Under the pieces are notes generated by a model. It was not told the origin of the DNA. It made no database searches and worked only from the letters and a program-made list of their open reading frames with translations. Of a stretch of DNA of 64,000 nt, positions 1-64,000 are shown in pieces (the stretch's first letter is position 1; every line of letters begins with the position of its first letter). The position numbers and the translations under genes were made by a program. The DNA is taken from NCBI RefSeq assembly GCF_900070365.1, contig NZ_LN850107.1, positions 6,386,001-6,450,000 on the forward strand. Direction: 5' to 3'. This DNA comes from Alloactinosynnema sp. L-07. GTDB lineage: Bacteria; Actinomycetota; Actinomycetes; Mycobacteriales; Pseudonocardiaceae.

Positions 1-1
1 G

Positions 2-637
2 GAGACCGCGTTGGCCGAGTTCCCGCACCGCGACCAGGTGGAGATCGTCTACCGGTCGTTCGAGCTCGACCCGTCGGCACCTCAGGTCGGCCACGAGTCG
101 ATCGCCGAGGCGTTGGGCCGCAAGTACGGCGGCGGGGCCGCCGCGGGCCGCCAGATGATGGCGCGGGTCGCCGAGGTCGCCACGGCCGACGGCCTGACAT
201 TCGCCTACGACGAGGCGACCCACACCAAGACGGTCGACGCGCACCGGCTGCTGCACCTGGCTCTGGAGGAGGGCAGGCAGCACGAGCTCAAGGAAGCCCT
301 CCTAGCCGCGTACTTCACCCGCGGCGAGTCCATGGGCGACCACGACGTGCTGCGCAAGGCCGCGGTCTCGGCGGGACTCGACCAGGGCCGGGTCGACGAG
401 GTCTTGGCGGGCGACGAGTACGCGGGCGCGGTTCGGGAGGACATCGACCAGGCGCGTGCGTTCGGGGCGACCGGGGTGCCGTTCTTCGTGGTGGACCGGA
501 AGTTCGGGGTCTCGGGGGCTCAGCCCGCCGAGGTCTTCACGCAGCTGCTGGAGCGCGCGTGGTCGGAGTCGAATCCGATCTCGCTGCTGGCTCAGGGTGA
601 GGCATGCGGTCCGGACGGGTGCGCGGTGCCGTCCTAG
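2..637 (+). CDS. DsbA/FrnE-family thioredoxin-fold oxidoreductase (5' truncated)
   Basis: The reading frame is open from base 2, so the start codon and the N-terminal strand that normally carries the CxxC/CPWC motif lie outside the window. The visible part has the FrnE/2-hydroxychromene-isomerase-like pattern: a helical insert (around residues 35-130), then GATGVPFFVVD, whose GVP is the cis-proline loop that packs against the active site, and a final segment with AQPAEVF. Such proteins are cytoplasmic DsbA-like oxidoreductases, usually about 210-240 aa, so only a short N-terminal piece is missing. It stops 4 bases before the next gene's ATG and is probably co-transcribed with it. Family is confident; substrate is unknown. 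Confidence 0.85.
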   Translation, partial: ETALAEFPHRDQVEIVYRSFELDPSAPQVGHESIAEALGRKYGGGAAAGRQMMARVAEVATADGLTFAYDEATHTKTVDAHRLLHLALEEGRQHELKEALLAAYFTRGESMGDHDVLRKAAVSAGLDQGRVDEVLAGDEYAGAVREDIDQARAFGATGVPFFVVDRKFGVSGAQPAEVFTQLLERAWSESNPISLLAQGEACGPDGCAVPS

Positions 638-641
638 GGTT

Positions 642-1448
642 ATGCGCATGGAGAGCGTGCGGTTGGTCGAGCGGTGGCCGGTGGACAACGTCGCGGTGGC
701 GGTCGTCGCCGCCGATGGGCGGGTGCTGGCCACTCACGGCGACCAGGAGCGGGTGTTCCGGCTGGCGTCGGTGACCAAGCTGCTTTCGGCCTATGGCGTG
801 CTTGTCGCGGTCGAGGAGGGGGCGATCGAGTGGGACCAGGCGGCTGGTCCCGCGACGGTTCGGCACCTGATCGCGCACACGTCGGGGCTCGCGTTCGATT
901 CCGCTGTTGTGCAGGCTGAGCCTGGTGTGCGGCGGATCTATTCGAATGCCGGGTTCGAGGTGTTGGCGGAGTTTGTTCATACCGCCACCGGGATTCCGTT
1001 CGCTGATTACCTGGCGGAAGGTGTGTTCGCGCCGCTGGGTATGACTTCGACGAGGCTGGAGGGTTCGGCGGGGGCAGGCGCGGTGTCGTCGGCGGCCGAC
1101 CTGGCCCGTTTCGCGGCCGAACTCCAGGCGCCCACTTTGGTGTCTTCGTTGGCGGAGGCGACTTCGGTGGCGTTTCCCGGGCTGAACGGGGTGCTGCCGG
1201 GGTATGGGATGCAGAAGCCGAACGACTGGGGTCTTGGGTTCGAGATTCGGGGCGGTAAGAGTCCACATTGGACTGGGTTGGGGAGTTCTGGTCGGACGTT
1301 TGGGCATTTTGGGCAGTCGGGGACGTTCTTGTGGGTCGATCCTGCCGTCGGGGTCGCGTGCGTCGTGTTGACGGATCGGGACTTTGGGCCGTGGGCGATT
1401 GACGCGTGGACGCCGTTTACGGATGCGGTGTTGGCCGAGTTGGGTTGA
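642..1448 (+). CDS. Serine hydrolase, class C beta-lactamase/DD-peptidase family
   Basis: The 268-aa product has the beta-lactamase-fold signatures in order: SVTK (nucleophile Ser plus general-base Lys, near residue 45), YSN (near residue 105) and HFGQSG (third motif) near the C terminus. The start is the ATG at 642, just after the previous gene's stop; a second in-frame ATG lies at 648. An upstream extension of the same frame overlaps the DsbA-like gene and is not a real N terminus. No signal peptide is evident, so it is probably a cytoplasmic esterase or peptidase-like enzyme rather than a secreted beta-lactamase. The gene ends 5 bases before a palindromic repeat. Confidence 0.88.
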   Translation: MRMESVRLVERWPVDNVAVAVVAADGRVLATHGDQERVFRLASVTKLLSAYGVLVAVEEGAIEWDQAAGPATVRHLIAHTSGLAFDSAVVQAEPGVRRIYSNAGFEVLAEFVHTATGIPFADYLAEGVFAPLGMTSTRLEGSAGAGAVSSAADLARFAAELQAPTLVSSLAEATSVAFPGLNGVLPGYGMQKPNDWGLGFEIRGGKSPHWTGLGSSGRTFGHFGQSGTFLWVDPAVGVACVVLTDRDFGPWAIDAWTPFTDAVLAELG

Positions 1449-1453
1449 TGGCG

Positions 1454-1590
1454 CCTGTTTGGGTGGTTCGCCTTGATTTGGGGACCCCTAGAAATGGGCC
1501 TGTGCGGGTCGAAAGGCGAGGTCAGAAGACTCACCCGCACCGCGAGTTTAGGCCCATTTCCCCCAAATCAAGGCGAACCACCCAAACAGG
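1454..1590. repeat. Palindromic element copy 1 (about 137 bp)
   Basis: The ends are perfect 30-bp inverted repeats beginning CCTGTTTGGGTGGTTCGCCT. Inside, a second 10-bp pair (AAATGGGCCT / AGGCCCATTT) and a third 8-bp pair (GTGCGGGT / ACCCGCAC) flank a loop of about 23 nt, so the whole unit can fold as one long interrupted hairpin. A near-identical copy in opposite orientation lies at 52170-52307. It carries no reading frame of its own. It could be a MITE-like non-autonomous element or a large bidirectional terminator; no target-site duplication is obvious. Confidence 0.9.
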
Positions 1591-1653
1591 CGGTTGGGTT
1601 CTGCCAGTTGCGTGCCTGGGTGCCTGGTGCCTCGACGCCGCCGGGCTGCGGCG

Positions 1654-1845
1654 GTGATCGCCGAACCCGCGGGCCTGGACCTCGAACCTGGCCCGGTGCG
1701 GTTGGTCGAGTCCGAGCTCGCCCTGCGGGTCAGGGCGGCGCGCACGACGCGGGGCCATCGCCAAGTCCGCCGACGCCGTCTTCGACCGTCTCGACGATGA
1801 CCAGAAGGTGCTGGCCCGGCGGCTGTTCCTGCGGCTGCGCCTGAG
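1654..1845 (+). pseudogene. Remnant of an nSTAND-type NTPase (WD40/BTAD-associated) gene
   Basis: Two fragments in different frames resemble the nSTAND1 NTPase region of large actinobacterial signalling proteins. The first is VIAEPAGLDLEPGPVRLVE from 1654. The second, from about 1751 one frame over, reads ADAVFDRLDDDQKVLARRLF followed by LRL, close to the family pattern of an acidic stretch followed by ARRLFLRL. There is no start codon, no P-loop and no continuation, and the frames are broken, so it is a decayed fragment. It sits between the palindromic element and the 3' end of the XPB helicase, suggesting a site of past insertion and deletion. The family assignment is from memory of the motif. 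Confidence 0.45.
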
Positions 1846-1884
1846 GTGCTGTGCGTGCGATCTGTCGGTGCGGCAGGGGTGGTG

Positions 1885-3546
1885 TCAGCCGATCTCTGGG
1901 ATCGGGGGACCCAGTAGGTCGTCAGCGTCGCAGATTCGGTAGGCGTAGCCCTGTTCGGCGAGGAAGCGCTGGCGGTGGGCGGCGTAGTCGGTGTCGAGGG
2001 TGTCGCGGGCGACGACCGAGTAGAAGTGGGCTTGGCGGCCGTCGGCCTTGGGGCGCAGCAGTCTTCCGAGGCGTTGGGCTTCTTCCTGGCGGGAGCCGAA
2101 GGTGCCTGACACCTGCACCGCGACCGACGCCTCCGGGAGGTCGATGGAGAAGTTGGCGACCTTCGACACCACGAGTGTCGGCAGTTCACCGCGGCGGAAG
2201 GCGTCGAAGAGGACTTCGCGTTCCTTGTTCTTCGTGGAGCCTTGGATGATCGGGGCGTTCAGCGCCTCGCCCAGTTCTTCCAGCTGGTCGAGGTACGCGC
2301 CGATCACCAGGGCGGGTTCGTCGGGGTGACGCTCCAAAATGGACTTCACCACCGGCAGCTTCGTGCGAGCCGTCGAGCACAGCTTGTAGCGGGTGTCCGG
2401 TTCGGCGGTGGCGTACTCCAGCCGCTCGGTCTCCGTCAGGGTCACCCGGACCTCGGTGCACTCGGCGGGCGCGATCCAGCCCTGCTCCTCGATGTCCTTC
2501 CACGGCACGTCATAGCGCTTGGGGCCGATGAGGGAGAACACGTCGCCTTCCTGGCCGTCCTCGCGGACCAGGGTCGCGGTCAGGCCGAGCCTGCGCCGGG
2601 ACTGCAGGTCGGCGGTCATCCGGAAGACCGGCGCGGGCAGCAGGTGCACCTCGTCGTAGACGACCAGGCCCCAGTCGCGGGAGTCGAAGAGTTCCAGGTG
2701 GCGGTACTCGCCCTTGGACTTGCGGGTGATGACCTGGTAGGTGGCGATGGTGACCGGGCGGATCTCCTTGCGTTCGCCGGAGTACTCGCCGATCTCCTCC
2801 TCGGTCAGCGTCGTGCGGGCGATCAGCTCACGCTTCCACTGCCGTCCGGCCACCGTGTTCGTCACCAGGATCAGGGTCGTGGCCTGCGCGTGGGCCATCG
2901 CGGCCGCGCCGACCAGGGTCTTGCCCGCGCCGCAGGGGAGCACGACCACGCCGGAGCCGCCCGCCCAGAACGCCTCGGCCGCCATCCGCTGGTAGTCGCG
3001 TAGGTGCCAGCCGTCCTCGACCAGGTCGATCGGGTGCGCCTCGCCGTCGACGTAGCCCGCTTCGTCCTCGGCGGGCCAGCCGACCTTGAGCAGCAGCTGC
3101 TTGAGCCTGCCGCGCTCGCTGGGGTGCACGACCACCGTGTCGGTGTCGATGCGCGCGCCGAGCATCGGGGCGATCTTCTTGTTGCGCAGCACCTCTTCGA
3201 GCACGGCGCGGTCGATGGAGGTCATCACCAGCCCGTGCACGGGGCTGTTCTGCAGCGTGAGCCTGCCGAACCGGCCCATGGTGTCGACGATGTCGATCAG
3301 CAGCGGCTGCGGCACGGGATAGCGCGAGTAGGTCGACAAGGCATCGACGACCTGCTCGGCGTCGTGGCCCGCCGCGCGGGCGTTCCACAGTGCCAGCGGG
3401 GTGACCCGGTAGGTGTGGATGTGTTCGGGCGCGCGCTCGAGTTCGGCGAACGGCGCGATGGCCATCCTGGCGGCCTGCGAGCTGGGGTGGTCGATCTCCA
3501 GGAGCAGGGTCTTGTCGGACTGCACGATCAGCGGGCCGTCGGTCAC
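1885..3546 (-). CDS. XPB/Rad25-family DNA repair helicase
   Basis: The 553-aa protein is a superfamily 2 helicase of the XPB (ERCC3) type, of normal length for the bacterial family. An N-terminal non-catalytic domain (about residues 1-180) precedes the Walker A GAGKT in VVVLPCGAGKT, the DEVH box in VVYDEVHLLPA, the GLTAT motif III, and the C-terminal helicase lobe with motif VI QEEAQRLGRLLRPK. The start is the GTG at 3546. It is an ATP-dependent 3'-5' DNA helicase/translocase, thought to act in nucleotide-excision-type repair with nucleases. Its mycobacterial counterpart is next to the winged-helix partner gene; here the two are separated by about 11 kb of inserted genes. Confidence 0.95.
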   Translation of the reverse strand: MTDGPLIVQSDKTLLLEIDHPSSQAARMAIAPFAELERAPEHIHTYRVTPLALWNARAAGHDAEQVVDALSTYSRYPVPQPLLIDIVDTMGRFGRLTLQNSPVHGLVMTSIDRAVLEEVLRNKKIAPMLGARIDTDTVVVHPSERGRLKQLLLKVGWPAEDEAGYVDGEAHPIDLVEDGWHLRDYQRMAAEAFWAGGSGVVVLPCGAGKTLVGAAAMAHAQATTLILVTNTVAGRQWKRELIARTTLTEEEIGEYSGERKEIRPVTIATYQVITRKSKGEYRHLELFDSRDWGLVVYDEVHLLPAPVFRMTADLQSRRRLGLTATLVREDGQEGDVFSLIGPKRYDVPWKDIEEQGWIAPAECTEVRVTLTETERLEYATAEPDTRYKLCSTARTKLPVVKSILERHPDEPALVIGAYLDQLEELGEALNAPIIQGSTKNKEREVLFDAFRRGELPTLVVSKVANFSIDLPEASVAVQVSGTFGSRQEEAQRLGRLLRPKADGRQAHFYSVVARDTLDTDYAAHRQRFLAEQGYAYRICDADDLLGPPIPEIG

Positions 3547-3666
3547 CAGACCAGTGTCGCAAACTCCGGCGGGCAGGCCACAGTTCGGTAACCGCGGTTG
3601 CCCTCGCCGGGGTCCCCACCACTACCGTCCACGCTGCCCCGCCCACCCCCAGTAACAGAGGCGATC

Positions 3667-4197
3667 ATGAGCGAGTCCGTTGACCTGGAGCCGACCCCCG
3701 TGCCGACCGGGCGCAAGCGCCCGCCGATGTGGGTGATCGTCCTGGTCGTCGCCGTGGTCCTGGCGGGCGCGGGCTTCGGCGGCTACCAGCTGCTATTCGC
3801 CAAGGGCACCGCCGCGGCGGGCGAGTGCGCCGCCGTCGAGGGCGCCGACGACGCGTCCAAGCTCTCCGTGGTCGGCTGCGGCGGCGACACCGCCACCTTC
3901 AAGATCGCCTCCAAGAAGGAGCTCAGCGAGAGTGGCTGCCCCGACGGCGCCTACCGCGAGCTGCGCGACGCCAAGAACCTGCTGTGTCTGATGCCCAACT
4001 TCGTCGAGGGCAAGTGCTACGCCGCCGACGACAAGAACCAGGCGTTCCGAGTCGCGGCCTGCGATGACCCGGAGACGATCAAGATCGGCAAGGTCATCGA
4101 GGGCTCCGACGAGCCCGAGCAGTGCCCCGGCGGCAACGGCATCGGCTACCCGGAGCCGCCGATCGCCTTCTGTATCGACACCCCCGGCGCGTCCTGA
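3667..4197 (+). CDS. LppU/SCO3897-like single-pass membrane protein, paralogue 1
   Basis: The 176-aa protein has a short cytoplasmic N terminus, one transmembrane helix (MWVIVLVVAVVLAGAGFGGY, about residues 22-41) and an extracytoplasmic domain with about eight cysteines in a conserved arrangement (GECAAVE...VGCGG...SGCPDG...LLCLMPN...GKCYA...AACDD...EQCPGG...AFCID). The pattern recurs in the next two genes. The ATG at 3667 follows a purine-rich AGAGGCGATC. No catalytic motif is visible; it is probably a disulfide-stabilised cell-surface domain. The stop codon overlaps an 8-bp inverted repeat (TGACTGTC/GACAGTCA, 4196-4219) that may attenuate read-through. Confidence 0.7.
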   Translation: MSESVDLEPTPVPTGRKRPPMWVIVLVVAVVLAGAGFGGYQLLFAKGTAAAGECAAVEGADDASKLSVVGCGGDTATFKIASKKELSESGCPDGAYRELRDAKNLLCLMPNFVEGKCYAADDKNQAFRVAACDDPETIKIGKVIEGSDEPEQCPGGNGIGYPEPPIAFCIDTPGAS

Positions 4198-4350
4198 CTG
4201 TCGCGTCCGGACAGTCACGTTCCGTGAATTGTCGCGGCGTTTGTCTGGTTCCCGTAACGGGTGCCGCCGCTACGCGTTAGATTGGCGCGCCGCTGGGTCA
4301 AGCACTCGCGGTTTCGCAGACTCCGTTGTTGGAACTCCACGAGGTGCACG

Positions 4351-5175
4351 ATGTCGAACCCGCAGCCACCCCACGGCGGCGACCCGCAGCAGCCCTTCAA
4401 CCAGGGCCCTGGCACGCCGCCCGGGGGTCAGCAGCCGCCGCCGTTCGGCCAGCAGCCCCCGCAGGGCCAGCCGTTCGGCCAGCAGCCCCCGCCGGGCCAG
4501 CCGTACCCGGGCCAGCAGCCGCCGCAGGGTCAGCCGTTCCCGGGCCAGCAGCCGCCGCAGGGTCAGCCGTTCCCCGGCCAGCAGCCCCCGCCGTTCGGTC
4601 AGCAGCCGCAGCAGCCGGGCTTTCCCCCGGCGCCCGGCGCCCCGGTGCCGCCCAAGAGCGGCAAGGGCAAGCTGATCAAGATCATCGCGGGTATCGTCAT
4701 CCTGCTGGTGATCGGTGGCGTCGCGTTCTACTTCTACAACACCTCGGCCGCCTCGGCGAACGTCGGTGACTGCATCAAGGTCAAGGACGACAGCGCGAAG
4801 AGCGCCGACGTCGAGAAGATCGACTGTGGCAAGCCGGAGGCCGTCTTCAAGGTCGCCAAGAAGCTCGACAGCAGCAGTGCCACCTGCCCGAGCGACAGCG
4901 ACTACCTGGAGTACGAGCAGTCCTCCGGGCGCGGCTCGAAGTCCGGCTTCTCGCTGTGCCTGATGGTCAACGCCAAGAAGGGCGAGTGCTTCACCGACCT
5001 CAAGGACGCCGACAAGGCCAAGAAGGTCGCCTGCGGCGACGCGAGCGCCAAGTTCGAGGTGCTGGAGATCGTCGAGGGCAAGAGCGAGCCGGAGGCGTGC
5101 ACCGCCGAGGGTGTCGACGACGGCTTCATCTACAACGAGCCCAAGATGGTGATCTGCGGGAAGACCAAGGGATAG
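4351..5175 (+). CDS. LppU-like membrane protein with Pro/Gln-rich cytoplasmic tail, paralogue 2
   Basis: The 274-aa protein begins with about 95 residues of GQQPPxGQPFP-type repeats, low-complexity and probably disordered in the cytoplasm. A transmembrane helix (IIAGIVILLVIGGVAFYFY) and an extracytoplasmic domain like those of its two neighbours follow, with matching landmarks GDCIKV, IDCGKPEAVFKVAKKLD, FSLCLMVNAKKGECF and VICGK. The start ATG at 4351 follows GAGGTGCACG. Similar Pro/Gln tails occur in actinobacterial cell-envelope proteins. It ends 2 bases before paralogue 3, so these two form an operon. Function is unknown. Confidence 0.75.
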   Translation: MSNPQPPHGGDPQQPFNQGPGTPPGGQQPPPFGQQPPQGQPFGQQPPPGQPYPGQQPPQGQPFPGQQPPQGQPFPGQQPPPFGQQPQQPGFPPAPGAPVPPKSGKGKLIKIIAGIVILLVIGGVAFYFYNTSAASANVGDCIKVKDDSAKSADVEKIDCGKPEAVFKVAKKLDSSSATCPSDSDYLEYEQSSGRGSKSGFSLCLMVNAKKGECFTDLKDADKAKKVACGDASAKFEVLEIVEGKSEPEACTAEGVDDGFIYNEPKMVICGKTKG

Positions 5176-5177
5176 CC

Positions 5178-5690
5178 GTGCTGTCGCCCGGCGGCAACAC
5201 CAGGAAGTTCAAGGTCGCGTTCGGCCTTGTCCTCCTCGTCGCCGTCGGGCTCAGCCTGTTCTACTCGATCAAGCGCAGCCCGGCCGCCGCCGACGCGGGC
5301 GACTGCGTGAGGTTCACCGTGGTCGAGCGCGGCACGGCGGTCAACGCCGCCGACTGCGCCGACCCGGACGCGGTGTTCAAGGTCGCCAAGCGGCTCGACT
5401 CGATCCAGGACGACTGCGGCTCGTCCAGCGACTACGCCGAGTACGAGTGGTCCGCGGGCGGCGACGGCTATTCGCTCTGCCTGATGCTCAACGGCCGCGT
5501 CGGCGACTGTTTCGCGGGCCTGGACCTGATCGACCTGGCCCGCCGGGTGCCGTGCGGGCAGGCCGACTTCGAGGTGCTCCAGGTCCTCGACGGCGCCACC
5601 GACATGTCCCTGTGCCCGCCCTTCGGCGGCGTGGTCGACGGCTATCTCTACACCGAGCCGCCCACCGTCATCTGTGGGAAGCGGAGCTAG
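5178..5690 (+). CDS. LppU-like membrane protein, paralogue 3 (no tail)
   Basis: The 170-aa protein has an N-terminal transmembrane segment (VAFGLVLLVAVGLSLFY) and the same extracytoplasmic cysteine domain: GDCVRF, ADCADPDAVFKVAKRLDS, YSLCLMLNGRVGDCF, VPCGQADFEVLQVL, VICGKRS. It resembles paralogue 2 most closely and looks like a recent tandem duplicate that lost, or never had, the Pro/Gln tail. The start is the GTG at 5178, 2 bases after the previous stop. Its 3' end overlaps the convergent ABC ATPase gene by 23 bases. No function can be assigned. Confidence 0.72.
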   Translation: MLSPGGNTRKFKVAFGLVLLVAVGLSLFYSIKRSPAAADAGDCVRFTVVERGTAVNAADCADPDAVFKVAKRLDSIQDDCGSSSDYAEYEWSAGGDGYSLCLMLNGRVGDCFAGLDLIDLARRVPCGQADFEVLQVLDGATDMSLCPPFGGVVDGYLYTEPPTVICGKRS

Positions 5691-6459
5691 GCGCGACGTG
5701 CAGCAGACCCGCGACTTTGGCCCGTAGTTCCACGAACTCGTCCGACGACCTGGTCGCGATCTGGTCGCGCTCGGTCCCCAGCGGGACGTCGAGTGCCGCC
5801 ACGACCGTCGCGGGGGACTTGGACAGCACCAGCACCCGGTCGGCCAGGTAGACGCTCTCGTCGATGTCGTGGGTGACCAGCAGGACCGTGGTGTCCTGCT
5901 CGCGTCGGATCTTCAGCAGCAGGTCCTCCAGCTCGAACCGGGTCTGCGCGTCGACCGAGGCGAACGGCTCGTCCATCAGCAGCAGCGCGGGCCGGTAGGC
6001 CAGGGCGCGCGCGATGGCGACCCGCTGCTGCATGCCGCCGGAGAGCTGCCACGGATACTTGCGGCCCGCGTTCGCCAAGCCGACCGCCACCAGGGCCTCG
6101 GCCGCGCGGGAAACCCGCTCCGACTTCGACAGCGCGCGCAGCGGGAACTCGATGTTGCGCTGCACGGACAGCCACGGGAACAGCGAGCGGCTGTAGTCCT
6201 GGAAGACCACCGCGAGGTCGGCGGGCACCCCGTCGACCGGGGTGCCGTGCAGGCTGACCGCGCCCCTGGTGGGCCGGATGAGGCCCGCGATGGACCGCAG
6301 CAGGGTCGACTTGCCGCAGCCCGACGGCCCGACCACGCACACCAACTCGCCCGCGTCGACGGTGAACGACAGCGCGTCGATGGCGTCGTGCGCGCCGTCC
6401 TTCGCCTGATACGTGTGACCCAAATCACTGACTGACAGCATCGTTGTCACGGGACTCAT
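5668..6459 (-). CDS. ABC importer ATPase, nitrate/sulfonate/taurine family
   Basis: The 263-aa ATP-binding subunit has Walker A GPSGCGKST, Q-loop VVFQDYSRSLFPW, signature LSGGMQQR, Walker B LLLMDEPF and the switch histidine in LLVTHDIDE. Together with the two permeases and lipoprotein upstream it forms a complete importer of the SsuB/TauB/NrtD class. The ATG at 6459 overlaps the stop of the upstream permease (ATGA), so translation is coupled. It overlaps the convergent LppU-like gene by 23 bases. Substrate within the class (aliphatic sulfonate, taurine, nitrate, bicarbonate or thiamine precursor) cannot be settled from sequence alone. Confidence 0.93.
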   Translation of the reverse strand: MSPVTTMLSVSDLGHTYQAKDGAHDAIDALSFTVDAGELVCVVGPSGCGKSTLLRSIAGLIRPTRGAVSLHGTPVDGVPADLAVVFQDYSRSLFPWLSVQRNIEFPLRALSKSERVSRAAEALVAVGLANAGRKYPWQLSGGMQQRVAIARALAYRPALLLMDEPFASVDAQTRFELEDLLLKIRREQDTTVLLVTHDIDESVYLADRVLVLSKSPATVVAALDVPLGTERDQIATRSSDEFVELRAKVAGLLHVAPSSASHR

Positions 6460-7238
6460 CCTCCGGTCGCCAGCGACTTGGCCTGCGCCGAGTGCCGGGG
6501 CTGCCAGGCCAGGGCCCGGCGCTCGACCATCAGCAGCAGGGTGTTGAACAGGTAGCCGAGCACGCCGAGCAGCACGATCCACGACCACATCTGCGGCAGG
6601 TCGTAGTCGCGCTGGGCGCGGACGAGCTGGTTGCCGATGCCGTTGATCGACCCGACCAACTCGGAGATGACCATCAGGATCAGCGAGATCGACAGGCTCA
6701 GCCGCAGGCCAGCGAACACTTTCGGGGCGGCCGACGGCAGCACCACACCCAAGATCCATTGCGCCTTCGACAGCCGGAACGCGCGCGCGGTCTCGACCTT
6801 GGTCGCGTCCACGCTCCGGGCGCCGTCGACGGTGTTGAGCAGCACGGGCCAGATCGCGCCGAAGACGATCGTGGGCAGCTGCATGCTCATCACGCCGAAG
6901 GTGGCGATGAAGAACGGCACCAGCAGCGGCGGCGGGATCGAGCGTAGGAAGTTGAACAGCGGGCCGAGGTAGCCCATCGCGGTGCGTGAGCGGCCCAGCA
7001 GCAGGCCGAGCGCGACGCCGATCACCCCGGCGAGCGCCCAGCCCACCAGCATCCGGCCGACGCCGGGCACGATGTGGTCGCCGAAGGCCGGGGAGAACCA
7101 GACGTCCCAGGCTGTCTTCGTGATCACGGACGGCGGGGGGAAGAACGGGTCGGCCTTCGCGCGCGTCACCGCTTCCCAGATCCCGACGGCGATGACGAAG
7201 ACGATCCAGCGCTGGAGGAACGTGCTCAGCGTCCTCAT
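6456..7238 (-). CDS. ABC importer permease (SsuC/TauC-like), subunit 2
   Basis: The 260-aa integral membrane protein has about six hydrophobic segments and the BPD permease EAA-type loop seen here as VETARAFRLSKAQWILGVVLP. Its first helix is WIVFVIAVGIWEAV. The ATG at 7238 overlaps the stop of the other permease gene (ATGA), and its own stop overlaps the ATPase start. The two permeases are clearly different paralogues, suggesting a heterodimeric channel. The much longer open frame upstream is an antisense artefact inside the neighbouring permease. Confidence 0.9.
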   Translation of the reverse strand: MRTLSTFLQRWIVFVIAVGIWEAVTRAKADPFFPPPSVITKTAWDVWFSPAFGDHIVPGVGRMLVGWALAGVIGVALGLLLGRSRTAMGYLGPLFNFLRSIPPPLLVPFFIATFGVMSMQLPTIVFGAIWPVLLNTVDGARSVDATKVETARAFRLSKAQWILGVVLPSAAPKVFAGLRLSLSISLILMVISELVGSINGIGNQLVRAQRDYDLPQMWSWIVLLGVLGYLFNTLLLMVERRALAWQPRHSAQAKSLATGG

Positions 7239-8053
7239 TCGGCCCCGCCCCGCGGCGCGGTCCAGGTGAACAGCCGCGCGTGCAGCCGCTCCAGCCCGGA
7301 GTTGGCCGCGTAGCCGACGATCCCGGCCATGATCGTGCCCGCGAGCACCTGGTCCATGTACGCCCCGCCGCTGGCCGCGTCCGAGATGAACTGCCCGAGG
7401 CCCTTGGTGGCGCCCGCGAACAGCTCGGTGCTGACCACCACGGCCAAGGCGATGGCGAACGAGAGCCGGATCCCGGTGAGCACGAACGGCGCCGCGCTGG
7501 GCAGCGCCACCCTGGTCAGCACGCCCACGCGGCCGACGCCGAAGGCGCGGGCGGTCTCCACGTGCAGCGGGTCCAGCTCGTCGAGCGCGTACATGGTGTT
7601 GAACAGGATCGGCCACAGCGCGCCGAACACGCCCAGCCAGATCTTGGTCTCCGGGCTGGTGCCGGTGATCAGCAGCGCCAGCGGGATCAGCGCCACCGCC
7701 GGGATCGGCCGCAGGAACTCGATCAAGGCCATGAAGGCCCGGCGGACCAGCGGGATGCTGCCCAGCAGCAGGCCGGCGGGTACGGCGACGGCGATGGCGA
7801 TCACCAGCGCGATGACGGTGGTCAGCACGGTCGCGACGACCGCGCGGAGAAAGGTCTCATCGCCGAGGAGACCCACCAGGGTGGGCAGCACGACACTCGG
7901 CGGACGGAGATATATCCCCGGAACGACACCGGTCTGGCTGGCCACTTCCCAGACGGCGAAGAAGCCTGCCAGACCGATGAGGCCCGCGGGAACTCGTGGA
8001 GTTCCGCTCACTGCTTTCGGTGCCCGGCCCGTCGGAGCGGACCGGACACCCAC
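7235..8053 (-). CDS. ABC importer permease (SsuC/TauC-like), subunit 1
   Basis: The 272-aa membrane protein has about six hydrophobic helices (first GLIGLAGFFAVWEVAS) and the cytoplasmic ATPase-coupling loop HVETARAFGVGRVGVLTRVA. It contains the WP(I/V)LFNT pattern shared with subunit 2. The GTG at 8053 lies 10 bases after the stop of the substrate-binding lipoprotein gene, and its stop overlaps the start of subunit 2. It works with subunit 2 as the membrane pore of the importer. Confidence 0.9.
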   Translation of the reverse strand: MGVRSAPTGRAPKAVSGTPRVPAGLIGLAGFFAVWEVASQTGVVPGIYLRPPSVVLPTLVGLLGDETFLRAVVATVLTTVIALVIAIAVAVPAGLLLGSIPLVRRAFMALIEFLRPIPAVALIPLALLITGTSPETKIWLGVFGALWPILFNTMYALDELDPLHVETARAFGVGRVGVLTRVALPSAAPFVLTGIRLSFAIALAVVVSTELFAGATKGLGQFISDAASGGAYMDQVLAGTIMAGIVGYAANSGLERLHARLFTWTAPRGGAE

Positions 8054-8063
8054 CCCCTACCAG

Positions 8064-9092
8064 CTATTTGGCTGCCCCGTTGGGGATCATCGTCTTGACG
8101 TCCAGGTGTCCCTTGATGACCCCGAACTCCTCCATCAGGTTCGCCACCCGCTGGATGCGGTTGGGCTCCAGCGAGGTCGAGTACGTGGAGATGGTGACCA
8201 GCTGGGCGGTCTGCTGGTCGATCTTGGCGTACTTGACGAACATCGGCTCCATCTTGGAGCGGTCCGCGGCCTCGGAGTGCGCCTTGGCCAGCGCGCGCTG
8301 GAAGGCGGCGATGGTGTTCGGGCTGGTGGTGGCGAACTTGCCGTTGCCGCCGATGGCGACGTAGCCCGACATCGGGATCTCGGCGGTCGGGCCGGAGGCG
8401 CCGTCGAAGACCGGGACCGCGCCCAGCTTCTTCATCGAGTTGGTGACCCACGGCTCGACCATCACCGCGCCGTCGACGTCACCGCGCTCCAGGGCGCCCA
8501 TCATGTCCGGGAAGGGCATCTCGACCCACTGGACCTGGGAGTAGTCGACGCCCTGGTTCTTCATCACCGACATCGGCGCGAGGTCGGTGAAGCTGTTGCG
8601 CGCGGTGATGGCGATCTTCTTGCCGGGCGCGTCAGAGGGCTTGGTGAACTTGGTGGAGCCCTTCGGCGCCACGACCACGAGGTGACCCGGCTTGGCCGAC
8701 AGCGCGTCGGCGACGATCTTGAACTCGGCGACCTTCTTGCTCTGGGCCAGCAGCGGGGCCGGGTAGGAGGCGAAGGCGATGTCGACGTCGCCGTTGATGA
8801 CGCCGTTGATGCTGGCCGGGCCGGAGGCCATGACGACCGCCTCGACGTCGAGGCCCTGCTCCTTGAAGTAGCCCTGCTCGATGGCGCGGTAGAACGGCGC
8901 GACGTCGACGACGGGGAGCACGCCGACCTTGATCTTGGCCTTCTCCACCCCGCCGGTGCCGGAACCGCCTGCGGAGTTGGATCCCTCGTCGCCACCCAGC
9001 AGGGAGCAAGAGCTGGCGAGCAGCGCCACCGCGATGGCGGCGGCGGCGGGCCGCAGGCGGGCGATCCGCCTGGTGGTCACGCTTCGGAGCAT
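8064..9092 (-). CDS. ABC substrate-binding lipoprotein (SsuA/TauA/NrtA-like)
   Basis: The 342-aa protein has a lipoprotein signal: charged MLRSVTTRRIARLR, hydrophobic AIAVALLAS and lipobox LASSC, followed by a Gly/Ser-rich linker. The mature part is a two-lobed periplasmic-binding fold of the NMT1/SsuA class (VGVLPVVDVAPFYRAIEQGY; GDVDIAFASYPAPLLAQ; GDVDGAVMVEPW). The ATG at 9092 follows a good CGAGGAGAGG site. It is the first gene of the four-gene importer operon and would capture the ligand at the outer membrane face. The ligand is not determined. Confidence 0.92.
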   Translation of the reverse strand: MLRSVTTRRIARLRPAAAAIAVALLASSCSLLGGDEGSNSAGGSGTGGVEKAKIKVGVLPVVDVAPFYRAIEQGYFKEQGLDVEAVVMASGPASINGVINGDVDIAFASYPAPLLAQSKKVAEFKIVADALSAKPGHLVVVAPKGSTKFTKPSDAPGKKIAITARNSFTDLAPMSVMKNQGVDYSQVQWVEMPFPDMMGALERGDVDGAVMVEPWVTNSMKKLGAVPVFDGASGPTAEIPMSGYVAIGGNGKFATTSPNTIAAFQRALAKAHSEAADRSKMEPMFVKYAKIDQQTAQLVTISTYSTSLEPNRIQRVANLMEEFGVIKGHLDVKTMIPNGAAK

Positions 9093-9662
9093 TGGAGCCT
9101 CTCCTCGTAGGAGGTCGGATTTGGTCGAGGTGTTGCCCCCCTCGGACACCAGGGCACTCTAGAGACCGATCGAGCGGGTCACAATGAGTGCGCGCCAGAT
9201 GTCGCGGGGTGAACTCTCTCACTGAATGGCGTGAAGCTGTTGACCCAAGTGGACGAATTGCCCACACCCCCTGACCAGGGGTTAACGGTCTGTAGCCAGC
9301 GCCGCGTTGATTAGCCCCTATTTCCCCCACAAGGGTGAAGAGAGGGGTAGGAAAATGCACCACATCATCACGCTGACGGACTGTTGCGCTTGCTAAGTAC
9401 CTGGTATGGCATGTGATGATGCCCTGGAAGGGTTACGTCGGGACTGAGAGTTCGCTACCTTCTGTGTCCAACAGTGAGGCGTACGCTCATCCGAGCGGCG
9501 ACGAAGGCAGGCGTGATGTGTTCGTGAGTAACGCCGGACCCGGTGGGTCCGACATCTTGCGGCAAGCGCGGCTGCTTCCGGGACGTCCTTCACTGGGGTA
9601 GTTGTCCGTTCGAGCTAGCCGAGTAACGGGCTACTGGCTCAGATGCAAGGAGTGTGCAGGCA
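9093..9662. other. Long intergenic region between the importer and the conservon
   Basis: This 570-base divergent region must hold the promoters of the importer operon (left) and the conservon operon (right). Visible items are TTGACC at 9240, a possible -35 element, a short ORF with a good ribosome site at 9355-9396 on the plus strand, and a GGACCC-GGT-GGGTCC inverted repeat at 9538-9552. No larger gene, tRNA or rho-independent terminator was recognised. Confidence 0.5.
9355..9396 (+). CDS. Possible 13-residue cysteine-containing leader peptide
   Basis: An ATG at 9355 opens a 14-codon frame encoding MHHIITLTDCCAC and a TAA stop. It is preceded by GAGAGGGG about 7 bases upstream, a strong ribosome-binding site. 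Known actinobacterial cysteine-rich leader peptides act as attenuators for sulfur-metabolism operons. Here, however, the next gene on the same strand is the conservon sensor about 270 bases downstream, while the sulfonate-type importer is on the other strand. No terminator hairpin was seen after it. It may be chance. Confidence 0.3.
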   Translation: MHHIITLTDCCAC

Positions 9663-12650
9663 GTGCCCGATCACACCGCGGGGGTCGACCTCGATCCCGG
9701 GAAAGTCGGTGGCGCCGTGTCCGGGCGCGACTCGGCGCGGCCATTCGCCTCCCGTCAGACCAGCCGTAAGATCGTCGAGGGCGGATCCCGCTGGCGCCTG
9801 CGCAACTGGCGCCTGCGCACCAAGCTGATCGCCGTCCTCACCGTCCCCGTCATCACCGCCGTCGCCCTCGGCGCCCTGCGCGCGCAGAACGAACTCGACC
9901 GCGCCAACGGGTTCGACGAGGCCGCCAACGACGTCAGCGCCACCCTCGACGTGGTCGCGCTGGTCCACGAGCTGCAGAACGAGCGCAACCTGGTCGTGTC
10001 CTACGTCGCGAGCAAGCGCTCCGACTCGAACGCCGTGAGCGCCATCCAGGGCCAGTTCCAGAAGACCAACGCGGGCCTGACCCGGCTCTCCCAGGCGGTC
10101 AAGGCCGTCGAGGTCGGCGACCCCGACGCAGACCTGCTCGCCCCGCTGGCCAACCGCCTCGCCGCGGTGGAGGCGATCCGCACCGCGGCGATGAGCTCGG
10201 AGTACCCCGACGTCGGTGTCTACGGCGCCTACACCTCGCTGCTGGAGGCCGTGCTCGGCGCGGGCGCCGAGTTCACCGCCACCCTCGGCGACCCGGAGAT
10301 CAACCGCCTGGCCAGCGCCACGCTCAGCGTCGTGGAGGGCAAGGAGTTCCTCGGCCGCCAGAACGCGATCCTGATGATCGCCGCGACCAGGGGCAACTTC
10401 CCGTCCGGGATGCTGGAGCAGGCGCGCGGTGCCGAGGCCGCCTACCTGTCGACCGTGGCGAACTTCCGCGCCAACGCCCAGCCCAGCGAGGCGCAGTTCT
10501 ACTCCGACACCTTCTCCGGTGCCGAGGTCGACCACCGCGAGAGCATCAAGCAGCTCGCGTTCTTCCACGCCATGACCGGTGCCCCGCTTGGCATCTCGAT
10601 CGACGCGCTGCGGGAGGACGCCCGAGCGACCTCCGAGGCGCTGCGCAAGGTCGAGACCTCGCTGCTGAACAAGCTGCGGTCCAAGGCACTCGCCGCGGCC
10701 GACGCGGCCAAGAAGGACGCCTGGCGCGACGCGGCGATCATCCTGGCCGCGGTCCTGCTGGCCCTGGTCATCACCCTGGTCGTGGCCCGGTCGCTGCTGG
10801 TCCCGCTGCGCGTGCTGCGCCGCGACGCTCTCGACGTGGCCAACCGGCGCCTGCCGGAGACCGTCCAGCGCATCCTCGCCGACCCGGACCCGGTCGAGGC
10901 GTCGAAGAACGCCGTGGAGCCGGTGCCCGTGTTCACCCGCGAGGAGACCGGCCAGCTGGCCCGCTCCTTCGACGCGGTGCACGACCAGGCGGTCCGGATG
11001 GCCACCGAGCAGGCGCTGCTGCGCGACAACATCAACTCGATCTTCGTCAACCTCTCCCGCCGGTCCCAGACCCTGGTCGAGCGCCAGCTGTCGCTGATCG
11101 ACCGGCTGGAGCAGGACGAGCAGGACCCCGACCAGCTCGCCAGCCTCTTCGAGCTCGACCACCTCGCCACCCGGATGCGGCGCAACTCCGAGTCGCTGCT
11201 GGTGCTCTCCGGCTCCGGCCTGAGCCGCCAGCTCAGCCGCCCGGTGCCCGCCGCCGAGGTCGTCGGCGCCGCGGTGTCCGAGGTCGAGCAGTACGCGCGC
11301 ATCGAGGTGCTCTCCGCGCCCGACATCGCCGTGCAGGGCCGGGCGGTCTCCGACCTGGTCCACCTGATCGCGGAACTGCTGGACAACGCGACCTCGTTCT
11401 CCGAGCCGGAGAAGAAGGTCTACGTCCGCATGGCCGTGACCAGGAAGAAGGAACTGGCGATCCAGATCACCGACGCCGGTGTCGGTATGAACGAGGACGA
11501 GATCGAGAGCGCCAACGCCCGCCTCGCCGACCCGCCGGACCTCGACGTCGCGGTGACCAGGCGAATGGGTCTGTACGTGGTCGCCCGGCTGGCCAAGCGG
11601 CACGACATCATCGTGCGGCTGCGCGACAACGAGGACATCGAGGGCGGCCTCATCGCCCGGATCACCGTCCCCGCCGGGCTGGTCCACGGCTCGGGAGCGC
11701 CCGCGCAGACCAACAACATCCTCACGCCGATCAACAGCACCCCGTCCCTAGGCCTCGGTCCCGCCGTCGGCGACACCGCGGCCAAGGCCAGCGGCATCGC
11801 GGGCGCCTTCACCGGCAGCATGCCGCGGCTGCGCACCGACGGCGGCGTGGTGTCGGAGTCGCCGGTGGAGCGCTCGGCCGAGCAGGTCAGCGGCTACCCG
11901 GCGTTCCAGGCCCACGCGGAGATCGACGACACCGGCGGCTGGGGTCCCCCCGCCTCCCGGGAGGAGATCGACTCCGCGCTCAACGGGCACCTCAGCGACG
12001 AGACCGTCGCGCTGTTCGGCGCCCCGCTGCCGGAGCGGTCGTACGAGGAATACACCCACGACTACAACAACGGCGCCAGCCAGGTCTCGCCGCCCACCGC
12101 GGCCGAGCGGACCTCCGGCGGCGACGCCCCCACCGAACGGCTGCCGATCTACGAGGCGGTGCTCTCCCAGTGGTTCGAGGCTGGCGACACCGGCTCCACA
12201 CCGGCGGCTAACGGCACCGTCAACGGTGCCGAAGTGGACCTTCCTGAACCACAGGAGGTTCACGAGGAGTCAGCCGAGGCCGACGAGCCGCCAGCGGCCG
12301 TCGAGCCCGAGCCACAGCCCGTGGCCGACCCCTGGGTCTCCCCGGGTGACGACGGGTGGCAGCGGGCGCGTGCACTGCTTGATCACACGGCTGACACGAT
12401 GACCACCGCCGGACTGCCCAAGCGGGTCCCCAAGGCCCACCTGGTCCCCGGTTCGGCGGCCCCCAGGGAGGAGACCACGGGCGAGCAGCCCGCGGTGCCT
12501 CCGCTGCCTCCCCGCACGGCGGACGCGATCCGCGGCCGCATGTCCAGCTTCCAGCAAGGGGTCCGCCGGGGCAGACATGCCTTGGTTGACGCCTACCCTG
12601 GTGACCAGACCGGTTCAGACCAGAGCCGCCAAGACGAGGAGCAGGAGTGA
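9663..12650 (+). CDS. cvnA: Conservon sensor: nitrate-sensor-like membrane histidine kinase (CvnA type)
   Basis: The 995-aa protein has a first transmembrane helix ([18 protein letters not shown], about residues 55-72), a large extracytoplasmic NIT-like sensor region with [16 protein letters not shown], a second helix ([19 protein letters not shown]), a HAMP-like linker, and a HATPase_c domain ([40 protein letters not shown]). The phosphoacceptor histidine region is degenerate, as in conservons. A long acidic/proline-rich tail follows. Two GTGs are possible: 9654 lies almost on the AAGGAG site, so 9663 (10-base spacing) is chosen. Its stop overlaps the next start (GTGA). It is the membrane sensor of a G-protein-like CvnABCD complex. 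Confidence 0.93.
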
Positions 12651-13072
12651 CGACCGCGTCAGTACAGCAGCCCGGCAGCTTCGGGTGGCTCATCACCGAT
12701 TTCGTCCGCCAGGTCCCCGGCGTCGCCCACGCCGTGGTGGTCTCCGCCGACGGGCTGCTGCTCGCCGGGTCGCAGGGGCTTCCCCGCGACCGCGCCGAGC
12801 AGCTCTCTGCCGTGGCCTCCGGCCTCGTCAGTCTCACCGCGGGTGCCGCCCGGTGCTTCGAGGCGGGCACGGTCAACCAGACCGTGGTCGAGATGGACCG
12901 GGGCTACCTGTTCCTGATGTCGATCTCGGACGGCTCGTGCCTGGCGGTCCTGGCCGCCCCGAACTGTGACATCGGTCTCGTCGCCTACGAGATGACCCTC
13001 CTGGTCGAGCGAGTCGGCCAGCAGATGACGCCCGAGCTGCGCGCGCAGCTTCAGGGCACTCAACGCAGGTAG
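12647..13072 (+). CDS. cvnB: Roadblock/LC7-domain protein (CvnB type)
   Basis: The 141-aa protein is essentially a single Roadblock/LC7 fold: [23 protein letters not shown], then [19 protein letters not shown] and [24 protein letters not shown]. In conservons this subunit is a small regulatory partner, MglB-like, of the CvnD GTPase. The GTG start at 12647 overlaps the stop of cvnA (GTGA), giving translational coupling, and it is followed 24 bases later by the DUF742 gene. The length is normal for the family. Confidence 0.93.
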
Positions 13073-13096
13073 TCGAGACGGCGGGGTGAGCGCGAG

Positions 13097-13801
13097 ATGA
13101 GCACAGGTCGTCGAGCCACGGGCAGGCGAACCGAGGACGACTTCTCCTATCGGGATTTGTTCGACTCGGACGCCTCCTTCGGCGAGCCTGGTCTCGACGA
13201 GCCCCACGAACAATCAGTGGACAAGCCCGAGCGGAGGCGGACGGAGATGTCTGAGCGCGGTTGGGAGGATCTTCCCGAGCACGCCATCGGCGACGCGCCG
13301 AACCGGTTCGACATCGATGGGTTCCGGGCCCGGCTGTTCGGTGGGCCGAGCGCGACGCTCTACGGCGACTCGGGGATCCCGGCCCAGTCCGACTGGGACA
13401 GCAAGGAGATCCCCGCCGTCCCGGAATTCGACCCAGAGCCGGAGCCGGAACCGGTCCAGGAGACCGGGTCGCTGGTCCGCCCGTACACCAAGACAGGCGG
13501 CCGCACCCGCTCCGACTACGATCTAGCGATCGAGGCCCTGGTCTCGACCAGCGACCGCGGTCGGGTCCCCGACGCCGCTGTGCGGCCGGAGCACCGGTCC
13601 ATCTGCGGCCTGTGCCTCGACACCCGCTCCGTGGCCGAGGTGGCCGCGCACTTGCGGCTGCCGCTGGGCGTCGCCAGGGTCCTGATCGGTGACATGGCAG
13701 GAATGGGCCTGGTCTCGATCCACCAGAGCGGCATGGTCGTGGGCGACCGGCCGTCGATCGAATTCATGGAAAGGGTGCTCAGTGGGCTCCGCAGGCTCTA
13801 G
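13097..13801 (+). CDS. cvnC: DUF742 protein (CvnC type) with acidic N-terminal extension
   Basis: The C-terminal 120 residues are a typical DUF742 domain: SLVRPYTKTGGRTRSDYDLA, then HRSICGLC, SVAEVAAHLRLPLGVARVLI, a winged-helix-like helix pair, and GDRPSIEFMERVLSGLR at the end. The first ~115 residues are acidic, variable and probably disordered, making this 234-aa version longer than the usual 120-150 aa. The ATG at 13097 follows GTGAGCGCGAG. The 3' end overlaps cvnD by 20 bases. It is the third conservon subunit; a putative DNA-binding role is inferred only from the wing-like fold. Confidence 0.92.
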   Translation: MSTGRRATGRRTEDDFSYRDLFDSDASFGEPGLDEPHEQSVDKPERRRTEMSERGWEDLPEHAIGDAPNRFDIDGFRARLFGGPSATLYGDSGIPAQSDWDSKEIPAVPEFDPEPEPEPVQETGSLVRPYTKTGGRTRSDYDLAIEALVSTSDRGRVPDAAVRPEHRSICGLCLDTRSVAEVAAHLRLPLGVARVLIGDMAGMGLVSIHQSGMVVGDRPSIEFMERVLSGLRRL

Positions 13802-14387
13802 TCCTCTCAGCGCGCGTGGCGCGGCTCCGCAGCCGACCACCTCGGCCAAGATCGTGGTCGCGGGCGGCTTCGGGGTGGGTAAGACGACCCTGGTCGGCTC
13901 GGTCTCGGAGATCGTGCCGCTGACCACCGAGGCCGTCATGACCGAGGCCAGCGTCGACGTCGACGACGTCTCGGCGACCCCCAACAAGACCACCACGACC
14001 GTGGCCATGGACTTCGGCCGCGTGTCCCTGGACTCCGACCTGATCCTGTACCTGTTCGGCACGCCGGGTCAGCACCGTTTCTGGTTCATGTGGGACGACC
14101 TGGTCCGCGGCGCCATCGGCGCGATCGTGCTGGTCGACACCCGCAGGCTGGCCGACGCGTTCGCCTCGATCGACTTCTTCGAGGACCGCGGCCTGCCGTA
14201 TGTCATCGCGCTGAACTGCTTCGACCGGGTGCTCCACCACCGCATCGACGACGTTCGCGACGCGCTGACGGTCGAGCCGTCGGTGCCGATCGTGACCACC
14301 GACGCGCGCGATCGCGACTCCACCAAGGAGACGCTGATCACACTGGTGCAGCACGCCATGCAGCAGCGGATGTCCCGGGCCGTCTGA
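13782..14387 (+). CDS. cvnD: Conservon small GTPase (CvnD type)
   Basis: The 201-aa product is a Ras-like/MglA-like GTPase. G1 is GGFGVGKTT. G2 is a conserved threonine run near NKTTTTVAMDFG. The G3 box is GTPGQHRF instead of DTAGQ, typical of CvnD. The G4 position is LNCFD instead of NKxD, also usual in this family. The start is the GTG at 13782 inside the end of cvnC, after GGAAAGGG. It would bind GTP and cycle with CvnB/CvnA at the membrane. It completes the four-gene operon. Confidence 0.94.
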   Translation: MGSAGSSPLSARGAAPQPTTSAKIVVAGGFGVGKTTLVGSVSEIVPLTTEAVMTEASVDVDDVSATPNKTTTTVAMDFGRVSLDSDLILYLFGTPGQHRFWFMWDDLVRGAIGAIVLVDTRRLADAFASIDFFEDRGLPYVIALNCFDRVLHHRIDDVRDALTVEPSVPIVTTDARDRDSTKETLITLVQHAMQQRMSRAV

Positions 14388-14489
14388 CGCTTGGCGGCGT
14401 TAGTTCTGTTGTCACCCCTTTGGGGGTCAGCACACAGCGCGACTACCTGCCAACATTGAGTGCTCAGCACACGAAATGGAGGCGGAACC

Positions 14490-14585
14490 ATGTTGAGGGT
14501 GCTGCGGAAGTTGCGCGCGATGGCTTGCGGGTGCTGCTCGAAGTGCACCGGAAGCGGCTGCGGCTGTTGTTCTGGCTGCTCCTGA
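14490..14585 (+). CDS. 31-residue cysteine-rich micropeptide with duplicated CGCCSxC motif
   Basis: An ATG at 14490 is preceded by GGAGG with an ideal 7-base spacer. The 31-codon frame has a basic N terminus (MLRVLRKLRAMA), then CGCCSKC, the linker TGSG, CGCCSGC and a final S before TGA. Eight cysteines lie in 18 residues and the motif is internally duplicated, as expected for a metal-binding or redox micropeptide rather than a random frame. It lies 102 bases after cvnD on the same strand, just before a convergent terminator. The direct repeat TCAGCACAC occurs twice upstream (14427 and 14464). I do not recognise the family; metallothionein-like, thiol buffer or modified-peptide precursor are all possible. 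Confidence 0.6.
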   Translation: MLRVLRKLRAMACGCCSKCTGSGCGCCSGCS

Positions 14586-14654
14586 GCGAACACGGTGGAG
14601 CACACCGAGTGGGTCAGCGCCGCTGTGCGCGACGCACTCGGTGTCACCGACCTT

Positions 14655-14671
14655 GGGCCTGTTTCAGGCCC
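14655..14671 (+). terminator. Small rho-independent-like hairpin after the micropeptide gene
   Basis: GGGCCTG-TTT-CAGGCCC forms a perfect 7-bp stem, followed by TAAT on the plus strand. It lies between the plus-strand conservon/micropeptide unit and the convergent helicase-partner gene, whose stop codon it abuts, so it may serve both directions. Confidence 0.5.
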
Positions 14672-16890
14672 TAATCCTCGACCAATGCCGCGGTGTTGAT
14701 GCGGTGGATCGGGAGGCGGTGCAGGTCGGTGCCCGTCGGGTCGTGGCCCTCCACGACGCCGCCGCCCATCCGCAGCGGCTTGAGCACTCGCTGAGTGGCG
14801 ACGCCGTGCGCGTCCACCAGGCCCACCCACACCGACCGGCCCGTCTCGATGGCCTCCTTGAGCAGGTCCATCACCTCGGCCAGGTTCGCCCCGGTCGGTG
14901 AGACCGGTCGGGACCGGCGCGACTCGGCGGCGCGGTCGCCCGCGCGCATGGTGTGGACGATGTCGGCGAGTTGATCCGGATCGGCGGCCCGCACGCCGAT
15001 CGGCCTGCGAGCGGCCCGCGTCGGGGTCTCGACGCGACGGCCGGACGGGCGCAGGTCGACCACCTGGCCGTCGGTTCCCTCCGCCGCCGGGGCGAAGCCC
15101 GCCGCGCGGAGTTCGTCCAGCACTTCCAGCAGCGGCAGCGGGCTGATCAGCACCGTCGGGGCGATCTTGCGCAGGCGCAGTGACGCGGCGGCCGGGTGCG
15201 CGGCCACCTCGGCGATCAGCGCGGGATCGTCGCAGCGCAGGAACGAGGTGGTCGACCCGCCGCGGAGCCTGCCGTGGCGGCGGGCGACGTCGTCGATCAG
15301 GTACGTGAGGGACTGGGGGATCGGCGTGCGGGACCGCACGCGGAACAGTTCGTGCAGGTCACCGGCGGTGCGTCCGACGTCGAGGGCGCGGCGGATCGAG
15401 GTCTCCGACACCCGGTAGACCGTCGCGCTGCCCGCGGACTCCACGTCGGCGACCTCGGCGATCTGACCGGCAAGGTGCGGCTCCAGCGGGCCCGGCGCGA
15501 CCACCGTCAGGTCGGCCTGGACCAGCACGTGGTCGACCGGGTCGGGCATCGCCTCGGCCATCCGCTTGGCGGCCGCGGCGGCCCCCTCGTCCAGCAGGGC
15601 CCGGCCCGGTCCGCTGAGCGCGCCGAGGGCGAGGATGCCCAGCGACGTCGCCTCCGCCATGGCCCAGCGGACGATCTCGTCGCGCAGCCGCCCGCCGCGG
15701 CGGGGCGCCCGCCAGGCCAGCAGGGCGGCCAGTTCGTCGGCCGAGGCGACCGCGGTCCCTGGCTTGAGGTCGGCAGGCACCGCGAGGACCCTGGCCCGCT
15801 CCAGCGGCGCGACCGGGCGGCGCAGGTCGTCCGACAGCGGGGCGAGCAGCTTGTCCTTGGCGTCGCGCAGGCCCGCGAGACCGGGCAGCCGGGGCAGGTC
15901 GAGCCAGGCCGCGGCCAGGGTGGCCCAGCGGTTGGCCGGGGACGCCGACAACCAGACGTCGGCGTGGTTGGTCGGCACCCACTCGCCCGCGTCGCTCTCG
16001 GCGACCAGACTCGCGCCGAAAGCCAGTTCGACGAGCACGGTGGCCTGGCGGTCGGTGATGTCGGCGGCCTTGGCGATCTTGCGCAGGTCACGCACGCCCA
16101 AGCCGCCGGACTTCAGCGTCGGCGGCGGGTCGTCGGACCACAGGCGCAGCAGGGTCTCCATGTGCCGCAGCACTTCCAGCGTCTCGCCCGCCGCCGTCGC
16201 GTCCACAGTAGACACTTTGTGGACGGTCGTGCGCATGGACGGCTCGACCAGGCCGGGCCGCAGGGCCAGGCCGATCTCGCGCGGCAACTCGACGGTGTCC
16301 GCGTCGACCCGCAGCAGCAGGCCGCGCGCGAGCAGGCGCTGGACCGGGGTGCGGGCCTGCTCCAGCGGCAGCACCTGCGCGGCGTCCTTGGTCCGGCCGA
16401 CCGGCTGGCCGTGGGCCAGGGTGGTCAGCACCTTGCGCTCGTCGTCGCCGATCTCGGCGAGCAGGGCGGGCACGTCGGCGTCGACCAGGCCGGGCGCGGA
16501 CCGGCCCAGCCCCGCCGGGAACAGCCCGCCTGCCTCCCGGGCGGCGGGCACCAGGCTGATCGCGTCGTCGTCGCCCCAGGCCAGCAGCAGCCCGCGCAGC
16601 GTGTCGACGGCCTGGTCCACGCGCCCGTCGAGATCCACCACGCCCAGCGGCACGGGGGCGCGGTCGGCCCCGGCGGTCAGCAGCGCGTCGAGGACGGCCA
16701 GGGTGAAGGTGTCGAGCCCCTCGGCCGCCCGCGCGACCGACGCCCTGGTCGCGGCCCTGGTGGCGAGCACGGCGGTGTCCGATGGCCGGGGCGTGGCCAG
16801 GTCCGGCCGGGCCCGCAGCATCGCGACCAGCGCCTCGTCGTCCCGGGCGCGCAGCCAATCGGTGAGCGTGGTGCTGGACACCCTGACCAC
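14671..16890 (-). CDS. Helicase C-terminal/winged-helix domain protein (XPB partner, Rv0862c type)
   Basis: The 739-aa protein lacks the Walker A and DEAD-box motifs. It consists of repeated winged-helix-like segments (for example DERKVLTTLAHGQPVGRTKDAAQV) and a C-terminal 'helicase_C_3'-type region ending with VWVGLVDAHGVATQRVLKPLRMGGGVVEGHD, which resembles a WYL-like beta barrel. In mycobacteria the equivalent gene is adjacent to the XPB helicase, suggesting a shared repair role, but no activity is established from sequence. The GTG at 16890 is used; another GTG at 16881 is possible. The gene diverges from the short conserved gene at 16962. Confidence 0.85.
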   Translation of the reverse strand: MVRVSSTTLTDWLRARDDEALVAMLRARPDLATPRPSDTAVLATRAATRASVARAAEGLDTFTLAVLDALLTAGADRAPVPLGVVDLDGRVDQAVDTLRGLLLAWGDDDAISLVPAAREAGGLFPAGLGRSAPGLVDADVPALLAEIGDDERKVLTTLAHGQPVGRTKDAAQVLPLEQARTPVQRLLARGLLLRVDADTVELPREIGLALRPGLVEPSMRTTVHKVSTVDATAAGETLEVLRHMETLLRLWSDDPPPTLKSGGLGVRDLRKIAKAADITDRQATVLVELAFGASLVAESDAGEWVPTNHADVWLSASPANRWATLAAAWLDLPRLPGLAGLRDAKDKLLAPLSDDLRRPVAPLERARVLAVPADLKPGTAVASADELAALLAWRAPRRGGRLRDEIVRWAMAEATSLGILALGALSGPGRALLDEGAAAAAKRMAEAMPDPVDHVLVQADLTVVAPGPLEPHLAGQIAEVADVESAGSATVYRVSETSIRRALDVGRTAGDLHELFRVRSRTPIPQSLTYLIDDVARRHGRLRGGSTTSFLRCDDPALIAEVAAHPAAASLRLRKIAPTVLISPLPLLEVLDELRAAGFAPAAEGTDGQVVDLRPSGRRVETPTRAARRPIGVRAADPDQLADIVHTMRAGDRAAESRRSRPVSPTGANLAEVMDLLKEAIETGRSVWVGLVDAHGVATQRVLKPLRMGGGVVEGHDPTGTDLHRLPIHRINTAALVED

Positions 16891-16961
16891 GGTATACGGC
16901 CACCTGTTCCGGTAATCTCCGTACTCGCGAAAGCCGTTCGCGCCTGACCCGAGGAGGACCC

Positions 16962-17150
16962 GTGGCGAAGGCCGCCAAGAGCCACCGTGTCGACCCCACC
17001 TGGGCGGGTGACGACGACCATGGTTCGCACCCGGTCTCCGAGCTGACCTCGGACCGCCAGGGCGCGCTCTCGCCGTACGGCGACGTCACCTTCCCGCTGG
17101 AGGGCGTGCCGTACATCCACCCGGTCACGGAGATCAACAAAACCCGATAG
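16962..17150 (+). CDS. Short conserved actinobacterial protein (Rv0863-like)
   Basis: The 62-aa polar protein (MAKAAKSHRVDPTWAGDDDH at its start) has no transmembrane or catalytic motif. The GTG at 16962 follows an excellent GAGGAGGACCC site. It sits exactly where Rv0863 lies in M. tuberculosis, between the helicase-partner gene and moaC, and shares its divergent arrangement. The length and the VDPTWAGDDDHGSHPVSEL stretch suggest a conserved small protein of unknown role. The 70-base divergent promoter region upstream is shared with the helicase-partner gene. Confidence 0.75.
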   Translation: MAKAAKSHRVDPTWAGDDDHGSHPVSELTSDRQGALSPYGDVTFPLEGVPYIHPVTEINKTR

Positions 17151-17194
17151 CCCGGACTTGGCGTGTGTTGAGCGCCTCATGGGACGCCGATTGC

Positions 17195-17206
17195 TACCGA
17201 TCGGTA
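17195..17206. promoter_or_regulatory. Perfect 12-bp palindrome upstream of malic enzyme
   Basis: TACCGATCGGTA is a perfect inverted repeat 76 bases upstream of the malic enzyme start, within the only non-coding stretch available for its promoter. It could be a repressor operator, but no cognate regulator gene is adjacent. Confidence 0.35.
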
Positions 17207-17281
17207 TACGCGCTGTGATCGTTTGATTCCAGCTAGGCTCGGCGTATTCCAGAGTAGACAGCGCTGTCCCAGGAGCCCCGC

Positions 17282-18676
<1,395 letters not shown>

Positions 18677-18711
18677 CGGCCGACTGGCGCGATAGGAATA
18701 GCATCGGTGGC

Positions 18712-19194
18712 GTGGACGGCGAACTGAGTCATGTGGACGCCAATGGCGCGGCCAGGATGGTCGATGTCTCCGAGAAGGAGGTCACGGCCAGAACGGCTGT
18801 GGCGACTGGGATCGTCCGCACGACCAGAGAGGTCATCGGCTTACTGAGCCGCGACGGCCTGCCCAAAGGTGACGCGCTCGCCACCGCCCGCATCGCCGGG
18901 ATCATGGCCGCCAAGAAGACCCCCGAGTTGGTCCCGCTGTGCCACCCGATCTCGATCTCGGGCGTGCGGCTCGACCTTGATCTCGACGGCTCCGAGGTGC
19001 GGATCACCGCGACCGTGCGCACCAACGACCGCACGGGCGTGGAGATGGAGGCGCTCACCGCGGTGGCGGTCTGCGGCCTGACCCTGCACGACATGATCAA
19101 GGCCGTCGACCCGGCCGCCGTGCTCGACGCCGTCCAGGTGGAACGCAAGGACGGCGGCAAGAGCGGCACGTGGACCCGGAAGGACCACCTGTGA
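18712..19194 (+). CDS. moaC: Cyclic pyranopterin monophosphate synthase (MoaC)
   Basis: The 160-aa MoaC converts the MoaA product into cyclic pyranopterin monophosphate in molybdenum-cofactor synthesis. Family landmarks are MVDVSEKEVTARTAVA, KGDALATARIAGIMAAKKT, the active-site LCHPI, and TGVEMEALTAVAVCGLTLHDMIKA; the catalytic Lys/Asp near the C terminus are in KAVDP. The start is the GTG at 18712. Its TGA stop overlaps the GTG of the first member of a tandem mini-ORF array, and MoaC's last residues HL are echoed at the end of each mini-ORF. Confidence 0.97.
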   Translation: MDGELSHVDANGAARMVDVSEKEVTARTAVATGIVRTTREVIGLLSRDGLPKGDALATARIAGIMAAKKTPELVPLCHPISISGVRLDLDLDGSEVRITATVRTNDRTGVEMEALTAVAVCGLTLHDMIKAVDPAAVLDAVQVERKDGGKSGTWTRKDHL

Positions 19195-19268
19195 CGACTG
19201 AATCGGGTGCGGTATCACGGCGTTTGTCCGGGTCGAGTGGCGGGCAGGCCGAGGGGAGGCACCTGTGA
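19191..19268 (+). CDS. Mini-ORF 1 of the coupled array (25 aa)
   Basis: It starts at the GTG that overlaps moaC's TGA and encodes MTTESGAVSRRLSGSSGGQA followed by EGRHL. It is the most diverged copy at DNA level (GGTGCGGTA versus GGCGCAGTA in later copies, and Arg instead of Ser near the end), so it is probably the ancestral one. The peptide is Ser/Gly-rich with no hydrophobic segment. Confidence 0.4.
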   Translation: MTTESGAVSRRLSGSSGGQAEGRHL

Positions 19269-19342
19269 CCACCGAATCGGGCGCAGTATCACGGCGTTTG
19301 TCCGGGTCGAGTGGCGGGCAGGCCGAGGGGAGCCACCTGTGA
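19265..19342 (+). CDS. Mini-ORF 2 of the coupled array (25 aa)
   Basis: The frame is shifted one base relative to mini-ORF 1 and starts in its stop codon. The peptide differs from copy 1 only at residue 23 (Ser for Arg). The upstream ribosome site is GAGGGGAGG. Confidence 0.4.
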   Translation: MTTESGAVSRRLSGSSGGQAEGSHL

Positions 19343-19416
19343 CCACCGAATCGGGCGCAGTATCACGGCGTTTGTCCGGGTCGAGTGGCGGGCAGGCCGA
19401 GGGGAGCCACCTGTGA
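19339..19416 (+). CDS. Mini-ORF 3 of the coupled array (25 aa)
   Basis: The peptide is identical to that of mini-ORF 2 and is coupled to it by a GTGA overlap, with GAGGGGAGC as ribosome site. Confidence 0.4.
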   Translation: MTTESGAVSRRLSGSSGGQAEGSHL

Positions 19417-19490
19417 CCACCGAATCGGGCGCAGTATCACGGCGTTTGTCCGGGTCGAGTGGCGGGCAGGCCGAGGGGAGCCACCTGTGA
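19413..19490 (+). CDS. Mini-ORF 4 of the coupled array (25 aa)
   Basis: The peptide and ribosome site are identical to copy 3, indicating recent unit duplication or active homogenisation. Confidence 0.4.
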   Translation: MTTESGAVSRRLSGSSGGQAEGSHL

Positions 19491-19564
19491 CCACCGAATC
19501 GGGCGCAGTATCACGGCGTTTGTCCGGGTCGAGTGCCGGCCAGGCCGAGGGGAGCCACCTGTGA
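19487..19564 (+). CDS. Mini-ORF 5 of the coupled array (25 aa)
   Basis: This last copy has Ala at residue 17 (GCC GGC in place of GGC GGG) and ends in the TGA that overlaps the Mog-MoaE start codon, so ribosomes finishing it would be delivered to that gene. Confidence 0.4.
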   Translation: MTTESGAVSRRLSGSSAGQAEGSHL

Positions 19565-20472
19565 CCACCGCGCGAGTCATCACGGCGTCGAACCGCGCCG
19601 CGGACGGCGTCTACGAGGACAAGACCGGCCCGGTCGTCGTGGCCTGGCTGCGGGCCCAGGGCTGCGCCACGCCCGACCCGGTGGTCGTGCGCGACGGCGC
19701 CCCGGTCGAGGCGGCGTTGCGGGCCGCGGTGGCCGACAAGGTCGACGTCGTGGTCACCACGGGCGGCACCGGCATCACCCCGACCGACGGCACCCCCGAG
19801 GCGACGCGGGCCGTGCTGGATTACGAAATCCCCGGCCTGGCCGACGCTATCCGCGCCGCGGGCCTGCCCAAGGTCCCCACCGCCGTGCTGTCGCGCGGCC
19901 TGGCGGGCGTGGCGGGCCGGACCCTGGTGGTGAACCTGCCGGGGTCCTCCGGCGGCGTCCGCGACGGACTCGCGGTGCTGGAGCCAGTGCTCGCCCACGC
20001 CGTCGACCAGCTCAAAGGCGGCGACCACCCCGCCGCCAAGCCCACCCGGGCCCGGGTCCTGCGCGCCGACGTCAGCGAGTCCCCGATCACCGTCGAGGAG
20101 CACGCCGCCCTGGTCGAGGACGACGCGGCGGGCGCGGTGGTCACCTTCGCGGGTGTCGTCCGCGACCACGACCACGGGCGCGGCGTCACGGCGCTGACCT
20201 ACGAGGGCCACCCGACCGCCAAGGACATCGTCGCCGAGGTCGCCACCGAGGTCGCCGCCCGCCACCGGGGCGTGCGTGCCCTGGCGGTGACCCACCGGAT
20301 CGGCGATCTGGCCGTCGGGGACGTCGCCCTGGCCTGCGCGGTGGCCGCCGAGCACCGCAGGGAAGCCTTCACGGCATGTGCGGACTTGGTGGACGAGGTG
20401 AAGGCGCGGCTGCCGATCTGGAAGCACCAGAAGTTCACCGACGGCACCGACGAGTGGGTCAACTGCCCTTAG
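19561..20472 (+). CDS. Fused molybdopterin adenylyltransferase (Mog/MoaB) and molybdopterin synthase large subunit (MoaE)
   Basis: The 303-aa protein joins two Mo-cofactor enzymes. Residues 1-150 are Mog/MoaB (VDVVVTTGGTGITPTDGTPE; GRTLVVNLPGSSGGVRDGL), which adenylylates molybdopterin. From about residue 175 comes MoaE (GAVVTFAGVVRDHDHGRGV; LAVTHRIGDLAVGDVALACA; PIWKHQKFTDGTDEWVNC), which with MoaD converts cPMP to molybdopterin. M. tuberculosis encodes these separately (mog, moaE2). The start is the GTG at 19561 after GAGGGGAGC; longer upstream frames run through the tandem repeat and are artefacts. The 3' end overlaps the convergent methyltransferase gene by 14 bases. Confidence 0.96.
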   Translation: MTTARVITASNRAADGVYEDKTGPVVVAWLRAQGCATPDPVVVRDGAPVEAALRAAVADKVDVVVTTGGTGITPTDGTPEATRAVLDYEIPGLADAIRAAGLPKVPTAVLSRGLAGVAGRTLVVNLPGSSGGVRDGLAVLEPVLAHAVDQLKGGDHPAAKPTRARVLRADVSESPITVEEHAALVEDDAAGAVVTFAGVVRDHDHGRGVTALTYEGHPTAKDIVAEVATEVAARHRGVRALAVTHRIGDLAVGDVALACAVAAEHRREAFTACADLVDEVKARLPIWKHQKFTDGTDEWVNCP

Positions 20473-21265
20473 TAGCGCGGACGATCCAGCACGCACCGTT
20501 GAATCGGACTTCCGCGCCGTGCACGTAAGGGTCGAACGCGGGCCGGACAGTCTCCACGACTCGCTCGCGGGTCGTCTCGTCCACCTCGGGCAGGGCCAGG
20601 CCGAGCGGGCCGAGCCGGGTGAAGTAGCCGACCAGCTCCGACTCCGGTAGGGCGAAGTCCACGTCGAGCGGCTCTAGGTCGACGTCGGCCCAGCCGCTTT
20701 CGGTCAGGATCCCGCGGACCAGGTCCGGGCTCGCCATGCCGAACTGACCTGGGGTGTCCGGTAGGCGGACGGGGAGGGTCAGCAGCGGGGCCGCGGCGCG
20801 TTCGGCGGTCGTCATGAATGGGTTCTCGTCCATCCCTCGCCACACGACCACGCAAAGCCCGCCCCGCGTGGCGCGGCGCAGGTTGGTGAAGGCCCGGACG
20901 GGGTCCGCGAAGAACATGACCCCGAAGCGGGAGATCACCGTGTCGAACGTGCCCGGCTCGAAGTCGTGATCTTGCGCGTCGGCGCGGATGAAGGTGGCCC
21001 GCACACCCGCCAGTTCGGCGCGCTTCTCGGCGGCGGCGATCATCGAGCCGGAGATGTCGACGCCGACGCACGTACCGACCTTGCGCGCCACGGCCACCGT
21101 CGTGCCGCCCGTGCCGCAGCCGACGTCGAGCACGGCGGGTCCGGCGACGGCGTCGACAAGGACGTCTTCCACGGGCTTCAACAGCTTGTCGAGCAGCTCT
21201 TGCGAATCGACCCAGGCGTTGCCCGCGCGGCCGTTCCAGCGCGCCGTCTGGTCTTCGTCGGTCAC
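20459..21265 (-). CDS. Class I SAM-dependent methyltransferase (UbiE/ArsM-like)
   Basis: The 268-aa protein has the SAM-binding motif AVLDVGCGTGGTTVAVA (motif I), an acidic residue after VGVDISGSM, and SRFGVMFFADPVRAFTNLRRA as the post-II region. A second methyltransferase with the same layout occurs at 51279. The GTG at 21265 follows AAGGAGACGATC. It is divergent from a MerR-family gene, with a perfect operator-like palindrome between them, so it is probably the regulator's target. The substrate is unknown. Confidence 0.88.
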   Translation of the reverse strand: MTDEDQTARWNGRAGNAWVDSQELLDKLLKPVEDVLVDAVAGPAVLDVGCGTGGTTVAVARKVGTCVGVDISGSMIAAAEKRAELAGVRATFIRADAQDHDFEPGTFDTVISRFGVMFFADPVRAFTNLRRATRGGLCVVVWRGMDENPFMTTAERAAAPLLTLPVRLPDTPGQFGMASPDLVRGILTESGWADVDLEPLDVDFALPESELVGYFTRLGPLGLALPEVDETTRERVVETVRPAFDPYVHGAEVRFNGACWIVRATKGS

Positions 21266-21307
21266 GATCGTCTCCTTGCCTCCACGAACCGGAGCTGCCA
21301 CTGTCCT

Positions 21308-21327
21308 ACTTCAAGTCGACTTGAAGT
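21308..21327. promoter_or_regulatory. MerR-family operator (perfect 20-bp palindrome)
   Basis: ACTTCAAGTCGACTTGAAGT is perfectly self-complementary and lies in the 77-base gap between the divergent methyltransferase and merR-like genes. MerR/SoxR-family operators have this type of CTCAAG/CTTGAG-like dyad positioned in the promoter spacer, so the adjacent MerR protein probably binds here and controls both genes. Confidence 0.8.
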
Positions 21328-21342
21328 CAAGTGGGTGAGGCA

Positions 21343-21762
21343 GTGGACATCGCCGAGGTGGCGCGGGCTGCGGGTCTGACCGCGTCGACGCTGCGGTTCT
21401 ATGAGGAGAAGGGCCTGATCGCCTCGACCGGCCGCAGGGGCCTGCGGCGCCAGTTCGACCCCGGTGTGCTGGAGCGGCTCGCCCTGATCGCGCTGGGCCG
21501 CTCGGCGGGCTTCGCGCTCGATGAGATCGCGCTCATGTTCGCGCCCGACGGGCGGCCGCGCATCGACCGCGACCTGCTCACCGCCAAGGCTGACGAGTTG
21601 GACCGGAGGATCCGCGAGCTGGAGGTCATGCGCGAGGGCCTGCGGCACGCCGCGGCCTGCCCGGCGCCCAGTCATCTGGAGTGTCCGACGTTCCGCCGCA
21701 TCCTCGGCGACGCCCTGGCCGGAAATGGGGCCGATCCCCTCACCGCCGGGGGTACGCGGTGA
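21343..21762 (+). CDS. MerR-family transcriptional regulator
   Basis: The ~139-aa protein starts with the MerR DNA-binding domain (DIAEVARAAGLTASTLRFYEEKGLIAS...RRQFDPGVLERLALIALGRSAGFALDEIA), has a coiled dimerisation helix (LLTAKADELDRRIRELEVMREGLRHAA), and ends with a Cys-containing tail (ACPAPSHLECPTF) that might sense metal or redox. Two GTGs are possible: 21331 directly abuts the operator, whereas 21343 follows GGTGAGG, so the latter is chosen. It probably regulates the divergent methyltransferase gene and itself. Confidence 0.9.
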   Translation: MDIAEVARAAGLTASTLRFYEEKGLIASTGRRGLRRQFDPGVLERLALIALGRSAGFALDEIALMFAPDGRPRIDRDLLTAKADELDRRIRELEVMREGLRHAAACPAPSHLECPTFRRILGDALAGNGADPLTAGGTR

Positions 21763-21800
21763 GGGGATCGGAGTTGGGATCCCGGTAACGGGACGTCGAA

Positions 21801-22754
<954 letters not shown>

Positions 22755-22910
22755 TCACAGTAACGGTGAGCGAACGGCTCGCGATCACCGTATTTCCGCA
22801 GGTCAGCGAGTTGTGTTTCGCTGTTATGATTCCGTGTCCGTGTCGAGATAATTAACGCTCGGTGAGGCATGACTCACGTCCACTGGGCCGCCTGAGAGTT
22901 GGCGGAAGGC

Positions 22911-23168
22911 TCAGCCGCCCGCGAACGGCGGCAGCACGTCCAGCCCGGCGCGGTCGCCCAGCGGCAGCGACCGATCGCGCACCGCGACGCCGTCGAGCAG
23001 GAAGCTCGACGCCCGCAGCACCCGCGACAGCGCGTCGCCGTGGCGGTCCACGAGCGCCGTGAGCGCGTCGGCCACCGTCGCGTCCGCGGGCAGGGAGATG
23101 CTCTCCTCCTGGACGCCCGCGGCGACGCGTGCTCCGGCGAAATACCGCACTGTGACGGCGAGTGCCAT
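22911..23168 (-). CDS. moaD: MoaD sulfur-carrier protein (molybdopterin synthase small subunit)
   Basis: The 85-aa ubiquitin-like protein begins LAVTVRYFAGARVAAGVQEE and ends with the obligatory Gly-Gly (LPPFAGG), which is thiocarboxylated to deliver sulfur to MoaE. The ATG at 23168 lies 2 bases after the moaA stop, so both are in one operon. Longer in-frame extensions upstream are antisense to nothing sensible and are rejected. The partner MoaE is the C-terminal half of the fusion at 19561. Confidence 0.94.
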   Translation of the reverse strand: MALAVTVRYFAGARVAAGVQEESISLPADATVADALTALVDRHGDALSRVLRASSFLLDGVAVRDRSLPLGDRAGLDVLPPFAGG

Positions 23169-23170
23169 GC

Positions 23171-24226
23171 TCAGCCCCCGATCGCGCTCATCGGCCGCAG
23201 CGGCTGGGCGAACCCGGCCTCGTTGATCTGGTGTCCGGCCAGTTTGGCCCACATGGTGGCCCGCCACAGCTCGGCGATCTCGTCGTCGCCCGCGCCCGCG
23301 CGCAGGGGGGCGCGCAGGTCGGTCTCGGTCTGGCTGAACAGGCATGAGCGCAGCGCGCCGTCGGCGGTGAGCCGGGTGCGGTCGCAGTCGCCGCAGAAGG
23401 GCCTGGTGACCGAGGCGATCACGCCGACGTCGGCGGGTCCGCCGTCGACCAGCCACCGCTCCGCGGGCGCCGCGCCGCGCGGGCTCGCGCTGGGGGTCAG
23501 CTCGAACTCGGCGCCCAGCAGTTCCAGGATCCGTTCCGCGGTAAGCATTTCCGCGCGGTTCCAGCCGTGCTGGGGGTCCAGCGGCATCTGCTCGATGAAC
23601 CGGAGGTGGTAGCCGTTGTCGACGCAGTAGCGCAGCAGGTCGGGCGCTTCGTCGTCGTTGACCCCGGGCAGCAGCACCGCGTTGACCTTCACCGGACTGA
23701 GCCCGGCGGCGCGGGCCGCGGCCAAGCCGTCGAGCACGTCGCCGAGCCGGTCGCGCCGGGTGATCTCGGCGAACCGCTCCGGCCGCAGCGTGTCGAGGGA
23801 GACGTTGATCCGGTCGAGCCCGGCCTCCACAAGCGCGCGGGCGCGGCGCACCAGGCCGATGCCGTTGGTGGTCATCGAGATCCGCGGCCGCGGGTCGAGG
23901 GCGGCGGTCGCGGCGATGATGCCTTCGAGTTCGCGTCGCAGCGTGGGCTCACCGCCAGTGAAGCGGACGTTGGTCACGCCCAGCGACTCGACCGCGATCC
24001 GGATCAGCCGGACGAGTTCGTCCGCGCTGAGCATCTGGCCGCCGGGCATCCAGTCCAGGCCCTCGGCGGGCATGCAGTAGGTGCAGCGCAGGTTGCAGCG
24101 GTCGGTGAGGGAAACCCGCAGGTCGGCGGCCACCCGGCCGAAGGTGTCGATGAGCGCGGGCGTGTCCGGCCGAGTGCCCGAGGAGGCCCTGGGCACCGCG
24201 GGGAGTCCGAGATCAACCGCTGTCAC
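23171..24226 (-). CDS. moaA: GTP 3',8-cyclase (MoaA), radical SAM enzyme
   Basis: The 351-aa radical SAM protein catalyses the first step of molybdenum-cofactor synthesis. The N-terminal cluster motif is RCNLRCTYC (CxxxCxxC), followed by [13 protein letters not shown] and SMTTNGIGL. The C-terminal second Fe-S cluster ligands are in [20 protein letters not shown], and the protein ends MSAIGG with the conserved Gly-Gly tail. The GTG at 24226 is used. It is transcribed before moaD and converges with the MoaC/Mog-MoaE operon across rpf. Confidence 0.97.
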
Positions 24227-24440
24227 CCGATCAAGCGTAGTCGTGTTTTCTTCGATTGGGCTTACGCGCGGCGCACGTCAGCACATCAGCGGAGTCGACG
24301 GATCTCCGTGGCTGCGTCCGTTTCAGGATGACAGGAACGTGGATGCGGCGAGAGCGGCCACCGTGCGCCGTACTTCCGGATGGGCGAAAGAGGCTTGCTC
24401 CGTGGCGGCTCCGCCGAGGTCACTGGGTAGCCTCCGGGCC

Positions 24441-25223
24441 ATGCGGTGGACGTACCTGATGGACATGGACGGGGTGCTGGTGCATGAGGAGCACCTGATC
24501 CCGGGCGCGGACGCGGTGATCGCCGAACTAACGTCGGCGGACACACCTTTCCTGGTGCTGACCAACAACTCGATCTACACCCCGCGCGACCTGCGGGCCC
24601 GCCTGCTGCGCACCGGCCTCGACGTGCCGGAGAAAGCCATCTGGACCTCCGCGCTGGCCACCGCCCGGTTCCTCGACACCCAGCGCCCCGGCGGCTCGGC
24701 CTACGTCATCGGCGAGGCCGGGCTGACCACCGCGCTGCACGAGATCGGCTACGTGCTGACCGACCGCGACCCGGACTACGTCGTCCTCGGCGAGACCCGC
24801 ACCTACAGCTTCACCGCGATCACCCGCGCGATCCGCCTGGTCGAGCAGGGCGCGCGGTTCATCGCCACCAACCCCGACGCCACCGGCCCCAGCCGCGAGG
24901 GCTCGCTACCCGCGACCGGCTCGGTGGCCGCCCTGATCGAGCGCGCGACCGGCCGCGCGCCGTACTACGTGGGCAAGCCGAACCCGCTGATGATGCGCTC
25001 GGGTCTGCGCTCGCTCGGCGCGCACTCGGAGAACACCCTGATGATCGGCGACCGGATGGACACCGACGTCCGCAGCGGCCTGGAGGCCGGGCTGCGCACG
25101 ATCCTGGTGCTCACCGGGATCTCCGGCCGCGACACCGCCGAGCTGTTCCCCTACCGCCCGACCCGCGTGATCGACTCCATCGCCGACCTCGTGGGACACA
25201 CTGGGAATCCGTTTCCGGAATGA
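24441..25223 (+). CDS. HAD-superfamily IIA (NagD-like) phosphatase
   Basis: The 260-aa protein has HAD motif [11 protein letters not shown], motif [15 protein letters not shown], the lysine motif [11 protein letters not shown], and motif [19 protein letters not shown]. The C2 cap (NagD type) lies between motifs II and III. Such enzymes dephosphorylate sugar- or nucleotide-like substrates in the cytoplasm. The ATG at 24441 is chosen because the fold begins there; upstream in-frame sequence has no homology-like character. Its stop overlaps a possible ATG of the following metallophosphatase. Confidence 0.92.
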
Positions 25224-25291
25224 TCGCCCCGATCACTGCGCGACTGGGGGTGCGCTCGCCTATCGTCGGATCCGTGGAGGAAGACAGAGCC

Positions 25292-26086
25292 GTGACGCGC
25301 ACCTTCGTGGTCGGCGACGTCCACGGCCACCGCGACGAACTCGTCGACGCCCTGCACCGCGCGGGCCTCGTCGACCCGGACGGAACCTGGTCCGGCGACG
25401 ACGCCCACGTGTGGTTCCTCGGCGACTTCGTCGACCGCGGCCCCGACGGCATCGGCGTGATCGACCTGGTGCGTGCCCTGGCCGACTCCGCCGCCGACGC
25501 GGGTGGGCACGTGGAGACGCTGCTGGGCAACCATGAGGTGCTTCTGCTGGGTATGCACAAGTTCGGGGACACGGAGGTCCCGTCGGACTTCGGCCCCCGC
25601 AGCTTCGCCCGCAGCTGGGAGATGAACGGCGGCATGGTCAGCGACCAGGAGGCGCTGACCGAGGACCACCTGGACTGGCTGATCGAGCGCCCCGTCCTCG
25701 CGTTGGTCGGCGACCACCTGCTGATGCACTCCGACACCTTGGAATACCTGCACTGGGGCGCCGACATCGCCACGATCAACGAGTCGGTCAGCAAGATCCT
25801 GCGCTCCGACGACATCGTCGAATGGTGGGAAGTCTGGCGGCGGATGACGACGCGGTACGCGTTTCGGGGGCCACAGGGGGAAGAGGTCGCCGACGATGTT
25901 CTGTCCGCTTTGGGCGGTTCTCAGGTCGTCCATGGCCACTCGGTGATCGCGGACCAGGTCGGGCGGCTGCCGGTGGAGATCGACGGGCCTCATCTGTATG
26001 CGGGCGGGAAGGCGTTGGGGGTGGACGCTGGGGTGTTCGTCGGCGGGCCGTGCCTGGTGGTCGAACTGCCCTGGTCGGCGGACTAG
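25292..26086 (+). CDS. Calcineurin-like metallophosphoesterase (bis(5'-nucleosyl)-tetraphosphatase-like)
   Basis: The 264-aa protein has the metallophosphatase motifs in order: GDVHGH (1), GDFVDRGPDG (2), LLGNHEVLLLG (3), HSDTLEYLHWG (4) and VVHGHS (5), binding two metal ions. The start is the GTG at 25292 after GGAGGAAGAC; an ATG at 25220 overlapping the HAD stop is possible but adds a poorly conserved N terminus. Its last codons (ELPWSAD, stop) recur twice downstream (27468-27512 and 28866-28909) as detached tails, marking recombination or insertion points in the toxin/immunity island that follows. Confidence 0.9.
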   Translation: MTRTFVVGDVHGHRDELVDALHRAGLVDPDGTWSGDDAHVWFLGDFVDRGPDGIGVIDLVRALADSAADAGGHVETLLGNHEVLLLGMHKFGDTEVPSDFGPRSFARSWEMNGGMVSDQEALTEDHLDWLIERPVLALVGDHLLMHSDTLEYLHWGADIATINESVSKILRSDDIVEWWEVWRRMTTRYAFRGPQGEEVADDVLSALGGSQVVHGHSVIADQVGRLPVEIDGPHLYAGGKALGVDAGVFVGGPCLVVELPWSAD

Positions 26087-26093
26087 ACCCCGG

Positions 26094-26345
26094 ATGTCAG
26101 CGGGCGCGGTTCGGGCGTTGGTCGGCTCGATCGCAGACTCGGCGCCGATCGCTCGTGCGGCGACGGTGGCCGACGAGATTCGAGCGAATGTCTCGTCGCT
26201 CGACAACCTCTTGCAGACTTCGACCAGCCAGGATGCGCGGACCGCGGTCGCGGAACTCGCGTTGGCCGCGGATCTGGTTCGTGAGGCGGGGGTCGCACTC
26301 GACACCGCGGCGCAGTTGTGTCGAGCCTGGGCGACGGGAAGTTAG
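26094..26345 (+). CDS. Small helical protein upstream of the deaminase toxin gene
   Basis: The 83-aa product, MSAGAVRALVGSIADSAPIA onward, is predicted almost entirely alpha-helical with an Ala/Leu heptad-like pattern and no membrane segment. It starts at an ATG 8 bases after the metallophosphatase stop and ends 5 bases before the toxin gene start, so it is part of the toxin cassette. Similar short helical genes precede SCP1.201-type deaminase toxins in actinomycetes; export adaptor or chaperone is a guess. The family is not recognised with certainty. Confidence 0.6.
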   Translation: MSAGAVRALVGSIADSAPIARAATVADEIRANVSSLDNLLQTSTSQDARTAVAELALAADLVREAGVALDTAAQLCRAWATGS

Positions 26346-26349
26346 CGAG

Positions 26350-27075
26350 GTGTCGGTCGAACGCCTTGTCGTCGCCATCAGCAGATGTGCCTTGTTACCG
26401 GTGGAGGAACTTCGACACCTGGGTACCTGGATCGATGATCAAGCCGCGCCACCGCTGCACAGGCTCGCGCTGGAATCTGCTCGTCCCGAACTCACGCGAG
26501 CGGTCGTTGCCTTGGTGTGGCGCGCGAGGCGATCGACAGGGCGTTGCTGCTGATCGATGCGGCAACGAACAGACTTGAGTCCTATCGTGTCGAACTCACG
26601 GGTGGACCCATCACGGCGGTCGCGCCGAGGCAGGCCGAGCGGGCTCGCGAGGATCGATACGCGGATGTCCGGGCCCGGTTGGCGCCACCGGCGCCAGGCG
26701 CCCGAACCAATGGGAAGTGGATCGACGCGGCAGGCGATGAGCACGACCTGGTCAGCGGCAATCGGGACGAATGGTTCGCTGCGGCCGCTGCCTACGCGCG
26801 CGAGCGCGGCTGGGTGAAAGGCAGTGCGGTCCTTGGCCAGACATGTAGAGGTCAAGTTCGCCATGCGTCTGCGCGCTCGTCACGCTGAGCGTCAACCAGA
26901 CGATTCGCCGATCGACGAGACGATCGTGATAGATCGGCCGCCTTGCGGTGTCGCCGCGCCGGGCGAGTGGACCTGCGATGCCACCCTCGATGATTGGCTG
27001 CCACCGGGTGCCAAACTGACCGTGATCGACCGGGACGGCAACCGCTACACCTACCGGGGAACTGAGGACGCATGA
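26350..27075 (+). pseudogene. DddA-like (SCP1.201 family) deaminase toxin gene with two frameshifts
   Basis: Read through, this would be about 241 aa: a helical N domain (SVERLVVAISRC...) and a C-terminal deaminase toxin. The product is split over frames. It shifts near 26515-26520 into LLLIDAATNRL...NGKWIDAAGDEHDLVSG...ERGWVKGSAVL, and back near 26835 (an extra G in CCTTGGCC) into ARHVEVKFAMRL...PPCGVAAPGEWTCD...LPPGAKLTVID. HVE and PCG...C are the zinc/catalytic motifs of this double-stranded DNA cytosine deaminase family. The two shifts compensate overall. As read, only a 67-residue truncated product would form. The end overlaps the immunity gene (ATGA). Assembly error must be excluded. 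Confidence 0.75.
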
Positions 27076-27458
27076 CGATCGAGGCCCGCTATCGCACTCT
27101 CGATGGTGGCCAGGTAGGCGAGGAAGTCCTCCACCTCGCCGCGGATGGTGTCGACCGGCTGGTCGAAGTGCTTGCCGCAGCGCCTTTCGGGGTCGCAATG
27201 CGACCTGTCGGGGCTGAGTTCGTCAACGAACTCATCGTGGGGATCCGCGGCGACCTTGGGGCGATCTACTTCACCGATGAGACCGGTTCTTGGTACACCG
27301 AAGGACCAACCCCCGACGACGAGGGTCCCGTCTACGCCGAAGTCGACTTCCCTGACCACAGCGAACTGCCGACTGACAAAATCGAACGGGCACTAGAGGA
27401 ATATCTGCGGACTGGTGCGCGGCCGACCTGCGTTGCCTGGCAGGTCGACCCTTATTAG
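27072..27458 (+). CDS. Imm1-family immunity protein
   Basis: The 128-aa intact protein has the Imm1 layout: an N-terminal helix-strand segment (VGEEVLHLAADGVDRLVEVL), a beta-rich middle (ELIVGIRGDLGAIYFTDETGSWYTEG), and a C-terminal helix with EEYLRTGARPTCVAWQ. Imm1 proteins neutralise SCP1.201/DddA-type deaminase toxins and are encoded directly downstream of them. The ATG overlaps the toxin TGA (ATGA), indicating strict coupling. Unlike its partner, this gene shows no lesion, as expected if immunity is retained against related strains. Confidence 0.85.
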   Translation: MTIEARYRTLDGGQVGEEVLHLAADGVDRLVEVLAAAPFGVAMRPVGAEFVNELIVGIRGDLGAIYFTDETGSWYTEGPTPDDEGPVYAEVDFPDHSELPTDKIERALEEYLRTGARPTCVAWQVDPY

Positions 27459-27467
27459 TCGGTGGGA

Positions 27468-27512
27468 GCGGACGCCGTGTTCGGGGCCGAACCGCCATGG
27501 TCGGCGGACTAG
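27468..27512 (+). pseudogene. Detached 3' tail of the metallophosphatase gene, copy B
   Basis: About 45 bases reproduce the end of the metallophosphatase frame (GADAVFGAEPPWSAD, stop) with a 21-base internal loss relative to the intact gene. The terminal TGGTCGGCGGACTAG is identical. Its TAG shares CTAG with the stop of an opposed Imm1 fragment. Confidence 0.7.
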
Positions 27513-27580
27513 GCCGATGAATCGGCCGAGATGACGGTGGGTTCGCGGCCAGTCCGCCTGAACTCCCGAAGCCCGATGTG
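27509..27580 (-). pseudogene. C-terminal scrap of an Imm1 immunity gene
   Basis: On the minus strand this reads IGLREFRRTGREPTVISADS then SA and a stop, matching the end of the larger Imm1 pseudogene at 28408 (GLREFMETGGKPSII...RPSA). No start or N-terminal part exists. Confidence 0.6.
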
Positions 27581-27590
27581 ACCCGCCACG

Positions 27591-28247
27591 TTAGGGCGCC
27601 TGCACGCGTTCGACGCGGTCGATCGTCGGGTCGGCCCGTTCGCCGAGGAACTCCACCCAGGCCCGGCGGGCGCAGAAGTAGTGCTTGCCCGCCTCGGCGA
27701 TGTCGAGGAAGGCGACCAGGGTTCCGGTCAGCCGCTCGGCCAGCGTCGCGTCGGCCAGACCGCCTTCCTCGGTGAAAGCCGTGTGGGCCTGTGCGAGGCT
27801 GAACATGTCGGGGTGGATGCTCGCGCCAAGGTGTTCCAGCGGCACCCGCAATGCCCAGAGCCCCCGATTGCCCCCGACCATCGAGGGTGACGCCGACATC
27901 AGCAGCCCGTTGCGCCCGGCCCACGGCTGCGGCCGAAACCGCGACGTCCAGTCGATCGCGTTCTTGAGCACCCCGGACATCGACGCGTTGTACTCCGGCG
28001 AGGCGATCACGAACGCGTCACTGGCTTCCAGTCGCCTGCGCAGTTCAGCGGCTTCCTCGGGAATCCCCTGCACCTTTTCGAGATCGCCGTCGTAGCTGGG
28101 TGCCGCGAAGTCCCCCATGGTCGCGACGTCGACGTGGGCGCCGTTGTCCCGAAGAATCTTCGCCGCCAAGTCGGCCAGCCGGGTGTTCAACGACCCGGCC
28201 CGCAGCGACCCACTGAAAACCAGAACTCGGACCTCGGCGCGCTCCAT
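27591..28247 (-). CDS. NADPH-dependent FMN reductase-family flavoprotein
   Basis: The 218-aa flavodoxin-like protein has the FMN phosphate-binding motif FSGSLRAGSLNTRLA and the isoalloxazine-binding SPEYNASMSGVLKNAIDW, typical of the NADPH-dependent FMN reductase (azoreductase/quinone reductase) family. The ATG at 28247 is preferred because GAGGGAGAGATC lies just upstream. It is intact while the surrounding Imm1 and toxin pieces are decayed. It is inserted between Imm1 fragments, so it is probably cargo of the same recombination process, not functionally linked to the toxins. Confidence 0.9.
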   Translation of the reverse strand: MERAEVRVLVFSGSLRAGSLNTRLADLAAKILRDNGAHVDVATMGDFAAPSYDGDLEKVQGIPEEAAELRRRLEASDAFVIASPEYNASMSGVLKNAIDWTSRFRPQPWAGRNGLLMSASPSMVGGNRGLWALRVPLEHLGASIHPDMFSLAQAHTAFTEEGGLADATLAERLTGTLVAFLDIAEAGKHYFCARRAWVEFLGERADPTIDRVERVQAP

Positions 28248-28345
28248 GATCTCTCCCTCGCTCCGACCCATGATGCGGGTGCGTCAGGACGGGCGCACGT
28301 CGACCTCTATCTCGACCCCGCGCACCGGTGGTGCGGGAAGGGCCG

Positions 28346-28405
28346 CCACAGCCCTGCGAGATGATGCTGGGTTTGCTTCCGGTCCGGATGAACTCCCGCA
28401 GGCGT
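28346..28405 (-). pseudogene. Second C-terminal scrap of an Imm1 gene
   Basis: The minus strand reads RLREFIRTGSKPSIISQG, again the terminal helix region of Imm1. It lies immediately downstream (in minus sense) of the larger Imm1 pseudogene, so tandem immunity genes once stood here. Confidence 0.55.
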
Positions 28406-28407
28406 AT

Positions 28408-28808
28408 CTAGGCCGATGGGCGTGCCGGGATGATGCTCGGCTTGCCGCCGGTCTCCATGAACTCCCGTAGGCCGTCGATCACCGCTTCGATGGGGATCTC
28501 GGCGTCAGCGGTCATGTCTGTTACGTGGCCCATATAGACGTATTCCACGATCCAGTCCGGGGCGCCGTCGCCTTTGTTCGCCCACCGTCCTCGGCGTGAT
28601 AGGCGATGAATCACTTGGATCGGCCGAGGCCCACTTCGAGTACTGGGGAGTCTTCGTCACCATCGATGGCGACCTGGATGGCCGCGCCGCCTTCGGGGAG
28701 GTCGGTTTCTCGGCGCACCCGCTCGACAAGAGCGTCCAACTCGGCGCTGGTGCGCACGATGGTCGCTTCGCCGTCGGCTTGGTCGTACCAAATTTCTAGC
28801 GTGACCAT
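28408..28808 (-). pseudogene. Imm1 immunity gene with nonsense codon and frameshift
   Basis: The N-terminal part (VTLEIWYDQADGEATIVRTS...VLEVGLGRSK) ends at a TGA at 28611-28613. The same frame continues FIAYHAEDGG after the stop, and one base is then missing, since the rest of the family pattern (WANKGDGAPDWIVEYVYMGH...GLREFMETGGKPSII) is in the next frame. This gives a broken ~133-codon gene. A GTG overlapping the TGA could initiate the C-terminal half, so two coupled products are formally possible, but the in-frame conserved residues beyond the stop argue for decay. It is an orphan immunity gene beside a toxin scrap. Confidence 0.65.
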
Positions 28809-28862
28809 CGAGCCTGTCCTCCGGTGAACGTCTTGCGGTAGTTCGGGCCGTGAACGATCCGC
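28809..28862 (-). pseudogene. 3' scrap of a DddA-like toxin gene
   Basis: Directly upstream of the Imm1 pseudogene the minus strand reads IVHGPNYRKTFTGGQAR, matching the LTVxGxxxxKxYxG end of SCP1.201-type deaminases. The fragment is cut off at a metallophosphatase tail copy. Confidence 0.45.
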
Positions 28863-28865
28863 CGA

Positions 28866-28909
28866 CGGAGAAGTCTCTGGTTGTCGAACTACCCTGGTCG
28901 GCGGACTAG
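28866..28909 (+). pseudogene. Detached 3' tail of the metallophosphatase gene, copy D
   Basis: The sequence reads SLVVELPWSAD and stop, matching the intact gene's end over about 36 bases with one change (CTA for CTG). After the TAG, about 25 bases on the minus strand (28907-28935) match the end of Imm1 (stop plus a PARP-like stretch), so the same gene-end junction as at 27512 is repeated. No other gene is seen between here and 29017. Confidence 0.7.
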
Positions 28910-29017
28910 GCCGGTGGGCGTGCCGGGTGATGCGGGATCTCTGTGGGGCCCGCGATCTCGCTCGCGTTGTCCGCGTAGCTGTAGGTCACGGTCGACGCGC
29001 TGACACGGGCCTCCTGG

Positions 29018-29197
29018 TTAGGCGCTGGTCACCGACCTTACGAACATTGACCATGTGGTGGGTGTGACGGCCAGGGACGGGCCGTGGGTGTTCTTGGAGT
29101 CTCGGATGCCCGCGTGGTCCGGGGTGAGGGCGACTTCGACGCAGTTGTTCTCCAGGCCGGAGCTAAAGCTGCTCTTGCGCCACCCGCCGCGCGTCAT
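29018..29197 (-). CDS. DUF397 protein, second copy
   Basis: The 59-aa protein has the DUF397 pattern: MTRGGWRKSSFSSGLENNCV, EVAL, IRDSKNTHGPSLAVTPTTW and a final F. DUF397 proteins are encoded beside XRE/DUF5753 regulators throughout filamentous actinomycetes and influence development and antibiotic production (WhiJ/AbaA-like systems). The start is the ATG at 29197, overlapping the stop of the first copy (ATGA). It is very similar to its neighbour, so a recent tandem duplication with ~182-base spacing is likely. Confidence 0.88.
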   Translation of the reverse strand: MTRGGWRKSSFSSGLENNCVEVALTPDHAGIRDSKNTHGPSLAVTPTTWSMFVRSVTSA

Positions 29198-29382
29198 GCG
29201 GCTTGCTGTCCTGCGACCTTGCTGATGAAGGTCGACCATGCAAGTGGCGCGATGGCCAGGGATGGGCCGTGGGTGTTCTTGGAGTCTCGGATGCCTGCGT
29301 GGTCTGGGGTGAGGGCCACTTCGACACAGTCGTTGTCCGTGCCGGAGCTAAAGCTGCTCTTGCGCCACCCGCCACGCGTCAT
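29194..29382 (-). CDS. DUF397 protein, first copy
   Basis: The 62-aa protein runs MTRGGWRKSSFSSGTDNDCV to the C-terminal WSTFISKVAGQQAA. The ATG at 29382 lies inside the 3' end of the XRE gene (35-base overlap), a common arrangement for these pairs, which implies translational coupling. It differs from the second copy mainly after the shared GIRDSKNTHGPSLA block. A mode of action as inhibitor or partner of the upstream HTH protein is inferred from the family. Confidence 0.88.
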   Translation of the reverse strand: MTRGGWRKSSFSSGTDNDCVEVALTPDHAGIRDSKNTHGPSLAIAPLAWSTFISKVAGQQAA

Positions 29383-30247
29383 CCCACTTGCCTTCCGACC
29401 GGTCGTACTCGTCCGCCAAAGTGGCGATGAGTACCCGGGATTCTTCCGCATCCAGCGCGACGCCGGCTATCTGGCGGATGAGTGAGCGGTGGAGCTCCAC
29501 ATACTCGGGATCCTCCAAGAACACCCCGGTGACGGCGCCGTCGAGGAAGACCAGTGGGCGGTGTCGCTCGTAGCCGAAATACAGGAATGAGCCGCCAAAC
29601 AAGCTTTCGTGGCGGGCGGCCGACGGCACGATTCGGATCCCGATGTTCCACCGATCGGCAAAGAAGAGCATCGCGAGCAACTGCTCGGCCATGACCCGGT
29701 AGTCGCCGACCTCCAGCCGCAGCGCACGTTCATGGATGAAGAAGGTGAACCTGGCGGGACGGTTGCGGAAAAGGATCTTCTGCCGCTGGAGCCGAGCTTC
29801 GACACGTGCCGCGCGGAAGTCGTCGGTGAGGTCCTTGCGGGTGAACAGGGCCTGGATGTACGGCTCGGTTTGCAGCAGGCCGGGGATCACCTCTGGCTGG
29901 TAGTTCGCGATCCGGGTCGCCGACGCCTCGTGGAAGATCAGGGAGCGCATGGAGTCCGACATCCATTGGCCGCTGGGGCACAGCCAATGTCCCCGGTCGG
30001 TGTTCACCTCGCGGCAGAAGGCCGTCACGCGTTGCACGTCCTGATAGCTCGCCCCACAAGCGGCCAGGAAGTGGACGACCTCGATCTCGGATGTCGCCCC
30101 GCGCTTCCCAAGTTCCAGGCGGTTGAGGGTCGGCGGTGACTGGCCGACCCGTTCGCTGAGTTGGATCAGGGTCAGACCCGCCGCGACCCGGTGGGCCTTG
30201 AGCAGGTCACCCAGTTCGCGCCCGCCCGCGCTGTTCGTTGCTCCCAT
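29348..30247 (-). CDS. XRE-family regulator with DUF5753 ligand-binding-like domain
   Basis: The 299-aa protein has an N-terminal helix-turn-helix (LGDLLKAHRVAAGLTLIQLSERVGQSPPTLNRLELGKRGAT) and a C-terminal DUF5753 domain (ESTATE-like start IFHEASATRIANYQPEVIPGLLQTEPYIQALF, then RQKILFRNRPARFTFFIHERALR and VFLEDPEYVELHRSLI). The start is taken as the ATG at 30247 after GTGTGGGGA. It is the first gene of the XRE-DUF397-DUF397 operon and probably autoregulates it. The family includes developmental regulators such as WhiJ. Confidence 0.92.
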   Translation of the reverse strand: MGATNSAGGRELGDLLKAHRVAAGLTLIQLSERVGQSPPTLNRLELGKRGATSEIEVVHFLAACGASYQDVQRVTAFCREVNTDRGHWLCPSGQWMSDSMRSLIFHEASATRIANYQPEVIPGLLQTEPYIQALFTRKDLTDDFRAARVEARLQRQKILFRNRPARFTFFIHERALRLEVGDYRVMAEQLLAMLFFADRWNIGIRIVPSAARHESLFGGSFLYFGYERHRPLVFLDGAVTGVFLEDPEYVELHRSLIRQIAGVALDAEESRVLIATLADEYDRSEGKWDDAWRVAQEQL

Positions 30248-30340
30248 TCCCCACACGGTAGGGAGATCCGGTGCCCGGCCGCGTGCCATGAGCCCCGAAT
30301 CCACCCCATCGCGCGAGTCGTTTCGAACAGTGAAACCGGT

Positions 30341-30724
30341 CTACCGCACCGGAACGATCCGTGCGCCCAGCGGCACCAAAGACACCGGGATCATCTTGAA
30401 ATTCGCGATTCCCAACGGGATTCCGATGATCGTCACGCACAACAGGACACCGCTGACGAGGTGGCCGATCGCCAGCCACCAGCCTGCGACGATGATCCAG
30501 ATGATGTTGCCGATCAGCGACGGCACGCCCGCGTCGCCGCGTGGCTCGATGGTGCGGCCGAAGGGCCAGAAGGCGTAGTTGGCGATCCGGAACGACGCGA
30601 GGCCGAAGGGGATCGTGATGATCAGGACGCAGCAGATGATCCCGGCCAGGATGTAGCCGACGGCCATCCAGAAGCCACAGAGCACGAGCCAGATGAGGTT
30701 CAGCAGCAGTCGCACCTGTCCCAT
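30341..30724 (-). CDS. YccF-domain membrane protein
   Basis: The 127-aa protein has two YccF repeats: [20 protein letters not shown] and [20 protein letters not shown]. Each is followed by a short helix ending in IPFGL/IPLGI and an [17 protein letters not shown] loop. It has about four hydrophobic segments and is an inner-membrane protein of unknown role. The ATG at 30724 follows GGGAACA; a longer frame extends into the FadD gene's leader. It occupies the position of Rv0870c in the conserved order. Confidence 0.9.
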
Positions 30725-30798
30725 TGTTCCCACGTCACCCTGAGACTCGCCACAACGGCTGGTCCCGAGCAGGATGGGAGCGAGCAAAGGAGTCGTCC

Positions 30799-32424
30799 AT
30801 GCTGCCCAGCTACACCTCCGGCACGTCCACCGTCCCCCTGCTGGGCGACACCATCGGCGGGAACCTCGACCGCACCGTCGCCGCCCACGGCGACCGCGAG
30901 GCCCTGGTCGACCGGGCCACGAACCGCCGCTGGACCTACGGGCAGCTCGCCGAGGAGGTCGACAAAGTCGCGCGCGGCCTGAAAGCGAAGGGCGTCGGCA
31001 AGGGGGACCGGGTGGGGATCTGGTCGCCGAACTGCGCGGAGTGGGTGTTCGTCCAGTACGCCACCGCGAAACTCGGCGCGATCCTGGTCAACATCAACCC
31101 GGCCTACCGGGTGCACGAACTGGAGTACGTGCTCAACCAGGCGGGCGTGCGCACCCTGATCGCCGCGCCCGCGTTCAAGACCTCGGACTACTCGGCGATG
31201 ATCGAGGAGGTCAAGCCGAAGTGCGCGGGCCTGGTCGACGTGGTGCTGATCGGCCAGGAATCTTGGGACGAACTGGTCGAAGGCGGCGCCGGGCAGGACC
31301 TCGACGGGATCGAGCTGTCGGCCGACGATCCGATCAACATCCAGTACACCTCGGGCACCACGGGTTTCCCCAAGGGCGCGACCCTGTCGCACCACAACAT
31401 CCTCAACAACGGATTCTTCGTCGGGGAGCTCTGCGGCTACACCGAACAGGACCGGATCTGCGTCCCCGTCCCGTTCTATCACTGCTTCGGCATGGTCATG
31501 GGCAACCTCGCCGCCACCACCCACGGCGCGTGCGTGGTCATCCCCGCGCCCGCCTTCGACCCGAAGGCGACCCTCGCCGCGGTCGCCGAGGAGAAGTGCA
31601 CCTCGCTCTACGGCGTGCCCACCATGTTCATCGCCGTCCTCGCCGAACCCGACGTCGACGATGTCGACCTGAGTGCGCTGCGGACCGGGATCATGGCCGG
31701 GTCACCGTGTCCGGTCGAGGTGATGAAGCAGGTCATCGAGCGGATGGGGATGGCCGAGGTGACCATCTGCTACGGCATGACCGAGACCTCACCGGTCTCC
31801 ACCCAGACCCGCGCCGACGACTCGGTCGACCGACGGGTGTCGACCGTGGGCCGGGTCCACCCGCACCTGGAAGTCAAGATCGTCGACCCGGTCACCGGCC
31901 ACACCGTGCCCCGCGGCGAGCCGGGGGAGTTCTGCACCCGCGGCTACTCGGTGATGCTCGGCTACTGGGAACAACCGGACAAAACCGCCGAGTCCATCGA
32001 CGCCGCCCGCTGGATGCACACCGGCGACCTGGCGGTGATGGACGACGAGGGCTACCTCAGCATCACCGGCCGGATCAAGGACATGGTCATCCGCGGCGGC
32101 GAGAACATCTATCCGCGTGAGATCGAGGAATTCCTCTACACGCATCCGGCCGTGCTCGACGCCCAGGTCATCGGCGTCCCCGACGACAAGTACGGGGAGG
32201 AGCTGATGGCGTGGATCCGCATGAAGGAAGGCCAGGATCCCCTCACCGCGGAGTCCGTGCGCGAGTTCTGCGCGGGCAAACTTGCCCACTACAAGATCCC
32301 CCGCTACGTCCACGTCGTCACCGAGTTCCCCATGACCGTCACCGGCAAGATCCGCAAGGTCGAGATGCGCGCCGAGGCGGTCCGCCTGCTGGGCCTGAAC
32401 CCCGGGACAAACACGGCTAGCTAA
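30799..32424 (+). CDS. AMP-binding fatty acyl-CoA synthetase (FadD type)
   Basis: The 541-aa adenylate-forming enzyme activates a fatty or other carboxylic acid to its CoA thioester. It has the P-loop-like [20 protein letters not shown], the A5 region [14 protein letters not shown], the A7 aspartate [15 protein letters not shown]8 [16 protein letters not shown] and the A10 lysine [11 protein letters not shown]. The start is the ATG at 30799 after AAAGGAGTCGTCC. Chain-length preference cannot be read from the sequence. It converges with, and overlaps by 8 bases, the Nramp transporter gene. Confidence 0.94.
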
Positions 32425-33634
32425 GCGTCGTCCACAGCAGTACCGCGTCGAGGCCGAGTGCCACGGCGGCCACGCCCCAGGCCGCCGCCGTGGTCGCCCG
32501 GTGGTTGACGCGCGCGCCCATCACGTCGCGGCGGGAGGTCAGCAGGATCAGGGGGATCAGGGCGAACGGCAGACCGAAGGCCAACACCACCTGGCTGCCC
32601 ACCAGCGTCCGCGTCGGGTCGCCCGCCAGTGACAGCAAGGCGATCGCGGGCACCAGCGTGATCAGCCTGCGCGCGGCCATCGGGACCGTGCGGACCAGCA
32701 GGCTCGCCATCACCTCGGCGCCCGCGTGGGTGCCGACGGCGGTCGCGGCCAGGCCGGAGGCGAGCAGGCCGATGGCGAACAGCAGGGCGAAGTCGTCGCC
32801 GAGTCGGCCCGCGATGGCGTCGTGGGTCCCGCCCAGCGAGTCCAGATCGGATGAACCGGACAGGGCTCCGGCCGCGAGCAGCAGCAGGGCGATGTTGACC
32901 GCGCCCGCGATCGTCATCGCGATGGTGACGTCGGCCCGGGTCGTCCGCAGCATCCTGGCCAGTCCGTCTGGGCTGGTGCGCGGCCCGCGGTCCTTGGCCA
33001 GCGACGAGTGCAGGTAGACCGCGTGCGGCATGACCGTGGCGCCGAACATGCCCACGACCAGCCACAGGCTGTCGGCGCCCGCGAAGCCCGGGGTGACCCC
33101 GGACAGGATGTCGGCGTCGGTCGGCGGCGCGGCGACCAGGCCCGCGACGAAGCCGACGCCGATGATGACCAGCAGGGCGATCACGACGTGCTCGAAGATC
33201 CGCTGGCCCGCCTGGTCGCGCAGGATCAGCAAGACCGTGGACACGACCCCGGTGATCAGCCCGCCCACCATCACCGGCAGCCCGAACAGCAGGTTGAGCG
33301 CGATCGCGCCGCCGAGCACCTCGGCCAGGCCGGTGGTGATCGCCACGACCTCGGCCTGCGCCCAGTACGCGAGCCGGGCGCGCGTGCTCAGCCGGTCGCG
33401 CATGACCTCGGTGAGCGACTTGCCGGTGACCAGGCCCAGCTTGGCGGCCAGGTACTGCACCAGCCCGGCCATCCCGGTCGTGGCGATGACCACCCACAGC
33501 AGCGTGGAGCCGTACCGCGCACCAGCCGCCGTGCTGGTCGCCACGTTGCCGGGGTCGACGTAGGCGATGGCCGCGACGAATCCCGGGCCCAGCAGCGGGA
33601 CACCGCTGCGCGCGCGGGGAACGCTGATGGCCAC
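32417..33634 (-). CDS. mntH: Nramp-family divalent metal transporter (MntH-like)
   Basis: The 405-aa multi-spanning protein has the Nramp helix 1 motif [13 protein letters not shown] (DPGN binds the metal) and the helix 6 [17 protein letters not shown] (MPH). It imports Mn2+/Fe2+ with protons. The start is the GTG at 33634 with GAAGGGAG upstream; a longer frame contains an unlikely hydrophilic N terminus. An inverted repeat lies 29-53 bases upstream of the start. It is divergent from a TetR gene, which may control it. Confidence 0.93.
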
Positions 33635-33662
33635 GCGACTCCCTTCCGCTCGTCGGTCGAGC

Positions 33663-33687
33663 TTGACACAAATGGTTAACGTGTCAA
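33663..33687. promoter_or_regulatory. Inverted repeat in the mntH promoter region
   Basis: TTGACAC and GTGTCAA are 7-bp perfect arms with an 11-base spacer; ATGGTT/AACCAT (33672-33691) overlaps it as a second dyad. It lies 29 bases upstream of the mntH start codon. It could be a binding site for a metal regulator (MntR/DtxR family) or for the neighbouring TetR protein. Confidence 0.45.
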
Positions 33688-33738
33688 CCATCTTGCCAAG
33701 TTAACTGTGAAAACCCGAGTCGGATGCGGGCAGCTGGT

Positions 33739-33761
33739 TGGTGTCCACTTTGTGGACGCCA
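33739..33761. promoter_or_regulatory. Probable TetR operator
   Basis: TGGTGTCCAC-TTT-GTGGACGCCA has 10-bp arms with one mismatch and sits 21 bases upstream of the tetR start codon, in the usual position for autoregulation. Confidence 0.6.
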
Positions 33762-33781
33762 CCAGGGGTAATGTGGTGGAA

Positions 33782-34381
33782 ATGACCGTGCGCGTGCCGT
33801 ACGCCGAGGCGGCCAAAGCGCTGCTGCGGGACACCTTGCTGACCGCGGCGGGCGACCTCCTGCGCGAGCGCCCCTGGCCGGAATTGACGATGGCCGACGT
33901 CGCCAAGGCCGCGGGCGTCAGCCGACAGACCCTCTACAAGGAGTTCGGCTCCCGCCAAGGCTTCGCACAGGTGTACATCCTGCGCGAGACCGACCACTTC
34001 CTGCGCGACGTAGAGGCCGCGATCACCACAAACGTCGAAAACCCGCGCGCGGCCATCGCCGCCGCCTTCCAGGTCTTCCTCACCGCCGCCGCCGAGGAAC
34101 CCCTGATCAAGGCCATCGTCGCGGGCGACGACAGCGACGGCCTACTGGAGTTGGTCACCAACCACGCGGGCCCAGTACTCGCGATGGCCACCGAGCGACT
34201 CTCGGCGTTCCTGGCCGAGACCTGGCCTGCCGCGAACCCCGACGCACTGCGCACAGTCGCGGAACTGCTGGTCCGACTAGCAGTCAGCTACGCGGCCTCA
34301 CCGGCGAAGGCAGTGATTGAGACGGCGGACGCCGTGGCAGACATCTTCGGCCCGCACGTGGAGGGCCTGATCCAGCACTAG
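33782..34381 (+). CDS. TetR/AcrR-family transcriptional repressor
   Basis: The 199-aa protein has an N-terminal TetR helix-turn-helix (RDTLLTAAGDLLRERPWPELTMADVAKAAGVSRQTLYKEFGSRQGFAQ) and a C-terminal all-helical ligand/dimerisation domain. The start is the ATG at 33782 after GTGGTGGAA; an in-frame extension upstream runs through the operator-like dyad and is rejected. It is divergent from mntH and overlaps the next, convergent gene by 4 bases. The inducer and target are not known; the near neighbours mntH and fadD are candidates. Confidence 0.92.
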   Translation: MTVRVPYAEAAKALLRDTLLTAAGDLLRERPWPELTMADVAKAAGVSRQTLYKEFGSRQGFAQVYILRETDHFLRDVEAAITTNVENPRAAIAAAFQVFLTAAAEEPLIKAIVAGDDSDGLLELVTNHAGPVLAMATERLSAFLAETWPAANPDALRTVAELLVRLAVSYAASPAKAVIETADAVADIFGPHVEGLIQH

Positions 34382-34575
34382 GAACGCCGCCCCCGCACCA
34401 CATGCCCGACACCCAGCAGCAGCCCCAACGGCAGCCCCATGGTCAGAATCCACAGCCACGGCGCGTGCCGGTCAGTCGCCGCGAGCACGAAAATCGCGAT
34501 CACCGCCAGCAGACCAAGGGCGAACAGGGCGAACGCGGCGGTGAGCATTCGGTCGCCGCGGGCGGGTTCGGTCAT
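34378..34575 (-). CDS. Small two-helix membrane protein
   Basis: The 65-aa protein has two hydrophobic helices ([23 protein letters not shown], about residues 10-32, and [21 protein letters not shown]) and a basic C terminus RGRRS. The ATG at 34575 lies 40 bases or so upstream of no other minus-strand gene. It overlaps the tetR stop by 4 bases. No function is recognised. Confidence 0.65.
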
Positions 34576-34769
34576 GCGGCAAGGATAGTTCGCCGTCAGC
34601 GAAGCCCACCCGTAACACCGGGCGGGGGTGGATACGAACTAACCCGAGCGTCCCGGGGTGGCCTACTCTGGTGGGACGCGCCCCGGGCACGCCCAGGGCG
34701 CGTTCGTCTTGCGTGCGACCGGGGTCCGTGCGCGCGGGCGAAACAATCGACAAGGGAACGGTGAGATCA

Positions 34770-35156
34770 GTGCCGACCGGCAAGGTCAAGTGGTACGACT
34801 CGGAGAAGGGCTTCGGGTTCGTCACGCAGGACGGTGGCGAGGACGTCTACGTCCGCGCTTCCGCGCTGCCTGCGGGCGTGGAGGGGCTCAAGGCGGGCCA
34901 GCGCATCGAGTTCGGGGTGGCCGACGGCCGCCGCGGGCCGCAAGCGCTGTCGGTCCGCCTCGTCGACGCGCCGCCATCGGTGGTGGAGGCGCGGCGCAGG
35001 CCCGCTGAGGAGCTGCACGGCCTGGTCGAGGACATGATCAAGATGCTGGAATCGGCCGTCCAACCCGACTTGGCGCGCAGCCGCTACCCGGAGAAGAAGC
35101 TGTCCAAACGCATCGCCGAGGTCATGCGCGCGGTGGCGCGGGAGCTCGATCCCTAA
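34770..35156 (+). CDS. Cold-shock domain protein with C-terminal helical extension
   Basis: The 128-aa protein has a cold-shock domain with the RNA-binding motifs [14 protein letters not shown] (RNP1) and DVYVRASAL (RNP2), and a ~60-residue C-terminal tail ([19 protein letters not shown]...[20 protein letters not shown]) conserved in actinobacteria (Rv0871 type). It binds single-stranded RNA/DNA. Start choice is open: GTG 34770 gives the usual PTGKVKWYD beginning, while GTG 34761 lies only 3 bases from AAGGGA. A hairpin just after the stop may be its terminator. Confidence 0.93.
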
Positions 35157-35165
35157 CCGGAACGC

Positions 35166-35196
35166 GCTGGCGGCTCAGGAGTCCTGGGCCGCCAGC
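35166..35196 (+). terminator. Hairpin between convergent genes
   Basis: GCTGGCGGC and GCCGCCAGC are perfect 9-bp arms around a 13-base loop, 10 bases after the cold-shock stop, overlapping the last codons of the convergent DUF2771 gene. There is no U-run, so it is only a candidate. Confidence 0.45.
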
Positions 35197-35630
35197 ACCC
35201 AATACCCGGTCTGCACCAGCCTGTCGCCGTTGACGATGGCCATGCGCTGCACGGCGGCGAGCACCAGGCGGTCGTCCGGGTTCGGCAGTTCCAGGGTCCA
35301 CGCGTGCTGCTTGTCCTTGGGCAGGAACACCTTGCTGCTGGCGTCCACCCGCTGCCCGTCGCGGTTGATGTACGAGAAGGCCACGCCCCAGGGCTGTTCG
35401 GCGATCTCGTTGGACACCGACACCTGCACCGGCTGACCCGGCCGCATGTCGAGCCGCACGATCGCGTCGCGGTCCTGCTCCTGGGTGCTGGTCTCGATGT
35501 CGAACAGCACGAACGGGGTGGCCCGCACGCTCTCGCCGTCGGAGTAGAAGGTCACGTCCGGCCGCGGCGGGGTGGCCGAGCACCCGGCCAGCAGGGCACC
35601 GGCCGCGACAGCGATCAGAAGACGACGCAC
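35175..35630 (-). CDS. DUF2771 lipoprotein
   Basis: The 151-aa exported protein has a lipoprotein signal RRLLIAVAAGALLAGC (lipobox LLAGC) and a beta-rich domain (VTFYSDGESVRATPF; QPVQVSVSNEIAEQPWGVAF) typical of DUF2771. The start is a GTG at 35630. It lies 10 bases after the MFS gene stop, hence in the same operon, as in mycobacteria (Rv0876c-Rv0875c). A role in the cell envelope is likely but not established. Confidence 0.88.
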   Translation of the reverse strand: MRRLLIAVAAGALLAGCSATPPRPDVTFYSDGESVRATPFVLFDIETSTQEQDRDAIVRLDMRPGQPVQVSVSNEIAEQPWGVAFSYINRDGQRVDASSKVFLPKDKQHAWTLELPNPDDRLVLAAVQRMAIVNGDRLVQTGYWVLAAQDS

Positions 35631-35640
35631 AGGCCAGACC

Positions 35641-37443
35641 CTACGGCCCGGCGGGGCCCGCCGGCGGCGGCGGGCCCTCGTGCAGTGACGCGGGCCGCAG
35701 TCCCGGCATGCTGAAGCGCAGCGGCCGGTCGCCGCCGAAACCCGGGATGAGGGACTGGCCGCGCTTGGTCAGCAGCGTCTGCGCCAGACCGGCGGCCAGC
35801 AGCACCGACACGATCAGGAAGCCGAGCCACCAGATCGGCGGCAGCAGCACCCCGATCGCGCCGCCGAAGACCCAGCCGAGCTGCAGGACCGTCTCGGACC
35901 GGCCGAACGCCGACGCGCGCGACTCCTCCGGCAGGTCGTCCTGGATGACCGCGTCGAGGCTGTTCTTCGCCAGCGCGCTGGCCACCGCGCCGACCAGGCC
36001 GACCATGGCCGCGGTGACGATGCCCGCGGCGAACGATGCCACGATCGTGGCCGTCAGCGCGCCGATGACGCAGCCGATCACCACCTGCTCGGGGTGGCCG
36101 ACGTGGATGCGCGCGCCGACGGCGTTGCCCGCGAAGCTGCCCAGCCCGGCCGCGCCCGCGATCAGGCCGAGCAGCAGCAGCTGCTGGACCGGGTCGGTCT
36201 CGTTCTGGGCGCGCACGGCGAAGGCGGCGAACATCATCAGGAAGCCGGTGAGCACCCGGATCGTGCCGTTGCCCCACAGCGAGACCAGCACGTGCCTGCC
36301 CATCGGCTGCCGTTTGGCCTGCGTTGGCAGCTTGGCGCTGATCGACGCGGGCACCTCGCCCTCGGTGACCTCGACCCAGGCCGGGATCCGCAGGGCCTGA
36401 ACGGCACCGGCCAGGCAGATCACCACGGTGAACCACAGGGCGCCGGGGGAGCCGAAGATATGCGCGAACAGCGCGGCTATCGCGCCGAAGACACCGCCCG
36501 CGGCCAGCCCGAACACCGTCAGGCGGGCGTTGGTCTTGGCCAGGGTTATCTCAGGTGGCAGCACTCTCGGCGTGATCGCGGCCTTGAGCACGGTGAACGA
36601 TTTGGACAGCACCATCTTGCCGAGCGCGGCCGGGTACAGGCCCCAGTCGTCGAAGTGCATCGCCATGATCACGCACATGAGCGCCTGGCCCGCCGACGCC
36701 GCGCACATCGCGAACCGGCGGCCCCGCTGCAGGCGGTCGAGCAGGGGGCCGATGACCGGCGCGAGGATGGCGAACGGGGCCACTGTGATCAGCAGGTAGA
36801 GGGCGACCTTGCCTTTGCTCTCGCCGCTGGCCGCCGAGAAGAACAGGGTGTTCGCCAGCGCCACGGCCAGCGCCGCGTCGCCCGCGTAGTTGAGCATCGT
36901 GGCGTAGGTGAGCGAGGACAGGCCGGACTTGTCGGCGCCGTCGGCGTTGGCCGCGCGCTTGAACGCCGTCACCGCCTGCTGGGTGAGCTGTCTGCTGCGC
37001 AGCGCGGCGACCCGGGTGACGGTCAGCTTCTTGGGGTAGTGCGTCGGCTGGTCGTGGGGCGGCCGCGGCCGGTCGTCGCGGGGCGGCGGGTAGTCGCCGA
37101 CGTCGCCGTAGGTCTCGTAGGCGCCGGGCTCCAGCCTGCGCGTCGGCGGGCGGTGCGGCGCGGGCGGGCGCGCGGCCGGGATCGCGTCGGTCGGCGGTTC
37201 CTCCCGGCGCCACGGCGGCGGCTCGGAGTCGCGGCGCCACGGGGGCGGCTCGGACCTCGATGACGACTGCGGCCTCGGGTCCACGTGCCTGCGCCGCGGG
37301 TCGGCGGGCTGGCGGTGCGGGTCCATCGGCTGACGGGGTGGCTCGGCGGCGCCGCGGTTCGGATCGGCCTGATAGCCCCAGCGCTTGCGGCCCCCGCCGT
37401 CGCGGCGGCGGCCGGACGGTGGCTGGTCGGACCCGGAGCGCAT
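35641..37443 (-). CDS. MFS transporter with long proline/arginine-rich N-terminal tail
   Basis: The ~600-aa protein begins with ~150 polar residues rich in Pro, Arg and repeated EPPPWRRDSEPPPWRR-like blocks, followed by a 12-helix major-facilitator domain. The MFS begins at SSLTYATMLNYAGDAALAVA, with the central region GRHVLVSLWGNGTIRVLTGF. It corresponds to Rv0876c by position. The ATG at 37443 is preferred; ATG 37455 is also possible. The tail is probably cytoplasmic and disordered, perhaps an interaction platform. The substrate is unknown. Confidence 0.88.
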   Translation of the reverse strand: MRSGSDQPPSGRRRDGGGRKRWGYQADPNRGAAEPPRQPMDPHRQPADPRRRHVDPRPQSSSRSEPPPWRRDSEPPPWRREEPPTDAIPAARPPAPHRPPTRRLEPGAYETYGDVGDYPPPRDDRPRPPHDQPTHYPKKLTVTRVAALRSRQLTQQAVTAFKRAANADGADKSGLSSLTYATMLNYAGDAALAVALANTLFFSAASGESKGKVALYLLITVAPFAILAPVIGPLLDRLQRGRRFAMCAASAGQALMCVIMAMHFDDWGLYPAALGKMVLSKSFTVLKAAITPRVLPPEITLAKTNARLTVFGLAAGGVFGAIAALFAHIFGSPGALWFTVVICLAGAVQALRIPAWVEVTEGEVPASISAKLPTQAKRQPMGRHVLVSLWGNGTIRVLTGFLMMFAAFAVRAQNETDPVQQLLLLGLIAGAAGLGSFAGNAVGARIHVGHPEQVVIGCVIGALTATIVASFAAGIVTAAMVGLVGAVASALAKNSLDAVIQDDLPEESRASAFGRSETVLQLGWVFGGAIGVLLPPIWWLGFLIVSVLLAAGLAQTLLTKRGQSLIPGFGGDRPLRFSMPGLRPASLHEGPPPPAGPAGP

Positions 37444-37501
37444 CACATGTTCCATCCTGCCGTACTGAGGTACTTCCAAGTATCAAGACGTGCGAGGTCG
37501 C

Positions 37502-38314
37502 TCAGGGATGGCCCTCGAACCGAATCCGGAACAGCTTCGGCCAGAGCTTGCCGGTCACCAGGAACTCATCCGTTCCGGGCACGCTGGCGATGCCGTTGAG
37601 CACGTCGACCCCGGCGCGCTCCTGCGGCTGGAGCAGCCCGGCCAGGTCGGCGCGGCCGGTGACCGTTCCGGACGACCCGTCGATCCGCATGATCAGGTCG
37701 GTCTGCCAGACGTTCGCGTAGACCGTCCCGTCGACGCATTCGAGCTCGTTGAGCCTGGTCACGGGCCCGGTGTCGGCGTTGACCGTGACCTTGCCGGTCG
37801 GCTCGAAGGTGTCGGGGTCGCGGAAGGTGAGCACGTCGGAGCCGTCGCTCATCACCAGCCTGCGGTTCTTCGTGTCGTGGCACAGGCCCCAGCCCTCGCC
37901 CTGGTACTCGACCCGGCGGCGCTCGGTGAGGGTGGCCTTGTCCCGCTCGATGGCCACGCCGTCCTGCCAGGTGATCTGCCAGATGCGGTCACCCACGACG
38001 GTGATGCCCTCACCGAAGAGGTCACCCGACAGGGGGGTGCGCTGACTGACCGCGCCGGTGGTGGGGTCAGTCGCCCGGATCTCCGACTGGCCGACCAGGC
38101 CGGTGCCTTCATAGAGGACACCGTCGACAAGCTCCAGGCCCTGGGTGAAGGCGGCGCGGTCGTGCGGGCGCTCCTCGAGCACCTTGGCGGTCAGCTCGGT
38201 GACCACGGCGGGCGCGGCGCTCGACGGGCTGGTGGGGGCGGGCTGGGCGGGGCCGGAGCAGGCGGTGGCCAGGCAGGCCAGCGCGGCCGCGGCGGCGGTG
38301 CGGCGGAGTAACAC
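37502..38314 (-). CDS. Glutaminyl-peptide cyclotransferase (plant/bacterial type), lipoprotein
   Basis: The 270-aa product has a signal with lipobox LATAC (after VLLRRTAAAAALACLATAC) and a Ser/Pro linker, followed by a five-bladed propeller of the glutamine cyclotransferase family. Landmarks are FTQGLELVDGVLYEGTGLVGQ, WQITWQDGVAIERDKATL, YQGEGWGLCHDTKNRRLVMS, LNELECVDGTVYANVWQTD and VLNGIA. It converts N-terminal glutamine to pyroglutamate, or acts on a similar substrate, outside the cell. The GTG at 38314 is chosen because the lipoprotein signal begins there. It is divergent from the DUF3027 gene. Confidence 0.88.
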   Translation of the reverse strand: MLLRRTAAAAALACLATACSGPAQPAPTSPSSAAPAVVTELTAKVLEERPHDRAAFTQGLELVDGVLYEGTGLVGQSEIRATDPTTGAVSQRTPLSGDLFGEGITVVGDRIWQITWQDGVAIERDKATLTERRRVEYQGEGWGLCHDTKNRRLVMSDGSDVLTFRDPDTFEPTGKVTVNADTGPVTRLNELECVDGTVYANVWQTDLIMRIDGSSGTVTGRADLAGLLQPQERAGVDVLNGIASVPGTDEFLVTGKLWPKLFRIRFEGHP

Positions 38315-38372
38315 CCGGCAAGCGTGGCACGGCTGTCGGACCTCTGATCGGCGTGGGGCACAATCTGCGGTG

Positions 38373-39317
38373 ATGAGCCCGACGCCCGCACCAGAAGCCG
38401 CCACCGACCCCGACCTGCTGTCGGCGGTCGACTTCGCGCGCGCCGCCGCCGAGACCCAGGCGGGGGCCGAGGTCGGCAGGCACGTAGCGGCCCAGCCGGA
38501 GGACGCCGCGGCCGTCACCCACCTCTTCGACGCCGACAAACCCGGCTACCGCGGCTGGCGCTGGGCGGTGACGGTGTCCCACGCGGGCCCCGACACGCCG
38601 GTGACGGTCAGCGAGGTCGTGCTGCTGCCTGGCCCCGACGCGCTCACCGCCCCGGCCTGGGTGCCGTGGGAGCGGCGCGTGCAGGCGGGCGACCTTGGCG
38701 TCGGCGATCTGCTGCCGACCGCCCCGGACGACGACCGGCTGGTCCCCGGATACCTGGGCAGTGACGACCCGGACATCGAGGAAGCGGCGCTGGAGCTGGG
38801 CCTCGGCAGGCTCCGGGTGCTCTCGCGCGTCGGCCGCCTGGAGGCCGCCGACCGCTGGTTCGCAGGCGACTTCGGCCCCGGCGCGGACATGGCGCGCAGC
38901 GCGCCCGCGCACTGCGGCACCTGCGGTTTCTATGCCAAGGTCGCGGGATCGTTCGGCGCCGCCTTCGGGGTGTGCGCCAACGAGCTCGCGCCCGCCGACG
39001 GTCGGGTCGTGCACGTCGAGTACGGCTGCGGCGCGCACTCGGAGGCCGAGGTCGAGCAGATCTCCCCGGTGCTGGTCGCCGACCTCATCTATGACGACGC
39101 CACGCTGGACTACGAGCCCCGGCCCGCCAAGGCCGAGGTCCCGGACGAAGCGGAGGCACCCGTCGATGATCTGCCGGTAGGTCAATCTTCGGCCGATGTT
39201 GACGAGGTGGCGGACGGTGGCGCTCTGGCTGGCGGCGCTGACGCTGGTGAGAGCACTGATCCGGTGGATCATGCGGATCGCCCGTTAGCCGGCCCCGTGG
39301 CCGGTAGCGACGGGTGA
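38373..39317 (+). CDS. DUF3027 protein (Rv0877-like)
   Basis: The 314-aa soluble protein has the conserved DUF3027 core: DLLSAVDFARAAAETQAG, GYRGWRWAVTVS, VLLPGPDALTAPAWVPWERR, and a cysteine cluster SAPAHCGTCGFYAKVAGSFGAAFGVCANE...YGCGAHSE that looks able to bind a metal. An acidic low-complexity tail follows. The start is the ATG at 38373. Its stop overlaps the GTG of the next gene (GTGA), so the two are translated together. The biochemical role is unknown. Confidence 0.85.
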   Translation: MSPTPAPEAATDPDLLSAVDFARAAAETQAGAEVGRHVAAQPEDAAAVTHLFDADKPGYRGWRWAVTVSHAGPDTPVTVSEVVLLPGPDALTAPAWVPWERRVQAGDLGVGDLLPTAPDDDRLVPGYLGSDDPDIEEAALELGLGRLRVLSRVGRLEAADRWFAGDFGPGADMARSAPAHCGTCGFYAKVAGSFGAAFGVCANELAPADGRVVHVEYGCGAHSEAEVEQISPVLVADLIYDDATLDYEPRPAKAEVPDEAEAPVDDLPVGQSSADVDEVADGGALAGGADAGESTDPVDHADRPLAGPVAGSDG

Positions 39318-42211
39318 GCGCGACCGATCCGTTCGACACCGCCGCGCTGCGGGCGGCGATCGTGGGGGCGTGGGAATCCTCGCCCACGCGGTTCCGTGAG
39401 GACGCCAACGCCGAGGAGGACCTCTACCTCGGCGGCTATCGCGACCGGCTTCTCGTCGAACTCGCCCAGAACGCCGCTGACGCCGCCGACGAGCCAGGCA
39501 CGCTCCGAGTGTCCCTTGTGGACAACGAACTCCGGGCGGCCAACACCGGCCACCCGCTCGACGCGGCCGGGGTCGCGGCGCTGACGTCGCTGCGTGCCTC
39601 GGCCAAGCGCGGCGGCGGGGTCGGCCAGTTCGGTATCGGGTTCGCCGCCGTGCTAGCGGTGACCGACGATCCCGTTGTCCTGTCGGCCAACGGTGGCGTT
39701 CGCTTCTCGGCGGAGGACACCCGGGCGGCGGTCGCCGGACACCCGGATCTCAGTGCGCGCGTGGCCGAGCGGGCGGGCCGGGTGCCGGTGCTCCGACTGG
39801 CCTGGCCTGCCGGGGAAGCGCCGCCCGCCGGGTTCGCCACCGAGGTCCGGCTGCCCTTGCGGTCCGATGTGGACGGTGCGCGGCTGCTGGAGAACTTCGC
39901 CGCCCAGGCCGTCGACCTGCTGCTCGCGCTGCCCGGCCTGCGCCGGATCGAGATCGCCGACCAGGTCTGGGAGCGCACCGACGGCGACCGCGTCCGGGTT
40001 CAGGGCCCGGACGGCGTGTCCACCTGGCTGGTCCACCGCACCTCCGGCGAGTTCGCCCAGGAAGTGGCCGACACCCTCGGCGTCGAGGCGCGGCCACAGT
40101 GGACGGTCTGCTGGGCGCTGCCGGTGGACGGGCACAACATCCCCCAGCCACTCGGCCCGGATGTGCTGCACGCGCCGACCCCGACCGACGACCGGCTCTC
40201 GCTGCCCGCGCGACTGATCGCGAGTCTGCCGATCGAGCCGTCCCGGCGGCGCCTGCGTCCCGGCCCCGCGGCCGACGCCGTGCTGGCCGAGGCCGCGCGG
40301 GCCTATCCGGTGCTGCTGACCGAGATCGCGGTCGAGCATCGGACGCTGCTGGTGCCCAAGGCGGGTTTCCCACTGTCCGAAGTGGACGACCGGCTGCGCG
40401 AACTCGTCCTCGCCGAATTGCGGCAGGCGAAGTGGCTGCCGCAGGCGGGTTCGGCCAAGCTGATCGCCCCGGCCCGCGCCAGGGTCCTCGACGCCGACGG
40501 TCTGGCCGGGCTGCTCTCCCAGGTCCTGCCCGACCTCGCCGACCTGTCCGACCAGCGCCACGCCGCCGCCCTGGCCGCGCTCGACGTCGAGCGGATCGGG
40601 CTGGCCGACGTGGTCGAGTCGATCACCGGCATCACCCGGCCGCCGTCGTGGTGGCGCGAGCTGTACGCCGCGCTCGCCCCGGCCGTCGACACCGACCCGA
40701 CCGCCCGCACCGAGCTGGGCGGCCTCCCGGTGCCGCTGGCCGACGGGCGCACCCTGCCCGGCCCGCGCGGCACCGTGCTGATGGACGGCGACGCCGACCT
40801 GCTGGACCTGTTGGCGCACACCGAGGTCGGCTCGCTACGGGTGGTGCACCCCGAGGCCGCGCACCCGATGCTGGAACGTCTCGGCGCCCAGCCCGGCGGG
40901 GCGCTCGACGTGCTCGACGGGCTCCAGGAGGCGGTCGAACGCAGCCTGGACGACGTCGAGTCCGGTGTGGACATCGACAATCTGGTGCAGGTCGTGCTGC
41001 GGCTCGTACGCGACGCCGGGGTGCGGGTGGGGGAGCGGCCGTGGCTGGGCGCGCTCGCGCTGCCGGACTCCGTCGGCGACTGGCGCCGGGCCGACGAACT
41101 GGCGCTGCCCGGCTCGCCGCTGCTCGACGTGCTCGATGAGGACTCGCCCATCGGCGTGCTCTCCTCGACCATCGATTGGCCGGAGTCGGTGCTCATCTCC
41201 TTGGGCGTCCTGGACGCGTTCGCGCTGGTCGTGGACGACGCGCCGACCGGGCCCGACCACGATCTCGCCGACGAGACGCGGTGGTGGGACGAGGCGCCCG
41301 AGCCGCCGCACCGGCTGCTCGCCGTGCGCGACCTCGACCTGGTCACCCCCGACGCCTGGCCGCGCGCGCTGCGGCTGCTCGCCGCCGAGCCCGAGACCTG
41401 GCGCGCGCTGCAGGAGCCCCGCGGCTACACCGGCTGGTGGATCGCCCGGCACGGCGTCATCGGCGGCGCCGCGCCCACCGAGTGGCGGATGCCCGACGCG
41501 TCGGAACTGGCCGGGCTCTACGACGTCGTGCCCGACCTGGGCTTGGATCCGCGCGTCCTCACCGCCATTGGCGTGCGCGCCGCGCTCGTGCTCGACACCC
41601 CCGACGACGCCGAGGAACTGCTCGGCCGCCTCGGCGACCTCGACCGCGGCATCGGCACCGGCGCGGTCCTGCGCGCCCACGCCGCCTTGGCCGAGGCCGT
41701 CATCGACGAGGTGTTCGACCCGTCCGACGTCCGCCCGCCCGCCGGGGTGCGCACGCTGGCGGACACCGTCGCCCACGACTGCTCAGTCCTCGACGCGCCG
41801 TGGCTGCTGGCCGTGGTCGCCGAGGACGCGGTGGTGTCGGCCGGACCGGACTTCGCGCTGGCCGAGTCTCTGGCCGACCTGCTCGACCTGCCGCTGGCGT
41901 CGGAGGAAGTGGCAGGCGAGCCCTCCTCGGCAGGCGAGTTCGTCCCGTGGTCCGACCTCGGCGCGGTCGCGGCGGCCTGCGAACTACTCGGCGTCGCGGT
42001 GCCAGACGGCGGGCCGATGGTCCACGACAAACTGATCATCCGCTGCGCCGACGGCGACCGCCCGGCCCCGTGGTGGGTCCAGGCCGACGTGGCGCACTGT
42101 GAGGACACCCCGCAGGCCATGGCGCGTGCGCTGGCGTGGACGACCGACCGCTGGGAAGACCGGCACACGCTGGCCGAACTCATCGAGGACCCGGCCAACC
42201 ACCTGATCTAA
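39314..42211 (+). CDS. Sacsin/Hsp90-like ATPase-domain protein
   Basis: The 965-aa protein has a GHKL ATP-binding domain of the Hsp90/sacsin type at its N terminus. DRLLVELAQNAADAADEPG provides the Mg-binding Asn in the N box, and SAKRGGGVGQFGIGFAAVLAV provides the glycine-rich lid. The remaining ~750 residues are repetitive Leu/Ala/Asp-rich sequence without recognised catalytic motifs. It starts at GTG 39314 within the stop of DUF3027, indicating co-function. Similar proteins in actinobacteria are annotated as 'molecular chaperone Hsp90-like'. Chaperone activity is an inference only. Confidence 0.85.
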   Translation: MSATDPFDTAALRAAIVGAWESSPTRFREDANAEEDLYLGGYRDRLLVELAQNAADAADEPGTLRVSLVDNELRAANTGHPLDAAGVAALTSLRASAKRGGGVGQFGIGFAAVLAVTDDPVVLSANGGVRFSAEDTRAAVAGHPDLSARVAERAGRVPVLRLAWPAGEAPPAGFATEVRLPLRSDVDGARLLENFAAQAVDLLLALPGLRRIEIADQVWERTDGDRVRVQGPDGVSTWLVHRTSGEFAQEVADTLGVEARPQWTVCWALPVDGHNIPQPLGPDVLHAPTPTDDRLSLPARLIASLPIEPSRRRLRPGPAADAVLAEAARAYPVLLTEIAVEHRTLLVPKAGFPLSEVDDRLRELVLAELRQAKWLPQAGSAKLIAPARARVLDADGLAGLLSQVLPDLADLSDQRHAAALAALDVERIGLADVVESITGITRPPSWWRELYAALAPAVDTDPTARTELGGLPVPLADGRTLPGPRGTVLMDGDADLLDLLAHTEVGSLRVVHPEAAHPMLERLGAQPGGALDVLDGLQEAVERSLDDVESGVDIDNLVQVVLRLVRDAGVRVGERPWLGALALPDSVGDWRRADELALPGSPLLDVLDEDSPIGVLSSTIDWPESVLISLGVLDAFALVVDDAPTGPDHDLADETRWWDEAPEPPHRLLAVRDLDLVTPDAWPRALRLLAAEPETWRALQEPRGYTGWWIARHGVIGGAAPTEWRMPDASELAGLYDVVPDLGLDPRVLTAIGVRAALVLDTPDDAEELLGRLGDLDRGIGTGAVLRAHAALAEAVIDEVFDPSDVRPPAGVRTLADTVAHDCSVLDAPWLLAVVAEDAVVSAGPDFALAESLADLLDLPLASEEVAGEPSSAGEFVPWSDLGAVAAACELLGVAVPDGGPMVHDKLIIRCADGDRPAPWWVQADVAHCEDTPQAMARALAWTTDRWEDRHTLAELIEDPANHLI

Positions 42212-42230
42212 CTAGTGAGATCAGTCCTGG

Positions 42231-42956
42231 CTACGGCAGACCAAGCTTGCTCAGGTATGTAATCCGAGCCTCGATCGCGGACTGGAACCGAAGCCAGTTG
42301 TGACGTTGATCGAACTCCACGGGTATCGGCTCGTCCGGCGAGGAGGCGATGCAGCAGACCGCGTCATAGAGTTTCTCGCGGACGAATCTATCGCACGACA
42401 ATGCTGAGCGCTCCATGTATGAAAGGCCAACCCACGCTGGATCCATGGGAAATGCGCCCTTGGTTGCAAGACTCACCGGTCGGCGTGAGCGGAAGTCGTC
42501 CTCGACGATGAGGAAGAAGCCAAGCCATGGAACCTCGCCTGGGAAAAGATCCGCCATGATCGCGTGACGCGCGTCAGTCGCGGTGCCGAGCGCCTCTTCC
42601 ATCCGGTTGTTGTAGTTGTTCCCAAAAGATGGTCCGCCCAGTGCTTTGAGCTCGAACGCCGCGACCAGGGTTCCCTTATGGGCAACGACCAGATCCCACC
42701 TTTTGGATGGTCGAAAATATCCAGGGAGCTCAAGTCCGTGGCCTGCCTCGATCCTGATCGACTCTGTCGGATAGCCGGCATCGAGGAAAAACTTGGCGAG
42801 CAGCAGGGCAATCGGGTCGAAGTGTTTCCCGCCGCGTACCGAGCCTGCCGTTCCGGCCCCGACGGCGGCTTTGATTCTCGATATTTCGAGTTGGGCACCT
42901 TTGGCGCCCCAGTAGGCCTCGATGGCCGTCTCAAACTCGGCCCGAGTAACGGACAA
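42231..42956 (-). CDS. PaeR7I/XhoI-type type II restriction endonuclease
   Basis: The 241-aa protein matches the PaeR7I/XhoI family by its diagnostic stretch RPSKRWDLVVAHKGTLVAAF followed by ELKALGGPSFGNNYNNRMEEAL. This gives a PD-(D/E)xK catalytic site with D in WDLVV and the E-x-K of FELKAL. These enzymes cut C^TCGAG. The start is probably a TTG at 42956, 18 bases after the methyltransferase stop with GGGGG upstream. The gene's codon usage and base composition are visibly less GC-rich than its neighbours, a sign of acquisition. The cognate methylase is directly upstream. Confidence 0.92.
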   Translation of the reverse strand: MSVTRAEFETAIEAYWGAKGAQLEISRIKAAVGAGTAGSVRGGKHFDPIALLLAKFFLDAGYPTESIRIEAGHGLELPGYFRPSKRWDLVVAHKGTLVAAFELKALGGPSFGNNYNNRMEEALGTATDARHAIMADLFPGEVPWLGFFLIVEDDFRSRRPVSLATKGAFPMDPAWVGLSYMERSALSCDRFVREKLYDAVCCIASSPDEPIPVEFDQRHNWLRFQSAIEARITYLSKLGLP

Positions 42957-42974
42957 CGGTACCCCCGCAAGTCG

Positions 42975-44651
42975 TCACAGTCGTACGCTTGAGTCGATCT
43001 TATACGCCACCCGAGCTGCTTGGGTGGCCGCCTCCGCATCGCGGTCCAGGAAAGCACACCTGAGCGCGTCTTTCGTCTCAGGCGAGATGGAGTCAGGGTG
43101 CGGAACGCGAATCTTCTTTAGGTATTGTGCCTGGAATCTCAGGGTGTTCCCGCGCATTCTGACGCTGTAGGCCTCGATGAAGGCCTGAGCTACCCGCGAA
43201 AGAAGAAGCCCGCCGAGCACTTCGATGTCCCACTCGTCTGACACCACGTAATAGAGATTGTGATGCGGATAGTGTCCGCCGAGATCCAGGACGGGATTAA
43301 TCGAGTTTCGCATGTCCTGGATGAGAATTTTCGGCCGTGCGGTCAGTGCGTGGTTGACTTTGTCGATCGTCTTGTGCCAGGAACGTGGGTTCTTCTTCGC
43401 GATGTGCCTGCTGGTCAGCTTTTCCCGATGGAGCAAAAAGTACGAGCGAAGCTTGGGGTATCGGCTGAGGTCAACGAGTGTGCCGTCTTCCTCCCAAGGG
43501 TTTACCAGATAGTTCTCACCCCAGGTAAACCGGCCAGATTTGGTGTCGCCGGCCATTGCTATCGGAAGCAGCCGGTCCCTCTCGACAATCTCGGGGTCGT
43601 CGGTCACGTAGACCGAGTCGGCTCCGGTGGCGATCCCGATGCTGACCCTTGTGCCCAGCCGTGGATCGTGGAGCGGTTCGAAGTTGTCATTCAGATACTC
43701 GACCAAAGCGATTCGCTCGGGTGATCCGGCAGGCCACATCTCGTCTCCGGCAAACCAATGCGGGAGTCGGTGGGCTTGGAATCCCGGCCCTGTGGTGGAT
43801 TCGACATCTTCGTCGAATATCCACCTCGTCAACTGGCTTGCGGACTTGGCATTAAATGTGGAGTCTGCGTCGGCCACGATTGCGCAGCCCTGGCGTCGCC
43901 TGCTTATCATGGTAATCGCTGGATAAGCCGATACGGTGGTTTCAAATGCATCGACGTCGTGCATCGTCCACACGGCATCGACGCTGAACTCTGCCGCGAC
44001 GAGCGACCTCAAAGCGCCGCCGTACTGATTGCGCATCCACCTGTCGGCACAGATGAATGCGAGCCGACCTTCTGGGGCCAGTGATCGCAAGGCGCGCTCA
44101 TAGAATCCTATATAGACGTCGGCTCGCCCTGACATTGTCGGCCACCGCTCGCGATACGCGGCCGACAGTTTTGTTGGCATGTCTTCGAGACGAATATATG
44201 GAGGATTGCCGACGATGAAGTCTGCGCTTGGATCCTGATCGGCGTGATCGAATAGGGTGGCGCGTGGCCCGTCAAGGAGGTAGTCGCCTCGCTGGATCCA
44301 TGTGGTCGCGAGTCGATGTGATGACTCTGGCTCGATACCCGCATCGATAAGTCGAGTGACGACAAGATCGCGAGTGTGCTTGACGTTGTGTTCGAGCAGG
44401 TCATACGCGGATATGGCGTGTGTGAGCACGCCGACGTCCGAATGCCGTGCCGACCAGCTCTCTATCAATCTGTCCACGACGGGTGTGATGAATGCGCCAG
44501 TTCCGCAGGACGGCTCAATCAGCCTGAGTGACGACAGGTCGCGGTCAGGGGTGTACCCGACCAGATCCAAGATCGCTTCCACGATCCAGCGTCGAGTGAA
44601 TACCTCACCGTGGGTGACCCGGGGCGACTGCTGAGCTTGGATCTGCGGCAC
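42975..44651 (-). CDS. N6-adenine DNA methyltransferase of the CTCGAG restriction-modification system
   Basis: The 558-aa Eco57I/TaqI-type methylase has the SAM motif I region IEPSCGTGAFITPV and catalytic motif IV NPPYIRLED (NPPY, N6-adenine). GEVFTRRWIVEAILDLVGY at the start is typical of gamma-class methylases, and a C-terminal target-recognition region follows. It protects CTCGAG from the neighbouring nuclease. The GTG at 44651 follows AAGGTGTCAAG. It precedes the nuclease in a two-gene operon, an order that lets protection be established first. Like the nuclease gene, it is lower in GC and uses A/T-ending codons. Confidence 0.93.
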   Translation of the reverse strand: MPQIQAQQSPRVTHGEVFTRRWIVEAILDLVGYTPDRDLSSLRLIEPSCGTGAFITPVVDRLIESWSARHSDVGVLTHAISAYDLLEHNVKHTRDLVVTRLIDAGIEPESSHRLATTWIQRGDYLLDGPRATLFDHADQDPSADFIVGNPPYIRLEDMPTKLSAAYRERWPTMSGRADVYIGFYERALRSLAPEGRLAFICADRWMRNQYGGALRSLVAAEFSVDAVWTMHDVDAFETTVSAYPAITMISRRRQGCAIVADADSTFNAKSASQLTRWIFDEDVESTTGPGFQAHRLPHWFAGDEMWPAGSPERIALVEYLNDNFEPLHDPRLGTRVSIGIATGADSVYVTDDPEIVERDRLLPIAMAGDTKSGRFTWGENYLVNPWEEDGTLVDLSRYPKLRSYFLLHREKLTSRHIAKKNPRSWHKTIDKVNHALTARPKILIQDMRNSINPVLDLGGHYPHHNLYYVVSDEWDIEVLGGLLLSRVAQAFIEAYSVRMRGNTLRFQAQYLKKIRVPHPDSISPETKDALRCAFLDRDAEAATQAARVAYKIDSSVRL

Positions 44652-44707
44652 CTTGACACCTTACGGCGTTCGAACGCCTGTGCGCCTTCAGGTCGGCCCC
44701 GTGTCGC

Positions 44708-45016
44708 CTAGCTGACCTTCTGGGCGCCCTTGGACCCGCGCCGCGCGGCTCGGCGTTGCCAGAGGATGAGCAGGATGCCGAGGATGCCCAGCGTGGCTCC
44801 CGACACCGACGTCCAGAGCCAGACCCGGGGAATCGTGTCCGCCACCAGCAGGACGACTCCGGCCAGGACCCACACCCCGGTGCCGACGTAGACGATGGGC
44901 GCCAGCGCCAGCAGCCGCGCGGGAAGCGGCGGCGGGGGACGCAGGGGCTGGTCGGGTACGGGCACGGTCCGGAGGTTACTCGTCGGCCGGAGTGGAGCGG
45001 GCTTCGAGACCGCCAC
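44708..45016 (-). CDS. DUF2530 two-helix membrane protein
   Basis: The 102-aa protein has a Pro-rich cytoplasmic start (PDQPLRPPPPLPARLLALAP) and two hydrophobic helices (IVYVGTGVWVLAGVVLLVAD and SVSGATLGILGILLILW), ending in a basic tail RRAARRGSKGAQ. This is the DUF2530 pattern, and its divergent position next to a marR gene matches Rv0879c-Rv0880. The start is a GTG at 45016. No function is known. Confidence 0.88.
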   Translation of the reverse strand: MAVSKPAPLRPTSNLRTVPVPDQPLRPPPPLPARLLALAPIVYVGTGVWVLAGVVLLVADTIPRVWLWTSVSGATLGILGILLILWQRRAARRGSKGAQKVS

Positions 45017-45063
45017 TAGTTCAGGGACGCAAGATCACAGCTGCGTGAAGATGATTAGTGAGG

Positions 45064-45069
45064 TATGCT
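45064..45069 (+). promoter_or_regulatory. -10 element giving a leaderless marR transcript
   Basis: TATGCT matches the actinobacterial TANNNT -10 consensus and lies exactly 6 bases before the GTG at 45076, the spacing of leaderless mRNAs. No ribosome-binding site precedes that GTG, which supports this reading and the start choice. Confidence 0.55.
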
Positions 45070-45075
45070 AACAAT

Positions 45076-45522
45076 GTGTCGTCGGAGGGTTCGGAATCGA
45101 CCGAACGGGCGCTGACCAGCCGGTTGCGGCTGGCTGTGGTGCGGCTGAACCGCAGGCTGCGCGCGCAGCGTTCGAACGCGTCGATCACGTTGACGCAGCT
45201 ATCGGCACTGTCGTGTCTCTACAAGAGCGGCCCGCTGTCCCCCGGAGAGCTCGCCGCCAGGGAAGGTGTGCAGCCACCCTCGATGACGCGGGTGATCGCC
45301 GCGCTGGAAGAGCTGGGTTACCTCAGCCGTAGCCCGCACCCCAGCGACGGCAGGCAGGCGATCGTGGCGCTCACCGATGCCGGTCGGACTTACATCGACG
45401 CCGACATCACCGCCCGCGAGGCATGGCTGGACCGGCGGCTGGCCGAACTGGACGACCGTGAGCGGGAGATCCTCGCTCGCGCCGTCGAGATCATCGACAG
45501 AATGGCAGGGAACGCGAACTAG
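45076..45522 (+). CDS. MarR-family transcriptional regulator
   Basis: The 148-aa winged-helix protein has ITLTQLSALSCLYKSGPLSPGELAAREGVQPPSMTRVIAALEELGYLSRSPHPSDGRQAIVALTDAG, with the conserved DGRQ wing. It starts at GTG 45076 (MSSEGSESTERALTS) with a leaderless-type promoter. Its stop overlaps the start of the MFS gene by one base, so it probably regulates that exporter. The position corresponds to Rv0880. The ligand is unknown. Confidence 0.92.
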   Translation: MSSEGSESTERALTSRLRLAVVRLNRRLRAQRSNASITLTQLSALSCLYKSGPLSPGELAAREGVQPPSMTRVIAALEELGYLSRSPHPSDGRQAIVALTDAGRTYIDADITAREAWLDRRLAELDDREREILARAVEIIDRMAGNAN

Positions 45523-46913
45523 TGCAGGCGCAAGCGGGTGGCACCCGAGAACACCGGTCCGACCGACTACCCGCGCCGCCTTCGCGGCCTGACCACGCCC
45601 CGTCCCGTGAGTCCACTTCGGACACTCCGGTCCAGGGTGGCATGTTCTCGTCCCTGCGTGTGCGCAACTACCGGACGTACGCGGCGGGCAACCTGGTGTC
45701 CAACCTGGGCACGTGGATGCAGCGCATCGCCCAGGACTGGCTGGTGCTGGTCCTCACCGACCACAACCCCGTCGCCCTGGGCATCGCCGCCGCTCTGCAG
45801 TTCGCGCCGACGATCCTGCTGTCGCTGTGGGCTGGGGTGCTCGCCGACCGGCTCGACAAGCGCAAGCTCTTGATCGCCGTGCAGATCGGCCTCGCGTCGT
45901 GCGCGCTGGCGCTGGGCGTGCTCGACATCACCGGCCAGGTCGAGTTGTGGCATGTGTATGTGCTGTGTGTCGCGGTCGGGGTGTTCTTCGCCGTCGAGGT
46001 ACCGGTCCGGCAGTCGTTCGTCGCCGAGATCGTCGGTCGGTCGCAGGTCACCAACGCCGTCGCGCTCAACGCCACCGGCTTCAACCTGGCGCGGGTGATC
46101 GGGCCCGCCGTCGCGGGCATCATGATCGTGCTGATCGGCACGGGCTGGCTGTTCATCGCCAACGGGGTGATGACCCTGGCCGTGGTCGTCGGGCTGCTGC
46201 TGATGCGGGCGGGCGAGCTGCACCCGTCGCCGAAGATCCCCCGGCGCAAGGGGCAGCTCGTCGAGGGCCTTCGCTACGTGCGCAAACGGCCCGACATCAT
46301 CGTCGTGCTGGTCCTGGTGTTCTTCGTCAGCACGTTCGGGATGACGTTCTTCGTCACGCTGGCGGTGGTCGCGTCCAAGGTCTTCGGGCGCGACGCCGAC
46401 GGGTACGGGCTGCTCTCGACCGCGCTGGCCATCGGGACCCTGGGCGGCGCGCTCCTCGCGGCCCGGCGCAGCCGCAACGGCAGGCCGCGAACGCGGGTGC
46501 TGCTCGGCGCGGCCTTCTCGTTCGGCGTGCTGGAGATCACCGTGGGGCTGATGCCGACGTACACCGCGTTCGCCATCGCGCTGGTGCCGGTCGGTGTGGC
46601 CCTGATGACCTTCATGACCACCGCGAACTCGACCGTGCAGCTGGCCGTCGCGCCGGAGATGCGCGGCCGGGTGATGGGCCTCTACATGCTGGTCTTCCTT
46701 GGCGGAAACCCGATCGGGGCGCCGATGGTCGGCTGGATGGCGGCCGAGTGGGGGCCGAGGTCGCCGATCTATGTCGGCGGGGCGGTCGCCGCGCTGACGG
46801 CGGTGGTCTGCGGAGTGGTCCTGATCCGGCGCGGCGGGGTGAAACTGCCGGTCACGAAGTGGGGCCGGTCACACATCCTGCGTCGAGACCGACGAGGCTT
46901 GCCGGTGAAGTGA
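45522..46913 (+). CDS. MFS exporter (DHA3/EntS-like)
   Basis: The 463-aa 12-helix transporter has LGTWMQRIAQDWLVLVLTDHNP at helix 1, the motif-A-like loop LADRLDKRKLLI, VEVPVRQSFVAEIV and a basic C terminus. Family members export siderophores (EntS) or drugs. The GTG at 45522 overlaps the marR stop, giving a marR-MFS operon. An iron-box sequence overlaps its final codons. This raises the possibility of a link to iron, but the box is at the 3' end, not at the promoter. Confidence 0.92.
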   Translation: MQAQAGGTREHRSDRLPAPPSRPDHAPSRESTSDTPVQGGMFSSLRVRNYRTYAAGNLVSNLGTWMQRIAQDWLVLVLTDHNPVALGIAAALQFAPTILLSLWAGVLADRLDKRKLLIAVQIGLASCALALGVLDITGQVELWHVYVLCVAVGVFFAVEVPVRQSFVAEIVGRSQVTNAVALNATGFNLARVIGPAVAGIMIVLIGTGWLFIANGVMTLAVVVGLLLMRAGELHPSPKIPRRKGQLVEGLRYVRKRPDIIVVLVLVFFVSTFGMTFFVTLAVVASKVFGRDADGYGLLSTALAIGTLGGALLAARRSRNGRPRTRVLLGAAFSFGVLEITVGLMPTYTAFAIALVPVGVALMTFMTTANSTVQLAVAPEMRGRVMGLYMLVFLGGNPIGAPMVGWMAAEWGPRSPIYVGGAVAALTAVVCGVVLIRRGGVKLPVTKWGRSHILRRDRRGLPVK

Positions 46914-46929
46914 AGTTAGGCTAACCTAA
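46911..46929 (+). promoter_or_regulatory. Iron box (DtxR/IdeR/DmdR-type site)
   Basis: TGAAGTTAGGCTAACCTAA matches the 19-bp consensus TTAGGTTAGGCTAACCTAA at 17 of 19 positions. It overlaps the MFS stop codon and points into a gap of about 150 bases with no plus-strand gene, ending in a strong terminator. It may drive an iron-repressed short transcript. Confidence 0.65.
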
Positions 46930-46973
46930 GTCACGTCGCTTCGTGGTGGGAGTGGCAGTCAGTTCGGGAACAG

Positions 46974-47017
46974 GCGAGGCCCCGCTCCAAGCGTCCGGAG
47001 CGGGGCCTCGCTGTTTT
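46974..47017. terminator. Strong rho-independent terminator, 15-bp perfect stem
   Basis: GCGAGGCCCCGCTCC and its exact complement (46997-47011) flank an 8-base loop, followed by TGTTTT. It terminates the marR-MFS operon and any transcript from the iron box, and on the other strand it could end the superoxide dismutase message. Confidence 0.9.
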
Positions 47018-47061
47018 CGGCGGACGAGCTTGTCGGAGCGCCCCCGCCGAGTCCTGGGGGG

Positions 47062-47691
47062 TTACGCCATGGGCGCGCGCAGGCCGTTGACACCCGCGCG
47101 GGCGGCGTCGAACCGGGCGCTGACGTCAGCCCAGTTCACGATGTCCCACAGCCGCTCGATGTAGTCGGTCTTCAGGTTGCGGTACTGCAGGTAGTACGCG
47201 TGCTCCCAGACGTCGATCACCAGCAGCGGCGTGGTGGAGATCGACAGGTTCGAGTGATGGTCCTTGAGCTGCTGGGTGATCAGCCGCTCGCCCAGCGGGT
47301 CCCACGCCAGCACGCCCCAGCCGGAGCCCTGGATGGTCGCCGACGCGGCGTTGAGCTGGGCCCGCAGGCCGTCGAAGGACCCGAAGTGCTCATCGACGGC
47401 CGCGGCGAGCTCGCCGATCGGTTTGTCGCCACCGTCGGGGCTCAGGTTCTTCCACCACTGGGTGTGCAGGGCGTGGCCCGCCAGGTTGAACGCCAGTGCG
47501 GCTTCCAGGCCCGCGATGAAGCCGAAGTCGCCTTTGGCGCGGGCGTCGGCGATCTTGTCGAGGGTGTCGTTGGTGCCTTTGACGTAGGCGGCGTGGTGCT
47601 TGCTGTGGTGCAGCTCGTTGATCTCGCCGCTGATCACTGGTTCCAGCTGGGCGTAGTCGTAGTCCAGATCGGGGAGGGTGTAGGGCGCCAT
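47062..47691 (-). CDS. Fe/Mn superoxide dismutase
   Basis: The 209-aa enzyme dismutates superoxide in the cytoplasm or at the cell surface. The metal ligands are visible: His in [20 protein letters not shown], His in [13 protein letters not shown], and Asp/His in [15 protein letters not shown]. The ATG at 47691 follows CGAGGAGCC. Fe versus Mn cannot be decided by eye, but the Nur-like site in the promoter favours an iron enzyme like Streptomyces SodF. It converges with the MFS operon, sharing a terminator region. Confidence 0.96.
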
Positions 47692-47702
47692 GGCTCCTCG
47701 CT

Positions 47703-47740
47703 TGTTGCCAGTCAGTTCTAACTGCAACTTACTGGCAACA
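47703..47740. promoter_or_regulatory. Nested inverted repeats with a Nur-like box in the sod promoter
   Basis: TGTTGCCAGT and ACTGGCAACA are perfect 10-bp arms enclosing CAGTTCTAACTG, itself a dyad. Within it, CTGCAA-CTTAC-TGGCAA (47722-47738) fits the Nur consensus tTGCaa-N5-ttGCAA at 10 of 12 positions. Nur represses the iron SOD when nickel is available in Streptomyces. Confidence 0.55.
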
Positions 47741-47780
47741 GTGCGAGGGCGCGCGGGCATCCCACCAATCGGGCCACGTC

Positions 47781-49277
47781 TCAGTAATCAGGCCAGGTGT
47801 GGACCGGCTCCCCGGCCTCACTCAGCTCTATATAGCCCCGCAGCATCGCCACCAGGGCCGCGTCGCGGTCCACGCCGCGGGCCTCCAGTCGGGCCACGGT
47901 CGCCCGCTGCCACGTGGAGCCGGTGCGCTTTGCCAGGCATCGCTGCTCGATCACGCCGAGGTACTTCTCGCGGGACTGGTCGGAGACGCCGCAGTCGATC
48001 AGGCCCTCGTGGGCCATGGGCAGCAGCCTGCGCAGGACGAGCTCGTCCGGCGGCACCCAGCCGATGCCCGGCCAGTACAGCTGTGCGTCGAAAGCGTGCC
48101 TGGCGCCCGAGTACAGGTTCTCCTCCGCCGCCTGGAACGACATCTGTGTCCACACGGGACGGTCTTCCTTGGTGAGGGCCCGTTGTGCGCCATAGAAGAA
48201 CGCCGCGTTGGCCATCAGGTCGATGATCGTCGGACCAGTGGGGAGCACCCGGTTCTCCACCCGCAGATGGGGAATATCGTCCATGATGTCGTAGACCGGG
48301 CGGTTCCAGCGCCAGATCGTGCCGTTGTGCAGCCGCAGTTCGGCCAGTTTCGGCGCCCGGCCGGAGTCCAGGGCCTCGAACGGGTCCTCGTCGTCCACTT
48401 CTGGTAGCAGGCCGGGGAAGTAGCGCACATTCTCCTCGAACAAGTCGAAGATCGACGTGATCCACCGCTCGCCGAACCACACCCTTGGGCGCACGCCCTG
48501 GTTCTTCAGCTCCTGCGGCCTCGTGTCCGTCGACTGCTCGAACAAGGGGATCCGGGTCTCGTGCCACAACGCCTTGCGCAGCAGGAACGGCGAGTTCGCC
48601 GCGAGCGCGACCTGCACGCCCGCCAGGCACTGTGCCGCGTTCCAATTGGCGGCGAAGTTCTCCGGGGGGACCTGCAAGTGCAGTTGCGCCGACGTGCCCG
48701 CCGACTCCGAGAGGATCGAGTCCTGCAGGCTGCGCAGGCGTTCCGGGCGCTGGCCCGGCAAGGGGGCGCCCTCCATGTTGAGCAGCATCTCCTCGCCGCG
48801 CGCGGCGAAGATCTGGTCGTTGAGCTTGCGGTAGCGTGGGTTGTGCGTGAGCCATCTCGACTCGAAGTGCTCCGTGCGCAGCGTCGGCAGGGTGCCGATC
48901 ATGACCAGGGTGGCCCCCGCGGCCTGGGCGGCGTGCCCGGCCGCGGTCAGCGACTCGCGCAGTTCGGTCTCCAGGTCGGCCGACTGGCGGCCGCGCAGGG
49001 GCCGGGGACGCACGTTTAGCTCCAGGTTCTGCTGACCAAGTTCGGTGGTGTAGCAGGGGTCATCGATCTTCTCCAGCACCGTGTCGTTGAGCATCGCGGG
49101 CTGCAGCTTGTCGTCGACCAGGCATAATTCGATCTCCAGGCCCATCCACGGCGGGGACTTCGCGAAACCGCCCTCGGTGAGCATGCGCTCCAGTGCGTCG
49201 AGGCAGCGCTGCACCTTCTGGCGATATCGCTGTCGGTCCTCGCGGCTGAATGCCTCGCTAGTCACGTTGTGCCCCAT
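47781..49277 (-). CDS. Glutamate-cysteine ligase family 2 (GCS2) protein
   Basis: The 498-aa GCS2-family ATP-dependent carboxylate-amine ligase has [19 protein letters not shown] near the N terminus, [30 protein letters not shown], and [14 protein letters not shown], containing the metal- and ATP-binding acidic and His residues. The ATG at 49277 follows GGAGGGCGGC. Actinomycetes make mycothiol rather than glutathione, so it may form gamma-glutamyl peptides (for example ergothioneine-related or unknown products) rather than glutathione. Confidence 0.88.
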
Positions 49278-49454
49278 GCCGCCCTCCCGTCCGGCCGGAT
49301 CGGCGTCCGGCAACCGTGCGGGAGGACAACGGTTTCACAGCGTCGACTCCCTTGCTAGCGGCCAAATTGGTGCCGTGAGTTATGTCAAGGTAACGCTGAG
49401 CGAACAGTGTCGGTCGGTGCTCACGCGCCGCCGCAGCGTGCGAAACTGCGCGGT

Positions 49455-50285
49455 GTGGCGCAGGTGATTGAGGTGACGGATCCGTCGGACCCCCGGCTCG
49501 ACGATTTCCGCGACCTGACGACCGCCGACCGCCGCCCGGACCGGCCCGGCGGACGCGGGCTGGTGATCGCCGAGGGCGTGGTCGTGGTGCGGCGCCTGCT
49601 CGCCTCCCGCTACCCGGTGCGCGCGCTGCTCGGGGTGCGTCGTCGGATCGAGTCGCTTGGGCCCGAACTCGACGGGCTCGACGCGCCCGCCTACGTCGCA
49701 ACCGCAGAGGTCATGGCCGAGGCGGTGGGCTTCCACCTCAACCGCGGCGTGCTCGCCGTCGCCGACCGCGCGGCCCCGCCGGATCTCGCCGAACTGACCG
49801 CGAACGCGCGGACCCTGGCGGTCCTGGAGGGCGTCGGCGACCACGAGAACCTGGGTGCGCTTTTCCGCAACGCGGCCGCGCTCGGCGTCGGCGGTGTGCT
49901 GCTCGGTCCGGGGTGCAGCGATCCGCTCTACCGGCGCAGTGTCCGGGTGTCGATGGGGCACGTGCTCGCGGTGCCGTTCGCGCCGATCGAACCGTGGCCG
50001 GACGGGCTGAAATGGTTGCGCGACAGTGGTTTTCGGGTCATCGCACTCACTCCGGCGCCCGGATCGGTACCGCTGTCCGAGGCCGTCCGACCCGGCGAAC
50101 GGGTGGCGGTGCTGCTGGGCTCGGAGGGCCCGGGACTGACCGAGGAGGCCATCGCGGCGGCGGACGCGGCGGTGCGCATCCCGATGGCGGGCGGGGTCGA
50201 CTCGCTCAACGTGGCCACCGCGGGGGCGGTCGCCTTTTACGCATTAGGCGAAGGGGACACCGGTGGAACTGCACGCCAGGGATGA
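49455..50285 (+). CDS. SpoU/TrmH-family RNA 2'-O-methyltransferase
   Basis: The 276-aa protein has an N-terminal substrate-binding domain (VIAEGVVVVRRLLASRYPV) and a knotted SPOUT domain with motif 1 DHENLGALFRNAAALGVGGV, motif 2 VAVLLGSEGPGL, and motif 3 IPMAGGVDSLNVATAGAVAFY. It methylates ribose in tRNA or rRNA. The GTG at 49455 is used. The position corresponds to Rv0881, and the 3' end overlaps the DUF2537 gene by 23 bases. Confidence 0.93.
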   Translation: MAQVIEVTDPSDPRLDDFRDLTTADRRPDRPGGRGLVIAEGVVVVRRLLASRYPVRALLGVRRRIESLGPELDGLDAPAYVATAEVMAEAVGFHLNRGVLAVADRAAPPDLAELTANARTLAVLEGVGDHENLGALFRNAAALGVGGVLLGPGCSDPLYRRSVRVSMGHVLAVPFAPIEPWPDGLKWLRDSGFRVIALTPAPGSVPLSEAVRPGERVAVLLGSEGPGLTEEAIAAADAAVRIPMAGGVDSLNVATAGAVAFYALGEGDTGGTARQG

Positions 50286-50856
50286 GCGCGCGGTGCTCGT
50301 GGGGCACGACGGCGCCGCGGAGCGGGAGGTCGACCCGCACAGCCTCGCGCTGGGCGCCGACCTGTCCGACGCACTGCACGAGTGGGCCAAGGTCGTGGGC
50401 GCCGTGCGCCGCAGCGACACCGCGGACGAGTCGGCCGGGATCGTGGTCTCCCAGCGCGGCAGACAGCTCGCGACCCGCGTCGCCGACGCGATGGGTCAGC
50501 CGATCAACTACATCGACCCGCTCTCCGGCGAGGTCTCGCTGATCGAGCCGCCCGAGATCGAACGCCCGGCCCCACCCCCGCCGCCCAAGCGCGCCGAGCC
50601 GACGCCTTGGTCCACCGGGCTGGCCGTCTCGGCGTTTGTCTTCGTCTTCGTCGTGGTGGCGATCAACGCGCTGGCCGCGACCCTGATGGAGACGAGCCCG
50701 CTGCTGGGGGTGGCGTCGAACGTGGTCATCACCGCCGGTCTGCTGCCGTCGGTGTGGCTGGCCAGGGGCACCCCGACCCTGCGCTGGCTCGCGTACGGCA
50801 CCGCTGCGGGCATTGCGGTTGGATGGGTGAGCCTGCCCTTCATCCTCTTCGCGTAA
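50263..50856 (+). CDS. DUF2537 membrane protein (Rv0882-like)
   Basis: The 197-aa protein has a soluble N-terminal ~110 residues (LHEWAKVVGAVRRSDTADES; VSQRGRQLATRVADAMG), a proline linker, and three to four hydrophobic helices (FVFVFVVVAINALAATLM; VVITAGLLPSVWLA; YGTAAGIAVGWVSLPFILFA). The GTG at 50263 is inside the SpoU gene, so translation is coupled as in mycobacteria. The function is unknown. Confidence 0.88.
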   Translation: MELHARDERAVLVGHDGAAEREVDPHSLALGADLSDALHEWAKVVGAVRRSDTADESAGIVVSQRGRQLATRVADAMGQPINYIDPLSGEVSLIEPPEIERPAPPPPPKRAEPTPWSTGLAVSAFVFVFVVVAINALAATLMETSPLLGVASNVVITAGLLPSVWLARGTPTLRWLAYGTAAGIAVGWVSLPFILFA

Positions 50857-50865
50857 GGAACGTCG

Positions 50866-51279
50866 ATGGACTGGACTCTGGAAGTGGTCGTCGTCCCGGT
50901 CACCGATGTCGACCGGGCCAAACAGTTCTACGTCGACGGCCTCGGTTTCGACGTCGACCACGACTCCCGCTTCGGCGAGGAGATGCGCATCGTGCAGCTC
51001 ACCCCGCCAGGGTCGGGCTGCTCGATCGTGATCGGCAAGGGCGTGGGGGACATGGCCCCCGGTTCGATCAAGGGCCTCCAACTGGTGGTGCGCGACCTGC
51101 GCGCGGGCCACGCGCAGCTGGTCTCGCGCGGCGTCGAGGTGAGCGAGATCAAGGTCGCGGGCCCTGAGGGCTTCCGCCTCGCCACCGAGGACGACGAGCT
51201 CAACAACCAGGGCTTTTGCTTCTTCGACGACCCAGACGGCAACAGCTGGGCGGTCCAGCAGATCACGGCCCGCTCCTGA
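50866..51279 (+). CDS. VOC-family (glyoxalase/bleomycin-resistance-like) protein
   Basis: The 137-aa protein contains paired beta-alpha-beta-beta-beta modules of the vicinal-oxygen-chelate fold: VVVPVTDVDRAKQFYVDGLGF and GFCFFDDPDGNSWAVQQI (FxDPDGN motif). These bind a divalent metal and act on varied substrates. The ATG at 50866 follows TAAGGAACGTCG. The stop overlaps the ATG of the following methyltransferase (TGATG), so the pair is an operon, possibly acting on a common metabolite. Confidence 0.9.
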   Translation: MDWTLEVVVVPVTDVDRAKQFYVDGLGFDVDHDSRFGEEMRIVQLTPPGSGCSIVIGKGVGDMAPGSIKGLQLVVRDLRAGHAQLVSRGVEVSEIKVAGPEGFRLATEDDELNNQGFCFFDDPDGNSWAVQQITARS

Positions 51280-52100
51280 TGCTGGTCGACCCGGCCAACG
51301 CCGCCCAACTCGACGCCTGGGACGGCGACCAAGGTGCGTTCTGGACCGCCCGCTCCGACCGCTTCGACGACGGCGTCGCCGCCTACCAGCCCCACTTCCT
51401 CGACGCCGCCGCGATCACCCCGACCGACACCGTCCTCGACATCGGCTGCGGCTCGGGCCAAACCACCCGCGCCGCCGCCCACCGCGCCTCAGCAGGCTCG
51501 GCCCTAGGCGTGGATCTGTCCTCGGCCATGCTCGCCCACGCCCGCGCTTTGTCGACCGACGTCCCGAACGCGACCTTCCAGCAGGCCGACGCCCAGGTCC
51601 ACCCCTTCCCGGAAGCCCACTTCGACACCGCCATCAGCCGCCACGGCACCATGTTCTTCGGCGACCCCGACGCCGCGTTCGCCAACATCGCCCGCGCACT
51701 GCGCCCCGGCGGCAGGCTGGTCATGCTGTCCTGGCAGGCCCTCGAACGCAACGAGTGGAGCAGCACGTTCGTCAAGGCGGTCTTCGGCTCCCTACCCAAG
51801 CCCACACCCGCGACGCCTGGCTCGCTGAAGGACCCGGACCAGGTGCGCACATTGTTGACGTCGGCCGGTTTCACCAACGTGCACATAGCCGCCCTGACCA
51901 AACCGATGTACTTCGGCGAAGACGCCAAGGACGCCTTCGACTTCATCTCCGGCCAATTCGCCTGGCACCTGAACAAACTCGACGAAGAAACCCGCGCCCA
52001 AGCACACGAGAACCTCCAGGCCGCGATGACCAACCACGAGACACCAGACGGCGTCTACTTCGACTCCGCCGCCTGGCTGATCGACGCCCACCGAACCTGA
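51279..52100 (+). CDS. Class I SAM-dependent methyltransferase
   Basis: The 273-aa enzyme resembles that at 20459. It has TVLDIGCGSGQTTRAAA (motif I), GVDLSSAMLAHARAL, and ISRHGTMFFGDPDAAFANIARALRPGGRL. The ATG at 51279 shares bases with the VOC stop. The substrate is unknown. It is the last plus-strand gene before the second palindromic element copy and the ABC exporter. Confidence 0.9.
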   Translation: MLVDPANAAQLDAWDGDQGAFWTARSDRFDDGVAAYQPHFLDAAAITPTDTVLDIGCGSGQTTRAAAHRASAGSALGVDLSSAMLAHARALSTDVPNATFQQADAQVHPFPEAHFDTAISRHGTMFFGDPDAAFANIARALRPGGRLVMLSWQALERNEWSSTFVKAVFGSLPKPTPATPGSLKDPDQVRTLLTSAGFTNVHIAALTKPMYFGEDAKDAFDFISGQFAWHLNKLDEETRAQAHENLQAAMTNHETPDGVYFDSAAWLIDAHRT

Positions 52101-52169
52101 CAAGGGCAGGGGCGGGACGGGCGGGACTCAGCAGCCCTCCTATGCAACCGGACGTCAAGAACGCAGCGG

Positions 52170-52307
52170 CCTGTTTGGGTGGTTCGCCTTGATTTGGGGG
52201 AAATGGGCCTAAAATCGCGGTGCGGGTGAGGTTCCTTGAGCTCGCCTTTTGACCCGCACAGGCCCATTTCTAGGGGTCCCCAAATCAAGGCGAACCACCC
52301 AAACAGG
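52170..52307. repeat. Palindromic element copy 2 (about 138 bp, inverted relative to copy 1)
   Basis: The reverse complement of this segment matches 1454-1590 almost base for base, with the same 30-bp terminal inverted repeats, the same ACCCCTAG bulge on one side and the same inner stems; differences cluster in the apical loop. It lies between convergent genes (methyltransferase and ABC exporter), 69 bases after the former. Confidence 0.9.
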
Positions 52308-52330
52308 CACCCACCAACCAAGAAGGCCCA

Positions 52331-54208
52331 TCAGGCCAACGAGTCCCGCCAAGCAGTATGAAGGTCCGCAAACCGACCAGAACCCGCGATCAACTCCACA
52401 GGCGTCCCATCCTCAACGACGCACCCATCATCAACCACCAAAACCCGATCAGCGATCAACACAGTCGACAGCCGATGCGCGATGATCAACGCAGTCCGAT
52501 CGGCCAACACCGAAACCAGCGCCGACTGAACAGCACGCTCCGTCGGCACGTCCAAACTCGACGTCGCCTCGTCCAACACCAACACCGCCGGATCCGCCAG
52601 AAACGCCCGCGCGAAAGCGACCAACTGCCGTTGCCCGGCGGACAGTCGACCGCCCCGCTTACGGACGTCCGTGTCATACCCCTCCGGCAGCGCCGTAATG
52701 AACGAATTCGCCCCGACGGCAGTCGCAGCGGCCTCGACCTCAGCGCGAGAAGCGTCCGGGCGCCCGAGTGCGATGTTGTCGGCGACCGACCCCGCGAACA
52801 GGAAGTTCTCCTGGGTCACCATCACCACCGACCGCCGCAAGTCCACATCGGACACCGAGCGAATGTCGACGCCGTCCAGTGTCACTGCTCCCGCGCTCGG
52901 ATCGTAGAACCGGGCGACGAGTTTGGCGATCGTGGACTTGCCCGCGCCGGTCGCGCCGACCAGGGCGACCGTCTGACCCGCCGGGATGGACAGGTCGAAC
53001 GCGGGCAGCACGACCGGTCCGTCGGCCGAGTACCGGAACTCGACGCCGGTGAAGTCGATGGCGCGGCCTGCGACGTGCGGGGGCAGCGGGCGGGGCTGGG
53101 TAGGGTCGACGACGTCCGGTTCCTCTTCCAGCAGGCCGGAAATCTTCTCCAACGCGGCCGTCGCCGACGTGTACGAGTTGGCCACCATCGCGAGATCATC
53201 GAGAGGGTCATAGAAGCGGCGCAGGTACAACGTGAACGCGGTCAGCACGCCCAGTTCCAACCCGCCGTCAGCCACCCGCCACGCGCCGATGAAGAGGATG
53301 ACGGCCAGGGACAGGTTGCCGACCAGGCGGACGGTCATGGTGAAGCGGGCGACGACGTTGAGGGCCTGGCGGTTGGCCTCGCGGAAGCTGTCGTTCAGTT
53401 CGTCCATAATGGACTCGTTGCGGGTCTCGCGGCGGAAGGTCTGGACCGCGCGGATGCCGTTCATCGACTCGATGAACTGGACGATGATCTTGGCGATGGC
53501 GCCGCGGGTGTTGCGGTAGGCCTGGCCGGACGTCCGGTAGAACCACCTCGTCACCAGCAGCAGCGGCACGAACCCGACCAGCACGAACAGTGCCATCGGC
53601 AGGTCGAGCACGAGCAGCAGGACCGCGATCCCGGTGACCGACAGCACCGCAGACAGCAGGTTGTCCAGGCCGTCCTCCAGCAGGTCGTCGAGCGAGTCGA
53701 CGTCGCTGGTCATCCGGGAGATGACCTTGCCGGAGGTGTACGACTCGTGGAAGCCCAGCGACAGCTTCTGCGCGTGCCGGAAGATCCGCAGCCGCAGGTC
53801 GAGCAGCACGTCCTGGCCGATCCGGCCGGACAGGCGCAGGAACAGGTACCGCAGCCCCGACGAGCCGACCGCCGTGCCGATGTAGCCCGTGACGCACCAG
53901 GTGATGATCGACGCGTCGCCTGCGATCGCGGCCGGGATGCCCGAGTCGATCGCGATGGCGATGATCAGCGGGCCCGCCAGCGTGGCGGCGTTGTCGGCCA
54001 CCACGAACAGCAGCGCGAGCAGCGCGGGCCACAAGTGCGGGCGGATCAGCGAGCCGAGCAGCTTGCGGGAGCGCGCTTTGAGTTTGAGTCCGACCGCGTG
54101 CGCGACCTCCTCGGTGTCCTCGGCGGCCACCCCGCGCCACGCCTCGGCCTCGCGCGGGTTCTCCACGCGGTCCTTCGAATGGTCGGAAGCGTCCTGGACG
54201 GTACTCAC
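52331..54208 (-). CDS. ABC exporter, fused permease-ATPase, second half-transporter
   Basis: The 625-aa protein has a six-helix exporter domain (from WPALLALLFVVADNAATLAG) and an ATPase with Walker A GATGAGKST, signature LSAGQRQLV, Walker B LVLDEATSSLD and the switch His in IIAHRLST. The signature reads LSAGQ rather than LSGGQ, and the catalytic Glu after Walker B is present. The GTG at 54208 overlaps the stop of the upstream half-transporter (GTGA). Together they form a heterodimeric multidrug- or lipid-type exporter. Confidence 0.93.
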   Translation of the reverse strand: MSTVQDASDHSKDRVENPREAEAWRGVAAEDTEEVAHAVGLKLKARSRKLLGSLIRPHLWPALLALLFVVADNAATLAGPLIIAIAIDSGIPAAIAGDASIITWCVTGYIGTAVGSSGLRYLFLRLSGRIGQDVLLDLRLRIFRHAQKLSLGFHESYTSGKVISRMTSDVDSLDDLLEDGLDNLLSAVLSVTGIAVLLLVLDLPMALFVLVGFVPLLLVTRWFYRTSGQAYRNTRGAIAKIIVQFIESMNGIRAVQTFRRETRNESIMDELNDSFREANRQALNVVARFTMTVRLVGNLSLAVILFIGAWRVADGGLELGVLTAFTLYLRRFYDPLDDLAMVANSYTSATAALEKISGLLEEEPDVVDPTQPRPLPPHVAGRAIDFTGVEFRYSADGPVVLPAFDLSIPAGQTVALVGATGAGKSTIAKLVARFYDPSAGAVTLDGVDIRSVSDVDLRRSVVMVTQENFLFAGSVADNIALGRPDASRAEVEAAATAVGANSFITALPEGYDTDVRKRGGRLSAGQRQLVAFARAFLADPAVLVLDEATSSLDVPTERAVQSALVSVLADRTALIIAHRLSTVLIADRVLVVDDGCVVEDGTPVELIAGSGRFADLHTAWRDSLA

Positions 54209-55968
54209 GTTCTCACCTCCTCGCGGTCCATTGTGGACAGCAAAGCGCGGTAGTCGGGGTTGGTGGCCAACAGCTCGGTGTGCGTGCCGACCGCGACGAT
54301 CCGGCCGCCGTCGAGCAGCGCGACCCGGTCGGCGAGCTGCACGGTGCTCGGCCGGTGGGCCACGACCAGCGCGGTCACCCCGGACAGGACGCTGCGCAGC
54401 GCGTGTTCGACCTCGGCCTCGGTGTGCACGTCGAGCGCGGACAGCGGGTCGTCGAGCACCAGAACCTGCGGCCTGCCCACGACCGCGCGGGCCAGCGCGA
54501 GCCGCTGTCGCTGGCCGCCGGACAGCGACAGGCCCTGCTCGCCGATGCGGGTGTCGAGGCCCCACGGGAGCTTGTCGACGAAGTCCTCGGCCTGCGCGAT
54601 CCGCAGCGCCACCCGGACGTCCTCGTCGGTGACGTCGTCGGCGCCCAGCGCCACGTTCTCCCGAACGCTGGCGGAGAACAGCACCGGCTCCTCGAACGCC
54701 ATCGCCACCACGGTCCGCAGCTCGGCCAGCGCGACCTCCCGCACGTCGACGCCGTCGACGGTCACCCGGCCCTCGGTGACGTCGGCCAGCCGGGGGACCA
54801 GCGCGGTCAGCGTGGTCTTGCCCGAGCCGGTCGGGCCGACCAGCGCCACCGTCTCACCCGGCGCCACGTCGAGGTCGACCCCGCGCAGCACCGCGTGGTC
54901 GGCGCCGGGGTAGCGGAAGTGCACGCCGTCGAACCGCAGCCTGCCGACGCCGTCGGCGGGCAGCGGGCGCGGGTCCGGCGGGTCGGTGATGGTGACCTCG
55001 GCGTCGCGGACCTCCCAGTAGCGCTCGCACGCGGTCGCGGCGTGGTTGGTCTCGGCGAGCAGCCAGCCGATCGAGTCCGTCGGCCAGCGCAGGTAGGTGG
55101 CCACGGTGATCCCGGCGACGAGCGTGCCGACGGTCATCGATCCGTCGACCAGGCCGCGTGCGCCGAACAGCAGCTGCGCGGCGATGCCCAGCTCGGGCAG
55201 CAGGATGATCGCGCCCCACAGCAGCGCCAGCACGCGGATCTTGCGCAGCTCGGTGGTGCGCAGCTCGGCGGCCTCGGCGGCGAACCGCTTGGCCAGGTGC
55301 GGACCGCGCCCGAAGGCCTTGAGCACGCGGATGCCGAGCACGGACTCCTCGACCCTGGTCGCCAGGTCGCCCGCCTGGTCCTGTGACCGCCGCGAGAGCC
55401 CTGAGTACTTCGATTCGTAGAGCGTCGAGATCAGCACCAACGGAGCGGTGCAGATCAAGGTGATCAGACCCAGTGTCGGCGAGAGGATGAACAGCACGAC
55501 GAGCCCGCCGACGAGCGTCAGGGTGTTGACGATCAGGAAGATCCCGGCGAAGGCGATGAACCGCCGCAGCGTCGACAGGTCCGACACCGCGCGGGAGAGC
55601 AGCTGACCGGACTGCCACCGGTCGTGGAAGGCGATCGGCAGCCGCTGCAGATGCTGGTACAGGTCGGCGCGCATGGCCGCCTCGACCTGGGTGCTGGGCC
55701 GCGAGATGAGCCTGCGCCGCACGTAGAACAAGATCGCCTCGGTGGCGCCGAGCGCGGCGATGGCCAGGACCAGCCAGGGCAGCGGGCCGGTGTCCTTCGC
55801 GGCGACCGGGCCGTCGAGGATCTGCTGGATGATCAGCGGGATGGCCAGGCCGCACGCCATCGAGCCGAGCACGGCCGAGCCGGAGCCGATTATCCGCGCG
55901 CGGACCGGCTTGAGGTATGGGGCGAGCCTGCGCAGGATTGTGATCCGGGTGCCCGGTGCGTCGTCCAT
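54205..55968 (-). CDS. ABC exporter, fused permease-ATPase, first half-transporter
   Basis: The 587-aa half-transporter has a helix bundle (VLGSMACGLAIPLIIQQIL onward) and an ATPase with Walker A GPTGSGKTT, signature LSGGQRQRL and Walker B LVLDDPLSALD. It carries Asp instead of the catalytic Glu after Walker B (DD), and Pro in the H-loop region VVAHRPST. This suggests the degenerate nucleotide site common in heterodimeric exporters. The ATG at 55968 follows GGGGGCGAGC. The longer upstream frame passes through an inverted repeat and is not coding. Confidence 0.93.
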   Translation of the reverse strand: MDDAPGTRITILRRLAPYLKPVRARIIGSGSAVLGSMACGLAIPLIIQQILDGPVAAKDTGPLPWLVLAIAALGATEAILFYVRRRLISRPSTQVEAAMRADLYQHLQRLPIAFHDRWQSGQLLSRAVSDLSTLRRFIAFAGIFLIVNTLTLVGGLVVLFILSPTLGLITLICTAPLVLISTLYESKYSGLSRRSQDQAGDLATRVEESVLGIRVLKAFGRGPHLAKRFAAEAAELRTTELRKIRVLALLWGAIILLPELGIAAQLLFGARGLVDGSMTVGTLVAGITVATYLRWPTDSIGWLLAETNHAATACERYWEVRDAEVTITDPPDPRPLPADGVGRLRFDGVHFRYPGADHAVLRGVDLDVAPGETVALVGPTGSGKTTLTALVPRLADVTEGRVTVDGVDVREVALAELRTVVAMAFEEPVLFSASVRENVALGADDVTDEDVRVALRIAQAEDFVDKLPWGLDTRIGEQGLSLSGGQRQRLALARAVVGRPQVLVLDDPLSALDVHTEAEVEHALRSVLSGVTALVVAHRPSTVQLADRVALLDGGRIVAVGTHTELLATNPDYRALLSTMDREEVRT

Positions 55969-55988
55969 GCTCGCCCCCTGTCGTCTGG

Positions 55989-56148
55989 TGGGCACGGCCG
56001 GAAGTTCGCCGAGGGTCTCGACGGCCCAGCTTCCCGCTGGCCGCACGGCCGAAAGGCCCACGGACAACCAGTACGAGGACCTTCCGTCCGCACGCCCAGC
56101 GGAAACCTGGATCCGCCGATACCCCCGACGAACTTCCGGTCGTACCCA
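55989..56148. repeat. Imperfect inverted repeat of about 160 bp upstream of the ABC exporter
   Basis: The ends TGGGCACGGCCGGAAGTTCG and (complement of the right end) TGGGTACGACCGGAAGTTCG agree at 18 of 20 positions, and the similarity continues inward nearly to the centre at about 56068. Both strands therefore encode similar nonsense peptides. It may be a degenerate palindromic element or a large hairpin in the exporter leader. Confidence 0.65.
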
Positions 56149-56216
56149 CTTGTCGACGGTAGCCAGGGCGGGTGACTCGGTCATCCGAATTTCCCGACGG
56201 GTGCTTTGATGGGCGC

Positions 56217-56459
56217 ATGACTCGACCGGAACCGGTCCGCTTCCTTCGCACGGAGGCGAGCATGGCGTTCACCGAGGGCCGCCTGCTGGCGCTGCGCGAC
56301 GGCGTCGTGCACGTGCTGGCGCCGGACGGGTGGACCCGGCTGGGGCGGGAGCGGCCGTCCTCGGCGGTGTGGCTGAGCCGGGAGGCGGCGGAGGACTGGT
56401 GTGAGCGGGAGGGCTGGGACCTGCACCTGCTCGACCAGGTCCCGACCACCACCCGCTAG
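56217..56459 (+). CDS. Small conserved hypothetical protein
   Basis: The 80-aa protein (MTRPEPVRFLRTEASMAFTE onward) is polar and Trp-containing (DGWTRLG, AVWLSREAAEDWCEREGWDL). It has no transmembrane segment or known motif. The ATG at 56217 is chosen over an upstream in-frame ATG because the latter has no ribosome site and extends into the region antisense to the exporter leader. It converges on sepH with a terminator between. Confidence 0.65.
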   Translation: MTRPEPVRFLRTEASMAFTEGRLLALRDGVVHVLAPDGWTRLGRERPSSAVWLSREAAEDWCEREGWDLHLLDQVPTTTR

Positions 56460-56461
56460 AA

Positions 56462-56500
56462 AACCTCCCGGTCAGCGCTCGTCAGCGCCGCCGGGAGGTT
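56462..56500. terminator. Bidirectional terminator hairpin
   Basis: AACCTCCCGG and CCGGGAGGTT are perfect 10-bp arms with a 19-base loop, located between the convergent small gene and sepH. A-rich/T-rich ends on each side support use in both directions. Confidence 0.8.
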
Positions 56501-56509
56501 CCGTGTGCG

Positions 56510-57553
56510 TTATCCCCGGTTTGACCGGGTGCCCAGGAGGACGTCTTCCCACGACGGGACGATCGGCCTGCCCTTCTTGCTTGGCTTCGGGCGTCGAGGC
56601 GGTTCGGCCTTGCGAGCCGGTTCGTCGATCAGCGCGTCCGGTTCGTCCCGTTCGCGTGGGTCGGGTTCCTCGTCGGGGAACTCGACGACCGCGGCGGGCT
56701 GCTCGGGCTCGTCGATGACATCGGCCACCGCCTCGGCCGGGGCGGTGGGCTCCGGCGCGAGCTCGAAGTCCTCCACGAAGTCCCGGTCCGGCGCCGGTGC
56801 GGCCGCCTGTGCCGCCGGGACGACCGGAGGTGCGGGCGTGGCCGGAGCCGGAGGGGGCGTGATCGCGGGCTCGACGGTGTCCACCACCTCGATCGCCTCG
56901 ATCGCGGTGGTGTCCAGGTTGAGCGCCGCCTGGGCCAGCTCCGTCACCGGGCGCACCGTGCGCAGGGGGCGGTTGGGCTGGGGGTCCAGGAGATCGCGGG
57001 CGTGATCGTCCAGCGCGCCGACGGTGCCGCCGTGGGCGCCGGGGTGGAACGACCAGTGGGCGCGGTTCAGCGAGCGGCCCGCGGTCCAGGCCAGCTCGAC
57101 CACCCACTTGCCGTCCTCGCCGCGCCAGGAATCCCAGTTGGCGGCGGCGTAGTCCTGGCCGCGCAGGCCGAAGGCGTGGGCGACCACCTCGCCGAGGGTC
57201 TGCAGGTCCGGCCCGTCCTCGCGCAGCGGGTGAGCGCGCTGGGCGAGATCGGCGGTGCGGGAGCGCTCCAGTAACACGGGGTAGGCGAAGCGCTCGACCT
57301 TGTGGGCCGGGATGCCCGCCGCCTCGGCGACTTGCTCCACGGACTCTCCGGCGCGGATACGGGTCTGGATCTCACGAGGACGCATCTGGCTCTCCAGCTC
57401 GATTTCGATCTGGCCGAGTCGGGTGACGTCTCCTCGAGCGGCCGCACGCAGCCGTTCGTCCGCGGGAAGGGTGAAACGCTCGCCACGCGCCAGGTCCTCG
57501 CAGATGACGGTCTTGCCGTCATCCCCGAGCCCGACGACCCGCAGCGCGCGCAT
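56510..57553 (-). CDS. sepH: SepH, septation protein (DUF3071)
   Basis: The 347-aa protein has the N-terminal DUF3071 region (MRALRVVGLGDDGKTVICED; FTLPADERLRAAARGD; QMRPREIQTRIRAGESVEQV with a helix-turn-helix-like AEAAGIPAHKVERFA). A long acidic/proline-rich linker and a conserved C-terminal tail (RPIVPSWEDVLLG) follow. SepH binds FtsZ and stimulates its assembly at division septa in Streptomyces and mycobacteria. The start is the ATG at 57553. The position matches Rv0883c. Confidence 0.95.
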   Translation of the reverse strand: MRALRVVGLGDDGKTVICEDLARGERFTLPADERLRAAARGDVTRLGQIEIELESQMRPREIQTRIRAGESVEQVAEAAGIPAHKVERFAYPVLLERSRTADLAQRAHPLREDGPDLQTLGEVVAHAFGLRGQDYAAANWDSWRGEDGKWVVELAWTAGRSLNRAHWSFHPGAHGGTVGALDDHARDLLDPQPNRPLRTVRPVTELAQAALNLDTTAIEAIEVVDTVEPAITPPPAPATPAPPVVPAAQAAAPAPDRDFVEDFELAPEPTAPAEAVADVIDEPEQPAAVVEFPDEEPDPRERDEPDALIDEPARKAEPPRRPKPSKKGRPIVPSWEDVLLGTRSNRG

Positions 57554-57725
57554 CGTGCACCTCCATACGATCTGAGCAGACTTCACTCGCCAGCGTCCCA
57601 CGGTAGATCGGCGAGTCGCCTTGACGAGCGAGGCGCGCCGGACCCACGGGGGATATCCCTCGTGATCTTGCCGTATCCGGAAGGAGATCCGCACGCGGGT
57701 TCGGCGCGTTCACCCGTTCAGTTGC

Positions 57726-58970
<1,245 letters not shown>

Positions 58971-59146
58971 TCACCGCGGCTCGACCCGTCCACCACTGCC
59001 GTCACGCTGGCTCGTTCAACAATCCTAATGTTCAACAGTTTGGGGATCGGGGGTTTGGTCGTCGCCAGCCGTTGTGCTCCGGCCCTTGTGCAACGAATGA
59101 GTGGACTCGTCGTGCGTACGACGGGGTCGCTCCCCTAGCCCGAGCG

Positions 59147-59236
59147 TTTAACATCCGGACGACGGTGTCCAGGGCGCCTGCGGCGTCGCTGCGCGATCGG
59201 CAAGCCGACCCTGGACACCGCCGTCCGGATGTTAAA
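59147..59236. repeat. 90-bp palindromic element, 28-bp arms
   Basis: The arms begin TTTAACATCCGGACGACGGT and match over 28 bases with one mismatch, enclosing a 34-base GC-rich loop (GCCTGCGGCGTCGCTGCGCG and so on). It lies in a 531-base gap (58863-59393) with no gene, between the serC promoter and the serine hydrolase 3' end. The family differs from the elements at 1454 and 52170. Direct repeats GTTCAACA (59013 and 59031) lie to its left. Confidence 0.85.
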
Positions 59237-59319
59237 GATGGCCAGGACGGGGTGCTGGTGGAAAGCGGTCGGGTGGGGCTTTGGTGCCGCTGTCCTGTTG
59301 CTGTCTAGGGATTATTGAA

Positions 59320-59390
59320 CGATCGGACAATCCGACAATTCTACGATCGGACAATCCAGCGATCAGCGATCAACCGATCAGCGATCAGCC
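59320..59390. repeat. Cluster of short direct repeats
   Basis: CGATCGGACAATCC occurs at 59320 and 59344, and CGATCAGCGATCA at 59360 and 59375, just downstream of the serine hydrolase gene's stop. GATC-rich short repeats suggest replication slippage. Confidence 0.7.
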
Positions 59391-59393
59391 GAA

Positions 59394-60755
59394 TCACTTG
59401 TCGCGGGTGCGCCAGCCGTGCTCGTCTACGCCACCTGGGATTGCCTCTGGGGTGCCGTACGGCTCGCGGGTGAATACGAAGGTGGCCAGGTCCAGGTGGC
59501 TGGGGGAGCCGTCGGGGTGCCTGCGCAGCGTCAGCGTCTCGCCTGCGTAGTAGCCGTCTAGGCCGGTCCAGCTGTCCTTTCCTGCGGGGCGGAATCGGGA
59601 CTGCCTGCCCATCCCGTTGACCGGTGTCAGCCGCAACCAGCCTTCGGGCATCAGCCGCAGGAGGTACGGGGTCGGTCCCCAGTGCCACAGGCCGGTCAGC
59701 GCCAGCAGCGCCGGGTCGGCCTCGGTCATCGGCTCCCACTCGGCGGGCAGGGTGGGTTCGTGTTCCTCGACGATGTTGATCAGCTCGCTGGCCATCGTCA
59801 CGATCGGGACGCCTGAGGTGGTGTTGGCCATGGCCAGGGCGCCGGTTCCGGTTCGCCAGTCGACCAGGACGCTGGCCAGGAAGCCGGGCATCGAGCCGCT
59901 GTGGCCGGACAGCCGCCGCCCGCCGAGGCGGATCGCCTCGAAGCCGAGGCCGTAGCCCATGGTCCAGGCGTCGTTGTCGTCGACGTGGATCGGGGTGCGC
60001 ATCTCCGCGACGGTGTCTGGGTGCAGGACGTCGCCGGTGTCGCCGAGGATGAAGCGGGCCCAGCGGGCCAGGTCGGCGACCGTGGACCACAGCTGACCCG
60101 CCGGCGCCATCGCGCCGGAGTCGGGGGTGGGTTCGTTGAGCAGGACGTCGGCGAACGGGTGGACCGCCCAGCCCAGCGCGGCCGGGGCCTGCGGGGCGGG
60201 GGTGGTGCGGGTCATCTCCAGCGGTTTGAGGATCTCGGAGGTGAGCACGTCGAGCCAGCTCGCGCCGCGGGTGCGGGCGACGAGTTCGCCGAGGACGCCG
60301 TAGCCGACGTTGGTGTAGTGGAAGCGGGCGCCGGGGCGGTGGCGCACGGCGTCGGTGGTCAGGCTGCACTCCAGGGCCGTCCAGTCGTCACCCTCGGCGC
60401 GCTCCCACCACGCGCCGGGGGACTCCGAGGTCAGGCCGCCGGTGTGGGAGAGCAGCTGGGCGACGGTGACCTCGCCGAAGGACGTGCCCGGCACGTGCAT
60501 GTCCAGCGGGTCGTTGAGGTCGAGTCTGCCCTCGTCGCGCAGCCGCATGACCAGCACCGCGATGAACGTCTTGGTGATCGAGCCGATCCGGTACTGGATG
60601 TCGGTCGTCGGGGGCAGGCCATCGACCTTGCCCCGGGCGCCGGTCCAGGCGATGGCTCCGTCGCGGACGACGGCCGCGACCAGGGATGGGGCGCGGCTGT
60701 CGGCCTGCACCGCCGCGATCCGGCGGAGCAGTGCGAACTCGGTGGTCTGCAGCAT
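59394..60755 (-). CDS. Serine hydrolase, class C beta-lactamase/DD-peptidase family
   Basis: The 453-aa protein has SITK (nucleophile, near residue 59), YTN near residue 147, and HSG in LSGHSGSMPG. A C-terminal ~110-residue beta-barrel-like domain (LLALTGLWHWGPTPYLLRL onward) is typical of larger esterase/penicillin-binding-like members. It has no signal peptide, so is probably cytoplasmic. It is longer than and not closely related to the enzyme at 642. The ATG at 60755 is used. It is followed by the response regulator gene upstream, on the same strand. Confidence 0.92.
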   Translation of the reverse strand: MLQTTEFALLRRIAAVQADSRAPSLVAAVVRDGAIAWTGARGKVDGLPPTTDIQYRIGSITKTFIAVLVMRLRDEGRLDLNDPLDMHVPGTSFGEVTVAQLLSHTGGLTSESPGAWWERAEGDDWTALECSLTTDAVRHRPGARFHYTNVGYGVLGELVARTRGASWLDVLTSEILKPLEMTRTTPAPQAPAALGWAVHPFADVLLNEPTPDSGAMAPAGQLWSTVADLARWARFILGDTGDVLHPDTVAEMRTPIHVDDNDAWTMGYGLGFEAIRLGGRRLSGHSGSMPGFLASVLVDWRTGTGALAMANTTSGVPIVTMASELINIVEEHEPTLPAEWEPMTEADPALLALTGLWHWGPTPYLLRLMPEGWLRLTPVNGMGRQSRFRPAGKDSWTGLDGYYAGETLTLRRHPDGSPSHLDLATFVFTREPYGTPEAIPGGVDEHGWRTRDK

Positions 60756-60777
60756 GAAATGAATTGTGGGTCATAAA

Positions 60778-61395
60778 TCAACCCAATAACCCTTTGGCCA
60801 TGGCCGTCGTGACCGCCGCGGTCCGATCGGACACTCCGAGCTTATCGAAAGAACGGACCAAATGGGTCTTTACAGTCGCCTCACTGATGTGTAACGCCCG
60901 GCCGATCTCGGCGTTAGTCCTGCCTTGGGCCACCAGCCGCAGCACGTCGGTCTCGCGAGCGGAAAGTCCCAGCTTGGCGGGGGTGCGGACGCTGCGCATG
61001 AGCTTGCCCGCCACCGACGGCGCCAGCACCGTCTCACCCCGGCTGGCCGCGCGCACGGCACCGGCCAATTCGGACCTTGAGGCATCTTTCAACATATAAC
61101 CAGATGCGCCCGCCTCGACCGCCCGCAAGATATCCGAGTCGGTCTCGTATGTGGTCAGCACCACCACGGCGGAGATCGACTCGGCGACAATGCGCTCGGT
61201 GGCGCCGACACCGTCCAATCCGGGCATTCGCAGGTCCATCAGGATGACCTGTGGGCGCAGCGCGCGGGCCACGGTGACCGCCTCGTCGCCATTCCCCGCC
61301 TCGCCGACGACGGTCAGGTCCGGTTCGGCCTCCAGCATCCCGCGCAGGCCCGCGCGGACGACGGGATGGTCGTCCACCAACAGCACGGTGATCAT
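60778..61395 (-). CDS. LuxR-family (NarL-type) response regulator
   Basis: The 205-aa protein has a receiver domain (TVLLVDDHPVVRAGLRGML; phosphoacceptor Asp in VILMDLRMPG; Lys in YMLKDASRSEL) and a LuxR helix-turn-helix (LSARETDVLRLVAQGRTNAEIGRALHISEATVKTHL). The ATG at 61395 overlaps the kinase stop (ATGA). A much longer upstream frame is the kinase gene read out of frame. It is the partner of the kinase and probably controls the adjacent ABC-2 exporter. Confidence 0.95.
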   Translation of the reverse strand: MITVLLVDDHPVVRAGLRGMLEAEPDLTVVGEAGNGDEAVTVARALRPQVILMDLRMPGLDGVGATERIVAESISAVVVLTTYETDSDILRAVEAGASGYMLKDASRSELAGAVRAASRGETVLAPSVAGKLMRSVRTPAKLGLSARETDVLRLVAQGRTNAEIGRALHISEATVKTHLVRSFDKLGVSDRTAAVTTAMAKGLLG

Positions 61396-62549
61396 CGGGG
61401 CACCGCCAGGGTGACCGTGGTGCCCGCGCCCGGCGCGCTCACGACCTCGGCCACGGCGGAGAACTGCGCGGCCCTGGCGCGCATGCCGCGCAGGCCGTAG
61501 CCGTCGGTGGCCGCGCCCGGGTCGAAGCCGACGCCGTTGTCGCTGATCCGCAAGGTGACTCCTTCGTCGGTGTGGCCCAGGTGGACCGTGACCGAGTCCG
61601 CGCGCGCGTGCTTGCGGACGTTGGCGATGGCCTCCTGTGCCGCGCGCAGCAGCAGCACCTCGACCCCGGTGGGGATCTCGCCCGCACCGTCCACTTGGAA
61701 CGCCGCACGCACCCCGGTTTCGGCCAGCCGGTCGACCTGCCTGCGCAGCGCGTCGGCCAGGGTGCCATCGGCCAGCGCGGTCGGAGCGAGCGCGGCGACC
61801 AGGGCGCGGGCCTCGGCCAGATTCTCCCTGGCCGTGCGGGCGGCCAGGTCCAGGTTGCGCCGGACCTGGCCGCTGTCGCGGTCCACGGCGGACTCGGCGG
61901 CCTGGACCAGGGTGACGATGCTGGTGAAGCCCTGGGCCAGGGTGTCGTGGATCTCGCCCGCCAGCCGCGTGCGCTCGGCGCTGACCCCGGCCTCGTGGGA
62001 CAGCCGGGCCACCTCGGCCCGGCTGCGCTCCAGCTCGGTGATGAGCGCGGCCCGCTCGTCGCTCTCGTCGGTGATTCGGTTGATGTAGAAGCCGATCAGG
62101 ATGGAGAACGCCAGGCCGAGGAAGGACGCGGGGAGCAGGCCGTGGATCTCGCCCATCGCCCCCGACCGCCACGCCCCGAGGAACGGCGGGATGATGTTGA
62201 GGGCGCCCACGATCGGCGCGGCCATGGCGAAGCTCGTGCTCATGAAGACCATCGGGCAGACGATGAACAGCGCGTAGGTGCTCATCTGGACGAAGCCGAC
62301 GGCGGTGAAGAACAGGACCAGCAGGCCGACGATGAAGATGTTCCCCCGGCGGCGGTCGCCGGTGACGATCGCCATGGGCCTGCCGTAGAGCACGTGCCAC
62401 GCACCGAGGGCGACCAACGCGGCCATGGCCGCGATCCGCTCGGCGGGCGGGGCCTTGGCGACCATGACGAAGACCAGGACCCCGGCGAGGCCGACGGCGA
62501 AGTAGACGTCCCACATCCAGATCGGATCCCGTCGGCCCGCCGTGGTCAC
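61392..62549 (-). CDS. Sensor histidine kinase (NarL/DesK-type, HisKA_3)
   Basis: The 385-aa kinase has about six N-terminal transmembrane helices (VYFAVGLAGVLVFVMVA; IFIVGLLVLFFTAVGFVQM; and others) and a HisKA_3 domain with the phosphoacceptor His in RLAGEIHDTLAQGF. The ATPase domain has the N box AIANVRKHARAD, the G1 box ISDNGVGFDPG, and GYGLRGMRARAAQF. The GTG at 62549 overlaps the permease stop (GTGA). It senses a membrane-associated signal, possibly the exporter's substrate. Confidence 0.94.
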   Translation of the reverse strand: MTTAGRRDPIWMWDVYFAVGLAGVLVFVMVAKAPPAERIAAMAALVALGAWHVLYGRPMAIVTGDRRRGNIFIVGLLVLFFTAVGFVQMSTYALFIVCPMVFMSTSFAMAAPIVGALNIIPPFLGAWRSGAMGEIHGLLPASFLGLAFSILIGFYINRITDESDERAALITELERSRAEVARLSHEAGVSAERTRLAGEIHDTLAQGFTSIVTLVQAAESAVDRDSGQVRRNLDLAARTARENLAEARALVAALAPTALADGTLADALRRQVDRLAETGVRAAFQVDGAGEIPTGVEVLLLRAAQEAIANVRKHARADSVTVHLGHTDEGVTLRISDNGVGFDPGAATDGYGLRGMRARAAQFSAVAEVVSAPGAGTTVTLAVPR

Positions 62550-63358
62550 CGCTTCTCGCTCCAGCGGAACGTCGCCAGGCACAGCACCAGACCGATCACG
62601 CACCACGCCCCCAGCACCAGCGCCGTCATCCCGTGCTCCCATGACCCAGCCACCTCCGCGGCCTTCATGCTGTCCGGCAGGAACACCGAACGGAAGCCCT
62701 GGCCCATCCACTTGACCGGGAAGAACGACGCCACGGTCACCATCGAGTTCGGCAGCACCGAGATGTGCACGAAGATGCCAGACAGGAACTGCAGCGCGAT
62801 CACCGGCAGGTTCAGCACCGCGGGCGCGCTCTTGGCCGACTTCGCCAGCGAACTCGCCGCGATGCCCAGCAGTGTGCAGGCCAGCACCGACAGCGCGAGC
62901 ACCCAGGCCAGCGTCAGCCAGCGGCCGGGGTCGCTGGGCAGCGGCAGGTCGAAGGCCAGCACGCCGACGGCGAGCAGCAGGACCACCTCGGCGACCGTGG
63001 CCACCGCCACCAGCACGATCTTGCCGATGAAGTACGCCACCGCGCTGACCGGCGTGCCGCGCAGCCGCTTGAGCGTGCCGTCCTCCCGGTCGACCGCGAT
63101 GCCGATCCCGGTGGTGAGGAACGCCGTCGACAGGATCCCGTAGGCGATCATGCTCGCCGCGAAGACCTGGCTCATCGGCACGGTGTTGCCGGGATCGGTG
63201 CCGGTGAAGATCGAGCCGAGCAGGATCAGCAGGAACGCGGGGAACGAGAAGGTGAAGATCACCGCGTCCTTGGCCCGGAAGAACATGCGGAGCTCGGCCT
63301 GCCCCCTCGACAGGCCGATCGCCGCGCTGCTGGGCAGGCTGGTGGAAAGAGTGGTCAC
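62546..63358 (-). CDS. ABC-2 type exporter permease
   Basis: The 270-aa permease has six hydrophobic helices (VIFTFSFPAFLLILLGSIF first) and the ABC-2 signature region GIGIAVDREDGTLKRLRGTPVSA before helix 3. The GTG at 63358 overlaps the ATPase stop. With the ATPase it forms a DrrAB-like exporter for a drug, lipid or peptide. The operon order ATPase, permease, kinase, regulator is typical of actinobacterial stress-response exporters. Confidence 0.93.
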   Translation of the reverse strand: MTTLSTSLPSSAAIGLSRGQAELRMFFRAKDAVIFTFSFPAFLLILLGSIFTGTDPGNTVPMSQVFAASMIAYGILSTAFLTTGIGIAVDREDGTLKRLRGTPVSAVAYFIGKIVLVAVATVAEVVLLLAVGVLAFDLPLPSDPGRWLTLAWVLALSVLACTLLGIAASSLAKSAKSAPAVLNLPVIALQFLSGIFVHISVLPNSMVTVASFFPVKWMGQGFRSVFLPDSMKAAEVAGSWEHGMTALVLGAWCVIGLVLCLATFRWSEKR

Positions 63359-64000
63359 CGCGTGGCTCCGATCAGGTCCAGGTACACGTCCTCGAGGCTG
63401 GGCTGGTGCACCTTGAGCCCGCTGACCGCCTGACCGGCCAGGCGCGCGACCACGCCTGCCGGGTCGTCGGTGCTGATCTCGTGATGGCCGTCCGCGTCGG
63501 TCCAGCTCACCGTGGCCGCCGCGGTCGCCCGCCCGCCGAGCGTCGCGGGCGTCCCCTCGGCGACGATCCGCCCGCCCGCGATCACCGCCAGCCGGTCGGC
63601 CAGCGCCTCGGCCTCGTCGAGGTAGTGGGTGGTGAGCACGATGGTCGTGCCCTCGGCGGCCAGCGTCTGGACCAGCGCCCAGAACTGGCGGCGGGCCTGC
63701 GGGTCGAAGCCGGTGGTCGGTTCGTCCAGGAAGAGCAGTTCGGGATCGCCGACGATGCCCAGCGCCACGTCGACCCGCCTGCGCTGGCCGCCCGACAGCG
63801 ACCGGATCCGGGCGTCTGCCTTCTCGGCGAGCCCGCAGACCTCGATCACGTCGTCGACCCGGCGGGGCCGCGGGTAGTAGCCCGCGAAGTGCCTGACGGT
63901 CTCCCGGACGGTCAACTCGGCCGCGTCGGTCGCGGTCTGCAGGACGATGCCGATACGAGCCCGCCAGGCGCGGCCCGCTTCCCCAGGGTCGGTGCCGAGG
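63355..64000 (-). CDS. ABC exporter ATPase (DrrA-like), truncated by window end
   Basis: About 215 residues of the C-terminal part are present: signature LSGGQRRRVDVALG, Walker B LLFLDEPTTGFDP, H-loop VLTTHYLDEAEALADRL, and a C-terminal domain ending LEDVYLDLIGATR, typical of DrrA/CcmA subfamily. Walker A and the start lie beyond base 64000. It is coupled to the permease by a GTGA overlap. Confidence 0.93.
   Translation of the reverse strand, partial: LGTDPGEAGRAWRARIGIVLQTATDAAELTVRETVRHFAGYYPRPRRVDDVIEVCGLAEKADARIRSLSGGQRRRVDVALGIVGDPELLFLDEPTTGFDPQARRQFWALVQTLAAEGTTIVLTTHYLDEAEALADRLAVIAGGRIVAEGTPATLGGRATAAATVSWTDADGHHEISTDDPAGVVARLAGQAVSGLKVHQPSLEDVYLDLIGATR

Follow-up and report, generated by a model that had tools for sequence, protein, structure and literature searches.

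The genome of Alloactinosynnema sp. L-07 carries, between moaC and a mog-moaE fusion gene, five almost identical short open frames in tandem, each with a start codon that overlaps the stop codon of the frame before it. This raises the question of how such a chain came to lie between the two genes, and whether it is a regulatory device, a source of peptide or an insertion that the locus tolerates. We analyzed it within a window of 64,000 nt (contig NZ_LN850107.1, positions 6,386,001 to 6,450,000), the whole stretch of DNA under study, to which all positions below refer unless stated otherwise. Tandem Repeats Finder places the array at 19185-19570, with a period of 74, 5.2 copies and 97% matches, and ranks it as the top-scoring array of the window. 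The locus is composed as follows.

17282..18676, + strand: malic enzyme, upstream of moaC (Pfam malic / Malic_M)
18712..19194, + strand: moaC, the upstream gene, whose TGA opens the chain (Pfam MoaC, 1.2e-50)
19178..19184, + strand: GGAAGGA, the Shine-Dalgarno sequence of mini-ORF 1, within the moaC tail (position read from sequence)
19191-19264 (unit 1) and 19191..19268 (mini-ORF 1), + strand: VTTESGAVSRRLSGSSGGQAEGRHL
19265-19338 (unit 2) and 19265..19342 (mini-ORF 2), + strand: VTTESGAVSRRLSGSSGGQAEGSHL
19339-19412 (unit 3) and 19339..19416 (mini-ORF 3), + strand: same as mini-ORF 2
19413-19486 (unit 4) and 19413..19490 (mini-ORF 4), + strand: same as mini-ORF 2
19487-19560 (unit 5) and 19487..19564 (mini-ORF 5), + strand: G17A; its TGA overlaps the GTG of mog-moaE
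19547..19554, + strand: Shine-Dalgarno sequence GAGGGGAG now serving mog-moaE (predicted duplex with the anti-Shine-Dalgarno sequence -11.4 kcal/mol; position read from sequence)
19561..20472, + strand: mog-moaE fusion, the downstream coupled gene (Pfam MoCF_biosynth and MoaE)

Every unit consists of GTG, 24 codons and TGA, and the TGA of each mini-ORF sits inside a GTGA that also holds the next start, with the sixth GTGA starting mog-moaE. Read in this way, the six GTGA sites and five mini-ORFs form a chain of 4-nt start/stop overlaps of the xTGA type. Units 2-4 are identical; unit 1 carries five differences and unit 5 two (seven positions in total), and the peptides vary solely at residues 17 (G/A) and 23 (R/S). 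The initial annotation had described five 74-bp units, each with a ribosome-binding site, a GTG overlapping the previous TGA and a near-identical 25-codon frame, with variation limited to residues 17 and 23, and had seen in them a chain joining moaC to the start of Mog-MoaE. The coordinates, the frames and the comparison of the units bear out this description, from the moaC TGA as first link to the last TGA, which overlaps the mog-moaE GTG. The source genome holds one MoaC match.

The Shine-Dalgarno sequence GAGGGGAG precedes by 6 nt the start of each of units 2-5, as well as that of mog-moaE, its further copies beginning at 19251, 19325, 19399 and 19473. The predicted duplex amounts to -11.4 kcal/mol for the GAGGGGAG sites, but to -15.1 kcal/mol for unit 2, while unit 1 relies on AAGGA within the moaC tail (-9.0 kcal/mol); the GGAAGGA found there is probably the original mog Shine-Dalgarno sequence. 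An open mini-ORF alone means little, since 72% of random 24-codon stretches in the sampled genome are open, and the five overlaps of the array are a single amplified event, all from one unit.

We rejected an assembly or chance artefact: the units differ at seven positions and the genome is one contig of 7.4 Mb, which makes a simple assembly stutter unlikely. A survey of 464 kb of the source genome (400 kb sampled plus the window) for repeats with a period of at least 20 and at least 2.5 copies returned 20 rows, in four of which the period is not a multiple of three. Three of these have scores of 103-137 and no more than one DTGA each, as against a score of 723 and six DTGA for the array. Two DTGA are also present in locus L141, a weak in-frame array (period 27, 2.6 copies). 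Elsewhere in the window, at 4447-4591, lies a 33-bp tandem repeat of 4.5 copies whose period is a multiple of three, and which is perhaps a coding repeat.

With this in mind, we turned to the same junction in relatives. Both genes are readable in 28 of the 29 relative loci with a Mog match, and all of these but L027 and L033, hence 26 of 28, have a candidate mog start at -4 relative to the moaC stop. The two nearest relatives (91% identity over the first 150 Mog residues) show a bare GTGA between moaC and mog; the source genome and G010 belong to the same genus. For a second set of 80 named loci, which has few genomes in common with the first and contains moaC in 78 cases, the start nearest to -4 is an ATG or GTG at -4 in 47 of the 78, TTG in 1 and CTG in 3, and lies elsewhere in 27. 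At L017 the Mog match begins 56 nt past the moaC stop, and the frame is open back to an ATG at -4, which amounts to an N-terminal extension of about 18 residues.

The 74-bp unit has no second copy elsewhere in the source genome (next best match E 0.25), is not found as a unit in 389 other genomes of the family, and is absent from 396 other genomes of an order sample that overlaps the family set. Plasmid records gave no match either, and a plasmid origin was dropped on this ground. Ten other family genomes show pieces of 24-39 bp only; at each of these places one or more forward frames run open for at least 209 codons, and we took the pieces for chance matches rather than relics of the unit. 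Apparently, the array is so far private to the source genome among the genomes searched. Since the unit is absent elsewhere and the -4 overlap is common in relatives, the array probably arose within the source lineage, inside a conserved overlap. A scan of 109 relative moaC-mog loci, 106 of them readable, brought up a pair of ATGA-bounded units, 35 and 36 nt long, in Actinomadura sp. KC06 (L092, 2930-3004), the second of which reads in frame into Mog, and in Amycolatopsis taiwanensis (L055) a 74-nt period with a 25-codon mini-ORF that ends in the mog ATGA.

As to the origin of the unit, its first 33 nt and the first 28 nt of mog-moaE are similar, and both contain, though in different frames, ATCACGGCGT, which in mog falls in the codons of the VITAS motif. 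Alignment of nt 5-40 of the unit with nt 5-40 of mog from the source genome gives a score of 27, reached by 1 of 4000 random genome segments and by 0 of 245 mechanical DTGA-junction controls, for a stretch that was chosen after looking at the sequences. When the body of the unit is taken whole (nt 11-64) and compared with the 5' end of mog, 6% of controls score as well. The 3' half of the unit matched nothing that we compared it with, and a comparison with the moaC tail gave no support for an origin there. We regard the unit as a likely local duplication, seeded, judging from these alignments, by the ribosome-loading region of mog.

Altogether, it appears reasonably probable to us that the array is a locus-born, coupling-preserving tandem repeat that expanded inside the -4 overlap of moaC and mog-moaE, and that it is mainly a tolerated spacer, in the mode of the mycobacterial MIRUs, and not a tuned copy-number device. 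The unit would have been seeded partly by a copy of the mog 5' end with small indels, and then multiplied through slippage or unequal recombination. It would be tolerated because every unit reproduces the start-stop overlap; 74 is 2 modulo 3, and with periods of this class the end of a mini-ORF can coincide with the start that follows. Ribosomes finishing MoaC may re-initiate at each GTGA, aided by the Shine-Dalgarno sequence at every step, and would thereby reach Mog-MoaE, such that coupled synthesis of MoaC and Mog-MoaE could survive 370 nt of added DNA.

The initial annotation had proposed a stop-start relay under selection or tuned by copy number. Its relay part fits both sets of relatives (a start at -4 in 26/28 and 47/78) and the restoration of the overlap, with a Shine-Dalgarno sequence, by each unit; its tuning part is left unsupported, no relative with one to four of these units having been seen. 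A copy-number-variable tuner, in which the number of relay steps sets the ratio of MoaC to Mog-MoaE, is accordingly an explanation to which we give little credence, even though three identical units suggest a recent amplification and repeat length upstream of M. tuberculosis fpg1 has been reported as linked to the expression of that gene (PMC2734929). Furthermore, the last unit provides mog with a predicted Shine-Dalgarno sequence stronger than that of the moaC tail, so that a simple loss per relay step is not evident.

Is the chain translated, and is the peptide of use? The differences between units bear on both points. Six of the seven fall at codon position 3 and five of the seven are synonymous in the mini-ORF frame, whereas none of the seven is synonymous in either of the other two forward frames. 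The chance of at least six differences in the mini-ORF phase is 0.004-0.007 (0.02 for any of the three phases), that of the synonymous count 0.02-0.03. The independence of the seven differences is doubtful, however, because four of them fall within 16 nt of unit 1. We take the third-position bias as a modest sign that the array may be translated; it also suggests that a codon-level feature is kept, beyond the needs of a passive spacer.

It had also been suggested that the peptide itself may matter, and five tandem copies of a functional 25-residue peptide could raise its dose. The position-3 and synonymous counts lend this a small boost, and so does the contrast with a dispersed repeat family treated below, in which 5 of 27 differences fall at position 3 and 0 of 27 are synonymous (Fisher 0.002 and 7.5e-5, respectively). 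Yet seven differences are few, the unit is absent from the family and order-sample genomes searched, the GC3 of the array is 0.74 versus 0.91-0.95 in the neighbour genes, and codon usage does not rank the mini-ORF frame first among the six. A protein search with an array-spanning frame of 59 aa, which contains the peptide, gave no candidate among proteins of about 32-103 aa, the detectable range, to which 25-aa proteins do not belong; nor is the peptide conserved in the dispersed family. We therefore hold a functional peptide to be unlikely.

Regulation by the DNA or RNA of the array, through a promoter, repressor sites or a structured RNA, would have a precedent in the senX3-regX3 region, for which, with its MIRUs, promoter activity has been reported (PMC4213456). 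At our locus, however, a simple consensus scan of 18600-20600 found neither a sigma-70-like promoter nor a terminator, and the internal promoter that had been considered as a source of Mog-MoaE expression was thus not recovered. Rfam gave no match to the array at E <= 1 and the array RNA is less stable than shuffles (z +3.4), which leaves a structured RNA without support. Such a regulatory array is, in our view, very improbable.

The moaC-mog unit of Amycolatopsis taiwanensis, unlike that of the window, is a dispersed repeat. Its 136-base region is matched at E <= 1e-5 in 111 of 386 Pseudonocardiaceae genomes, a count that includes matches over 33-60 bases only, and a sister unit is matched at 1e-4 in 37 of 377 genomes of the order sample, six of them outside the family. 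A Nocardia farcinica record shows a partial match to the element. A covariance model, R1, finds it at 1e-8 in 35 of 150 relatives, with up to 18 places per genome; among the 17 genomes of the genus of G039, which served as a proxy for mycobacteria, R1 gave 1 match (E 8e-5). The loci are the following.

Dispersed-element loci: L055:2871-2995, L152-L178, L180-L182, L197-L209, L225-L228

Units of 69-83 bp, often in tandem, lie at gene junctions and form many DTGA-bounded mini-ORFs of 23-28 codons with a Shine-Dalgarno sequence. Of 32 loci tried, 31 hold the core of the element; the set counts one place twice (L055 and L152), includes some orthologues, and forms 25 clusters by downstream gene. Long flanking frames (at least 60 codons ending at the first DTGA, at least 80 codons from the last) are present in 21 of the 31 core loci, and among the ten downstream genes submitted to Pfam are those for OpcA, an NADH dehydrogenase subunit, a response regulator, homoserine dehydrogenase, carbamoyl-phosphate synthase and transporters. 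The element occupies the moaC-mog junction in Amycolatopsis taiwanensis (L055/L152) and in G360 (L158/L199). In G360, by eye, four cores at 72-nt spacing seemingly prolong the MoaC frame before a final ATGA. At L153, L162, L165, L172, L175, L176 and L201, again by eye, the downstream gene opens with an apparent partial unit (e.g. VNDDGGAG, VSDSGHAV), as if the element had supplied the gene start.

The source genome itself contains one clear copy, at 1319833-1319915 of the genome on the - strand (L182), where the junction reads TTGA, 74 nt, TTGA before the start of opcA, a gene called from the Pfam OpcA match in the orthologue L169; the gene end upstream is presumably that of zwf. G013, G009 and G008 also have a copy there; the 21-base core is the same in all, while the variable parts diverge widely. 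In G013, where the spacing is 73, the next GTGA does not close the mini-ORF, which shows that not every copy in this family is laid out as a relay. A second R1 match in the source genome (5219282, E 1e-4) was discarded, no relay being visible in the sequence there. Phages gave no match to the dispersed unit, and Rfam, run on six loci with the element, returned only two sub-threshold matches, both elsewhere in the loci. In the literature we recognised no description of the element, and three forms of its core sequence were not found.

An alignment of 25 units separates a near-invariant core, GACCGGGTGCGGGTGTCCCGC, from a variable part, and the predicted fold pairs the DTGA start codon with the end of the variable part, which would place a hairpin over the start codon. 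In a comparison for which the fold was derived from the same alignment, 94.8% of cells are paired as against 85.5% in shuffles (40-52% for slid versions), there are 38 double changes as against 10.8, and the covariation score is 0.328 as against 0.155. None of 500 shuffles attained any of these three values. Of the five measures one, the count of pairs that show a double change, is unexceptional, 93 of the 500 shuffles attaining it. All three frames of the core are in use among the copies and no peptide is conserved. The differences between neighbouring units, 27 after deduplication by hand with 10 from L177 alone, fall at position 3 in five cases and are never synonymous. As such, it seems to be DNA or RNA, not peptide, that is kept in this family. 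The core spacings in 27 hand-listed cases are 2 modulo 3 in 14, 0 modulo 3 in 11 and 1 modulo 3 in 2; the last class, which breaks both coupling and frame, is rare (2/27, P 0.002). By their lengths, these classes appear to match what is expected if coupling or frame must survive.

Could the window array be a strongly diverged copy of this dispersed element, inserted at moaC-mog, then decayed and re-amplified? The junction is shared with the copies of Amycolatopsis taiwanensis and G360, the 74-nt period with L055, and the source genome holds its one clear member. In an end-to-end alignment DTGA, the variable part, the CCGGGT-CG.GTG stretch and the Shine-Dalgarno sequence follow one another in the same order; anchored in register with the GTGA sites, the alignment has a global score of 33, which 4% of the shuffles and 4% of the genome segments attain (P about 0.04). 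Unanchored, however, 15-19% of controls score equally (P 0.15-0.19), and 31 real units score at least 72, with a mean of 94. The array is absent among the 23 matches listed by nhmmer with the family profile, and an unfiltered run of covariance model R1, listing 80 rows up to E 10, has no match at 19191-19560. The stem enclosing the start codon scores 8 in the array units, a value reached by 10% of 245 control junctions with a measure that misses 6 of 24 true units; by this measure the window units do not stand above the controls. Descent from the dispersed element is thus, to our mind, rather unlikely.

The two repeats resemble each other in their DTGA-bounded mini-ORFs with Shine-Dalgarno sequences, in unit length and in the moaC-mog site. 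They differ in that the window unit lacks the near-invariant core GACCGGGTGCGGGTGTCCCGC, in that covarying hairpins and a core read in all three frames are features of the dispersed element, and in the third-position bias, which is seen in the window array and not in the dispersed element (Fisher 0.002). The window array works, as far as its layout tells, like the dispersed element and sits where that element sits elsewhere, yet it is not a member by sequence. Going beyond our preferred reading of a locus-born, coupling-preserving spacer, we tentatively suggest a wider picture, which we consider possible but would not yet call probable. Actinobacteria outside Mycobacterium would hold a class of relay repeats in 4-nt overlaps. 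One kind would be dispersed and structured, with covarying hairpins over each start codon (as at zwf-opcA of at least four Actinokineospora genomes), and another born on the spot by junction duplication (the window array, perhaps that of Actinomadura sp. KC06). The window frame would then be under codon-level constraint and its chain truly translated, and it may set the number of ribosomes that reach Mog-MoaE.

Relay repeats may represent a wider way for DNA to sit between translationally coupled genes without uncoupling them. The dispersed family makes this idea testable through its period classes and its use of the core in three frames, with coupling geometry and RNA fold, not peptide, seemingly kept. 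The window array, in turn, is a five-step natural relay for measuring the efficiency of serial re-initiation in a GC-rich actinobacterium. To our knowledge, relay repeats had been known from mycobacteria only, where they serve as typing markers.

As far as the sources cited here describe them, MIRUs are short units with mini-ORFs, placed at xTGA sites by a 4-nt overlap; they occur at 41 places in M. tuberculosis H37Rv and are apparently mobile (PMC12548453, PMC4213456, PMC2734929). The senX3-regX3 junction contains three MIRUs of 77 bp in H37Rv, in a region reported to have promoter activity (PMC4213456), and two of 77 bp plus one of 53 bp in CDC1551 (PMC12548453, PMC4213456, PMC2734929). The window array is alike in that start and stop overlap the neighbouring stop and start by 4 nt, and in having settled at what is, in relatives that lack the repeat, an xTGA overlap (candidate start at -4 in 26 of 28 readable). 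MIRUs, however, are a family dispersed over many loci, whereas the window unit lies at one place in one genome, and the likeness is one of mode and not a comparison of sequences. VNTR3239 (ETR-F) upstream of fpg1, where the dependence of expression on repeat length was measured, likewise fills a junction with direct repeats, which spans 279-358 bp in the M. tuberculosis complex and 1-54 bp in the other mycobacteria listed (PMC2734929). It differs in being a complex of several direct repeats, and a start-stop mini-ORF chain is not among the features reported in the parts of that source on which we draw (PMC2734929). A stop-start relay of this kind, of which the initial annotation knew no description, is thus not without precedent: the mode of the window array is already known from the mycobacterial MIRUs, and the greater share of novelty lies with the dispersed, structured relay element.
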